Assembly (NCBI GenBank): GCA_014871385.1
Contig: CM026425.1
Location: 3,057,561-3,121,560 of the forward strand
Source: Ceratodon purpureus
Taxonomy: Eukaryota; Streptophyta; Bryopsida; Pseudoditrichales; Ditrichaceae
Length of the DNA stretch: 64,000 bases
Direction of reading: 5' to 3'
The notes under the pieces are model-generated. The model ran no database searches. It saw only the letters and a program-made list of their open reading frames with translations, and had not been told where the DNA came from. This document shows positions 1 through 64,000 of the stretch, in pieces. The number at the start of each line of letters is the position of its first letter. Position 1 is the first letter of the stretch. The position numbers and the translations under genes were made by a program.

Positions 1-1
1 G

Positions 2-1366
2 AGGTTCGAGTTCCCACTGCTCGATGTCCAAGGTCAGAACTCATCGCAGCCTGGCATGATTCCACCTTCAGGTGATTTTCATCAAAACTCGGGAACGTTC
101 AATATGGGCCCACAATTGGATCAAGACTATGGTATGCAGATATCTCATCCTCCGCCAACCAGCCATCATCAGAGCTTCCTCGGAGATTTTGATGATCGCC
201 ATCATCAACAGGTGCCAGTACTGAGCGTGTATGACATGGGATTTTCGGACGCCGTGATGGAGATGCAGCAAGACGAGCCCATGAGCCCATGGCAGGCTAA
301 CAGCAATTACGTCAGCCAAGAGTATGGAGCTCCAAGCATGTCGATGCAGATGAGCGGCGACACGGTGGAGACAATGGACTCAAATATGATGGACACCGGG
401 GATTCGAATTTCACAGGCTATGTTCTTCCTCCACATCCCGTACAGCAGCGACGGACAGTTATCACGAACATTCTAACCTTCGAAGAGATGAAACACATTT
501 TGTTCGAGGAAGAGGCCGAATCAAGATTGCCAGGACGGCGAGGGTTTCGTGTGGTTGCAAGCATTGTTTATGCTTACCGAAGACTCCGAGGACTTGTGAG
601 GAGAAAACGAATGCAAAGGTGTACTCCCAGTAGTCCGTCGGTAAGTAAAACGAATCCATTCCTCTCATTCCTCTTTGAGAATTTAAATCCAAATCATTTT
701 CTGTAATTTCATGTTTAGATCTATGTTCGGGTAATGTCCAATCAGCCTCGGGTTATGAGAAATATTACCTTTCTCAAGCCCTAAGAGTGCCAAGAGAAGT
801 TATTTCCATAGCCATAAGCTCCTTGCACATTACCGGACATAACATCAATAATGGTTAGATTTGTTCAAGGTCACAAAAAACAGTCTTTGATCATGAGAAA
901 CAACCTTGTCCTTCTTTTCAGCGGTTGCCTGCCACCTCTAGAGTTATGATCTGCATTGACGTTATGGTTGTATCTTGCTTTTTTTGGAACCTTGCAGGGT
1001 GAGGGAAGTGGATCTAGCAAGTTGAAGAGGATAAAGTCTGCGGACTGCAGTAGAGTATACCAAGGGGTCAAGCAACGGAAAGGGAAGTGGGTGGCGGAGA
1101 TAAGGGTTAGCAGGATGCCTGACAAAGTGTGGTTAGGATCGTTTCTGTCGGAGAAGCAAGCTGCACTGGCTTACGACGCCGGTTTGCATCACTGCAGCAT
1201 GAAGAGAACCAAGATATTCAACTTCAAGGAATCCCCTCAGCGACTAGGGCCTTCGCAGTACGTGGGTTTGCTTGCCATGTCGAAGGAAGACAGGAAGACC
1301 ACGGTTCAGACCTTGGCGGCTGATTACGCCATGGCTTACGGATCATCGAACAACAATATTCGGTGA
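2..1366 (+). CDS. AP2/ERF-domain transcription factor, 5' end outside the window
   Basis: Probable DNA-binding transcription factor acting in the nucleus. Exon A is open in frame from base 2 to 640 and ends at a GTAAGT donor (641); exon B runs 998-1366 after a TTGCAG acceptor, and both are in phase 0. Exon B encodes one AP2 domain: VYQGVKQRKGKWVAEIR, then KVWLGSF, AALAYDAG and KIFNF, which match the beta strands and helix of the family. The usual YRG motif reads YQG, and the segment after the third strand is atypical (HHCSMKRTK). Upstream is a Met-, Gln- and Asp-rich low-complexity region typical of activation domains, then a basic stretch (YRRLRGLVRRKRMQRC). The Met at 56 is probably internal, because the frame stays open upstream of it. 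Having one AP2 domain suggests ERF-type, but the variant residues leave the subfamily open. Splicing is inferred from consensus sites only. Confidence 0.85.
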
Positions 1367-4336
1367 ACTACATTTTGCATCGATCACGTGTCTAGGTATA
1401 TTGTGTCCAGACTGCATTCAGTAGAGTCAATCATTTAGAGATCGATGCAGCATTGATTTGAGAAATCATTTTTGATTCATTCAAAACTAGTTTAGAAGAT
1501 TGTGGATACCAGAATTCATTGCGGCAGTGCCGACAGACATGTACAGGTGTAGAGTTTATGGATACTGATTGTACAGAAGATGTAGCCATTTTGTTAGGTT
1601 TAGCTTCGCCCGATTGGCATTTGTGAGTTAGATAATTAGGTTTGCATGCATTCTGTAAATTGAATTTTAAGTGAATCTTCGCTTCAAGTTGGAATTCTCT
1701 GCCATCAACTTAGTGGTTTGCTGAAGACTGTTGTTTGGTTTGTCAAATTCATATAAGATATAAGGTAGGAGCAACCAAAATCGCCACCGTTCTAAGATCG
1801 CTCAAATGCTCAATAGTAGCTCATTTGAGAGGGGAAATGTAGGTCTTTTAGTACATTGGTTATTTTTTAGGTCACAATGAATAAGGGATGTACTAGTCAC
1901 ATACATTTATGCTCTGAAATGAATTATTGTTAGACATTTAGACATTTCAGCGAGTGGAGAACATTCAGCGAGTGGAGAACAAAGGCGATTTTACAACATC
2001 CTATCTTAAGTTCATTAATTAACTAGAGATGGGAGTGAACAAGTGCTATTGATGAGGATGATAGGGTAGAAGATTGAGAAATCCAAAGACGTGCACAACA
2101 GACCGCACTAGACCAGGTGTCTTGTTGCAGCTGCAACTTTAATGCACAAATTTATTTATTGCCATTTTATTTTTGGTAGAGAGTGCGCTTCGATGCAGTG
2201 CTATTTTCTTTTCTTTTGGACTTGAGAAATCAAAAGCATTGTATTTACCATGTGGTCAAATATTGGACAAAAACCCATTTTCATCCAACTATTTTAGGTA
2301 TGTTTGTTGTGAGCATCTATTTTCATCAATTTATTGTGAGTATGTTGAGTCAGGGATTGGTTATGAAATATTAATAAAACATATGTTCCCCAAATCATGC
2401 ATCTTACAAATGAATTTTTATAGCTCCTAACATTCCTTGACCATTTTTCACCAAAAACATTTTAAAACTACCATTTCTAAAGCAGAGAGTGAAAAATAAA
2501 ACAAAAAAAATCCTTTGCATCTTTAATTGTAGGATTTTTTCTAATATAATTAGAAGAACAATGAATAAAAAAAATTGTAGTACATTTGACCGCATGGATT
2601 GGAAAATTATATAGTTTGAAATAAGTAATATTTTTTTTTTTCTATCCCAGCCATGTACGATTTGCGGACTTGGACTCCTCTTGGTGTCGGATTTTTGCAC
2701 TACACAAGATCTAAATTTTACACTAGTATAGTGTGCATGATGTTGATTTCTTTTACAACCTACATTAGAAGTTGCAAAGAAGTGTAGCATTGTAGAAAAA
2801 TTGTGAAATGAACATGGGTTCATAATATTATCAATACACATAATAATTTCTTGTAGAACTTGAATCTATAGGGGCAAAAAAAAGGTTTGTGTCTATTATT
2901 CAAGTATTTTAAAAAATAAAAATAAATTCTACAATTTAAAATCTACAATTAATATGATATAAAGATTTTTTTTTGCATCTTGACCAATAAGGGTGAGAAA
3001 AAAAATGTCACTTTATAGAATGAACTTTTTCCTCTATGGATAAGGCTTTTTTCTAACAATTTAAAAGGGACTTACGAGTTATTGTTAACCAATTTTTTGC
3101 ATTGATGTGTTTGAAGAAGGGGAATGCTAGGAACATGGTTGCGGTCACATGGAAGAGTAGTGCAATGCGGTTCTGAGAGAGAGTAGCAGGGAGCGTAGTA
3201 TAGCTTAACCTCGGTATTAGGTTGTCAATGATGAGGCATGTCCCCGGACCGGGTTGTCAAGGACCTAGGGTTTTGGCTAGTGAGGGCATTGAAGGAGTAA
3301 CAACGCTTTTAAGAGATCATTCAAACCTGGAAAGACGGGCGTCATTAGCATTCGAGAAGCGTTAAGCAGTGTTTAGAGTAAGGACACTAATGGAAGAGAA
3401 GACTGCATTCATTTGGCAAGCTCATAAGAAATCAAAGTGAAGACAAGAGGTAAGCAAATAAGAGAGAGAGTTGTTTATAGCACGGACCACGAGGGACTTG
3501 AAGTACAAAAGAAGGGCTGCTTGTAGCTACTACAATGTCTCATACTACATGCTATTCTCTAATCAAAATTAGATTGTCTCTCTATTCTTGCTCTACAACT
3601 TTACACCTAAACTTTGTAAAAAATTATCGCCAAGACACTCATAGTTTTCTCCAATGGCAAATGTTGCCGTTCCATACTATAGTCATCGCTGCCACTTGTC
3701 AAAAGGGGGGGTAACTGTTACTTGTATTAGAAATCTCAAAAGTAGTAAAGGAATGTAGCAATTCTTTTGGATCTTATCAAAGCCAAGGAATATCAACTTT
3801 AAAGAACATATTAACTTCTTTTCCTAATTAACATAGTACTTGGAAGTTGGAACCTACCTGAAATTCTAAATGTTTCCCAAACTTGTAATCCTTAAGGAAT
3901 TAAGACATGCGCCATAAATCATTGTTTAATGTTCATTACAAATCCATCAGAACAATCAACATTATAATAATTATACCTTTGAGACCATTCTTAACAATGC
4001 TCATACAAAGTTTTAATACTTTTCTCATCCATTCAACAAACTCATTGGTTGCACCACACTCTATGTATTAATAAGTGATGAATCAAAGGTGTAAGATTGA
4101 CAAGGTGGTTTTATCTATGCATTTCATTGCTATCATCATTCAATTGAAACTTCTCTTTAATATAAAAATGATGTAACTTCAAGAACTTAATAATATGTTT
4201 TTGGATAAGGATTTTAAAAGGGTCTTTGAAGAATGTAAAGTTATAAAACATAAATTTTCAATCAAACGTAAATATAACATCATATATAACTAAAGGATTG
4301 ATATATACAAATTGAGTTTTTAAAATATTTATCTAA
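1367..4336. other. Intergenic DNA, no gene seen
   Basis: About 3 kb separating the AP2 gene and the lectin kinase, whose 3' ends face each other. It is AT-rich with short chance reading frames. A near-perfect 18-bp tandem duplication (attcagcgagtggagaac) lies at about 1945-1980. The stretch 3110-3700 is less AT-rich and could be an old retroelement fragment, but I find no protein similarity, long repeat or terminal structure to support that. Confidence 0.6.
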
Positions 4337-6664
4337 TCAAGGAAGCTCATGTCCTAAACTTGTTGATGTGAGAAGTGATTGTGTCTTGCGTCTATGAGAG
4401 AAGTGTTGATGTTTACTTAACAAACTAGAACTATATTGAATTGCTTGTGTATCATCTTCTAGTGGTGAATAGGGGCCAGCTGGCCTTCTTGATGGTAAAT
4501 TTGAAATCAAATTTACCATTGTTGTCGAAGTATTGGACGCATTTTCTAATTCTTTAATTGCTTGCTTTACAACTCTTATAGATGGTCGAGATTTTGGATT
4601 TGGCAAACAACACATCATGCTTGTATGTAAAAGACTCATAATCTTCTTTCCTTCTTCAAATTCTACCAATGGCTCAATCAATGGCATTGATGATGTCAAA
4701 CTAGTGCTTGGCTCAAGAGATTTGTTTGAACCATGTCTACAAAGTCGACTTCTTGTAGGCATTGAATTGCCACTAGCATTTTTTGAATGGTATAAATCTT
4801 GAGTGAGTAGATTGCGGTCAACAACACTCAAGATATTGTTTGCCTCATGTGCACGCCATACACTTTGTAATAAAAATATATCTTCGTCTATACCATCAGC
4901 TTGTTGATTTAGTGGTGGCTTGCCACATAATACTTCAAGCATAAGTATTCCAAAACTATAAACATCTGACTCTTTTGTTGCTTTTCCAGTGTAGGGTAGC
5001 TCCGGTGCCATATAACTGAGTGTACCTGCCGCTAAGGTTGTTTTTTCCAACTTCCCATGATCTATAAGGCGGGCAAGTCCAAAGTCTCCAAGATGTGGAT
5101 TCATATCATCATCCAACATGACATTGCTGGATTTGATGTCTCGATGTAGAATACATTGCACCCAATCTTCATGAAGATATTCAATTGCAGCGGCAATACC
5201 ACTAAGTATGGAACAACGCAATGTCCACGGAAGCACTCCCTCAAACTTCTTGTATTTAAGATCATTAGGGTGTTTCTGTCGTTTTGGAAACAACCATTCA
5301 TCAAGACTTCCGTTGCTCATGTAATCAAAGACAAGCATGAAGTGCTTTTCTTCAAAGCACCACCCTTGAAGTTGCACCAAATTGCGATGACGAACTTGGT
5401 TGATACTTGACGCTTCTGTTAAAATTGCCTCGATATCACTTCTAGACTCAAAGCGTTTAAAGCTTTTTACAGCAACAATTGGATGATTTGAATGCGTTTC
5501 AAGAGTGGCCTTGTATACAATTCCAAATGCACCACTTCCAAGAATGGTACTCTCATGGAAATTCTTTGTTGCCTTCTTTAGATCTTTGTAAGCAAAGTTT
5601 TGTAGATTCATGATGCGAAACGAATTGGAATATTTTGTAGTTACATAACATTTACGTTGCCACCAATGTTTACTCATCAAATAGGCAAGTAATAGAGTAC
5701 AAAAAATAGAGAAAATCATGATTATGATATTTCTTTTAGACAATTGATTCTTTTTCAATTTCATTTCATCCATGAAATAACTTGTGAACTTCCATGATTG
5801 GATATTAAATACATCTCCATGCAAACCGGAAATTGCAATAAATCCAACATACATGTTTTCTTCAAAAATATAAGTTAAATCTATTTTGGGAACTGTGATG
5901 ATTGGTATGGTTGGTTTTAGTATTCCATCTACTAGTGACCCATTTGTCATCCATACCTCAAGTAATAAGGGTGATGCAACATTGTACTCAATCCAAGCTG
6001 TGTAAAATTTGCCATTCCAGGGAAAAGGACATTGGCTTATTCGTTGGCCACATAGATTGTAAGTATACAATGATTCCAGACTATTCAAATCAATGCCAAT
6101 GTGGTTGTCACTTGGATCATTGACAAGATGGTTCTGGAAGGTATCAAACTCCACCCCAAAGTAATTTTGAGGCCATCTTGAACCGTGAATGTGGTCATTT
6201 TTGCCCGTCAAGTCTACATGAGCAATTTTGGAGATATTTGTTGGTACAAAAGTGATACCAAATGTGCTGGTCCCCATCTCTGGTCCACTCCTGTTTGCAC
6301 CCTCTTCTTGAGTAATTGTGAACGTAAAGGATGTGCTAAATGAAAGAATTGAACGTGACATGCTGTCTGTCATCTGCACAGGTTCTTTTGTGTACACGAG
6401 CCGACCACAAGTTTGATGGTCTAGATTCGCACTATCCACAACTAAATTAAGGTTGACGCTGAGGTTTTCTGGAACATGATGGGCATCCTTTTCTAAATAG
6501 AAATCATCCATTGACGAAAATGCTGGGACATCAAAATGGGTGCACAGACCCTGCCAGGGAAGGTCTGCAACAAGTAAGCCTAGCAAGGTCAGTGCCACAA
6601 CTCCAAACTGCGACAAGAAATGGTTGGGATGAAGTGGCTGTCTGATGACGATGGAACCGGCCAT
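4337..6664 (-). CDS. L-type lectin receptor-like kinase, single exon
   Basis: Plasma-membrane receptor kinase of 775 residues. In order: hydrophobic signal segment (about 17-34); legume-type lectin domain (about 44-298) with FGVEFDTFQN and the DNHIGIDLNS loop that supplies metal and sugar contacts in the family; transmembrane helix about 312-330 (IIIMIFSIFCTLLLAYLM); Ser/Thr kinase domain about 370-705. The kinase looks active: glycine loop LGSGAFGIV (375-383), VAVK lysine (400), helix-C glutamate (about 417), HRDIKSSN catalytic loop (507-514), DFG (527-529) and APE (553-555). HRD makes it an RD kinase. A Ser/Thr-rich tail follows. Plant family members sense extracellular ligands in defence or development; the ligand here is unknown. 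No introns or disruptions. The start at 6664 is the first Met before the signal segment. Two direct neighbours are not functionally related. Confidence 0.93.
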   Translation of the reverse strand: MAGSIVIRQPLHPNHFLSQFGVVALTLLGLLVADLPWQGLCTHFDVPAFSSMDDFYLEKDAHHVPENLSVNLNLVVDSANLDHQTCGRLVYTKEPVQMTDSMSRSILSFSTSFTFTITQEEGANRSGPEMGTSTFGITFVPTNISKIAHVDLTGKNDHIHGSRWPQNYFGVEFDTFQNHLVNDPSDNHIGIDLNSLESLYTYNLCGQRISQCPFPWNGKFYTAWIEYNVASPLLLEVWMTNGSLVDGILKPTIPIITVPKIDLTYIFEENMYVGFIAISGLHGDVFNIQSWKFTSYFMDEMKLKKNQLSKRNIIIMIFSIFCTLLLAYLMSKHWWQRKCYVTTKYSNSFRIMNLQNFAYKDLKKATKNFHESTILGSGAFGIVYKATLETHSNHPIVAVKSFKRFESRSDIEAILTEASSINQVRHRNLVQLQGWCFEEKHFMLVFDYMSNGSLDEWLFPKRQKHPNDLKYKKFEGVLPWTLRCSILSGIAAAIEYLHEDWVQCILHRDIKSSNVMLDDDMNPHLGDFGLARLIDHGKLEKTTLAAGTLSYMAPELPYTGKATKESDVYSFGILMLEVLCGKPPLNQQADGIDEDIFLLQSVWRAHEANNILSVVDRNLLTQDLYHSKNASGNSMPTRSRLCRHGSNKSLEPSTSLTSSMPLIEPLVEFEEGKKIMSLLHTSMMCCLPNPKSRPSIRVVKQAIKELENASNTSTTMVNLISNLPSRRPAGPYSPLEDDTQAIQYSSSLLSKHQHFSHRRKTQSLLTSTSLGHELP

Positions 6665-6769
6665 GACAGTAATATTGATGGTTAAGCCCTAAAGTTCTAA
6701 GAGAGCCAAAATGGATCTTTGCGATTCTAGTCAGGCCACTGTGGGTGCGTTCTATTTTTAGATTTTTGG

Positions 6770-7565
6770 AGACTTTTTTTGGTGGTAGATGTGGACGGTA
6801 TCTTTTCATAAAGCCAAAAAAATCAACATTTGGACTCACGGTTCATGAGTTAGATCGTTTTAAAGATTTCTGCCAAACTTCGGGCAAGCTCTCAGCCACT
6901 GTGGATGCAGCAAATTCTGCCCAAAGGCTGCCCAAAATTGCCAAAATCTGCCAAAATCTGCCCAAAGACGAAACTTTGAAATTCCACCAAAAATTTAGAT
7001 TTTGATAATTTTCAAAAATAATTTTTTTTTATTTATAGAGAAGGGACTAGAGCATGTTCCCGCCGTTCGGATTTTCAATCCAAGAATTTTTCATATGCTA
7101 TTTTTATAGTCAAAAAACGGCATTCATTTGTGAATTTCAGCATACCCCCTAGCGGAAAATGGATTTTTTGGCAACCTTCCACAACGTTTTTGAATATGAT
7201 ATTTTTTGGTCATGTACCTAACTCACTTAGGAACAAGAATATGGAGAGACTCATTCCATATCTACTTTAAAAAATGGTTTTTTGGGCCTTCAAAACTCTG
7301 CTGTCCCCTTTTTGCGCAAGGAAAAAAGACTTATTTTCCGACTTTGAACGTTACGATCTTGCAATTGGTGAGGAATGAGTGTGTGAGATTTTGTGGACAT
7401 GTAGACATAGAAGTTAGCTACAAGATCTTACGGTTTGATGTACTGAAAAGGACCCCAAGTTTGCAAACTCCACCTTGCTTTGAAGAGGGGCTGTTTTGAG
7501 GCAGTTTTGATGAAAAATACCCTCATAACTTTAGGGGGTTAATAAACACCGTTTGTTCACAGGTC
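6770..7565 (+). repeat. Diverged dispersed repeat, copy A
   Basis: Non-coding DNA lying upstream of the lectin kinase that shares a series of landmarks, in the same order, with 52700-53650: a 'tttcaaaaataattt' block, an 'aaggga' to 'ccgtt.agattt' block, 'gatcttacggtt.ga', and near the end a 'ttttaggggttaat'-like block. Copies are strongly diverged, with many indels, so this is an old low-copy family rather than a recent insertion. The short frame at 7206-7499 is inside it and is not conserved in the other copy, so I do not call it a gene. Boundaries are approximate. Confidence 0.5.
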
Positions 7566-7584
7566 CCTATGATCTGTTGAAGAT

Positions 7585-8330
7585 AGAAGAAACAAGTGGA
7601 AACCTTGCAGCTTGCAGAGCTTGAAAGATGAGGAACTGAACGAAGTTCACAACTGTGCAGGCCAGATCAATCTTGAATTGAAATTATCAAGGAGCTCGTG
7701 TGCGCAAAGTGGTCAAATACAACTAATAGCCATATCTGACCATGAATACACAACATCCGCAGTGAGTTTCGAAGTCCAAGCTGATGCAACAAAGTTGGCT
7801 CGAAAGTTTTGTTGAATTCAATGACGAAGCTGAAGGAAGTAACGGAGGAAGTAATTGGATGAAACTGGCACAATATTGTGCAACATGTGGAAATAGTACC
7901 GCACTCTACCAATTCTAAGGGACATGACACATCCAGTTACAACGCAGTCTTGCAGGCTCGCAGCTGTGGCTCGCAACTGGGACGATTTGAGGATGGAGGG
8001 ATCCATGTAACTTAACAATGCTGCTATTTGCCTCACAAGCCTGCTTTTGTGGTTAGGCAAACAGTCAAGTTACAAGTCACTTAGTGCAAATTCTGTACGA
8101 CCTACATGTTTGAATAGTTACTTGACGGAGCAAAGAGTTTTAAGCGACAGAATCTTGGGTGCAGTACTACGGTAGTACACATACTTGACCATTATCCAGA
8201 GTGGTTTTCTTGGTCAAAGTTGGTGGAGGGATTTGACTCCTGTTCTGTAGTAACGTGGGTATCATGTTATGAAAAATTGGATTCTGTAGAACAACGTGGC
8301 ATGAACAATCATGCTTTATTTTATCTTAGG
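7585..8330 (+). pseudogene. Decayed coding relic of unknown identity
   Basis: Two successive open stretches in different frames read like protein. The first (7612-7815) contains GQINLELKLSRSS and FEVQADATKLARKF. After a shift of frame near 7800 a second continues with NSMTKLKEVTEEV, NWHNIVQHVEIVPHSTNSKG and QARSCGSQLGRFEDGGIH, interrupted by stop codons. The composition is more balanced than the surrounding AT-rich DNA. I do not recognise the family. It could also be a spliced gene whose introns I cannot place, but the in-frame stops make a relic more likely. Confidence 0.35.
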
Positions 8331-9460
8331 ATATAAGAAAAGAAAGAGAAAGAAAGTATAATTCTAGCAAGGACAGCAAGGTCTGATATTCCTACAGGCC
8401 TGGTGTTATTGTTTGATATTACACTACTAAATTCCTACAGGGCTGGTGTACTACTTTTCCTCTCTTTGATCCAAGATGGGATTTACAGGAGATGCTACAG
8501 AGCTCTGTCTGTCTACTGATATCTTGTTCACCATATCCATTGTTGCTGCCCGACCTTTTCACGTAGGATGTTTTCATGTGCAAATATTTGCTTCAAAGAA
8601 TAGTGCAAAGAGACAGCAAGGACCCCCATACCAGCTCCTTGATGTAGTAAGCTTTGCAAAGGATGGCAATGGTGGCACGAGTGCTCCTGGACCTTGGATG
8701 CAGATGTTGGTTGGGAAGCACAACTCCATACAAACTCCACAATGTTGGTTGCGAAGCACTTACAGTACAGTATACACCTTAGTGCGACCGCGCTTAGTCA
8801 AGAAACACCAAAGCTTGAGGCCCCACAGCCCGAATTGTCCACTAGATCAGACCACGAGATCTTGTCCGGCCCTTTGTTTTAGGTGGATCAGCCTGACAAA
8901 CTCATCATGGTACTTTCTGCATGTAAGTTGCTACTGTCTTACTACAATTCTTAAACTCTTTCAGAGATGAAACTGAAGTAGAATACTCCCTAGCATATCA
9001 AGGAGATCCGGAGATCGAAAATACTTGGGACAGTGGCATTCAACACGAAGAGTTGGTCATGAACCTGCACTACGAGTCTTGCAATTTGGCAGGGCGCTTG
9101 TCAATTCGCGTTCTGACGTTCTGACCAGGAGATCCAGGGATTTTTTTAATTTTTTGGAAGGGGAGTGCGAGACGCTACCATTTACTGGAATGTGCAGTAA
9201 ACCTGGCTCTACAGTGCGAGAGTTTGTAGGACTTATTGGCGAATTTTTTATTTTTTGAATTATGGATTTGGCGATAACAGATCTGTTTCGACGGATTTAC
9301 TGTTCACAGTACTGGCGATTGCAACGATAAATTAAAAGAACTCTGGCTACCTCATGTCAAAAGCATTTGCATGGTTGGCGACTTCAAAATCCTAACAGAG
9401 CAAAAGTGGCGACTTCGAATTCAGGCCAACAAATAAACACACATCACAGATAAACAAAAT
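8331..9460. other. Intergenic DNA, no confident gene
   Basis: A 164-codon open frame (8476-8970, +) begins with an ATG, but its protein shows no domain, signal or repeat I recognise, and its Cys/Ser-rich composition looks like chance. A short direct repeat (attcctacagg.ctggtgt) occurs at about 8388 and 8432. From 9100 to 9420 there are several GGCGA-containing words that could be subterminal sequence of the adjacent hAT element. Confidence 0.45.
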
Positions 9461-9462
9461 GA

Positions 9463-9560
9463 AAGGAAAATTGATACAAGTGCTAGGGGGAGTTGAACCC
9501 CGGCTTTACAGCCCTGCCCAATGCAGCTAGCACTCCCACCCACCCACCACATGTTAGTAA
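9463..9560 (-). repeat. Possible tRNA-derived short interspersed element
   Basis: Read on the minus strand, the block has an A-box-like word (TAGCTGCATTGGG) and, about 20 bases on, a B-box-like word (GGTTCAACTCC), followed by a non-tRNA tail. This is the layout of a tRNA-derived SINE head. No tRNA cloverleaf or 3' repeat tail could be confirmed by eye, so this is tentative. Confidence 0.25.
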
Positions 9561-9664
9561 ATCCTTTGGAAAAATCAAGACTTGCAAAAGCTTGCCGTCA
9601 TGATGGAAACAGAGGCTTACACATATTTTCACACATTAGCTCCCCTTTGGTTCTCCCCAATTTT

Positions 9665-12459
9665 TTACACATTAGCTCCCCTTCGGTTCTTCCCATCCCG
9701 CCAGTGACTTATTGCAGTTTGATAAGGGAACGACTCTTGCGTAAAGAATTCTTGGGCGTATATTTTCACACAGGTATCAAGGTGCCCCCCAAGTCTGTTC
9801 CGGAGCTTTGATTTCATGAAAGAGAGAGAACTAAAAGTCCTCTCATCTTCCACCGAGCCAAGCACGGCAGTTACAGCAAGCTCAGCCACCTGTATCCACT
9901 CACTGAGCCTGTTAAGCATCAGCGAATTCTGCCCAACAGTTCTCCATAGTTTCGTAAGCGGGTTCAAGTCCCGAGGCTCCTCCATTGCTGCACGAGCATT
10001 TGACCGCATGGTCAGCTTAAAGAGGGACGTCTGCAAATGCAGGGTCCTCGCATCGATCAAAGGGTCCACCTGCCGCTGCCTCGGCTCATCTTTTATGCCA
10101 TAGTTCACTGATCTGCTCACAGTGATTTTAACGTCGCAACATGGAGGGGAAAAAGCTCATCAGCATTGGCTTGCAACCAGAACTGCGGAAAAACAATAGA
10201 CAAAGCATTCATCAGATCACAGTTAGGAAATCGCAGCTCAAGGTCTTGCCGTAGCTGCAAGGAGGCCTCCCGGCACTGCGCTTTGACAGATGCGACCACC
10301 TGGTCCAGCATATCCCGGGTGACAGGCAGTTTTTTGCCCGTTACATTGCACAAAGAATGGGCACAATAAGTATGGCCGTCTATCTTGAAGGCTAAAAACT
10401 GAGCCCCGGTATTCAAATCTTCTGTCCACTCTGAGCAGATTGCATAGCTCTTGTTATCGAGTATGTCTTGGAACATCTGAAAATCAGGCCTCTGGAAAGC
10501 TGTGTCTGGATCATCATAGAGGCGGTATAGCTCTCCTTGACAGATTTTCACAGCAGCAAAATAATCACTAACGAAAACATGACGCGATTGTGCAAATTTC
10601 ATGAGAGAATTGACAGACTCCAGCAGAGGTAACAAACACGGCAGTGATAGCATTGTACCGACATCACAAAGCCTTTCGAAACACTGCCTGGCCGAGTCCC
10701 TCGCAGCTTGCTGTTTCTGTGTCATCTCTGGTTCCTTCACAGCCGCATCCTCTCCCATCTTCACTATGAGGGTCTTGTACTCACCCATGAGCCTCTTCAA
10801 TGGATCCAACAAACTTATCCACCGAGTCTTCACATTGCGCAAGATTGCTAAACCCTCTGTTTCCACCACGTCAGCAAGTTTCTGGAATTCTAGGTGTCTC
10901 TTCGAGCTATGACTGAAGTAAGAATACGTAACCTGGCACAGATCCTCCAATTTTTTCACAAGAGGAAGGTTCGACAATGGCTCCACAGCAAGATTGGTCC
11001 GGTGAGCAAAGCAATGGACCACAAAGACAAATGGTGCAACATGATTCTTTAATTGTACTCCCACCCCATTCTTACAGCCCTGGAACACCGCAACCCCGTC
11101 TGCACCGAAACACATCAATCTCTCGGCTACTTGATCTGGATTAAGTCCAGTATGGTGCTGTACCATTGTCTCAACAGCCTCACGCACAGCATTGGCATCG
11201 TTCCCCTCTACCAATCTCAACAGCGCCAAAAGGATGCTTACTCTCTTAAAACTAATGCACACATACAAATGAATCGACAACCAAGATTGGCCATCTACAG
11301 ATGTTACCTCATCAGCCGACAGGCTGAAGTATCTTGCAGCCAAAATTGTTTTCTTTGTATGCTCTGCCAAGACATGGCCTATGCTGTCCGCCATTTCCCA
11401 CCCAGCCCCAGTCGACCAGTGGTTCTTCGGACAATCCGGCACCAGCAGCTGCTCAAACAGCTCCCTCTGATTTTCGAAATCAGTCATAGGGCGGCCATGG
11501 CGTAAAAGCCAGAAAACACTCCGAAATTGCACCAATTTCCTGCGCCTCTCCATCACAGCATCCCGGGACACCATCTGAATGACAGTGTCCCCAGAAATCC
11601 CTTGCCTGGCGAAGTACGCCTTCTCGTTTCGGATATGGGCACTGTTTGCAAGGAAAAAGTACTCCCCAGCCTTCACCTTCCCCACCGTTGTCGTCGCCTT
11701 TCTCCTCCCTGCATGCTTCCACAGACTATCAATTTTAGGTACAAGCAATTTCTCACGCCCCTCTATCACTGAACAAATAGCACAACGAACTTGGACAACT
11801 TTCCCATCGCGATTTAGGACACTCTCGGCCCAGGGCAATCTGGCAGCCCACGAGTCCTGCCACTGCCGATTTGCCTCGTATCCGCGCCTCCGACGGCGGG
11901 CCAGCTCGTGCTCCGATGACCCCTCCCACGTCTCCAAAATCTCTGTTTCGTTCCGCATTGTGTCAAGAGGCGTGTCATTGCGCATGGCCGAATTGCGCAT
12001 CGCAGCTTGGGTTCGGCACCCAAGCAAGGGCCGTCGGAATTTCGCACCAACGTTCCTCAACAGCGAAGGGGGAGACTTCATCGACTGCATGGGAGGGGGG
12101 GTGATTGCAGTAACCACGCAATCGGGTTCCAAAAATTTCTCCTTCGGAGAGAAAGACTGAGCCTCCTTCTCCGAGCAGGAGGCCGTGATCGCGGGAGGGG
12201 AATCACCCCCCACCGAGAGCTGCTCCTCATCGTGATCAAAGCGGCTCCCTACTTCCGAACTCCAGCATTCCCCATCGACGTCCCCCACGTGGCCTGAAAA
12301 GAGAAATTTCGAGATCATCGACTGAGTACCCATTACACAGAAAACCCAGCAATCAAGCAAAACCCAGCAGCGACCCAAGGTAACCCAAAAACAGCAACCC
12401 CAAGGTAACCCCAAAACACAATGCAAACAAATCGCAGTTAAGAAGCGGTGCAATTGCAA
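9665..12459 (-). pseudogene. hAT-superfamily transposase, split by a frameshift
   Basis: Transposase of a cut-and-paste hAT element in the vertebrate ZNF862/ZBED-like style. The upstream frame (12459-10117; the likely true start is the Met at 12333, residue 43) carries a BED/TTF-like finger (VRCAICSVIEG, then DSLWKHAG) and the RNase-H-like core: first Asp in LSADEVTSVDG, second Asp in CFGADGVAVFQG, the CxxH of VVHCFAHRTNLA and the TRW of KTRWISLL. The reading stops at 10117-10119. A second frame, overlapping by 4 bases and reaching 9665, supplies the C-terminal dimerisation region (SVEDERTFSSLSFMKSKL), including the catalytic Glu. A one-base loss at the TTAAAATC run near 10127 explains the break, so the element is probably inactive. 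Without such a change both frames would make one protein of about 900 residues. I could not find terminal inverted repeats or an 8-bp duplication. Confidence 0.85.
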
Positions 12460-13194
12460 TCAGATTGCAGCTTCGCAAAACACAAGATGAGAGACTCCCC
12501 AGCGCCCATTGTATTTATCCTGGAGTCCCTCGCATGCAGAAGGAGATGAAGGCCGCGACAGAATTGCGAGATCGGAGGCACAGAGGGAGCAGAGTAGGCA
12601 AGCGCTTGGCGAGGAAGGACAGCATTCGGCGAAGCAGGTGGACAGAGAGACCACATTTGGCGAGCAACGAAATGAAAACACTTGTTTTGGAAACTTCGAG
12701 TTGGCGATCCATATAAGGGTGGATGAGGAGAGTGGCGCCCAGCAAGGAGAGAGACAGAGTTTTGGGGGCGATGGGACAGGTCGTGGGGCGGCTGAAGACG
12801 CGACGGGAGACACTCATGGAGGGAGTGGGTGGCGACTGCTTGAAAAATTACCCCTCATTTTACCAAGGGGAATTCGCCAACGTCAATTCAAGGTAAGATT
12901 TTGGCTCCAATTCGCCATAATAAAAATCGCTGAGGAGATCGTCGTCTAGACAAGTCATTGCAGGCATCAGTAGACAACAGTCATCAGGACGAAGTAAGCT
13001 GATGAATCTAAAAGTGAGTTTGAAATTAAATGTAAATGTACACGAAGGCCAAGATCCTGAGACTGGTCCTAAATCCGAGCTGCTTAAAGGTGCCAAACAC
13101 TATGTACAGATGAGACCTCAGATAGGGTAATGTACAAAGGAACAATCCTCACAATGATACATGGCTGATCTTAAGTTAGAGATCAAGGCAATTA
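12460..13194. other. Spacer upstream of the hAT transposase
   Basis: This stretch is noticeably GC-richer than the surrounding genome, like the hAT coding part, and is probably the element's 5' untranslated or subterminal region. Near 12360-12420 there are repeated 'caaggtaacccc' words. Frames on both strands here are overlapping and show no recognisable domain. The right end of the hAT element should lie somewhere in 12500-13150. Confidence 0.4.
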
Positions 13195-16100
13195 CTACCT
13201 AGTGACATCAATAAACATTGCCCGCGTCCAGTGCTCTACATCCTCAGAGTGGGAAGGTGGAGGAGGCAGTCTTGGATGCTCCACCAGATTCCAACCATCA
13301 ACAGTGTTATCAGACGAGTTTGGCGCAGCTTCGTTCTCTGAGTCTGAGTAGCTGTTTTCAGGATCATTCCAGCTCGTTACCCCGCCAATGGGCGCTTTCC
13401 CACCCTGTGTAGATAATAATACTCCCGTCAACATTCATATATCACAAGTATAATAGGAGCACGTTTTCATGGCACAACTCAGACGCTTAGTCACTTATTC
13501 GACCATACCTACGAAATTACATATGCTGCTAATTTTCCAACCATGCACTTCAAAAGCAGAAGTCAGTTGCAGCAAAACATTTACTGGCATCATGGAAGAT
13601 AGATACACATAGAACAGCAGACAGGTTAGATGGCCGGAACAACACTGACTTTATTTAGGAAAGGGGGACAGGCAAGACAGGGAAGTTAAGAGGAATCGTT
13701 ACCAGGGGTTCTATGGAGATTCGATTTCCGTCCGATAGACTTGGCAGGCCGCGTCTCCAGCGAGCTAAGGGACCTTCTGAAAGACCAAATCTGCCGTTAG
13801 GCTGTTGGTTACCTCTGCTAGACCTGAACACAGTGAACATGTTCAATCGAACGTCACTAGTTCATCAGTACCCTTACACCCCCAAAAGCAAAATTGATAG
13901 GTGATCCTCCACATAGGTGATCTGCTGTATTAAACTACAGACGCAGCACCTAACTTTGCAACCTTAAGTATGTTTGGCCCAATACCCGCTAGGACCGCAC
14001 TCAGGAGTAATAGATGTAAGTAACTGGAAAGTTGGAAAGTATCAGAAAAGAAAAACTAACCTTGATCGTATCTCCTTTGAAGACAGGGTATTAAGGAGCT
14101 CGGCAAAAGTATCCAAGATGGGCATGTCTGAAGGAATAGAGAGAGAAAGATGTCCAAAACCATATGCACATAGACACCCCACACTCCTGCGCAGAAGCTT
14201 GATGCCTTTTTGAACATCTGGGTATGACTCTCGTGTCCCACTTGAAGTTCCATAGTTGACGAGACTGGCTGTGCTCTCTACAGTTTCAATCCGTGGGCTC
14301 TCCATTGATGAAAAGCCCAAGTTGCTACCAACACTCTTGCTGAGCTCATTGCCCTCGTCCCCAGAGTGGCCGCGTCCGTTCTGGCGTGGAAGAAACAGAG
14401 GAAACTCCTCACTGCTCCCCAAGATGACGACTTCAGTATACATTATTTTCAAGTTTTTAAGAAATGAAAATTGAGATCACTAATAACTAAAGATACAAAT
14501 GTTACCACCTTTCTCGTAACTTTTAGCTTGTCAGAGTGATAGTTGTGTTATTCCTATCTCAAATTATAAACGATGCTTCAAAGGAACCGAAGCAGCGGGA
14601 GGCAATTTTGTTATATTTACCTTCGAGAAGCTGGCTTCGAATCAAAATACGAAGCTCTTTGCCACACACGTGATGACGAGGCCTGCATCACCATCAACAT
14701 TAAATTCATTCAAGTATATCCAAATAAAAAGCAAATTATATCCTGATCAATAATTCGTTAATTCCCTTCCACACTTCCATCGTGGATGACTAATCATCAA
14801 TTGAGGATAAATATCACCACAAAGAAGCTAGCTGAACTTATAATTCTCTTCCTGACATACTGACATACAATTGGAACTTTTCATCGAGCAATCTAGATTA
14901 GTAAGGTGAATAACAGTATAGCGCACATTTATCGTCCTTCATAGTACTAAACAAATGGAGTAGTCAGATGGCTTACCGCAAAGCCAGAGCTGTGCAGGAG
15001 AGGTCCAGACAAATAACGTGCTGACATATTGACTAATTGAACCAAATACCTGCTCAACATCACAAAGATAGGCATTAAATTTACCCAGAATATAGAAGAG
15101 GAGGAAGTTAGAATTTTTGGGAGTCAGCTTCTAAAAAGGAAAACAATAACAGCCGACTTGACTAAACTTTCCAAGTTGGAGAAGGCAATTCCGAAGTCAG
15201 TGCCATAACCTTAAGCACGGTATCACTCGCTTGGGTTTATAGATTACATAATAATTTTCAATTACTGTAAACCTTCAATTACTGCTTGTGATACCTCAAC
15301 TTAACATTAAAAGTGCACAAAACTTCATTTACCCTAATGATGCCGCAAGTTCTGTGTGAGGGGTGGACAGAGGGTCATCCCCAATTGGTAGGCGCGCACC
15401 ACAGATTCGAACAGATTGTTGTCCATTTATACTTCCTTCCCACTTCTGCCGCTCTTCAACTGTGACCTATACTCATGAAATGACCACAATCTCGTTGTAA
15501 GACAAAAGATAGCTACTGCTATCTGCTTAGTCTAGAGAAATCATGGCCCTGACCTACTCTAAAACAACTCGTTTTCTCCACAGATACATGTTCTCTACCA
15601 CTGATCATGCAAAACGAAGTGCAAGAGAATCCATGGTACATATCAGAAATCTGAATTACAGCGCGGACTTCTTCATACGATAGAATACCAGGACAACGAA
15701 ATACTTTATTCAGAAAAGTATAATAATGCTAGCATTAACTAATTAAAAAAGTATTAGCAATTAATTGATTAAAGTATGAGCAATTAATTTCAAGTAGAAT
15801 AAATAAATGAAACCTTAATCTTGTATAAATTTTTAATCTTCGATTGGAGGTCCTCGTGGAAGAGGAGCCAACCCTGTTTACTCCAGGCAATTGATAGGTG
15901 CACAAAACAATACTCACCGAACTTCTACGAAGAGGCAAAATCTTGCAGAGTTGTCTGAAAATCATCCTCCGCTTCTGATACAACTCCGATGCCGATGAGG
16001 TCTGCCAATTGCAGGAACATAGGCGTTAAAGTCATAAACACATTGCATCACTCGTCGTCACCAAAACATTTTGAACATTAACTTTTCGTCATCACTGTGT

Positions 16101-17683
16101 AAACCCCTTCGTATTTGAGATTCCTAGATGAGACACCAGTATCATACTTGACAAGAGAGTGACTTAAAAAAAGCCGGCGAAAGTACCTCAAAAAGGAAAA
16201 GGGCATATGGAGACGTAAAGAGTACAAGAGAAAAGACTAATTCTCGTGCACAGGTAAAGAGCTGGGTGTACTTTTGTGGAAGAAAGACTATAACCGACCT
16301 AACTGAAATTACAGAGCACAAATATGTATAGAAATGGATTAGGTACTCACATGAGAAAGGGACTGGGCACGAATGAAGTCGGGCAGGAATTGGTCTGCCC
16401 TCCTTTTCGCAAGCTGTAGATTTCATAAACATTCGTTACAATATTCCCACATCATAGGGCTTGAAACCGAAAAAAGAAAAAGCGAGACTGCTATGTCCCT
16501 GGTAGTACGTTTACAAGAGCAGGCGAGTAAAATACATAGCCAATTCAAGAGCATTAACCTGAGCAGAGGCAGCAGACAAAAGCTGAGTTCGGGTATCCAG
16601 ATCATTTTGCGCTTGATCCCGTTTCGTTTTCCCTGATCAATGCACTCTATCAGCCAATACTCGTTGAAATAGGGCAAGCATCTATAAACCATACCCTGAA
16701 TTGGAATTCTCGTAATTCTGGCAAATAATTAGCCAATGCAAATCAAGGAGTGATAACAAAGCTGCAACTTCAGATAACCCTCCATCAATAAAAGAACTTC
16801 AAAAGCGTAAACTACACTCAAGTATCCACCTACCTTCCGTCTCAAGTTCTCAACAGCTCCAAAACGCTAACAACTACTTCAATATCCAAACAATTATACA
16901 CTGCCGTGCTTGATTGGAAATCAAGATTGACGTTACCGAGAAGAAGCGTAATACCTTGAGCAAGTTCCTCCTTGCATTGCCGCAGGCGCTCTTTAAGCTG
17001 CGCCCTGCGCTCCACGTGCTCCACACGCCAGTGCTGCTGTAGCTCAGCTTCTCGCTGCAAAAGTCCCCCAAAAACACCCACCCACAAAACTCAGAACCCC
17101 AAAACGCAACCAACACATAAAAAAACCAATCCCAATTCACAAACAGAGAAAAAGCCCTAGTTCCACATGCAGACACACACATCCAAATTCACCACCCCTC
17201 CCCAAAACCCCGCTCCCCTTCCAAACCAGATCTCCACAACAACATACACACATCCCTCTCCAAACCCAAACCACCCCAAAATCCAAAAAACACAAAAATC
17301 CCAAAAATCCCAAAAATCTCAAAAACCAAACCATCCCCAAAAAAAATCAGAAAATTATCCTCACCGCCAAAAAATCACAAAACACTCACCTTGGCAATAA
17401 GCTCTTCGTCCAAGCGCCGGCGCAACACATCCCGCTCCTGCACCAGAGTCTTCACCAACTTGTACCGCTCCATCAACCTGCAAACCGACCTCCAACCCAA
17501 TCAATCAACGAACTCTCCTCAACCCAAACCCAAACCCACTCCACTCCATGATGATGATGATGATGATGATGATCGGAATCCAAACCCTGACGCCATAACT
17601 TACCTGTGATTGATGCAAGTGGTGCAGACGGACGCCAAGTTGGGCGTGTCGCAGATCCCACACACACAGCTTCTCCGAGCCAT
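13195..17683 (-). CDS. ATG14: ATG14-like autophagy protein, 12 exons
   Basis: Regulatory subunit that directs the class III PI3-kinase (VPS34) complex to autophagosome formation sites. Exons in transcription order: 17683-17604, 17477-17390, 17054-16955, 16632-16559, 16413-16351, 16001-15918, 15466-15333, 15049-14977, 14682-14621, 14414-14061, 13823-13703, 13404-13195. All junctions are GT-AG and phases agree, giving 480 residues, close to plant family size. The N-terminus has the Cys signature CVCGICDTPNLASVCTTC, then a coiled coil (VKTLVQERDVLRRRLDEEL; WRVEHVERRAQLKERL). Family blocks follow: FRQLCKILPLR, ICGARLP, ELAASLGYLVQLVN, SSRVWQRASYF, EEFPLFLPRQN, QKGIKLLRRSVGC and the terminal VEHPRLPPPPSHSEDVEHW. 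An in-frame upstream Met at 17812 could add 43 residues; I prefer 17683 because the family begins close to the Cys motif. Confidence 0.92.
17545..17573 (+). repeat. ATG trinucleotide microsatellite in ATG14 intron 1
   Basis: About eight tandem atg/gat triplets. Intronic, so not expected to affect the protein. A likely length-polymorphic site. Confidence 0.85.
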
Positions 17684-17812
17684 GCTTGAAAATTTGGAGG
17701 AGCTTGTGCTTGGCAATTTTCTGAATCTATGAAGAGGAGAAACCAGGCTGACATGGATGATTCTGGGATGTCCTTGCAGTGGGCCACTTCGCAGAGTTAT
17801 TACGTCATGCAT

Positions 17813-20285
17813 GTAACTTATGGATTTTTATAACGTATTTGGATGACCCAAGTTGTGTAGAAGTTGTTGACAGGTTTATAATATAAACTACGTGCTGATT
17901 TTCATCAAGGCTTTTGACTGGAAGGCTAAGTTAGGGTCACGGAGTCTATATGGTAGGAGTACCAGAAGCGAGTACCAGAAGCGGTTAAAATAAAGTGATT
18001 CGACCAGAAGGAATGGAGTTAGAAATTATGTGAATTTTTTTTGAGATGAAGAAGAAGAAATGATGAAGAATGCAAGTTGTATCGTACTTTTATTCCCCGT
18101 AAATAATTATCTACAGTTTTTCAAAGTAGGAAGTTTGTCAACCCCCTTTTTTGTATACTAGACTCTTCTTGAACCAAATGTGATGGTGTTCTAAAACGGA
18201 TAACTAACATCACTAAAAAGTGGACGTAAGAAAACCACAATTGACATTATGTGGTAAAATATGATTGGTTCACCAAAACTTTGGTGCTCATGCAAAAATT
18301 CTACGTTTTCAGTCCACCATGTCCCTATTTCATTGTCACTGTATTGCACGCCTTGTGGGAATTAACCGTTTATGGTCTTATTGCCTTATTCGTCCTTCAA
18401 CATGCGAACAATTGTTTCTGCTGTTCTTTAAGTTCATTGCTATCAGTTCTCATCCTTCATGGAAAAACCAAATTAATTAAAAATATAATTTTGGGACCTT
18501 ATCATCAAAAATCTAGTCTAACATTAAAACTCAATCTCTGAGCGATTTAGCAAATGCACTCTAAATTCTATTTTTAACCAGATTGATTTTTCCATCGAAA
18601 GTGGAAGTTGTAAAATAATTGCAAATACGAGTACAAACCTCGAATGAGAATCTACCATAACACCATAGCAGGTTTGTTCTTGAATAATTCTAAATATAAA
18701 AAACAAAAATCTAGAAAATTATGAAGACATTAAAAACAAAAATAGAATAAATTAGTTTTTGCAGTGTTTTGTTATCTCTAAGCAACTTTAGGTCCTGGAC
18801 TTGTAGCACAACATACCTTGATCCTTTGCAGCCCAGAGTGGTTCAGGAGAGACCGCATTTTTTGGGGAATTTTTTCATAAACCTTTATTGAAGTTAGTGA
18901 TTCTATTTATGATATTTAACTAAAAATTTAAGTATACCTTGATCATACAAGTGCCCATTAAACCTTGGTAAGATAAAGCTTGGTAAGATTAGTTTGTTGG
19001 ATTGCAGAATTATACCATGTCTTTGAATTGTATAATATACATTCATAAATGAGATTTTGGAAGGCATGTCACTTCAAAGTCAACCTCTAAAGTTCTTTTG
19101 AACTCAATTTTGGTTTTGGAGTTAAATGAAGTAATTAAAAAAAAATACTAAAGGGAAGATTTTACTACAAATTAATTATGCGAAGTTTTTGGTGAATATA
19201 TGATTTTTTGGGGATATTTCATTGATGAACCTATTTTTTACATCAAATCTCGGCAGCATTTTTTTAAATTTTTAACATGTTTTTTGAATTTTTCTTATTA
19301 TAATATATGCTTAACCACATTCCTACTCAAATTACCAAGTTACCTAAGTTGGACAAGTTACCCAAGTTGGAGTATATATGAGTTTTACAAGGGCAATGAA
19401 AAACAAATTCAGCCCAATTCAATCATTACAATCTCACACATGAAGCAAAATCAACGGTCCAATTTTAATACATGAATAGTATGTCAAGTTAATTTTAAGA
19501 TTTTATAGCTAAATCTACTAAAAAATGCTTAGATTGAGTTGTATCAAACCTAGAGTAGAAAAGAGTCAGTTTTGGCAATTATTGCTTTAAAAACACGCCA
19601 AAAGTTTAGGGATTTAATAAAGTTTGAGTTAAATTTCAAAAATGGAAATGAAGGGATGCTGCAAAGATCTATGTCAAGAATTATTTGTTGCAATTGTCCA
19701 TATCAAGAATAGACTTCTCCATAATTATTGTGAATTTTAAAGGCAAGAGGCACTTATTGATGTATAGTTTAGGACAAAAATTTATACTTTAAAAAATAAA
19801 AGGAATTGGTACAATAATCAAAATCAAATACATTAACTCATGGAACATGAACAAGAGAACACAATCCAAAAACATAAATTGAGATAATAAACTTCCAAAC
19901 ACAAGAAATATCACATTGTACATGTTGTGTATTTATAGGCACCACGGCCTTGGTATAGTAATTTGAATCATGGCACACTGGTCAAGTGGTTGTGAGTTGG
20001 AATCTCCATGCTGACGTGGAGCCTACCGCCATAGTCTACCCAACTATGGTGGGGGTCTTGAGACCTTCTTGTATGGGTACCCTAAAAGACCTTGAGAGAG
20101 ACGACATGTTGGATGTCTTTAAGGTGCTTAGTGTAAAAAAGTGGTTATCTAGCCATACATTCTCTATCATTTGTCCGTTAGTTGCACTTGACATGCTCCA
20201 TATCATAAGTATAGAATATACATCATACCTATGAAGAATGGCACTTGGGTTCACCGCAGCGAGTTGCCAAACTTGTTTTATATTT
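17813..20285. other. AT-rich intergenic DNA
   Basis: No convincing gene on either strand. It contains one copy of a dispersed repeat (18661-18795, listed separately). A moderately GC-rich patch at 19930-20230 could be the eroded edge of the transposon debris that follows, but shows no protein similarity that I can recognise. Confidence 0.5.
18661..18795 (+). repeat. Dispersed repeat family C, copy 1
   Basis: Shares about 130 bp with 41505-41640, in the same orientation: 'accatagcaggtt.gt', 'aataattctaaa', 'agaaaattatgaaga' and 'aataaattagtttttg.a.tgttttgttat' occur in order with similar spacing. Non-coding. Confidence 0.7.
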
Positions 20286-20290
20286 TATAT

Positions 20291-20638
20291 TCAATGATCA
20301 TGGAGAAAATTAAACCCACTTAAAGTCGCTTCATAAATAAAATCAACAAAATGACTTGCACTTCTATTCCGTGGAGGTAAAATTACCAAAGGAGACTTAT
20401 CAAAGCTACTAAAGGCACCCCAAATCATCATTGAAGTATGCTAAGACTTAGAAATTGGTGCTAGACATTTAGATGAACATATCTCATAGGCCTATTGCCA
20501 CACTCTAATTTGTCTAGGATTCCTTCCAATTTCAGAAAATGATTCATTAGTCCAAATAATCCTCTTGCAATCTTCATGAGTCTAATTTTTATACTTTTTA
20601 GCAAATCCTAGCTTGCATGACTCAAGGAAAATGGCACT
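20291..20638 (-). pseudogene. Tc1/mariner-like transposase remnant
   Basis: Translating the minus strand in one frame gives SAIFLESCKLGFAKKYKN, stop, THEDCKRIIWTNESFSEI, RVWQ, stop, AYEICSSKCLAPIS, stop, MMIWGAFSSFDKSPLVIL and FVDFIYEATLSGF. The order WxxxIWTNES / RVW / MIWGAF is the central DDE region of Tc1-type transposases, where the TNES position holds the second catalytic acidic site (usually TDES). At least three in-frame stops make it non-functional. Only the middle of the protein remains; no inverted termini are visible. It abuts a piggyBac fragment on the opposite strand. Confidence 0.75.
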
Positions 20639-20639
20639 T

Positions 20640-20923
20640 GTCCAGTGGATGGACACGAAACCTGTCCTCATGTTATCATCCCATGCCCTACCTATGAGAG
20701 ATGGAAAAAAGACATATTGTAAGAGATGGGTAGATCGAGAAAAGAAAGAGATATAACTACCACACCTATCCACACAGAGTACACTAACATGATGAGAGGG
20801 GTAGATGTGGCTGACCAACTTAGATGTGTTTATTCTTGCCAGAACAGATCTTTCAAGTGGTGGCACAAGATTTTCAAGTTTTTCAGGACAACTATAATAT
20901 CACCAGAAAGTGCATGGTTGTGA
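20640..20923 (+). pseudogene. piggyBac-like transposase remnant
   Basis: The first stretch reads VQWMDTKPVLMLSSHALPM in one frame, like the family's W-x-D-x-K-x-V-x-x-LS strand. After a frameshift near 20740 the next reads TEYTNMMRGVDVADQLRCVY and then SFKWWHKIFKFF. The GVDxADQL....Y and KWW pattern is diagnostic for the DDE_Tnp_1_7 (piggyBac/IS4-like) family, whose last catalytic Asp lies in GVD. Only the C-terminal third survives, and it is frame-shifted. No TTAA target site or termini were identified. Confidence 0.8.
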
Positions 20924-20929
20924 ACCTAA

Positions 20930-22034
20930 ACTGAAACACAACTTCACTGAAATTTCACTGGAACCAATGAGATGGGAGTATTGACAAGTTTTGTTCAGGG
21001 TTTCTTTTGGGTAAGTCTATAGTTTTGTTTAGGTGTCTACAACACCTTCACTTCAAAAATTTGTGTAAAATTGCTCTTGCCTCCAAAAATTCTCATTCCA
21101 AGACCAAGCACTTCGTCTCCAATTTGCTAACACATTCATGATTTCACTACATACTCTTCGCACTCCCAGGTTACCAATTCCTTATACTGTCATGAATGGG
21201 TGTGCATACCTTAGTTGTATTTGATTTGGGACTTTGTTTTCTTCATTGTCGGTTGTAGCAGCTTTCGAAGTTGAGCGTTCATTAATTCACTGGGCCCTTT
21301 CAAAGAGAACAGGAGATAAGAATCAGATGAGGTATCACTATCGACAAAGCCTCTAGGACTGGTACTGACAGTAGTGGCGTAAGCACTAGGCTAGAAACGT
21401 CGTCTCTTCAATTCCGAGGCGGCGACTTTAGGTGAATAATTCTTGAATGCCTTGCAACTACAGTCCTTTCTGTCTGTAACATGAGCAACCGCGTAGAGCT
21501 CTCACATGAGCTCTTTGTGTATCATTACCACGAGGATGTTGATGAGGGGTTGTATTTTCATTTCTTCCTGGAGTTAGCAGCTCAGAGGTGCAGCCTGAGG
21601 TGGGCTTTAGAGACAGTTTCCAGTGGTGCGAGTGTGGCTGGGGAAACGGTGCGGCTGGTGCCCAGATTATGACTTTAAGGCGTAAGCCGGGCTGCTTTTA
21701 AACAAGGTGCTCATTTGCAGTGTGGATGTTTTGTTCTGTCTAAGAACAGTCTACACCAGCTGTACTCTCTTCACAGACGTAGACATTCTAGGATTGTAGA
21801 GGAATTCATTAGAGCATGGTCGTTAGCATTTCTGTGCAAATGTACGAGGAATATATTCGAACATGAAGTGCAAAATGAAACTAGAACGATGTAGAGGATA
21901 TCACACTTGAATCTTTGTAATTACGTTGCTGAACTGTTTCCTGTGTTTTGAGTATTATCTATAGATGTTGAAGCTCTGATCGACCAGACGGTGGTTCCAT
22001 CACATGTTAGGTCTTCACCAGCTCTAACATTTCC
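20930..22034. other. Intergenic DNA upstream of the LRR gene
   Basis: Probable promoter and 5' leader region of the receptor-like protein gene. A 63-codon frame at 21481-21672 has a plausible start but no recognised domain. I see no repeat or conserved element. Confidence 0.45.
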
Positions 22035-24560
22035 ATGCTAGAGAGTAAACTACCTCCGGCCTCAAGAATGGAACAATGTGGAGCTGGGTGCCAGTCTTCC
22101 AACCACAGGCTGGCAGCAAGTTTTAGCTGGTTTTTCATAATTTTGCTGCTCGTCACAAGAGTCGGAGCTGGAGCATGCTCTTTAAACAGTAGCTTGCATC
22201 ACAGCGCATTTGAGTCACATGAACAGGACGGAGAGTCAGCTGGAGCCGAACTAAATGTTGAAAGGAGATCAATTTTGGCCACTCAATCAACCTCTGGAGA
22301 AGCCGACGTGTTGCTGGCCTGCAAGAAGGTGCTCGACCCTTTCAATATTATCTCGGATTGGAATGGCATAAATTATTGTGGCTGGAGGGGTGTTAACTGC
22401 AGCCTGCAAGCTGGTCAAACTAGGCATGTAGTAGAACTCAACCTCACGAACATACCTCTCAAAGGTAGAATCCCTAGTTTCATCTGCAACCTCACCCACT
22501 TGGCAAACCTCACTCTCTCCAACACCAGCCTCGTAGGCACGATCCCTCTTGAGCTCAGTCACTGCACGGAGCTGGACTACCTTCACCTGGACCACAACGA
22601 GCTCACAGGCAACATCCCTGCCCAGCTAGGCCAGCTGCAGAAGCTTCGAGACATCTACATTTACAACAACAACCTTACAGGATCCATCCCGGAGGAGCTT
22701 GGGAACTGCTCCAGACTGACAGCGCTTAATTTGGTAATCAACAAGCTCACAGGGTCTATCCCAGCGTCCCTTGGGAATTGCACCCAGCTTGCTTGGTTTA
22801 AGCTCACAAATAACAGCTTAAATGGTACATTACCCGAGCAGCTGGGGGACCTCGTTAACTTGCAAGGACTTTATCTGGCAAATAACCAGCTTGAGGGTAC
22901 GATTCCCAAATCGTTTGGGGGGTTACGAAGCCTTAGTTTTCTGCAACTATATGACAATCGCTTTAGTGGAAGCATTCCTCAGGAGCTGGGATTTCTTTCC
23001 CAGATGGTGTCAATGCAATTACACAACAATAGGTTCAGTGGAAGTATTCCTTCTTTAAAAAGCTGTTCAAAACTTGAATTCCTTATCCTCAGAAACAACA
23101 CCCTTGAAGGTCTCATACCCGAAGACCTACCCCTGTCCTTGATCTATCTCTCCCTATCTCAAAACAAACTGGAAGGTCGAATTCCAAACTCCATCGGCTT
23201 TTGCACAAAATTGGAGCGTCTCGACCTTACTGACAACAATCTTACAGGAAGTATACCACTGGAGTTAGCATCACTTGTAAATTTAAAACAACTCTCGGTG
23301 CCTAACAACAACTTCTCGGGTCACATCCTAGACGCCTTCACCAAACTTCATGCTCTAGAGCTTCTGGACCTCACCGGAAACGGTTTCACAGGGAATGTTC
23401 CTCCTTCTCTTGGTTTTTGTGGTGCTCTGGAGCTTCTATATCTTGCAAACAATAAACTGAGTGGAAACATCCCAAGCTCTTTGAGCAAATGCACGAAGCT
23501 CAAGTTTCTTGACTTGGGACAGAACTATCTCTCAGGTGCCATACCCGGAGAGCTTGGCGTGGGACAGGGCCAATTAGAGGTGCTGGTATTCAGAGAAAAC
23601 TTTCTAACGGGGGAGATTCCACTCACAGTTCTCAACTCCAGCAGTCTCGCGCATATTGATTTTAGCAACAACCGACTTGAAGGAGAATTGCCTGCTGTGA
23701 AGCATAGCTCTCTTCCTATTCTTCGCGTGCTTAGCATTTCAAACAACAGGTTAAGTGGAAGGCTACCAGAGTGGGTATGGAGATTACCTGAGGTTCAAGT
23801 ACTGGATTTATCCTCCAACAAGTTCACTGGGGTAATCTCAAGCAACCTCTCTGGGCTTACAGGTTTCAGAGAAATTAACACCACAGGGGTAGATGACCTT
23901 AAAGGAAAAGTATTAACCCCCCATGGAGGATTTGATGTGGCGGTTAAGAATGGATCCTACATCTACAGCTATCTAACCAAGTCTGTTACTGTCATTGATT
24001 TGTCCAACAACACACTGGAAGGAGGCTTGCCTACTGATCTGGGAAGCTTACATGCACTCTTTTGCTTGAGCTTGGCTCACAACCGATTGACAGGGCCTAT
24101 ACCAACCACCCTTCACCAGATGGAGAGGCTGGAGTCTTTAGACCTTTCCTTCAATAATCTCAATGGTCCCATACCGCCAGACTTTGGCAAACTGACATAT
24201 TTATCATACCTGTCACTGGCTTCGAACAATCTGTCCGGGGAGATTCCTCATACTAATGGGTTTGATCACAAGAACCCTCCTTCTAGCTTCACAGGAAATC
24301 CACACCTGTGCGGCCATCCGCTTCCTACTTCATGCCCGAATTTGAGTCAAGGTCGAAATGGTGGCAAACTGGCGCTGTTCTTATCTGATGTGTGGAATCC
24401 TGGTTTTGGGATCGGAGTTTTCATCGGCTTCATGTCTGTGGTGGTGCTTATTATCAAGTGGCAGCCGGCTCGGACGTTGGTTTTCCTCAGGAAGCAGCAA
24501 CTCAGTCATGGGACTCATGCATTAGATACTGCACTACAACGCATCAAACGACATGCATAA
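22035..24560 (+). CDS. LRR receptor-like protein, single exon
   Basis: Cell-surface receptor-like protein of 841 residues without a kinase. In order: hydrophobic signal segment (about 31-48), LRR N-cap with the paired-Cys motif NYCGWRGVNC (113-122), then about two dozen plant-type repeats (pattern LxxLxLxxNxLxGxIPxxLG) running from about 131 to 745. These are interrupted near residues 610-660 by a non-LRR island (FREINTTGVDDLKGKVLTP to NGSYIYSYLTKSV), as in RLP, PSKR and BRI1-type receptors. A C-cap (NPHLCGHPLPTSC), one transmembrane helix (about 785-805, FGIGVFIGFMSVVVLIIKW) and a short basic tail follow. Such proteins signal through partner kinases (SOBIR1/BAK1-type in seed plants) in defence or development. 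Many N-glycosylation sites. The in-frame Met at residue 12 could be the actual start. Uninterrupted; presumably functional. Confidence 0.92.
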   Translation: MLESKLPPASRMEQCGAGCQSSNHRLAASFSWFFIILLLVTRVGAGACSLNSSLHHSAFESHEQDGESAGAELNVERRSILATQSTSGEADVLLACKKVLDPFNIISDWNGINYCGWRGVNCSLQAGQTRHVVELNLTNIPLKGRIPSFICNLTHLANLTLSNTSLVGTIPLELSHCTELDYLHLDHNELTGNIPAQLGQLQKLRDIYIYNNNLTGSIPEELGNCSRLTALNLVINKLTGSIPASLGNCTQLAWFKLTNNSLNGTLPEQLGDLVNLQGLYLANNQLEGTIPKSFGGLRSLSFLQLYDNRFSGSIPQELGFLSQMVSMQLHNNRFSGSIPSLKSCSKLEFLILRNNTLEGLIPEDLPLSLIYLSLSQNKLEGRIPNSIGFCTKLERLDLTDNNLTGSIPLELASLVNLKQLSVPNNNFSGHILDAFTKLHALELLDLTGNGFTGNVPPSLGFCGALELLYLANNKLSGNIPSSLSKCTKLKFLDLGQNYLSGAIPGELGVGQGQLEVLVFRENFLTGEIPLTVLNSSSLAHIDFSNNRLEGELPAVKHSSLPILRVLSISNNRLSGRLPEWVWRLPEVQVLDLSSNKFTGVISSNLSGLTGFREINTTGVDDLKGKVLTPHGGFDVAVKNGSYIYSYLTKSVTVIDLSNNTLEGGLPTDLGSLHALFCLSLAHNRLTGPIPTTLHQMERLESLDLSFNNLNGPIPPDFGKLTYLSYLSLASNNLSGEIPHTNGFDHKNPPSSFTGNPHLCGHPLPTSCPNLSQGRNGGKLALFLSDVWNPGFGIGVFIGFMSVVVLIIKWQPARTLVFLRKQQLSHGTHALDTALQRIKRHA

Positions 24561-24726
24561 TGGACCTTATCAGGCGTTGAAGGACCGTCCTCCCTTCAGA
24601 TGATCTGATGTGTACAGGCGACATGGCTCTAAAATTCTGTAGGACGGTGATTTTTTCCCCCGCCCCATGAGGGCTTGTAATCTATTTCTTGCAATGGAAT
24701 TTCCCTTTGCGCCCAAAAACAAATTA

Positions 24727-24855
24727 AAAACGCGCTGTGCTCAACTGCATCGACTACCTGTTCAAATTCGGGTACACCAAGGAACAGGTGGGTGTCATTG
24801 GAAAAGATCCAAGACTAGTCATCACTCTGATCAGCAAATGCATCGCTCTCTGAAC
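24727..24855 (+). pseudogene. Possible mTERF-like repeat fragment
   Basis: One frame reads KRAVLNCIDYLFKFGYTKEQ and then VGVIGKDPRLVITLISKC before a stop. The spacing of leucines, the FGYTKEQV turn and the DPRL helix start resemble a single mTERF motif of organelle gene-expression factors. It is too short to be a gene and lies just after the LRR gene. It may be a relic or a chance match. Confidence 0.3.
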
Positions 24856-24897
24856 AGCCTTGCATTTTGTGTTCATCAATATTGTCGGAGTCTACTG

Positions 24898-25035
24898 AAA
24901 TGGATGCATCTTCTGTTCGCTATCAAATTTACCTGCTCCTCTCTTGCTGCCCATGTGAGGGTCGCATTTCTGGCATTGTGGATGTGCCCAACGCTTGTGC
25001 GACTCTTGCAATTCCTGATTCCATCTTCGACGGCC
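24898..25035 (+). other. Exon-like block, unknown protein
   Basis: An open stretch beginning at an ATG (MDASSVRYQIYLLLSCCP, then RISGIVDVPNACATLAIPD) ends at GATGGCCAG-type context with a GTAAGC donor at 25036; a possible acceptor (GTGCAG) precedes 25234. Splicing would add only about 13 codons before a stop. The protein is not recognised. It may be the edge of a decayed gene. Confidence 0.3.
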
Positions 25036-25403
25036 AGGTAAGCTTTGAATATTTGATATTTGAAAGGATTTGATTGTTTGTTCATTGGAATCTGAAGGAG
25101 TTTTTGAAGCAGATTGGATAGGCTTGAATAGTCGATGAAGCATTGAAATCATGGATTGACGGGGTTTCTGGTTGGAATTTGTTCTGCTGCTTAAGTTAAT
25201 GGTTTTTGAATGGCGTCGGTGGTTTTTGTGCAGGTCTTCAAATTCGCTGCGCACAGCACCAGTCCATGTTCATAGTTCGTAGCGCTGCTCATATGCAGAG
25301 TTCCTTCTCTTTTGCATGTACGGGTTCCTTCCCATGTTAATATCAGTCTTGAACAAATCTGTTTACAAACATTATGTTACAAAGAAATAAGAGTGGTATC
25401 AAC

Positions 25404-26833
25404 CACTACTAGAAAATCGTCTAAAAATCAACTAAAAAACAACTAAAAAGTGTTGATTCTAACACCAGACCGCATAGTTGATTACAGGGGAGGTTCCCAA
25501 GAGAATGAGCGCTCTTCTTGAAACCAAGTGAAAACTGTTGAACTCCCTGCTGGACCAAAATATGCTGTGTTGAACCAATTCTGAATCTTCAAGGCGGCTG
25601 TCTGGTATCATGAATCACGAATATACTAGGAAAATACACTTTCAAACACTATGTGCAATCATCACTTCCTGAGTACTCTACAACACAATGACCCAAGTCC
25701 AACAATTTAGTAGCGCACAGAAGAATGCACAGTGAGACTGTGTCTTTAGCAGAGGTTTTACACAAGCAATAGCGGATGTAGACCCATCTGTCAGGAACTT
25801 TGTCTCGCACCTCGAGGGGCATGTAACACCCACTTCTCAATTGACACCTAGGTGTTATCCGGCGATACAAACGTGAAATTTAGTGAAAATACCTGGGTTG
25901 ATACCTGGGAGGGTATGTGAAGAAACGAAGACGACACAAGAAAATAAACATGTACAGACATTTGTTTTGGCCTGGTTATGGTTTAGGGTTTCATTTGGAG
26001 GAAGCAAGCTAGGCGAGTGGAAGCACGAGCGAGGCTGTTACGGAGCTCACTGTCTTCGCATTGTAAGCGCCCAACCTGGTTCATCTTACTCCCTCATCTC
26101 CCTCTTATGAACAATTCTTTCAGTACTCATCTGAGTAGGAAGGTGAGCTTGCAGCAACTGTTTCTGGAATTCTGCGGAGTGGTTCATTGTGGTGTGAGAA
26201 GGAGCAGCAGATGATACTAAGGGGACAGGTATCGTATGGATTTCGAGTTTCAGGTAGGTCGATGATTTCAATTGGAACGAAGAATGTGGCGCTCATTTCT
26301 GTGAAAATACTTCGTCCCTCCTCCTTTGCCCTATCCTCCCAGCATTCTCGCTTCTATACATATCTGGTTCAAGGCTTGCTGGATTTTGCGGGATGGAGTA
26401 TTTGGTTGGGAGTAGCAGTTGAACTCGGGTTGTGAAATTCTTCCTTGGCTTACGCATAGCTTGTGTCGTTGATTGGGCATAGCTTCTGTTTCAGATAGTC
26501 TTCCAAGTTGACGATGTATATTTCCAGAGTATCGCTTCTTGAGCTTCTCATGAATTCTCGGTTGTTGAGTGCATTGCAGATACATTACCAATAGCAGACT
26601 CAATAGCGTCCCGGGTAGCGACGTAGTATTCCGGGTATCGATGTGGCCACCCAGTCACCGGGTGGTACACGCTGGAATTCTGACCTGGCATTGCACTCTC
26701 GAGACACAACAAATCAAGACAGCTCTCTTCCTGACGTGTGAATCAACTCGTCCGATTCAAGAGGAATCAACTAATTTGATCAACAGAATTCTCTTCCACA
26801 ACAGTTGATTCACCTGCGGGATTTCTAGTAGTG
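25404..26833. mobile_element. Non-autonomous CACTA (En/Spm) transposon, complete
   Basis: The left end begins CACTACTAGAAAATCG (25404) and the right end finishes ATTTCTAGTAGTG (26833), which gives a perfect 12-bp inverted repeat CACTACTAGAAA. The element is flanked on both sides by the same triplet AAC (25401-25403 and 26834-26836), the 3-bp duplication expected for CACTA insertions. Subterminal AATCAACT/AGTTGATT words occur several times near each end (25430-25490 and 26740-26812), as in known CACTA elements, where they bind transposase. The 1430-bp interior has no transposase; short frames inside are not recognisable. It would need a transposase supplied from elsewhere. Identical TIRs and intact TSD suggest a fairly recent insertion. 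Confidence 0.9.
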
Positions 26834-26989
26834 AACGTATATGATTCTACATCTCTCTGGTGATATACGATCTGTGCGGTGTGGATGGTGTTATGACTTG
26901 TTCATTTATTTAGAAGTGTTGTGACTAGTACCAGTTATCATGTTGTGATTATCTCATGCACAAAATCTTTGTACAATGCCTTGACGCTA

Positions 26990-27591
26990 CGGTTCTAAGT
27001 TGGGCTGGTTTTGATATGATAGGTCTCGCGGAACCGGTCCATTCAAGTCTGTTCACTACAGCCACAGATTTGAAACAAGGGTGTGCTGAAAATATGTTTT
27101 TAAATCTCAACATTTGGTTGGACATAATCCTATCCTTATCTTATACATAGCAATTAGGGGCTATTGATTTTACGGTTTTTAATAAGTCATTGTGTATTTT
27201 AAGGATTATTTTATTTACTTTCTATTTATTTATTATGGCTATGCAATGCTACGCACAATCGTCGACGAAAATGATAATTCCCTTGGCAAGGAACTCGGAG
27301 AGGGTTTTATCCTAGAAAAATATTAAAAAAAATCAGTGTCATGACCATCGTCATCGTCGTCGTCATTGTCATGTCCTTTGGTAAGATTGGTCTTATATGG
27401 TCGTGAAAAGAAAGAAGAGTTTGAAGTTGGAGTCGGAAACTTGAAAAGTTGTTTGAAAGGTTGTTTGAAAGGTTGTTTGAAAGGTTGTTTGAAAGGTTAT
27501 ATAGATATATAGATGGTTATTCAAAAGGTTAATGCAAAAGCTATTTCAAACAATATTTAAAAATCAATTGGCATATTTTAAGAACAAAAGC
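26990..27591 (+). repeat. Long direct repeat, left copy
   Basis: The core, 27051-27591 (541 bp), matches 30029-30582 at roughly 98 percent by eye. It includes the trinucleotide tract 'catcgtcatcgtcgtcgtc' and four tandem copies of a 12-bp unit (gttgtttgaaag) at about 27436-27497. A less similar block of about 60 bp (cggttctaagttggg to tccattcaagtct) precedes the core in both copies. No TG...CA ends, tRNA primer site or polypurine tract are seen. Confidence 0.9.
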
Positions 27592-27624
27592 TTTGTGTAG
27601 TTTCTCTTATTGTCTATCATTGCA

Positions 27625-28106
27625 ATGGCTTCCAACGGAAACTCAAATATTCCGCATAGTCTGTCTAATGAAAATGTTGTCAGTTTTTTTCAGGAAACAG
27701 TGTTAGCAACGTGGATGATGTATTTGATGCCTTCTCAACTATGAATGGGCGTGTTGAGAGGTGGGCACGGCGTTTATTTAGGGATTGGCAGGGTGCTAAC
27801 CATTACAATCATGTTCTCAAAATTGAGCAGTTTGATTTGGCTTCATTGGATTGCGACGTTCTTCTTGAATTCTTCCGTACTACTTTGAATGCTCAAGGTG
27901 GTATGTATTCTATGAATGCATTGACCGGATTAATCAATGCTTTTGACAGAATTATAAAAACAGCAGAGATGGATCGGAATGTTGATCGTGATGGTGCATA
28001 TATAGAATTTAACATTCGGACTAATGTTCTCTTCGTCAACACCATGAATGTTGTTCAAACTGCTTTGGTGGCCGTTGGAGCTAGGCAACGTCATAGTGGT
28101 CATTGA
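27625..28106 (+). CDS. Small protein resembling a tyrosine-recombinase core-binding domain
   Basis: A reading frame open from 27672 to 28106 encodes VERWARRLFRDWQ, DCDVLLEFFRTTLNAQGG, MYSMNALTGLINAFDRIIKT, and AYIEFNIRTNVLF ending in TALVAVGARQRH. The pattern 'aVxxFxxW ... LxxFFxxxxxxxGxxYsxxsLxxxxxaxdRxxk ... F......VL' is that of the N-terminal SAM-like DNA-binding domain of Crypton/DUF3504-type tyrosine recombinases, including exapted forms such as those in ZMYM2 or KIAA1958. The catalytic R-HxxR-Y domain is absent. An ATG at 27625 opens a frame (MASNGNSNIPHSLSNENVV) that joins the main frame only after a one-base shift in a T7 run (27684-27690), or by a small intron ending in TTTTTTTCAG. 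The gene lies between two long direct repeats. Function unknown; it could be a non-autonomous element's gene. Confidence 0.45.
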
Positions 28107-29890
28107 GGTATTACTTTGGATGTCGTGTATTTTGATGCAGGGTACGATAGTTTGTGTCAATGTATTAATGAGTGGCTAACTTGCTATGATGTTACGGTAT
28201 ATGTATGGTTACGAGCAATTTTCCAGTAATGAAGGATTGAAATTTAGTCTCTTACTATTCCGCTGTTGTTTTTTCCTTTACGTTTCGATGGACCTGCTTG
28301 TAATTGGTGTGGATCACGCAAGATAGGACTTTCGTATTGTCGAGCAGGAGCAGCAAGTGTGTTCTCTTCGTTAACTTGGTAGTTGGTATTTTTCGATACT
28401 TAGTTATAGAGTTTGTGAAGGCTACAGTGATATATTATCTCTAATAATGTACTCTCATAAGTCTGTAATCTGGGAATGCTACTCATTAAATGCTTACGCA
28501 TGAAGCAGTTCCCTATATTTTATGAATAAAATAATACACTTGAGATGCTTAGCACCTGCGGCAGTGTATACTTATGTGTATCTTTGTGTGTTATTGGAAT
28601 TGTGTGACAGCTGCAGAATTATTCGTCACACTAACTAAAACAATGTAATTTGTGTATTTATGGCCTATCGTGATGACGTCAAGCTGGTTTCAGGAAAGCG
28701 TGGAGGTGTTTCATTGAGGAGATACGACGGTAGCATGAAGACATGAGGTACGTTCACTTCAACCTGACGATTTAGCGCTTTTCGTCTATGTGTGTGGCCC
28801 ATACTCTTTAAAATGAATACTACTCTTTAATCAAAATCCTCCGAAGATTGACTCTTGTTATGATGTACGATCATTGTATACACGAAAGAGAAGCGGCTGC
28901 GGAAGAGTATAGACAAAAAGTTCAAAGAAGACTTGGCTAAGTGTGTCGCTTACATTGTGAGACGATCAATGTTGCGTCACTTCTTCCGTTTCTTCCAGGT
29001 ATTTCTTCGCATACCCAATGATTTCCTTTACTTGCATACGTGTGTTATCGGTCAAATCTTTGTGGAAGCGAATTGAGTTTTTCAGCATTATCTTTGTATC
29101 TAATATTAATTTATCAGATCCATGTCCAAATAACGTCTGATATATGTGTGCTTATCTAAACTCTTAGAGGCTTGCCTGCTCCTTTCCTTGGTGATATTCT
29201 ATGTGATCCAAAAATGCTCGACATATGTAATCCGTGTTTTAGGCATGATATGGGTGTGTATGTATGAATCTCTGACGGGCTATTCATGTAATCATATTGT
29301 AGGTTTTACCCGCGTTTACAAGTTAACACTGTTTTTGTTTCTATCCATGCGAAGGTATTATTTCAACCGTAATCTTGGTGAATTAGCCTCGGTTGGAAGA
29401 TGGACTGTTTGTTTTTGCATTCTTATTTGCTTATGAAACTCTGACAATCTATTTATATTTTCAATTATGTTTTTAAACCATCGTCGAAGAGTCTGATGAA
29501 TTGATGGTGGGAGTGGCAGGAGGAAGTGGATGCAAAAATACAAGCATAAGATGGAATAATTTGTATAAATGTAACATGTTATTAGATGAATTCAGTTAGC
29601 GCCTTCATTTGTATTTTTTCCTCAAATCGTGGAAAAGTAGACTTAGTTGATGTATCTATTTGTATTTTTTCCTGTAATTTCGAACAGCAACGAACTTTGT
29701 TGATCGTTTTCTGTATTATTCCTCTGATTTTCGGAATAAAGTGCGTTCTTTTCCAAGGAGGTCGTCATATTATCTTAAGAGGTCGTCGTATTCTTAGCAG
29801 CAATGATTATTTTTTTAGGCAACTGCGTCTACTACCATGTATATTCAATGCGCTCTAAGCCAATCAGAAGCGGCCAAGCTGCAAGGCAGA
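28107..29890. other. Spacer between the long direct repeats
   Basis: No recombinase catalytic domain or other gene could be read here on either strand. A short exon-like run (KFKEDLAKCVAYIVRRSMLR) occurs at about 28905-28975, in a different frame from its surroundings. A tandem-like word (atttgtattttttcct) occurs twice at about 29608-29670. Confidence 0.4.
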
Positions 29891-30582
29891 CCGCTCCGGT
29901 TCTAAGTTGGGTTGGATTTAGTATGATAGGTCTTGCAGAACCAGTCCGTTCAAGTCTCTCTGATGATACACATCTTTGTGAGCTGTCATACAATTTTAAT
30001 ACTCTAAGTTCTTCCTACCCTTGATATCGTTCATTATAGCCACAGATTTGAAATAAGGGTGTGATGAAAATATGTTTTTAAATCTCAACATTTGGTTGGA
30101 CATAATCCTATCCTTATCTTATACATAGCAATTAGGGGCTATTGATTTTACGGTTTTTAATAAGTCATTGTGTATTTTAAGGATTATTTTATTTACTTTC
30201 TATTTATTTATTATGGCTATGCAATGCTACGCACAATCGTCGACGAAAATGATAATTCCCTTGGCAAGGAACTCGGAGAGGGTTTTATCCTAGAAAAATA
30301 TTAAAAAAAATCAGTGTCATGACCATCGTCATCATCGTCGTCATTGTCATGTCCTTTGGTAAGATTGGTCTTATATGGTCGTGAAAAGAAAGAAGAGTTT
30401 GAAGTTGGAGTTGGAAACTTCAAAAGTTGTTTGAAAGGTTGTTTGAAAGGTTGTTTGAAAGGTTGTTTGAAAGGTTGTTTGAAAGGTTATATAGATATAT
30501 AGATGGTTATTCAAAAGGTTAATGCAAAAGCTATTTCAAACAATATTTAAAAATCAATTGGCATATTTTAAAAAACAAAAGC
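29891..30582 (+). repeat. Long direct repeat, right copy
   Basis: The core, 30029-30582, matches the left copy with only scattered substitutions. It has five instead of four copies of the 12-bp unit. The upstream 60-bp block (29893-29960) is also present but more diverged, and is separated from the core by about 70 bp that the left copy lacks. The two copies stop matching at the same place, just after 'acaaaagc'. Confidence 0.9.
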
Positions 30583-31189
30583 AAAACTCAACTTCATTCA
30601 TTTTTTGTCTATATTTTATTTTATTTCATTTTTATATGAATACCTTCCAGGGTAAGTCACTTAGTGCTTTTTAAAAATGACGTGCGGCATAATATAGGGA
30701 GGGTATAATTCTTTTGAAATAAATTTTATAAAAATATTCAATATAATGTAGAGTCCCATAATACTAGAAAACTGCATTAAAAATAAGGAAGATAGGCTTA
30801 AATTGTAGACAATTATTTTTTATTATTATTAATATAGGGGCTGAAGATATGGATCCTTTGAGGCATTATTACTACAATCTGTTTTCCTTCCAAGTTTGAT
30901 GGGGACTGATGAAAATAATGCAGTTTTGTAACGGAAATTATGGATGGAAAGTATGAAAAAGAGTTGAGGGTCACCTTCCCGCGTTTGCAAGTCCGCCTAG
31001 GATTCGTGTCCAGATTTGAGTCTGCGATGTTTTCTCAGAATCTGCGATGTTTTCTCAGAGTCTGCGGTTGATGCTTTTGATGAGTCTACGGTTGTTGTTC
31101 TCCTGTGTGTGCATATTGTTTTGCTACTATTGATCCCAAGGTTTTGTCAAGGTAGTCCTCCAGCTAAAGGCCGTTGATAAATCTCAGTC
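30583..31189. other. AT-rich DNA before a small open frame
   Basis: No gene. A 19-bp tandem pair (tctgcgatgttttctcaga) lies at about 31020-31060, just upstream of the next open frame. Confidence 0.5.
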
Positions 31190-31570
31190 TTGGCGATGGC
31201 AACACAAGTGAAGATGTTGACAATGGAGGACGAATTTGCTGCGCCACATTTCTATAACAAATTGAAGGTGTTTGGGGAGGAGACTTACGCCTCACTTAGG
31301 GTCCGTTTAGAAGAGAAAGGAGCATTGGAATGGTTGTTTCAATTCTACGATAATGAGGGGAAGTGTAGATTACGCCAGAAGATAGAGGGTTTAAATGATG
31401 TGGTGGCGGATGTGTATGTCCTTTCCATGGGAGGTGAAGGACAAGACCGAGGATTGTATAAAAGTTTTGGATTAGATCCTAATACTAGAGTTGCTCAAAA
31501 AACCATTGTTTGGATTCTTTTATTCATTGCTATAAGTAAAGAAACAACCTCGCTATTTGTTCATTTGTGA
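31190..31570 (+). CDS. Hypothetical protein, unrecognised
   Basis: An open frame of 126 codons with a favourable start context (GCGATGGC). The first hundred residues are charged and mixed in composition (KLKVFGEETYASLRVRLEEK, EWLFQFYDNEGKCRLRQ), unlike chance frames in AT-rich DNA. The last 20 are hydrophobic (TIVWILLFIAISK) and may be read-through into an intron or a true membrane anchor. I know of no matching family. It lies about 600 bp downstream of the right long direct repeat and could belong to the same mobile or repeated unit, or be an exon of a lost gene. Confidence 0.35.
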   Translation: MAMATQVKMLTMEDEFAAPHFYNKLKVFGEETYASLRVRLEEKGALEWLFQFYDNEGKCRLRQKIEGLNDVVADVYVLSMGGEGQDRGLYKSFGLDPNTRVAQKTIVWILLFIAISKETTSLFVHL

Positions 31571-34500
31571 TCCTTGGATGTAACTCAAGAATCAAGATTT
31601 ATTATTAAAAATAATATGTACTTCATTTCATTTTTAGATGCTCAACATAATTTTTCTTAAAAAACTTAATATGATAGTAATTTAAAACATGGATCTAAAT
31701 TTAGATTTTCTGATGAGATTGTGTTCTTACATACCAGTAATGCTATAATTATCCGGTTGATCGTTGTTGTGCTTATAACATGAAATACATCACAAGTCTC
31801 AAAAAAAATTATATATTTTATACAAGTCTTATGTAAGTTTTATTTATTTATTTGTTTATTTGTCTTCTATTAAAATTTTCTATTTGATTATCAAACTTCT
31901 TGATTTATTTAATATAGATAGTCGTGGACGATCGGTCCAAGGTCGAAATTCACCATTACATATATACATGGAACAAATAATTTACAAATATGTACAACAT
32001 ATCACTAGATTTTGGTTGGTAAAATCAAAATACTTCTACATGAGAAAATCAAGTGATTTTTATGTCTGGATAATTATAGAATATGAAGACCAAAGTATTT
32101 TATTTCCAATTCTACTAAGCTTTATTTCAAAAATAAGGAATAGAAATAATCAAACTCTTCGACCTCCTCAATGAAGCAACGAGATAAGAACTAGTCTCAA
32201 TGTTAATTTTCAAAGGCACATTCACTTCAACTTTGAGGATGGGAATGAAGATGCAATACATATTTAAATAAAACATCAGGGGATTTAAATTTTTTTTTAA
32301 ATAAAAATAAATAAATAAATAAAAAACAAAAAAACTTGCAGTTATGGAATAGATCACACAAATAGAAATAAATAAAGTAATTATATCATTCTGAAATAGA
32401 CCACACACATAGAAATAATTAGAGTAATTATATCATTCATTAGTTTATTTGTTTATCTGGAATTTAATGGATTTCTAAACAACTTTCTTAATATACCTTG
32501 ATTTACAAATAAATCATACGTACCTAATTCTACTATAAATATTTACTATGAAATAAGATTTTTATCTTTACTTATTTCAAAAAATAAAACATTGTAAAAA
32601 ATTATGATCATTACCAATACAGAAATATAATCTACAAATAATTAATATTACAATTGTTTTCTTACCAATGTGCAATCAGTGATCTAGTGTAGCTAAATTT
32701 AATCATGAAGAGATTGCATCATAATATGGATTAGATTAAATGGTCATGAATCTTCCAGTAATTTTAAAGTAAAATAAGCTTTCAATTTGGGATAACTACT
32801 AGTAAGCCATGTGTAGGGAAGGTGGATAGATTTCACTAGTTTATCGCATATTATGCTGTAATAAATTCTTCATGTTATAGAGTACAAAATATTTTAAGTA
32901 TTTATTTTGCAAGCCTACATAATTTAATAGTGGAGCTTTTGTTTGAATGGAATCTCAGTTTTAAAAAATTACAAATTCTAAATTAAATATGAAATTTAGA
33001 GCTTTCTAATATTCAAATTTAAAAATTTTAAATTTTAAATATTAAAAAGTAAGTTATAGAATCAGCTCATTGTCAATGAAGCAACAATGGGCGAGGTGTT
33101 TTTCAACCTTAAAAATACAATGTTTTTAGTACAGTATTCATAAATCATTTCCAAAATCATCCTAACTTGAATATGTATTATGTTTGAATATGAACGCTTC
33201 ATTGATGTTAGAAGAATGGAATTTTGGGAGGCGTTAAAATATTGCAAACTTGTAAAGATGATCATGTAAGGTGGAGAAAATATTTATTTAACAAAGTTGT
33301 TGACGTTTATGGCTATAGAATGACCATTTTAAAAGATATTAACAAAAAGATTTCCATTGTAAGAGAAGAAATTTGACACATAATTCTGGAACACTTCAAT
33401 TATGTACAAATACAAGCCTTAAGGAAAATAGCTCTTCAAAAAAGGTACCGTGTATCTCAAGAAAGTGTTACAAAAATGTTTTGTATACTTGGAATAACTT
33501 CTGAAGGACTCTTTTAATCTGTTTTTAATTGTCATATCAACTAAATATAATTAACAGTGGAACCAAATTCTACCAACAAGATGTTTGTGTGTCACGATTC
33601 ATGAACATTCAGACCGAGAGCGTACACACCTTTTGTAATCACAGCCCTCCCAGAAAACACTCAAGGTAGACAACCTGTTTCCGATCAGGCTCCAATAACG
33701 CAATATAGGCCGACCTATTTCCAACCATAGGCTCACATTATTTTCAAATTCATTTGTAAATGGCGACATAGTATAAAGTTCACAAGTGTTCAGTTCCAAT
33801 TGGAAGGAAGTTTGATTTTTGGATATCATGTGTTCTTGCACCAATATTGGAATGTGGTTTTTCAATTCTTGGAAATAGATCAGCCTATATAGCGAGAATG
33901 GGTTGGAGAGAATCTTCACTTTGAAAATTCATAGTAAATTCAACATTGCTCCAAAATTTGTTCAAAAATATATGATCTTCCTCAAATCTATTCCCTACGC
34001 TCCAAAATTATTTGCATGTTCATCACTTCATCAGAAGTATGTTGAATTGCTTAAGGTGATCGGAAACAGGTCGTCTACCTTATTGCCTTCCAATTCACCA
34101 AATGTTTATTGTGGAACGGAATGTTACATGCATAAACTGATCATACTATTTCTGCATGGTAAGATCATACCTGACAAAGCCAACTTCTGCTTTGAAATGG
34201 ATAAAAATAGCAAGACATTGTAATCCTACATCTGGATAAACAGTACAGTGGCCACAAATGATACAAAACATATGATTCGACCCAACTGTTGATACCACAT
34301 GTGAAGTAAGTGAGGTCAATTCTGATGTCAGTTGGCAAACAAACCTTCTGTACAGCCACGTGTCACATCAACAATCCTACCTCACAACGCACAGACCTAT
34401 GCAACTACCGGATCTTGCTTCGTATTCACAAATTTACTAGTCATGGTTACATGGCACTGGAACTGTGAACCCCACCCAAACGAGATTCTGCAGAAGCTTC

Positions 34501-34783
34501 CAAGGTTGTGTAACCTGTTGTAACTTCAATGAAAGCGTGGGATGCTGAGATTTTCTCCTTCTTGTAGATACTAAATTCAATTCAGCCACGTCACTGGAAG
34601 TCTGGAATGCCTTATAGGAGTATTTCGGTATACAGGAAAATTCATCTCAGCATCCCCTTTCACTGTTGCCTCCAGCAGTCAGCTCTGTAACCACAGTTAA
34701 GAACACTTTGCTGCATCAGCGGATATGTACTTCTCGCCATTGAGAAAGGTAAATCGCGCAATCATAAATTTTCTGCTGAATGT
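31571..34783. other. Very AT-rich intergenic DNA
   Basis: No gene seen. Around 33663 and 34058-34083 there is an inverted pair of about 25 bp (aaggtagac.acctgtttcc plus flanks), 400 bp apart. The intervening sequence does not extend the pairing, so this is noted only as a local inverted repeat. Confidence 0.5.
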
Positions 34784-37700
34784 TTATAGGGTTCTAGGGT
34801 GGCCGGAAGCTCGAATCTCAAGCATTTCACCGACATCAAGCAACGCTTTCCGATGATCAGCGGTTGCCTCATTTGACAACTTCAAGGCCTCTTCTTCAGT
34901 TGATGCAGTCTTCTTCTTTTGCCCAATTAGCAATAATGATCCAGCCTGAGAAGATTTCACAAAGTTAGCAAATGGAGTGCAGCTTCTGTCAACAACGATA
35001 CATTATGAGACAATTCGAAATTGTTAGAACAAAGTAGCACAAGACGTCCTAAGACCTGAGTTCCAGCAAGTAGATAGTCGTTTGTAGGGTGGGACGCGAT
35101 GGCCACCACTGGTTCTGAAGTGTGAAGATGCTTCTTCCATTTTTCATCAACGCTGGCATGTTTTGTAGAGCTGCCATGAAGAAAAAAAAACAGCGTCAAC
35201 TAAGGTTCCGAAAATAATGTGAAAGAAACAAATTCAATGTCAGAGGTTAAAAATCACTCAGGTGACCAGTCTAGAGCTATTCACAAATGCCTTCACTAAC
35301 CAGTTACTGTTCACAGAGCACTGTGATTTTGGACCGGGCGTAAAGTCCAAAACGTTAATATGGCACTCCATCATACATCCCACAGCGTAAACCTGCAAAA
35401 GGAAGACCATATGATGTTTAGGCTCTGGGAGGCATTACAAAGGACTTCTTGTATCTGATCTAGGCAGTCATCCTCCAGACATTCAATTTCTCGTAAGTTG
35501 CGTATAAAATTTCCACACAGACGAAATGTGGTTCCGTAATACTTCTCAGAGCAGACATGAATAAGGCAACATGTACCCAAACTTCTCACGCCTGAAATTC
35601 TTAGTGGGTTTAAAGAAGATTCAGTGTTTGATGGACACCATAGCTTACAGGATAGGATGTAAGCCAAGCAGGCCTTCTACGCCGAACGGTCAACCAAGGT
35701 GCACACTCGTGGTCTCTGCTTTACCATGACCATTCAAGTAGTTAGCCGACAATGCATTTGCAACTACTGTACCAAAATTAATACAAGAGATCATATCACT
35801 ATTTTTAAGTGATAAATGGATAAGAAGTGAAATGAAAAGACATGTGCAATATATCCTCCAATATACTATGCTTGCATTCCTTTTTGAACCGATGACATTG
35901 AAGTTTTACTAAGTAACAGGTTGTGATACGTACAACCATGAAGGGGGCGGACAATGAATGTGTGAGACAGAGAAATCCAGGAGGTCGAGAACACCTGACC
36001 TGTCATGTCATGAATTTAATCGAGAAAGAGTGTCAATTTCCATCTTTATCGCTGTAAAAATCCACAAGGAAAGATGTCGAAGGAATAGGCCTATAATTTA
36101 CTTACCCCGATTTCGTTGATATTCGGAGTTCTTCACTAGTTAATCGATCCCGATCTCAGGTAAATGAAAGCGAAAGCTGGGAAGTAAGCTTAAAAAGCTT
36201 TACAAGGTAACGTATTGACTTACCATCCATTATTGAGATGAAATCCGAGGTGGTATCCATAGGAAGGATTCAAAGAAATTGAGTGTACGGAGCTATTTTC
36301 AATACGAGTCTGGGCCTGAAGAAAATCAAATAAATGCAGTCAACTAACCAGCCTCACAATCAAACTACCCAAGGCAGCATCGACAATGAAATAATTGAAT
36401 AAAACGAGAACTGTTTCAGCACAAGTCATGTGGCGAAAATACACCCCGAAGAGCAGCTATTATGTTGGACGTCACTCACCTTCAAGTCAGAGATGTCTTC
36501 AAGAAGTGTGGCTACTTTGACTGATCTAAGTGGAGGATGATATACCTACACTCGCAAAAAACACAAATCTGATCAAACTTTGTAAGAGCTGATATGAGGA
36601 AGCAACTAATTCTCCGCAAAAACTAATCTGGAATGACAGCAGAAGCCTGTCATGAATAATTATCTAATGTGCCAAATTCCAGCTCTCGCAAATAAGCTAG
36701 CAGGCAGTCTATGAATCAAAGTCACAAACTATCCCACAAATACAGCACTAATTTCTAAATGGTGACTTAAAGCACTTCATACCTCTCCTGACGTAACAAA
36801 AGCAGCGGAACTCCTTCCTCCACGGAGATCCCAGAGAAAAATATGACCACCTTCACTTCCGGCGACAACAAGCTGCGCTCCAAAGATGTCAACATCACGG
36901 GTCAAAGGGATCTACTTGTGCAAATATACACCAAAGATCGGCGCAGTATTCTCAAGGGAGAACCACATCAACGCAGAAAATGATTTACCAGAGTTTAACA
37001 AATATCCGACTCCCTACGATGGAAAGTTATTGAGACTGTTCAAAGCAATATTCCAACTTGCCAAATAAAAGAAAAGCACTGAAGAAGAAAACAAATCTTC
37101 GCTGAAACAATTACTAAGAAAGGTCTAGGAAGTAGTCTGTGACAAGAGAGAAATATTTGATTACATGCTCATCTCGTAAGAGCTGGAGAGAGTTGAGATC
37201 TCCTCCGCCTGTGGGTGCAGGAAGGGACATTGTTGGCAGTTTGCCAACCCTTCTATCCCAAACGTGGACATTGTAATCGTTCCCACAAGCAATAATCCTG
37301 AAAAGTTACACAGTTGAACGTGACACAAGTCTGAGATTAGTGGAACTTACAAAACTTACAAAACTAATATGAGTACACCAGTACGTTGCGGAGGAAGAGG
37401 CTTTATGATTTTAATGAAGTCCTAGTTACTAAAAAATCTCAACAAACCAAAACCTAGAATTACAGCAATATACCTATCTTTGTCGATTGTTGAGTAGGAG
37501 AGATCGAAAAGGCTAGCAGGTTGTCCTCTTTGAGTCTTTGGCTTGAATTGCAATTTCTGAGTGTAAAACACAGTGCACTTCATGAAAATAAGTCAACCAC
37601 TCCTAGAAGGACAGCATAGGAAATATCCAAGTCCGGTAGCTCCGTCCAAGTAAGCACGCATCTCACAATTTCATGCAACCATATAGTTAAAAATGACGCC

Positions 37701-40700
37701 TCCCCTAACCAACAACCCTTATCTGTAAGTCCCAAATCCTCATATCTAGCAAAAGATAACACTAAATATAATTCGAAGTAATGAGAAAAAGAGAATATGT
37801 ACGCTCTTCTACAACAACAGTATTGGAGAAATTGTGCTCATTCCTCTTTTCTGGTCCCTACATGGATGATAGGCTTACTTGACGTGGAACTTGGGAGTAG
37901 CTTGCTATATCATAGAGATAGACGTTATTGCTTCCTGATGCCACACATGCCACCTGAATCCATATTTCCAACCACTCATTATGAGTTGTGAACTTCTCGC
38001 ACTACTTTTACCTTAATGAAATATATATCAGCATAGTGCTCGTAACAGGTTTACAGAGTAAATATTATTTCTGAAGAATTGTAATATATTGCTTATAAAG
38101 CATCCTAAATTAAGGCGACAATCAAAATACCTCATCTTGATTGTTAGGATTCCATCGCATAGCCTCAAGTTTGTGCCGTGTATGTATATGCACAGTTGGT
38201 TTCACCTTGTCTGCCTCACGACCTGTACCATCCTTAAGATTAGCAGCTCGAAAGATATTACTACATCCGATAATAAAAATGAAACATACTGCTCACTCAA
38301 CAAACCTCTAACGCACTTCAAGGAAAGCTAAAAAAATCACCTCCAGAAGTGCAGTACAATGTTTCAAAATCGTGTATAGAAAGGCATCCATTACTGCTGA
38401 CAGAAGCTACATAGACACCCTGCAGCATGACATCGGTCACCTTCAATATCCGATACAGTCGAATAACAAAAGGCCATATCGGTGTAAAAAAACAGAAATC
38501 CACTAAGTTACCACAATGTTCGGACAGAATTGTACGTGAAATAAGACTAATCCTGATCTATTTGACTGGTATTAGAGAACACATTGGTGGATGCTCCAAT
38601 TGAACAGCCAGAAACGCCGATCTGATATTAGAAAATGGACAAAGATGCACAGAGAAAATGCAGAATGACAGAAAGTACATGTCAACAGAGTTGTGTGCGA
38701 AAACTGTGCAACTCTGTCTGAAATGACAAGCCACACAGAGATGCCAGTGCTTCTTACTTGGGCATCAAACTCAACGCATGTCACTATTGGCCTGCTAGTT
38801 TCAACAACCATTAAAACACTTATGAGAAGGAGGTAGCATCAGCATCATCAGACACTAGAAACCAAACTCAAATGTGTTCTATCATGGGCAGGATCAGTAA
38901 AGATTACGTCGTCATCTACAGCATTTTTATAATTGAGACCAAATTGAAAAGACAAGCATGCACAAATTAATGAAGACGTAAACATGATCCAGGTCTTCAA
39001 ATCGTAGTTATGCCGAGAGGTGCTACCTTGAGGTGAAAAATGTATTCCCAGAAGCCATTCCTACTATCTCCGTAAAGCTTGACAAAGTGTCTACAACCGA
39101 TCCCTGCCATACTGGTGCCTACACATAAACATACGTGTTAGGAGGGAAGTAAGTAGCAAAAAACTTCTCATGTCTAAACACAACTATACATGATCAGATA
39201 TTACAAAGCAACAGTGACAAAGAAAGCTGTGACACACCGATGACAAAGGACAAAGAGGCTTCCAAAGTCAAACACGGGATTTGTTTCTGCTTCACTAAGC
39301 CAAAATTTCAAACGGCGATTTCGATCCACGCCTGAACCAACTCTACTACTAATTTTGTGTTTAAGTAGATGCCCTATACAGTTTCATCTTCACTGCAATG
39401 ATGAAACAAGTTCAGGGGATGGCTAAAGCAGAAGAACCAACGCAGGCTTACATGCACCGGGGGAGGAAAATCACGGCTAAGATTCGATTGAGGAAAGCTT
39501 CCCATCTACACTCACACAGATAGCAAAGGTCAGATTGCTGTACGATGCGAAAAAGGCAGAAATGCATACAGTGTATAAGTGCACAACATACACGCCAACC
39601 GATGCGACGCGATCAGAAACCCTCGCACAAGATGCCTCTCGGTATTCTAACAATCAATTGTCTAATTTCTACTTATCCAGAAAGTGGCATCTACCTCGGA
39701 ATATGATAGCAGCATGCCATTCAGAAGGGAATGTTTGTAAGCTGCTGGTAATTTTCCATCCACCTGATAAGCACTTGCATTCCATCTTTGCCTACAAAAC
39801 AAGTGGATCCACTCAGAAGTTGTTAAACAGATCGGCGCCACAATTTGCAAATCAAATGATTAACTAAGCTACCAAGCTCCGAAGCGTATGCTGGACTTTA
39901 GGGCAAACGACAAGGAGCAGAGTTCTCGAGTCATCGGACCAGTTTATGGCAGAGCGCCTTAGGTTCGTTGAGAGAACCAGAGCTTCGACATCCGGCTCTG
40001 ACATTTCAGTTGTACACTCCACTACATTCTAACCTCTGAGCATGTCTAACAATTAACATACATCGCAACGGCGTAGACTTGGAACTACAACTGTTTAACA
40101 ATGACAGCAAAGCACGAGCATGGAAAAACTAGGTCTCCGGCACAATCATTACCTCGAGAGCAATCTCCGCTTGTTGGACGAGAACGAAGGACCGGATTCA
40201 CGTACCACAAACTTATCCATAATGAGGCTGCTCCACTCCGCCTCTACATTATCACGAACGGCCACAGAGAAATTAATACACCATAACTTTCGACAGCCAT
40301 AATAACGATAAGAAACCTCACACGAAGAGCATAACTGCGACATTCACAGGCATAGGCGCATTAGGGCCTGATTCTGTAACCACAAGCTAACTGAAGTAGA
40401 CTGGAAATCATTAGGTCTAGATTTCAGGCCCTACCACAACACCGACTCTCCAAACAATCAACAAAACTAAGCTGCCTAGTCCTACACAGACGACATCCTA
40501 GCATCCTAGGTCCGCAACCAATATATCAAACAACAAACCAATCCAGCTTCAATCCCAAACAATCACCAATCCTCCATCTAATTCACCAATGCGCGAAATC
40601 AAAAAACAGACAATCAACCAGCATCGAAACTCCTCGCTTAAAAACTCGCGATGAATTCCAAAACATCTCACTCTCGCAGTAAACTCTCGACGATCAATAA

Positions 40701-41172
40701 ACACGCGCTCAAACATAGACACTCACCCCTAACCACACATTCCCACACTCAATCTCCCAAACAAAACAACAACACCACCACCACCACCACCACCACCACC
40801 AAAACCAAAACCAAAAACAAAATCAACCTGCTAAAATTCTACGACATACATAAAAACCTCCAACCTAGCGCGAAACTCTTCCCCTCCCTCCTCCTCCTCC
40901 ACTCCCGCACACCTCCAATGCAAGACGCAATCCGAATTCCCTAAGCGGATTGAATTAAATTTAACAAAACCAGAACCGCTCACCCTAACCCGGCACCTCG
41001 ACGATCCAGCATGGAAACAAAACTGAACTTACATGAGATGGTAGAGTGGCGACGCATCTAACATGTACTCGTTGCGAACGAAACGTAGGCTGCTGTTGAT
41101 GATGTTCCGATGGAGCTGCGATCGAATTGCGCTCTCGAATGCTGGCTGTATAATGAGGTCAGTAGTGCGCAT
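34784..41172 (-). CDS. WD40-repeat protein, at least 15 exons
   Basis: Probable beta-propeller scaffold; specific role unknown. Phase-consistent exons: 38419-38341, 38222-38131, 37953-37879, 37556-37474, 37297-37165, 36911-36783, 36545-36480, 36315-36224, 35999-35937, 35718-35649, 35392-35301, 35170-35056 and 34945-34784 (stop). They encode GVYVASVSSNGCLSIHDFE, LEAMRWNPNNQDE, CGNDYNVHVWDRRVGKLP, VVAGSEGGHIFLWDLRGG, NNGWSGVLDLLDFSVSHIHC and VVAIASHPTNDYLLAGTQ, with WD repeats ending VWD or LWD. Upstream blocks at about 38796-38758, 39118-39027 (HFVKLYGDSRNGFWEYIFHL), 39289-39238 and 39505-39452 belong to it, but I could not make every junction agree in phase. Translation may start at 39505 (MGSFPQSNLSRDFPPP) or in an exon at 41172-41033 (MRTTDLIIQPAFESAIR). 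A short charged tail follows the propeller. Confidence 0.8.
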
Positions 41173-43872
41173 GGCGCCTCATGGCGATGGCGATCATCGT
41201 GGTTTCGGGAATGCAGGCAGGCGGGGAATGCGAGCGCGGGGAGAGCCTGGACTTGGCTTCGCGAGTGCGAGTGCGAGTGCGAGAGAGCTTTGGAGCCGCG
41301 ACGAGTGAGTTTGTGAGTTGGTTTGTGTTTCTCCAAGTTGAGTTAACTTAGTGCGGCTGCTTCTCTGTTTTCGTTTCGCCCGTCGTTGCAACTTGCTGAG
41401 TTTCGCTTCTCTATCAGCTCTGGATTTGGAGACTATCACTAAGTTAGTGTAAGGAATGTTCAGGAGCTAACATCCCATAACTTAGTAGAAGTGCAATACC
41501 TTAGTACCATAGCAGGTTCGTCCAAAAATAATTCTAAAAATTGAAAAACGTATAAAGTAGAAAATTATGAAGATAGAAAACCAAAACAATAATATAAATT
41601 AGTTTTTGTAATGTTTTGTTATTTCTAAGTCATTTAAGGTCATTTTTCCTGATTTTTTGCAAAATAATGAAAATTGTGAAATTTAGTTTTTGAGATGCGA
41701 AACCATTTTTTATTTTTTTTTAATAAATTTGTTGGCTAGGTGACAAACTTGCTATTTTGTTATAGTAGTGTAAGTAATGTTGACGAATTAACTTCTGATA
41801 ACTTTAGGTTTTTAGTCTCGTGCAATAGTAGACAAAGTGCAAGAGTAGATGAAGGATCATAGTTTCTTTTAAAGGCATTAGCGTGAATTAAGTGTTTGTT
41901 TGTTCAGTATCTTGTATGGAAAAATAAAGTGTGAAATAATAGTATTAGTGAGGAGGAATTTTTTCTCCTAATTTATAAATAAGTGTCATGAAGAGTGTGA
42001 TTTAATTTTTTTATGTTTGCACCTATAGTGTTCAAATTACTATGGACTTTTTATTTTTATTTTTTTCATATTTTTTTTAATGATTGATTAGTCGCGAGCA
42101 ATGATCAATGTACAAGTTAGTCCAATTTGGTGAACATGTGATTTTAATAGTGTATGTTTGTTGTTTTTTGTGATTAGTAGATAGAGGTAATGGTGTGAGT
42201 TGATTGATATGGCCAAAAATTTAAAGAAAATGTAGTTTGATGCTAAAGAGGTGTTGATACATGTAATATTCTACATGTTTAGCAGGAGTAGTTTTGTTTA
42301 TATGTTTGTTTACCTTGAAATCATTGATAAACTTAATATTAATATACATCAAAAAATATGTGCAATGTTTTTTTTATAACATTATGCATTTATTGCATGT
42401 AATTTTTTTATATTTATAAATGATATTGATAGTCAAACCAAAATCTACAAACAATAAATAGATAGTGTGCTAATATAATATGGAATCTTATAACAATGTG
42501 TAATGCACCAAAAGTCTTTTTGATTTGGCAATTAAAATATTTGAATGCAAAAGAATATTTAACACTTATGTGAAAAAAAGTTATCATTCTTTATATGCTT
42601 GTATATTTCTAATTGATTTCAATGACTTAAGATATAAGAATGTATTTTAATTGAAACACCTATAAATATTAAATAAGATGTAGTTGCAGTAAAGGTGGAA
42701 AATATTTGAATACTTGAGAATATTTTATATTTTGATAAAACTTGATAGTAATACCTATGGAAAACAGTCTAGTCAATCTATGTACCATAGTTTGATAGTA
42801 GATCACAAAATCCTATGCTATATTTTACTTTATTTTTTAAATTCCTATTAATGAAAATGTTTAAAATTAAAAAAATATTAATCAATTTTTTTGTAAAATA
42901 AATATAAAAGACAAAAAATAAATTAGTCCTTTTATAATCTCCATTGATATTCTTGTTCAAATTAAATATAAAAGACATAACTTCCTTAATATTTAAGCAT
43001 TTTTTAATTTTTTAATATCTAAATTTTCCTAAATATTTAGGCATTTTTATGGCATGCAGTAACTTGTATTTAGTTGATACTATAATAGTTTAAATCCATT
43101 TCCATAGGATACTTAAACCATGTTTAATTTTAATTTAATTTTCTTTCAATTAAACTATACATTGTTAAAGCGCATTTGTATGCAAAAGATAGTAAAGTCA
43201 TAAAAACTACTTATAAATTGCAGGTGCGTGATTTGCTTATAAAACTTGAACTTGGAAAATTTAAATTTATACTTACACAAAAAAAGGATAAAAACCATAG
43301 AAGTAAAAGTATCAATAAAGTGGCCTATTGAATAATGTTATGTGGTTCAATGAAATTTGCTGCTAAACGAAGATATGAATGGAGATTATAAAAAGACTAA
43401 AAAATAAAAGTTCCCGTATGGTCTAAAAAATTTGAGGTTGTATACTACGACCATTCTAATTTCAAATCCTTTGAAATTTTTGCATTCAAAAAGATAGTTA
43501 GAGAGACAAAGGAGCTCAAAAATATAGAACAATGTGTTTTTAAAATCTTCATTCATAGTATGTATTAAAGACAAATCAACGTACCTTCATTTTGGTGCAT
43601 GGTCAATCTTTGCGGTAAGAATAAGAAAAATATTGCATTAAGATCTACGTATCAAAGATGGCATCTTAGAAATTTGTGGATATTTATATGGAATAACGAG
43701 CTTGTAGCCTATAGAATTTTTTGTATACTATATATTTGACCTTATAGTTACTTTACAAACTTATATAGTTTGAGTTTTCAATTGATATCCTATGAAAGTT
43801 ACATTAGATTGAAGCAATTGGGTGGAATTAGACTAATATCCTTTTAAATATCCTTCTAACGCCTTCGTCACA
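41173..43872. other. WD40 gene promoter side and AT-rich spacer
   Basis: The first 250 bp upstream of the WD40 gene are GC-rich (probable promoter and leader). Beyond 41440 the DNA is very AT-rich, with one family C repeat (41505-41770) and no gene that I can support. Confidence 0.5.
41505..41770 (+). repeat. Dispersed repeat family C, copy 2
   Basis: The left half matches 18661-18795. The right half, with 'gaaatttagtttttgagatgc' and ending in TTGGCTAGGTGACAAAC, matches the complement of 47528-47648. This copy therefore links the two others into one family. It is itself flanked by an imperfect direct repeat of about 40 bp (41445-41484 and 41766-41804: tagtgtaag.aatgtt, then taac.tc..ataactt). 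Confidence 0.7.
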
Positions 43873-44243
43873 ATGTCGATGTATTATTCTAATGTGAGGC
43901 TCCTCATTGGGGTGTTCCTGAGCGTTTGCTTCTCGACAATTGCCGTGAATTCATTCATCACCACGAAGCAGATTGAAGGTATGGCTGGCAGCATCCGTGG
44001 GGATGTCGGCAAGCTGGAAGGTCGTATCGGCAAGCTGGAGGGCCGGATCATATCATTGGAGACCATAGCCAAAGTCAACTTTAAGGAAATCAAAAAAGAA
44101 TTGGAGATTCTTGTGCATAAAGGTAAGTAAACTTCTAACCGTTTGCCTTCAATTTTGAAAAGTTAGTTAACTTTGATTTTAGTATCTAAGTGATTGTGTA
44201 ATTAAAACATCTGTTTATTGTTTGATATACAGGGAAAGAGTGA
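43873..44243 (+). CDS. Small membrane-anchored coiled-coil protein
   Basis: Short protein of 85-86 residues. An N-terminal hydrophobic helix (about 8-28, VRLLIGVFLSVCFSTIAV) looks like a signal anchor. The rest is a predicted coiled coil with two tandem GKLEGRI units followed by SLETIAKVNFKEIKKELEIL. A consensus donor (GTAAGT) lies at 44123 and an acceptor (ATACAG) before 44233. Splicing gives HKGKE and stop, while reading through the intron gives HKGK and stop, so both forms encode nearly the same protein. No family recognised. The balanced codon use stands out against the AT-rich surroundings. It could also be the intact 5' end of a decayed larger gene. Confidence 0.5.
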
Positions 44244-44494
44244 TAACCTTTGTACATATGAGGGATGGAGCCTCCAAGCTAGAGTAGGTACTTCATTGTC
44301 GATCACGTTACATCTGTGCGGAGTGTGCTCAACATCACAACATCTTCGGCAGCAATGCATTTTTGAGTATGAAATTGTTAAACCTCAACCTGCAGGTTAT
44401 CATACTTCTTAGGTGTTAAGATTTTGGAACATCGACGTAATGGCAGCAGACAATAAGCCGGCAAAGAGTACTATGCTACGGAAATTGGAGACGG

Positions 44495-44946
44495 GCATTA
44501 GGGGAAAAATCAGGTCTCCAACGGGCTTTGTAAGACAGCCCGGATTAGGTGGGCTGCCTGCCCGTTGACACTTCTCTTCGAAATCTCATTGGTCAATATC
44601 CTGCCCGCTGACAACAAAATTCGCCCCGCTGACAGCAGGATTCGCTGACAACAGGATCCGCTGACAACAGGATCCGGTACTGTCCAATGGGGTGACAGCA
44701 GTGGGCACACGGTCGGTGACAGTGTCATTACTGCTTGTATTGTCCAATGGGGGGGTGGGGTGGGGTGGGGTGGGGAAGGGAAGCGATTGGCTGGACCCCC
44801 CAAATGCCAACTGTTGGCACTGCTGGCAGCATTTGGCGACCTGCTGGCACAGTTGGTGCCAGCAGGTAAAGTGCACGGGCATGGCAAAAATTCAGGCACG
44901 GAAAACCTGGAAAAGGCCCGTTGGAGACCCCAAACTTCTCCTAATG
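44495..44946. mobile_element. GC-rich MITE-like element with inverted ends
   Basis: The left end (cattaggggaaaaatcaggt, then ctccaacgggcttt) is complementary to the right end (aaaggcccgttggag, then accccaaacttctcctaatg), about 35 bp with few mismatches. The 450-bp interior is far more GC-rich than its flanks and contains three tandem-like 'cgctgacaacaggatc' units and two 'tgtccaatgggg' words. No protein-coding content is credible. I could not establish a target-site duplication, so superfamily is open. Confidence 0.65.
44749..44780 (+). other. G-quadruplex motif
   Basis: A run of seven Gs is followed by four T-GGGG units and a GGG, so at least five G-tracts are separated by one- or two-base loops. 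This is a canonical quadruplex-forming pattern, inside the GC-rich inverted-repeat element. Confidence 0.8.
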
Positions 44947-47527
44947 ATTTGTGCTTTGTAGATATGAATGCATGCAATTGTTACATGTGAGAATACGGTA
45001 GTGTACAGAGAACTTTTGACTTTAGTTAATTCCATGCGCAATTAATAGGTGGTGAAAGAGGGGATACATGACATGAAATTCATGTACACGGCTCAGCTTT
45101 GTAATTACTTGATGACATTGATGCGGCATCTGAAGTACAATTTTGCCTAATATAGTTGTTGAGGCAGTGAAATAAGAACAAATTTCTTTTTAGTATTCTA
45201 GCAGAATATTTGATATTGCAAGCTGTATGCAAATGAAAGTGCGTTGGACGAAACTCTTACTATTATGGTGCGGAAATTTAGACTGTTGCTAAGATGAAGA
45301 ATAAATACGGTTTCTGCATGCTTTTTAAAATAATGGTTACCGTACATTGAGGAGGCCTGCTGAATTGTGGAAGTGAAATGAGTTAGTTGCAGTTTTTAAA
45401 ATTGTAACATTCTAGAGTTGTTTGATTGAGTTAAATTCATAAATGTATACGTTCTGATGTCCAAATTCTCTAGAGCTTTCTGTAGGATTACGCTAAACTT
45501 CTTCAGCAATTGTGCTATTGCGTAATGATTTTAGGAACGGTATATAACTTTTATACGATCATGTGATTGAGAGGATTGCGGACCTGGTTAAGCACTGAGC
45601 TCTTTTTCACACCATTCTAATTTGAATAGATATTATCTAGAATTCCCTACATGCATACTAGAGGAAAGGTTAGAATAAAGTAGGGCTTAAAGGTTATATA
45701 TAACATGATATTATATAGGTGGAATTTTATTAAGACTTGTGTATTATATTGTAAATATCTAAAATCCAACTTAATCCAATTTTGTGAAGAGAATAAAACT
45801 TTTGGTGTTGTAGAAAAAACTAAAATCATTGATTTATAAATTTATAAAAATTAAGTCAAATTGGATGGTTGTATAGAAATACACTTTAAAATCATTGTAC
45901 TTGTGTTTAAATCTATTAAAATGTAATTTTTTGTATAGTGAGTTCATCATTGCATTATTGAACTAAGCACACTTCAAAAATATAATGTGTTCATTAAAAG
46001 TATTTGAGTGCTTTTCAAAATTAAAATTAAAATTGCCCATTTTATGAACGTAAATAATGTATTTGTATATTTGATGTAGCTAAATAAATATGGATGAAGT
46101 TAAATAAATTTATATATGCTCTATCAAAGTTATACGTTGAATACAAGTATTTTTCTATTCTTATATGATCATCTATTATTCATTTATTTAACCTCTAATA
46201 ATTCATTGTCTTAAATTGGGATAAAAAAAACTAAAGTAGCTTCCTATGGTATCAACTTGTATGTGACTTTTAAGTTTTTTGTATAAATGCAAGGAGATAG
46301 TAGGATAGAAGATTTATTTTTTAATTTTTTTATACGAGACGTTTAGAAAAACGATAACTTTATCTAAAAATCAGTAGTCAACTGAGCTTCTTTGATATTA
46401 AAAATATTAATACTCTTTTTAGTAAAATCATTTTATTCAAAAATGAATTGTAATTCTCTCATTTTAATAGGCATGATGAATTTTTAAAATTCCCTAGATA
46501 TAAAAAATTATAGGATTTTACAATTTTTTATTTTTTTACAACAAAAAAACACCATCAACCTTTGCTTGGACTATTTGGATTCACATTCTAGAAGAAATAT
46601 GAATCCACAAAACAAAAAAAAACAAAAAAAAAACCCATATATATACATCAAATAGTAAAACCATCAAACTCTCGCATACCTCCCAACTAAATTCTCATAA
46701 ACACAAATACAGTAAAAGCAAAAGTCATGTTATCTTTAAGAACTCAAGGTGACTTTTAAACATAATCTTGTTGTTGATATAAGTAATGTAAAGTGTCAAG
46801 ATTATGAATACATTATCAACAAAAGTGATATTGATACTTTTATAGCATCATTAATGAAATTTTATTTTCTATATGCTTGAAGGTTATAGATCAAAAACTA
46901 TAGAAGCTATTATAAAACAATACAATAAAAAAAACTTATACATTCACTCAATTTGAAGTATTTTTTCATTCTCAAAGTAAACATATATTTAAGTAATTTA
47001 TATTATAATAGACTAATAAAATTTAAAGTTTTAATTTATTCAATATAAATTTTAAACATGCATGTGAACATATAAAATTTCCGTAATGTGCCAACACATT
47101 TTTGCATTGACTATTGAGTTTAATTTGTATTTTTAAAATATGAAAAATTTTAAGTGTTTTTAATTTTAATTTTAATTTTCAAGACTTAAAAAAAATTATA
47201 GACGCATTTATGACTTGCATTATGTGAAGATATACAAAATTATAAATCAAAGAATTTTGTTAAAAGATATTTTGAAAATTGTTAAAGAGTTTCAAATAAA
47301 AAATAAACAATCCTTCAAGTAATTAAAACGGTTGTTGTTTTAAATAAATAAAATGGATTTCATATAAAGTTATTTGTGGAATTGATTTGTGAGAGATGTA
47401 TAGAAAAACTCTATTTTTTAGTAATACTTATTATTTTGGATTTCATCAATACTTTTACCATGTTATGAAGGAAAATTTCTTTGCCAAATTCTACTTCCAT
47501 GTTTGTTTTATAATTACCGTAACGTCG

Positions 47528-47648
47528 TAGCAGCTTTGTCACCTAGCAAACAAATACTCATTTTTTGAAAAAACTAGGTTTGCCTCTCAAAAATTAAATT
47601 TCTCAATTTTTGTTTTTTAGCATAAAATCAATAAGAATGGCCTTAATT
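47528..47648 (-). repeat. Dispersed repeat family C, copy 3 (inverted)
   Basis: The complement reads 'aaggccat', 'tgattttatgctaaaaaac', 'gagaaatttaatttttgaga' and TTTGCTAGGTGACAAAG, matching the right half of copy 2 (41640-41765) in the same order. It lies 6 kb away in inverted orientation. Confidence 0.65.
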
Positions 47649-49472
47649 TAAAATTTAAAAAATATATATATATATATAATCCAATGTGATTTTATAGTTT
47701 TTAAAATTTTCAAGATTCTTAAAAAGAAATTATAAATTCATTAATAATCTATATTATGAGAAGATATACACAAATATGTTATAAGTAAATTGTGTCAAAA
47801 GTACATAAAAAATATTTAAATCTTTCCAAACAACACAGAAACAACCTTTAAAGTTCTAAAATAGATTGAATAATTTAAAAAGACAAATAAATTAAGGTCC
47901 ATCTTGAAGGTTTATCGTGCAATTAGCTTGTGATTGATAGAAAAAAAGACAAATAGACATTCGGACGCTATTTTTTTAAATAGTATAAATATATTTTTTG
48001 TTTACCAAATATAATTTTATCAACATTGCTTTGTTATATATACTAGATTATATGATGGTTATCAATTACTACAAATTATCACTACTTATGGCGGCAATGC
48101 AAAATCATTTCTTAAAGTCATGCAAATTTATATAATAAAACATTCAATACATTGACTATATTAAGATATTGTTGCATTGATGATTATCTTACAATTTCAA
48201 AATAATTTATATTATATAAAAATTGTAATGTTTAATTTTTTTTAATTATCAAAAAGATTCTTAGAGTTTTAATTATAGATTTGAAAAACCAAAAATTACT
48301 CCATAGACAACTTTTCATTATCCTAATCGCTAGCAGACGTTATGCTAAAAAATCAATCTTTTTCAAACATTTGCAAGATTTTCAAAATCCAACCCATGCA
48401 TATCTGGCAACCAAGGAGGACCCGATACCAGAGAATTCATCCTTCACTGACCACGAAACTCACCCTACTTTCTACAAAATGCCTCGTGCACATAATAATA
48501 AACGATGATATGGACAAACTAGGTTTCAAGATAAGTAACTCTGCCTAGTAAAAGGATTAGAAGACGACGACGGGGGTGCAAAGGAGGCCTGGCAAGCGAC
48601 GCCTGGAAGAGAAAGGATAGGGTTTCTCCCGTGCCATAATCAATTCAAGAGCGAGATGAGTGTTATTGCGTGGTGGAGAATCCTCGCTTTTAGGAAACGA
48701 TTGAAGCTCTAGATTCGATTCTCAAGTGGCTTTTCCTTAGTACTATCTTCCCACTCTTTGGGGCCCTCCACCAATCCTAATGATGCGTCTTTAATTTGAC
48801 TTTAATGCTAGAAAATTTCATTATAATTCATTGTAGAGATTAGAAGATTATAGCGATTGAAATTTAAAAACAACTTTTTTGACAAAGACAACTCAGTTAG
48901 CTAATTGTATAAAAAAATTAAACACAAATTCAAGTGTGGCATATTGAAAACAATATTTTTATTAAGTTGAATACAAAAGAATGCTAATTCATATTTCTTT
49001 CCTAGAAATTTCACTTTCTTATAAAGTCCCAATTCAAACTATCAGAGTAAAGATTGATGTCCATCCTTTAAGTGAAAAAAGAAAAAAACCAAAAAAAATA
49101 AATTTTCTTACTTAAATGAAGGAAAGAAGAGCTTTTTTTTAGTACATTGTTCAAAACGGTAAGAAAACTTTAATATTTTGTGGAGTGAACACTTTGTACT
49201 GAAAGAAGATTTTTATTGGAAAATCTCAAAGATGTCGATATTAAGTATTCCTAGAAATAATCTTAGAAGTAACAGATGTATTTAGCATGGCTGCCCAAAT
49301 GGTTGTCCGAATCGAAAACTTCACTTTAGGTACCAAAACTATCTTCTTAAATGTCTATTTTTTTTTTGAAATAGAGTCCTTCGAAGTCCTTGTTACGGCA
49401 AATAAATTTCACAAAAAGTTTCAAAAATCTCAATTTAAATTAAAGTCATACATACATACCGAAATTCTAAAA

Positions 49473-49506
49473 AAGCCCTGAGGGGGCAAATTGTCCTTCA
49501 GGGCTT
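49473..49506. repeat. Short perfect-stem hairpin
   Basis: AAGCCCTGAgGG at the left pairs with CCTTCAGGGCTT at the right around a loop of about 10 bases. It directly precedes the first of two fold-back elements. Confidence 0.6.
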
Positions 49507-49602
49507 AAAGATGATTTAGTTGGTTGTGAATAGTGTAATTAATCATCTTTTTGGGCACTAATCACTGTAGTCACAAATACTAAATCTTCTCTAACTATTC
49601 AA
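49507..49602. repeat. Fold-back element, copy 1
   Basis: The left arm (aagatgatttagttggttgt) pairs imperfectly with the right arm (acaaatactaaatcttctct) around a centre containing 'tttttgggcactaatcac'. The arms and centre resemble copy 2 some 360 bp away, so this is a repeated family rather than a chance palindrome. Confidence 0.6.
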
Positions 49603-49870
49603 GATTGTTAATGCTTTGGATCATTTTTAGAGTCAACATATGAAAGTTAGTGAAGATTTAATCTTTGTGTTGAATAGATACTTTAACATGAATAAATGAA
49701 TATCATATACATTATTTTATTTTCTATTAAAATTGAAAGTCAATATAATCCAAAAATTGTAGAGAATTATAAAATTGTCCAATACTCATATAAATTTACA
49801 AGAACATGTCTTATATGGTATTAAAAGTGTACAAAAAATATGAGAAATTAAGGGCTTTACGTATGAGAGT

Positions 49871-49956
49871 TAAGAAAGATTTAGTAGATTGTGACTAATG
49901 CCATTTTTGGGCATTGGTCACATTACTCACAATGTACTGAATCTTCCCTAACTGCC
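49871..49956. repeat. Fold-back element, copy 2
   Basis: Left arm 'gaaagatttagtagattgtg' followed by 'actaatgcc', centre 'atttttggg', right arm 'cattggtcacattactcaca' followed by 'atgtactgaatcttc'. This gives a long imperfect stem of about 35 bp, sized like a small MITE or a miRNA-precursor-like hairpin. No coding content. Confidence 0.65.
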
Positions 49957-51962
49957 ATGTAATTCATTTAAAATAAATTAAAAGTTGTTGGATTGGGGCC
50001 TCAAGTCTTGCACTTTGTGACCCTTGGTCGTTGGATTTCATTATCTCATGTAAAAATTTATGGACGGAATGATAAAAACATTGAAAAGAAAAAAATAAAT
50101 AAAAAAATGGAAATTCGCTATGAAATTTGTGATGGCACTTGAAAGTGTTAGACGTAATTCACTTCTTTTGCAAACATCCTCATCTATTTACTCCCATCTT
50201 CATCAAAAAATTGAGGGGTCTATTTAATGCTCATGTAAGAAACTCTATTTTTGAACTCCAGATATGTTACAGACAATTATACAGCGGATATATTTTTGAA
50301 TCCCACGCATATTTTTCAGCCATCTATATGAACAATCGTGACATATGGAACATCAAGAATGGCCTTGTTGGTGCTATAAGGGTGTTGGTGCGGACCGGAC
50401 TCGTTCTGTAGTATCTGAGCTACTAACTCCGAACTAAATTTAAATTAAATTGTAAATTTTGTATTAAACATAAACATGAATATATAAAACATTCATATAG
50501 CTAGATCATAGACTGGCCTATCAACCACTGCAAATCTTTAGAACCTACAATAGTAATTCATGATCACTTTAAAAAATAAAATAAATTAATGCATACACTC
50601 TACTAAAGCATTGATGCATCAACAAAGTAGTTATAGCTTCCAAGTAATTTAAAATATTAAAAAATTGTAAATTTAGACTATTTATTTAGTTTGATTAAAT
50701 AAATCTCTAATTAAGAAAAAACTTAAATGCATGTTAAAATATACATTTCATGGAAATATACAATTATAGGTAGAAAATTTCATTACCATGCCAAAATATT
50801 TTTGAATTGATTATTTTGATTTAATTTTTAAATTAGTATTTTTAAATATACTAAAAATAAAAAATTCTTTTTGTAATTAAAAAAAATATCAATACTTAAA
50901 AAAATAAACCATGAATGCATTTATAACTTGCATTTTTTGAAAGTATACATAAACACATGATAAAATTATGTATTAAAGTATTTTGACATCAATTATGTTG
51001 ATTTTAGTTTCAAAATTAACATTTTAAAAATTCAAAACTTAAAGTCATTTTTAGTTTTACAATTTTTAAGATTTTTAAGAAGAAACCATTAGTACATTTA
51101 TAACAAGTATTTTGATGAAACTATATGTCAACATATAAAATGTAGATTGTTTTTAAAGGTATGAATAAACTTTCTCTAGTAAAAGCTTTTGCTAAAAGTA
51201 TCCGACAAGGGTGAATTTAGGCTACAATAATCCTCCACCATGTCTCAACTTCCATAAGAATCAATCTTTCATTAATCTCACGATGCTTCATAAGAAAAAC
51301 CTTCATACCATGATGCAAACTTGAACATCTAAATTTTTTCAAAACAACACAACAACCATTCATTTAGCAAAAAAGGTTGCATGTTTTAAAAAGACTTATG
51401 AATTGGGTTTCATGTAAATCTTCTTGAAGAATCTCTTAATGACAAAGGAATCGGTTTATAATATGAATTTTAATAATATCATTGGCTTATTTAACTGAAT
51501 TTATCAAGAAAATTTCATTCATTGCCTTTTTTATTAATGCAAAAAGGTTATAAGTACTAGCATTTTGAAGGAAGAAGAGTCCATGGCGTCTGACAATCTT
51601 TTCAAGCACGTACTTCAATTTAATGTTTTAGAGGGAATTAATGGCTATATTTGTGCTAACCACATGGATCTTGCGGCATTCTTGCGCTTATTTCTACATT
51701 TGGTATGTATACGCAAAGAGTGTGCAAAAAAATCAACCCTAGCATGGCGTAGTTTACATTAAGACTTACTGAATTTGACTAGGTGGTTGGCAGGGCAACC
51801 TAAGGCTCAATTGAAAAAAACATCATCGACAAGTTTCACTTTATGATGGCAGTTCTTTCAAAGTTGGTCGTGCTAAAAAAGCCAATGCCACTTTGCCTCA
51901 AAACGTTGTCTTATTACAAGTTGTCAATCGTGGAGCTCGTGGAACATCGTGCAACACTCTTG

Positions 51963-52046
51963 GATGGAGTTATACACGAGGTAGAGAAGAAGGACCGCTG
52001 ACAAGATGGAGTTCCACACGAGGTAGAAAAGAAGGACGGCTGACAA
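51963..52046 (+). repeat. 42-bp tandem duplication
   Basis: Two adjacent copies of a unit starting gatggagtt and ending gctgacaa, with four or five substitutions between them. Confidence 0.85.
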
Positions 52047-52406
52047 GACTATGCTCATGTATAGATCATCTGACAATGTGCAAATAGTAGAAGACATGGA
52101 ATTCCTTTGGTCAATGTTGAATGTGTAAAGGATCTTATGTTCAATGGATGGCTCTAGTGTACATGGTGTCGAAGTTGTGCTTCTATAAGTAGAATCTTTT
52201 ACACATTTTTTCAATGATTATTGATTTTGTGTATAAGATGTATGAGCCTCAGATGAACATTGTGTAGTGGAACTTTCATTTTTGAAAATGTAAGTGAACT
52301 TAGTCTTTTACTGATTAAGAGTTAATGATTGCTCAAAAATTTTAAACATCACTCTTTTGAAGTGTTTTTGTAAATACATAATCATTTCTATAAGTAATTA
52401 ATTTTG

Positions 52407-52432
52407 TATATATATATATATATATATATATA
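52407..52432. repeat. TA dinucleotide microsatellite
   Basis: Thirteen uninterrupted ta units in AT-rich DNA. Confidence 0.9.
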
Positions 52433-52699
52433 AATTAAAAATTAAATCATTAATAGAATCTAATATTCTTAAAATTTATTGTTTTAATTCTTAAAAAATG
52501 AAAATATTAAAAATTAATATTAAATAATAATAATGAATATAATAATAGAAATATTTATAGACTTATCACCATTGTTCTCAAAAGTTGGTGAATGATCTAA
52601 GATCTTGGTATTAAAATACATTCTTCAATCATGTATGTTAAACAAAGTGCAAATTTCAATTTGATAATATTTCACAAAGTTTTAAATTCAAAAGCATCT

Positions 52700-53650
52700 T
52701 ACTCATTTAACCCCTAAACGACCACGGCCACCAAAATGGCTTTTTGCTATTTCGGGCAGCTTAGATGAAGGGGTTTAAATTAATATTTTTGCCTAAGATT
52801 TTTACTGGAGACTCATTATACTGCAAAGTGTATGTGGTAAAATTTGCAAAGCCAAATTCCAATTTTAATACCTTCATCTAGAAATTTTAGGTTTAAAGTT
52901 TCGGGCGGGCACTTTGAAATTAGGTTTTTTTAAGATTTTTTTTCTTGAAACATCTTCATAACCAAAGCACTACTCAAATTCCAAAGAGACCCCCATGAAA
53001 AAGTTTACCATTTTTACAAGGGCAACCTCCAAAAATTACGTTAACAAGCTTCAAAATTTTTGAATAAATTCTTTCAAAATTTACCAAAATTTGAGATTTT
53101 GGAATTTTTCAAAAATAATTTCTTTCGAAAATCACAAACCCATAAAGGGACCTTACCACCGTTTAGATTTTTCTAAAACCAAATATATGTAACGTCATGC
53201 ATGTTTTACTATATTGTTGTTTTCAGATCTGCTTATAGAAAATGATTTTTACGAAGGTATAAAAAGATGAATGAGTCTCTCAAATTTTTCATGGAGGTAC
53301 CCAACTTGATTAGCTACATGGAAAAAAATATTACCATGATGTTTGATGTAAAAATCTTCAACTCCCCCTTTGCACCATGAAGGCAATGCCTCTTGAGCAA
53401 GGCCTAAAAAAACTTTTGAACAAACTTTGGATGTTATGATCATGCAAATGATAAACACCCAACGGTTTATTTTTTGGAAGGTAACTTGAATTAGGCTTAT
53501 GTAGAGGATCTTACGGTTGAAAGTTTTAAATAAATAAACAAATTTGGTACATACTCCTGGGAGTGCATAGAGGTAGAAAATTGCAATTTTGAGGTTTTAG
53601 AGCTCCAAAAACACCATGGATTTTTAGGGGTTAATTGAAAATTCAAATTC
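52700..53650 (+). repeat. Diverged dispersed repeat, copy B
   Basis: Second member of the family described at 6770-7565. Shared landmarks in order include 'tttcaaaaataattt', 'aagggac' then 'ccgttagattt', 'ggaggtacccaactt' (compare 'catgtacctaactc'), 'gatcttacggttga' and a closing 'ttaggggttaat'. No coding capacity conserved between copies. Confidence 0.5.
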
Positions 53651-54855
53651 AGTTGTAACATATATTATAGAATATAAATATTTATCACATAGATGGTGTT
53701 TGGAAAAAAAGAATCATAGAAACCATATCATTTATTGACAATTGGTGGTTAAAACAATTTATTTATTTAAAATCCAATTCTTTGCCTTAGATTTGAGGTT
53801 AAAATGTTTATATTATCTTTTACTTAATGGCTTTCTTTGAACAAGATTCAGAAATGCAAACATTAAAAAAATAAAATTATTTGCAGTTTGAATCCATGTT
53901 TTAGTCATATTTGAAATGTAGATTAGAACCTATCAATCTATTTTTTATTTATTTATTTTTTTCCATTATCTATGTTTCAAATCCATGTTTTAGTCATTGG
54001 AGGTGTATTGAAATATGAAAATGCCTTACATTCTCCAAATATAAAACAACAAAAAGGGTAACCTAAACATGTCTAGTTGGAAATATGAACGGTGGATATG
54101 TTCTTGTTAGTGAGAAAAAAAAGCCTCTAAAAATTTCAATGAAATGAAAGTAAAACTCATATTTCTGCTCATTATTGAAGTAACTACAATATAATTTCTT
54201 GTGATTTTAAAGGGGGCAGTTATGAAATAGTGGGTCTTGTAGATGGACTTGCTCCCACGTCACAAAATTAGAATGATATATGTTAGCGCCGGATGAAAAT
54301 TGAAGATTGTATTTAAAGAATATATAGATGAAAATGATGCAATGGATGAAAACATACCAACAGATGGTAATTATTTATTGGATGAACTAAATCTAAGAGC
54401 TTAAAATAAGATGTTTAGAAGTGCGGCGACCACAATGTGGTATGAAAGAACTTTAGGGGGTTAATTCACATAACCTGGTTTCTTTTGTAGACAAAATTTT
54501 ATCTTTCTCTTTCTTTTTCTTTTCCTTACATGTTCATACATAATATCTAGCTACCTTTATATCCTACAAATTTTCAAATTTATTTTATTTATTTTTTGTT
54601 TTTTTGTTTTTGAAGGCAAATGAAGGAATTCATTGCAAAAAATGGTAAAATACAACCCTCATTGGACATGAGTCCAGGGCGAGACAAAAAAAAAAAAGGA
54701 AATTTTCAATTTTTCAATTCCATTCAAATGATTAGGAATGGTGCAACTTGATAAGAGATATTCCAACTTAATGATGGTGTAACTTAATCATAAAAAGTTC
54801 TGATCAGTATGTCTTTCAGGTACAAACTACAATATTAAATAAATTTTTATCCCCC
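53651..54855. other. AT-rich intergenic DNA
   Basis: No gene or structured repeat seen. The base composition changes abruptly at about 54870, where the GC-richer synthetase pseudogene region begins. Confidence 0.5.
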
Positions 54856-55098
54856 CCTTGTTCATATTTGGAACAAGAGCATTAAAAGCGCCGACTGGCC
54901 AGGGCCAAATGTATGCGAGCGATGGTGTACCGGGCCTACGCGGATACAGTGTCCCCTGGGCCCCGCTACAGCATCGTACCGATCAACACGCTCACCGCTT
55001 AGCCAGGTTGCAGAGATATTTCGCACCTTCAAGCACTCTGCCGCCTGCAACAACCGCTTCGAAGTTCACACACACCGCCACTGCAGCCCATCGCTGCA

Positions 55099-58000
55099 TT
55101 GCATGGCCTCCCTCGGGATGAAGCTAGAAACAGCGACAATCGGAACCTGGGCGAGCAGCAAGAGCTTCTCTTTTCTCATGAACTGCGGTGTAATCTTCAC
55201 CCAGTGGTTGAGACCATCTTTGAACATAATGGTACTCGATTTGCATTCGGTGTTACTGTTTGTAAGCTAGGGATATCCTAGTGATTTTGATGATTTTTGA
55301 TTTCTAGTAACTTACTGCGGTATGTGGTATTTGTGTTGATGTCAGTCCTGGGAGCTGCTTCTTTTTGCATCACGGTGTACGGATATACTGCAAGGTTTCA
55401 GTGGGGAGGAATATAGGCGGAAAGGTTTTGATCTAGAGGTGGGTGATCTGCATTTGCGGTTTGACATAACGAGATCTCGAGTATGTCTTTTAGAGCTTTG
55501 ACGCGTTTACTTTGTCACGTTAGATGTCTAGCAGCTTTAGTGGTTGTTGACGTAAGTTTTTTCCTCGGCAACTCGATGTAGATAAGCCTTTGATTGCCTT
55601 GTAGTTGCTATGGCATGTTGTTTGCAAGGTCGGTTTAGTGGATTGTGAAGTCGGTTATGTTTTATGCGATATATCTGCTGTGCTGGTCTGCAACAGGTTG
55701 TACGTCTCTCGCAATATATTGAACATGAAACTTTGGGAAACGGATTCTAGACATGCTGCTATTTACAAGGAAGAGATGCTTACATTTGAGGTCAGTTATT
55801 CTTGCGAGCCTCGAGGTCTTTGCTTGCACCCTTAGGGCCTTTATACTTCTCTTGTACTCTTAGGTCGTTAGGGTGTCAATGTATGCTTTTTGTTGTTCAC
55901 TAGACGTGGTTTTGGGTTGTTTGTTGAACAGGTGGACTAGAAACAAGAGTTCGGATTGAAGCCCATGAACTGTCCTGGCCGCTGCCTGATGTTTGATTAC
56001 TGTGTGCTACTCACATAGAGGTGAGTGTAGGTGGATTATTTTGTTTTCTTTCTTCGGTGAAAATTTAATTTTTTTGCTAAGAATAATTTAATTTAATTTA
56101 AGTTATAGTTTCTAGCTCGTTTTGATTCCAACTGCATGTTCATTTGGTTTTAGTTACACTGATTTAGGTCATGCCTTTCCTATTTGTACAGAACTTCTAG
56201 TACTCCGGCTTACTGATTTGGAGAACTTCATCGCAAATATAGTTGAGTCGTGCCAACCCGTTCAACGCAGATTTTAGTAGAACGATGCACATACATTCTG
56301 TATGGAGTCTCAGGTTGGCTAACCTTCATTTGACGACTTGTTTAAGTTCTTTTTCCACTGGTTTATGAGTATTTTTGTAGTATTTTGCATGGAAAAAAAC
56401 TACCACTAAGAGCTTAACTAATCAACTTGTCTATGCTTTGAGATTCCATGTACTTCATTGAGTGATTTCACGTATTTGCTGTGTAAGAGCTGCCGACTGT
56501 TTTTGGATTGATATGGTTCTTTATGCGTGATTCTATGTCAGTTTCCATAACAGCTTTTATCTGAAGGAAAGGAAGCGTTGAAGCTTCTCGAGTTTGCTTA
56601 TGATAAGTTTGGCTTCACTTACGTGCTTGAGCTCTCTACGGCCCCTCTACAGTATATCATCTTTTGGTTTAGTCTCTGACACTCTGTTAGAGACAAGTTC
56701 TCTGTTACTCATGTTTATGATTGATTCAATTCTCATCTGCAGCTTCTATTGGGTAAAGTTCCAAGCAGGATATCTCAAGCGTGGGTAAACCGTTGTACAA
56801 TGAAACCTCCATGACCAATGTTTTGCTGTTTTCGCTGGAGTTGATTGCAAACTTAATCATATCTAGCCAGTGTATTAGGTTAGGGTCAATACCACGACTT
56901 ATGTTTATCCAATATAATAAGTTAAGCTAGATAGACTCTAATAGTAATGCTCGTTTACTGGCAGAGCGAGCCACGTAATTAGTGGCTGAGCAGTGCCCGT
57001 CTCCCAAACGATGACTATGTGTAGAATGTATTTATATGCTCAGAGAGCCGATTTTTAAATGATGTTACCAAAGATGTCTATCTTTACATCAGTTTCATTC
57101 GACGATGGCTGAGACCAAAGAAGTATTTGGGGATGATTGAAACTTTTTAACCGAGCAGAAAAAGCTTTAGAAGATGCCCTGAACGACTTCGGCAAACCCT
57201 GGAAGGTAGGTTTTCCTCCTTTGCATACTTCTTATATTGGATATTTGTGATTCGTTAGGTTCAAAAGTTTGCATCTCCACTGGCACATACTGGAGCTTGA
57301 ACATGGTGAACTTTTGTTGCAGGATAATGAAGCAGACGGTGCCTTTAATGGTCTCAAGATTGATATCCCTGTCTTTGAGGCGTCGACGAGAAAGTTTCAG
57401 TGTGCCACAATCCAGGTGAGCAGCGGTTTGAGTTTGGATCGAGCAATATTTTTTGTGTAACTTGTTACTTGATTATTGTATTAGTGGGAATGAGCAGATG
57501 GTAATTATTAGTGTAAAAACTATGAACTCGTCATTCCTTGTTTAACTTTTTTTTTAAATGGGAATATATCTGTAGGATCGTTTTCATATGCCTTAGCTTG
57601 TGCTGGACCTGATGGTCATTGGTTGCAGTATCTTAAGATCAGTGGTTCTTTTGTTGATTGCAGCTGGACTTTCAGCTTCCCATATGTTCAACCTCTCATG
57701 TTCCAAGGAAGAAGCAAAGAGAGAAAGGCCCGTTATCGTCCACCGTGCTGTACTTGGATCAGTTGCGCGGATATTTACTATTTTTCTCGAACATTATTCA
57801 GGAAAATGGCTAATTAGGCTGAGCCCTCGTCTGTGCATCGTTTGTCCGGTATCAGAGAAGCTCACACTGTCTGCTCCTGAGGTCAGTTCATAGTACATTC
57901 TCTAGCTTCTCCGATATTCAATTGTTCATTACTGTCATGACTTGTTATTGATGCATTTGCATCGAGAATCAGTTTGTCTACAATTGACGCATGTTCTTGA

Positions 58001-58326
58001 TGTAATTTGTGATAGGTGTTGCCACAGGTCTAAGATACCATAAATGGTGCCAGGGTAATTCTGTGAAGCAAATCTGAGTGTCCGGAATTGAAGAAGAAGG
58101 TAAGCTTCATTTGGTATTATAGTGGACTCTCGCGTTTTTATACTGCCAAGCATAGTGATTGTTTTGTTTGTGTAGAGAGGTGGCTGGTGTTGATTTAGGT
58201 GCGACGGTGCACGGTGCATAATACTAAAAGGGGGTTCCTTGATGACGCAGGTTCAGGAAGCTCATTGGGCAAAATTTAACTACATTCTTGTCGATGGCGA
58301 GAGAGCCAGAAGCACGAGACAGGTTG
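55099..58326 (+). pseudogene. Threonyl-tRNA synthetase pseudogene with introns retained
   Basis: Successive blocks match class II threonyl-tRNA synthetase in order. EARNSDNRNLGEQQELLFSH (about 55115-55175); PGSCFFLHHGVRIYCK (55347-55394); ILNMKLWETDSRHAAIYKEE (about 55717-55780); FGLKPMNCPGRCLMF (about 55950-55995, the motif-2 region); RRF, two stops, NDAHTFCMESQ (56266-56313); NRAEKALEDALNDFGKPWK (57149-57205); ADGAFNGLKIDI to FQCATIQ (57323-57415); LDFQLP (57664); EEAKRERPVIVHRAVLGSV to LEHYSGKW (57704-57809); VCPVSEK (about 57838-57860); and, from the anticodon-binding domain, VQEAHWAKFNYILVDGE (58251-58300). Intron-like gaps with GT-AG sites remain between blocks, so it arose by DNA duplication, not retrocopying. 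Frame changes and stops disable it. The family's QQ in RRFQQDDAH is TAG-TAG (56275-56280), consistent with C-to-T decay. The start upstream of 55099 (GC-rich from 54870) is unclear. Confidence 0.88.
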
Positions 58327-59341
58327 ATCCGATATTCCTACCTCGTCTCGGCAAATTTTTGGTAGTTCCGAATTTTGAACAGTAACCTCAACGTTCCCGA
58401 ACGTGCATGTACGAATGACTGGTTGATTATCAATGTTTATTCATATAAGCGTGCAATATGCAGATGATCATCGGCATCCGCATCCGAGATGACGATGGTG
58501 ATATGGTGTGCGTGGCTCCAAGTCAGTGCCAGTGTTGCTGGCAGAGTTTTAGAGGAAAATAGCCGATTAATATTACTGAAGGTAAACTACAACTGAGGAT
58601 GGGTGTAGAGCAGGTTCTTTTAGGTCTGAAGGATTATGTATGTACATCACTATCGTTTTCATGCTTTACTAGAATAACTTCGATTTCCTGCTGAATGCCA
58701 ACCCTATTATAAAACATATACTGAGTTTTAGAAATCCTTTTAATTACAGATTTTATTTCTGAAATCTGTAATTTATAATATGAGTGACTGAAATACTGCA
58801 TGGGAGCAAAAACAGTGTAAGAATCACGTATATATATGAAAGAACCATGATTGAGAACAGCAGAACACGCTGTATACCTAATTACAACAGCTTGTGTCTG
58901 CCAAACCCTGTTCATTACAACAAGATTTGTTTTTTAAAATTTAAAAATTGTTGGAATGTATTTGAAATGTGGCTTGAGGAGGCAACACCAGTATAAACAT
59001 GAGATATATCAACAAGTGCGTGCATAATATTTATTCATTTAATACATGATCTCAAGCAATGAATAGCTACCTAGGTTTCAAATGGATCAACAATTCTTGT
59101 CTTAATCCTAAAGAAGTCAGTTACACAAGTATGCTCGAAATTCAAGACACGGTCGCCAGTAGCCTTCTCAAAGACCTCCATTAAGTTCAGTATGTGAGTC
59201 ACACTGCATTCACAGTCCACACGTACATGATTACCTGTCTCTGCATTCAACCGAGATTACACATACTGTACCTAAAAAAATTGTAAGGAACACTAAATAT
59301 GTAAAACCTTCACAAGATTGAATATTTAAACAAAGATAACA
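58327..59341. other. Intergenic DNA after the synthetase pseudogene
   Basis: May still include eroded C-terminal sequence of the pseudogene (to about 58560: an open run MIIGIRIRDDDGDM at 58462). An open minus-strand run at 59240-59071 (VRVDCECSVTHILNLMEVFE, ending KTRIVDPFET and stop) reads like protein and could be a further exon of the unidentified gene that follows. Confidence 0.4.
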
Positions 59342-60458
59342 TTATGAAGTTGAGGAATCTTCGCCGCCTTTGCAGGACGGAAATTTGGAGAGCCACGGTA
59401 GACAGTTGCATATTTTTTGCAAAAGTTTATTATGAGCAAGTTTTCTATGACAACATATATAGCAAGGTGCTTCTGAAGGTCCTGGAAATGGAATTTAATC
59501 AACATGTCCTATAACCAATCAAAGATTCAAACTCCAGTATAAGGTTTAATTTTCTGGAGAATCACCCCAGCAGAACATGTGCCTCTGGTTGTTGTACTTC
59601 AACATGAGCCCTGATGCAGGAGGAGCATGAAACCAGCCAGTATCAGGTATAGGAAACAAGTAATGTAAATATGTATAAGTTTACAAGATTGAAATATTGG
59701 CCTCAGATCAAGATCAATTCCTTAAGCTGAGTAGCCGAATGCTAACCTTGCGAGGGACTGCTGCTGGACGGAAACCATTGAACACAATTATCACAAGCAT
59801 TGGTATTATCGAATATCATAGTGAGATCAATCAAACTAAATAGGAAGCAAGCGTTCAGCAGAGGGTAACTTGCTTGTAAAATTAAAAAACGGCCAAGCTC
59901 AGTTGCTCAATATATCACCCGCTAGGTTTGAAAGTAGACCCTATGCATTCCAGGGAATTCAAGGAATTCAAGCATTTGTTTCAAAATCCAGCAGTTACAT
60001 ATAGGATTCTTTTGTGTCAGGAAAAAAAAAAACCAAAAACCAAACAAAAGCAGAAAAACAAAAACTAAGCAAAATGTACAAATGACAATCCGAAATGATG
60101 TACTTCTTTCTTCGCACAAATGAAATTCCATTGCCTGAAAACGAAAACAGTACAGCGGACAGTAGAGAGGCCAAAAACCCGACCCAGCACACTACGCATG
60201 TGTCCTACCTTATATCCACCGCGAATCAGAAGATCACCACACTGAGCAAACTGTTGCGAATCGATAAATTCAATGGTGCCAATTTTCAGGGCATTGCAAA
60301 GGGGCCCAACTTGATGTCATCAGTCAATAGAATGCGTGCTGCTAACCTCCACAGAAAAATGAGAAACACTTATCCAGATTCCCACGATCTCCCACAATCG
60401 CACTTGACTTTGCAGAAACCAACAGCTGGACAGCTGAATTAGCATCATGCAAACCCAT
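59342..60458 (-). CDS. Unidentified multi-exon gene or pseudogene
   Basis: Several exon-like blocks with GT-AG edges on the minus strand. At about 60439-60355 a block reads VQLLVSAKSSAIVGDRGNLD and ends at a GTTAGC donor. At about 60315-60211 another reads NALKIGTIEFIDSQQFAQCG and then DLLIRGGYK. At 59835-59747 the run is LIDLTMIFDNTNACDNCVQW, then FPSSSSPSQ. At 59610-59566 two frames stay open (AHVEVQQPEAHVLLG or MLKYNNQRHMFCW), and at 59444-59342 they continue as GKLAHNKLLQKICNCLPWL to a stop, or as INFCKKYATVYRGSPNF. The Cys pairs hint at a zinc-finger tail, perhaps GRF- or knuckle-like, but I cannot make one phase run through all blocks. Product unknown, and decay is possible. Confidence 0.3.
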
Positions 60459-63400
60459 ATCTCAACAAATGTGAGCCTGTCTGCTTCCTCCTGAAATCCA
60501 AACTAAAACTGTGAATAGCAACTTCGGGCTTTTGCCCCATTTGTTACATTAAAGGAGAGAAATAATCGCAAAACCTTGGACATTTTGTGGGGCCCACCGT
60601 CGAAAAACTTGGTCTACATTTCAGGAGCACCTGTAACCTTCAGACTAAATTTCACGTGACTATTATAAAAATATCATGTCAGCTGTCTCTGGGCAAGTCG
60701 TCAACGCTACATCAGCTCGAAGAAAAAAAGGACTGTCACGACTCACGTGTGTTTCCAGGAACCTATGGCCTAAGTGAACAGTCAATCACTCCGCTCCAAA
60801 TGACTTTGCACGAAAGAGGCCCTAACATAAGGCTTTCAGGTGAAGACAAGGCAGAATAGTCTACACAATACAATGCTAATTCAACACTTTTCGGCGTACC
60901 GACAGAGAACTTGACCGACCCAATTTATATCAATTATAGCTTTGTTGTGAAATCAAATTTTGCTGTGAAGAGAACAAATGTTTTGGGTGCCATGTGCTGC
61001 GTGCTTTGGTGCCGAATTCACTTTATTTGTTCACCTAAATATGTCCAGCAAAAGCGGACATGAGTATGTCTAGCAGAAGCTAGATTGTAACAGCTGCAAC
61101 AATTGCTTATAACATGGCCAACTGGCCAGGAATATTTTCCGATTCGTGGTGATAACTCTTACACAGTTGACCGCACAATTCTCACACATTGTGGGACTTT
61201 GAAATGTCCCATGGTCATTTTCATATCAAAGCTGACAGGCTCACTTCTATCATTAAGGTAATGATGTTCTACAGGAACCAGTTCATTATAGTCGGAAAGT
61301 TAGAGAAAGTACCGCATATCTGTAGATTCTGTCATCTCTTCAAGTCATTGGTACTCCTCAACTGATCCTTCATATAAGCTGGCTAGCTAGGTTCTAGCTG
61401 CACCGCCTTGCGTCGTCTGACTGGTAATATATATATCACGGGTCTGTGTTATCAACACATGAAGATCAAGGCATCTGATGATGTATGCTGCTGGGACTCT
61501 GCTTCTGCTGCCTGGTTATGTTTCTAGCTGAAACATTCAACTTCATTACTGGTGTAAGACACGGACTACTCACTACTCCAGTACAAGAGCAGTCAATGAT
61601 GCGTAACGCCAACCACAGACTTGTCCTTCTAGAGCAAATTTTGTAATACTGTTTGTTTCTTAGACACAATTTTTGAAAGTTAATCAGATGACCACAATTA
61701 ACTTTTAGACAATACTAGATATGGAGACGATGGTTAGCGAGGCACACCGCACCCTTAGATGATAGAACCTTGAAATGTCCGGATGCACTGAGTTCCATAT
61801 ATCCCAAAGTGTAACATTGGAAGTTAAGTATTAAAAAATCAATGATAGCTTCTAGTTACTGGCAGAGCTTGCAAAAGTTAGGCAGAGGACCAATTGAAAT
61901 GAACAAGGCACCCAAAGAACTAGGCGTCAGTCTGCACTAAGCGAGGAAGCCACTTTTTCATCAGGAGAATCGATTAGATCTTTTACCACAGACTACCTGT
62001 GGTACTTCAGCTTGGCAACTTCGCGCCCTGGGAGCTGCAAAAAATTTGGAGCAGCTCCAGCTCATCGGAAGTGTACCCGATTCCGAAAGCATAAAAGTAG
62101 ATTCTGAACAGCAAAGAGCGATTCAGAAATAAAGAAGCCGGTAGGTACAAGGTGATCATGCAACACGCGCAATAGCCAAGGGCTCGAAATGATTTTTGTT
62201 CAACAGTCTCTTTCATTGTAGCTAAACAGATGAAATGCAATAGAATACAAACCTTGTGGAAGCATTGTTCTCTTCTAGCTAGCCGGGTAGCCAGCTGCGC
62301 GTGTTGACAGCTTCCCCGGGGATGCTTGCCCTCTTCCCATATTTCGGGAGCATGACACCATTCCGATCTCAGGCTCACCAAGTCACCCACCTCGATTGGT
62401 CCCCGGGATTGATCTGGAATCTGCTCAACTCTGGGACGCCTGGGCTCTGGCAGATGCTCACAATATTAGGGCAGCCGTTAAATGTTACGACCAAAAGTTG
62501 TAAAACAATTGTGGAGGCTGCATAGTAAATATCATTACTGGTACTTCTTTCAAACTTAAGGTCTAATCAGATCATGGTCATTATTTCTCATGTCAACAAC
62601 TATTCCAACCTTACCTTTAGGAATCGATCTCTTCGAGAGTATTAAAGGCGGTTTCAACCAGGTCGCCCAGAAACCTAATCGCAGAGCACATCAATCCTCA
62701 ACTAGCGACTTTGCAGCTTAACTACGAACTTCAGCATCCAGCAACTTCAGAGTATGTTGACCTAACCCGGAACCGCCCTACACAGCTTGCATTTAGGTGT
62801 CGAAGTGTGTTGCAACTTGGCTCGCCGAATGTCAGTGACCACAATATCATAAAGAACTCGATGTCGAGCAGGGTTCAAAGTCTTGAGTAGTATGTAGCAA
62901 ATAGCTTTACCTTGCAACTGAATTAGCACAAGTAACAAGACTCACTCAGTTTTTAGTGGAAAACGATCCGGGAAGATCATCGCCGGCAGAGTTAGCAATA
63001 CACCGTCGAACAGTAACTTCACAGCACCGGCTGCACAGAAGATCCCCTATATTCGACAGGGTGGACTCTGGAGTCTAGCATGAGAATATTGAGGAACAGT
63101 CAAAGTTATGAATAGTTTTATAAAGATAGGAGTCTACAATTTGAAAATAGAAACTTGTCTTTATCACTTTTGCAACTGTTATTGAAACTGTTAGAAAGTT
63201 CATACCTGTAATAACTGCCCAGGGTATCTACCTATGGATATATGTTCAGAATTCTTGTTTCATGAGAATGGACTATCAAAGGTACTCAGACTGTCTGTAT
63301 AGATTCTTAAGATAAAATCAGGTTCTGGAAATAATTTTAACTTCGTATTATGATTATAACCATGATCTTTATATAGAATATTTAAATATATTTATTATTA

Positions 63401-64000
63401 AGATTTCACTAATAAAATTAAACTTATAAAACTCATTTATTTAAATAATTGTAACGAGATATAAAATTATTTTTAAAAAATTAATTTAAAAAACATACAA
63501 ACTGTCTGAGCAACTTTGATAGTCCATACTAACATGTAACAAAATCACTAAACATGTATACATAAATTCTTTCAAATATTTCTTGAACTGCATGTAAAGC
63601 AACAAGTTGATCGACCTGAACAAAATAAAGGCAAGCATTAGTATAATATATTGCATTCAGACCTTGAACCCAAACTAGAATGTAGCACATGCAACGCACA
63701 ACATGTCTAGTTAGAAGTTCGGAGACTAGCTAAATCATGTAAGAAAACGGTTTGTGAACCAGGTCCTAGTCACCGACAAGTATTTCGGCAGAGTACAGTC
63801 TCGGTATGCAGTTTCATTGGAACAGTTCTACAGATCAGGTGACGCTAGTACTACTCACGAGCAGTAAGATCATGTGAGAGCTGCTGCCGGAAGCAGAATC
63901 ATGAGTTCATAAAACTGATCATGCAAGCGTCTGAGAACATCAGTTCATATATTGGTCAGTGATACAACAAAATCGTCAGATCTAGCAAGCTAGCTCTCAT
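60459..64000. other. Distal DNA with one exon-like block
   Basis: At about 62460-62240 (-) a fairly GC-rich open run reads RRPRVEQIPDQSRGPIEVGD and then LVSLRSEWCHAPEIWEEGKH before a GTTTGT donor-like site. It may be a 5' exon of the gene above or unrelated. From 63330 to 63560 the DNA is strongly AT-rich. I see no further gene, RNA or repeat in this stretch. Confidence 0.35.

Follow-up and report, generated by a model that had tools for sequence, protein, structure and literature searches.

The window analysed here is a 64-kb stretch of moss DNA (contig C5:3,057,561-3,121,560), and homology was sought within its own genome, that is, in 362.5 Mb distributed over 151 contigs. An open reading frame of 144 codons plus a stop lies on the forward strand at 27672-28106, exactly where an earlier note on this DNA had placed it, and is bracketed by direct repeats at 26985-27591 and 29892-30582. 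A legume-lectin receptor kinase and an LRR protein, which mark the host as a plant, are also encoded in the 64 kb, and a scan of the window for Rfam families and tRNAs returned nothing useful. Comparison with related loci of the genome, in particular with an element at the locus designated L009, which is 7.2 kb long and present as a single copy, allowed the following features to be assigned:

26985..27591, forward strand: repeat copy 1, in which the terminal core CGCTAC (TAC at 26988-26990) is joined directly to the right flank (from alignments)
27591..27592, no strand: junction between repeat copy 1 and transposon interior, 33 bp before the ATG of the accessory gene (from comparison with L009)
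27592..29897, forward strand: relic of a Crypton-like transposon, truncated at its 5' side, with accessory gene, tail and right end; the recombinase gene is absent (from alignments to L009)
27625..27744, forward strand: accessory gene at its original start, MASNGNSNIPHSLSNENVVSFF.., with the frame lost at a poly-T run near 27690 (its kin read in frame through LSNG.VV.FVGNG)
27672..28106, forward strand: accessory-gene segment for the core-binding-type domain, not in the reading frame of the gene's ATG (from homology in the same genome)
28381..28653, forward strand: downstream part of the accessory gene or element (79% identity to L009 5803-6064)
28654..29571, no strand: insert of about 0.9 kb that is absent from L009 and has TAATTTGT on both sides (from alignment to L009)
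29572..29897, forward strand: element tail and right end, ..GACCGCTCC, where L009 ends ..GACCGCTAC (74% identity to L009 6067-6428)
29892..30582, forward strand: repeat copy 2, made of the last element bases and the native right flank (from alignments)
30252..30649, forward strand: dispersed repeat in the right flank (from genome matches)

To place the frame at 27672-28106, we searched the genome with its translation and obtained 26 matches including the frame itself, all 43 candidates having been scored. Many of these matches sit in multi-copy elements that also encode the catalytic half of a recombinase. The 20 regions that were fetched account for 24 of the 25 other matches, the one left out being C6:57183766. 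The nearest relatives are short genes that begin with MA..LSNG.VV.FVGNG.. and continue into a W..R.F.EW domain, and the two closest paralogues share 45% and 41% identity with the frame (E values of 1.5e-21 and 1.7e-21). More distant matches are N-terminal exons of larger recombinase genes, with E values between 7.1e-8 and 0.006 among the matches fetched. An alignment of the N-terminal domains of accessory and recombinase genes (ten rows) contains six invariant columns. Because the relatives include recombinase N-terminal exons with a catalytic half following them, the frame is, by homology, a core-binding-type domain, paralogous to the N-terminal half of the recombinase itself. Some elements carry a second short gene that encodes a core-binding domain only, and the frame in the window is a frameshifted copy of such a gene: the ATG of the accessory gene lies at 27625 and the frame is lost in the poly-T run, so that the frame noticed earlier is the shifted remainder.

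The earlier note had likened this frame to the core-binding half of a recombinase that lacks its catalytic half, and the 26 genome matches, with recombinase N-terminal exons among them, bear this out. Core-binding homology emerged through the relatives in the genome; the frame on its own had no significant match in Pfam or the PDB. Profile searches of the PDB with A1, A2 and A3 retrieved no recombinase and no match to a solved one, and a scan of viral contigs with A1 gave 62 pattern matches with no relative among them. A single-sequence AlphaFold model of the frame was unusable (mean pLDDT of 38). At an E value of 0.5, neither the frame nor nine of its relatives matched the ALOG domain.

We then examined the recombinase gene of the related loci. 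An exon encoding the catalytic half follows the N-terminal exon in L009, L011-L014 and L018-L026; L027 and L028 are N-terminal-exon matches without an assigned catalytic exon. With E values of up to 0.1 accepted, the Phage_integrase family (PF00589) was found in all seven aligned catalytic exons (best E value 7.1e-8), the matches of some single exons being weak (e.g., L021, E 0.052). Invariant in these seven exons are N-K-x-x-R, G-H and Y, and the N-terminal exon ends in an R-G..E box in six of six recombinase rows. The R-H-R-Y catalytic set is present, with R, K-x-x-R, H and Y invariant and a K where the published set has H. Four sequences were also joined in silico at GT/AG introns, such as those of L021 and L012, and searched at E values of up to 0.1. 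All four matched PF00589 (best 6.4e-8), three matched DUF3504 (best 6.6e-4; these matches are weak, and below the cut-off where a cut-off was shown), and two gave a weak match to QRICH1 (best 0.01), while GCR1_C had no match in the exons scanned. The N-terminal exon is a single open frame in L012 and L014 and is split into separate frames in L009, L013 and the L011-family copy on contig C5. Full recombinases are thus found in loci related to the frame in the window, in agreement with the earlier suggestion of a Crypton-like tyrosine-recombinase element.

Whole elements could be delimited for several of these loci. The L011 family has copies of 10.9, 10.9 and 11.5 kb on contigs C5, C2 and C9, respectively. 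The C5 and C2 copies are 98.7% identical over 10.9 kb, and the C5 and C9 copies are 99.1% identical over 7.7 kb, with other pieces at 93-97%. A further copy on C14 was not counted separately, as this contig nearly repeats the C9 region (99.85% over 10 kb). The copies on C5, C2 and C9, like L009, hold recombinase exons and, downstream of them in the same orientation, the accessory gene, all within one element. Since near-identical dispersed copies exist and the catalytic residues are kept, this land plant has, or had until recently, mobile tyrosine-recombinase transposons.

The right end of these elements is TAC in 10 of 10 cases outside the window (four in the L011 family, and L009, L019, L020, L021, L027 and L028), a count that leaves out L018 and in which the end of L009, a single copy, was set by analogy. 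Flanks diverge directly after this TAC in the L011 family, and at five of the ten right ends (L019-L021 and L027-L028) their identity extends one or two bases beyond it. Left ends outside the window read TAC in five of eight cases (C2, C9, L009, L022 and L024), the others being TAA in the C5 copy, TAG in L028 and TAT in L023. An open frame is split by the C2 copy, and joining the flanks of this copy with one TAC yields 81 open codons; a COR-A match that spans this join is weak and below the cut-off (E 0.0052). Restoration of the open frame by a single TAC supports this trinucleotide as the exchanged core. Of the 24 loci scanned, 8, representing six families, have a self-palindrome of 94-147 bp at the left end or close to it; many of the 24 loci stop short of the left end, and L027 has no such palindrome. 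In L011, L009 and L028, the left palindrome is followed by 29-30 bp that repeat the right end in inverted orientation at a subterminal position.

Retrotransposons of the DIRS and Ngaro types also encode tyrosine recombinases, at least in the accounts given in the relevant parts of PMC3537659 and PMC3212892, and the parent element could be one of them if its reverse transcriptase had been missed. We consider this very improbable, as a Pfam scan of all frames of at least 90 codons in two whole elements (12 frames in the 7.2 kb of L009 and 21 in the 10.9 kb of the C5 copy, a few of them slightly shortened) detected no reverse transcriptase at an E value of 0.1. In the window itself, the direct repeats enclose the relic and the 0.9-kb insert, not a gag-pol interior.

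The relic runs parallel to L009. Collinearity with L009 4830-6065 starts at 27592, directly behind repeat copy 1, and after the insert the match to L009 6067-6428 runs from 29572 to about 29900. In the alignment of the window with the related loci, matches of less than 120 bases were listed only where they involved the window. No similarity was found between the insert at 28654-29571 and the other loci compared. At the right-end junction, the window reads ..GACCGCTCC followed by GGTTCTAAG, compared with ..GACCGCTAC followed by GGTACC in L009, and its own right end is TCC rather than TAC. Altogether, the locus very probably represents the degenerate 3' portion of a DNA transposon of moss, Crypton-like in type, that moves by a tyrosine recombinase. 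The relic as such is a case of ordinary decay, and the finding of interest is the element family to which it belongs.

What remains to be accounted for is the pair of direct repeats. Near-identical repeats on either side of the frame had been reported before, and we find their main part (27051-27591 versus 30029-30582) to be 96.2% identical with gaps counted. Homology extends further left, at 86%, between 26985-27050 and 29892-29957, and a 71-bp piece is present only in copy 2. The 17 substitutions in 607 aligned bases are unevenly placed, with 13 in the 112 bases next to the core versus 4 in the 495 bases beyond. The window contains two occurrences of a 19-mer taken from the beginning of the repeat (with 0 and 1 mismatches), versus 0.00 expected from 100 shuffles. 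The repeat begins with CGCTAC and ends with AAAAGC; the LTR hallmark TG..CA is indeed missing, as stated previously. At its start, copy 1 reads ..TTGACGCTAC followed by GGTTCTAAG, so that the core runs straight onto the right flank, which is the form of an unoccupied insertion site. By eye, the two bases GC at the 27591/27592 joint are common to the window and L009.

One interpretation of this arrangement, close to the earlier proposal of an undescribed element with long direct ends, is a non-autonomous element that has the repeats as its own functional ends and was mobilized by a recombinase acting in trans. In its favor, the fragment is exactly enclosed by the repeats, each of which begins at the terminal core. 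Yet in a genome search with 27051-27591, in which 40 of 369 candidates were scored, the two copies in the window alone matched over the full length. The other matches listed fall within repeat positions 178-541, almost without exception in a dispersed repeat that starts at about position 225. Beside copy 2 this dispersed repeat runs on to 30646-30649 in eight of eight comparisons, but in copy 1 it is cut at 27591. Moreover, the 10 right ends of the relatives are a short TAC with no long direct repeats, and several relatives have a palindrome on the left. Functional long ends are therefore highly unlikely, and from these alignments the repeats look like a duplicated right flank rather than element termini. 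We also considered the repeat as an LTR or as the unit of a repeated element and dropped this idea in view of the same two findings, namely two full-length copies when 40 of the 369 candidates were scored, and a dispersed repeat that runs on.

A duplicated flank could have arisen in more than one way. The flank may first have been duplicated in tandem, with an element fragment captured there later, when a break at the junction was repaired. This sequence of events also yields the order flank, fragment, flank, and the junction microhomology amounts to only about 2 bp. It takes two events, though, and has the true right end land exactly at the core, whereas one exchange explains the same edges; we regard it as doubtful. 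As the source of the 0.6-0.7 kb direct repeats we rather favor, as somewhat more probable than all other courses taken together, an illegitimate exchange in which one chromosome had the site empty and the other had it occupied, followed by gene conversion. The empty-site chromosome would have been joined, from the end of the flank stretch, to the element interior on the occupied chromosome, and the exchange would have put the empty site and its right flank before the last 1.4 kb of the element. A single end-joining exchange of this kind would leave the edges seen in the relic. Given the uneven distribution of differences (13/112 versus 4/495), the model needs an added step, and we assume that later gene conversion homogenised most of both repeats. 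On a single chromosome, the relic appears to keep the empty form of the site next to its occupied form.

The short core-binding gene might instead belong to the host and, as ALOG did, have arisen from a recombinase by exaptation, with a duplicate of it at this locus. A recombinase DNA-binding domain that became a plant regulator is on record in ALOG (according to the portion of PMC3537659 that treats its origin), and the dN/dS ratio of the accessory open reading frame between families is 0.26-0.53 (six pairs; these values are rough, as dS exceeds 1). The accessory copies of L012 and L014, which are recent, differ by five non-synonymous and 0 synonymous changes. Against exaptation, the gene lies within the element boundaries beside the recombinase, in near-identical dispersed copies, and the copy in the window is frameshifted. 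Being out of frame with its own start, the domain in the window is better read as a decayed transposon gene than as an exapted host gene, and the free-standing exapted domain that had been offered as one option in the earlier note is not borne out here. We judge exaptation to be quite improbable.

With the accessory gene taken as a transposon gene, a scheme for the intact elements can be sketched. By analogy with known tyrosine recombinases, the recombinase would excise the element as a circle and join the ends at the TAC core. The accessory protein may bind these same arms but leave them uncut, and in this way regulate or orient the reaction, a step that has less support than the circle. Tentatively, these elements could form an undescribed moss group that combines a recombinase, a separate protein consisting of the core-binding domain only and a long palindromic left end, in which mixed complexes on the palindrome, either folded or double-stranded, might set excision versus integration. 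To our knowledge, such a two-protein arrangement is not known from other eukaryotic tyrosine-recombinase elements.

Among described transposons, Cryptons invite the closest comparison. As far as the sections of Kojima and Jurka 2011 (PMC3212892) on their distribution and ends go, they occur in fungi, oomycetes, a diatom and animals, carry direct repeats of 4-6 bp in several groups and, in their first description, lack terminal inverted repeats. Like the CryptonF, S, A and I groups treated there, the moss elements use a tyrosine recombinase as mobility enzyme with no reverse transcriptase found, have a short terminal direct repeat as presumed core and contain sequence with weak similarity to DUF3504; like some of the published groups, they carry an additional gene. 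They differ from the Cryptons of that account in that their host is a plant, their core is TAC instead of 4-6 bp, and several families have a palindrome of 94-134 bp at one end together with an inverted copy of the other end. Furthermore, their second gene encodes a core-binding domain and not a C48 peptidase, K-x-x-R replaces H-x-x-R, and the scanned exons lack a GCR1_C match (PMC3212892, same sections). Several Crypton features are present, but so are inverted repeats, and on sequence grounds we describe the moss family as Crypton-like only.

In its passage on Cryptons, a May 2026 review (PMC13317346) has them as not described in plants, which makes the element family an interesting result, and a land-plant review omits DIRS elements as known only from green algae (PMC9033089, in its statement of scope). 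Our literature search found no report of Crypton-like elements in land plants among titles and the openings of abstracts, with few subscription papers included and Repbase outside its coverage.

Host genes of recombinase origin offer a second comparison. The animal genes QRICH1, ZMYM and KIAA1958 derive from Cryptons, and the moss recombinases have weak QRICH1 and DUF3504 matches; these genes, however, as characterized in the corresponding section of PMC3212892, are host genes missing most catalytic residues, which the moss recombinase keeps. The short moss gene differs from them in being without a catalytic half. It resembles the ALOG proteins of land plants, which likewise are a free-standing core-binding-type domain of tyrosine-recombinase origin, but ALOG is, in the account of its derivation in PMC3537659, a host gene derived from DIRS1 and mostly has a zinc ribbon, whereas the moss domain gene is part of a transposon. 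The moss elements may also be a source, open to testing, of DNA-binding domains that plants obtained from recombinases, ALOG being the known case.

A second truncated relative of the Crypton-like relic lies in L015, another region of the same genome, and the relic itself carries an insert:

L015 5510-7185: 5′-truncated copy, retaining the accessory gene and the right end alone
window 28654-29571: roughly 0.9-kb insert in the relic, flanked on each side by TAATTTGT

The L015 copy begins about 50 bp 5′ of the accessory-gene ATG, and no flank duplication of at least 120 bp was seen there. The insert has no obvious terminal inverted repeats, and no similarity to it was found at the other loci compared.

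Two further features were observed in the window. To the left of the repeats bracketing the relic, 26700-26836 is the end of a dispersed element: it was covered by 34 of the 41 matches listed (40 of 54 candidates scored), with 99 to 100% identity in 19 of these 34. The other is a long frame:

window 10117-12459 (-): 780-codon frame

Judged by eye, it resembles a transposase-type protein; a Pfam scan at E 0.1 returned no match.

In eight related regions (L018-L022 and L024-L026), a second, short palindrome of 60 to 64 bp is located where the exon-1 frame of the recombinase begins or just upstream of that point. Two diverged families also share a frame with the sequence MEQDPII.KGKMKIEDGS..:

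L040 3936-4256 (-): common frame
L018 8870-9613 (+): common frame

It lies upstream of the recombinase, on the opposite strand. A Pfam scan gave no convincing match for this frame, which could be a cargo gene or, alternatively, a nested element.
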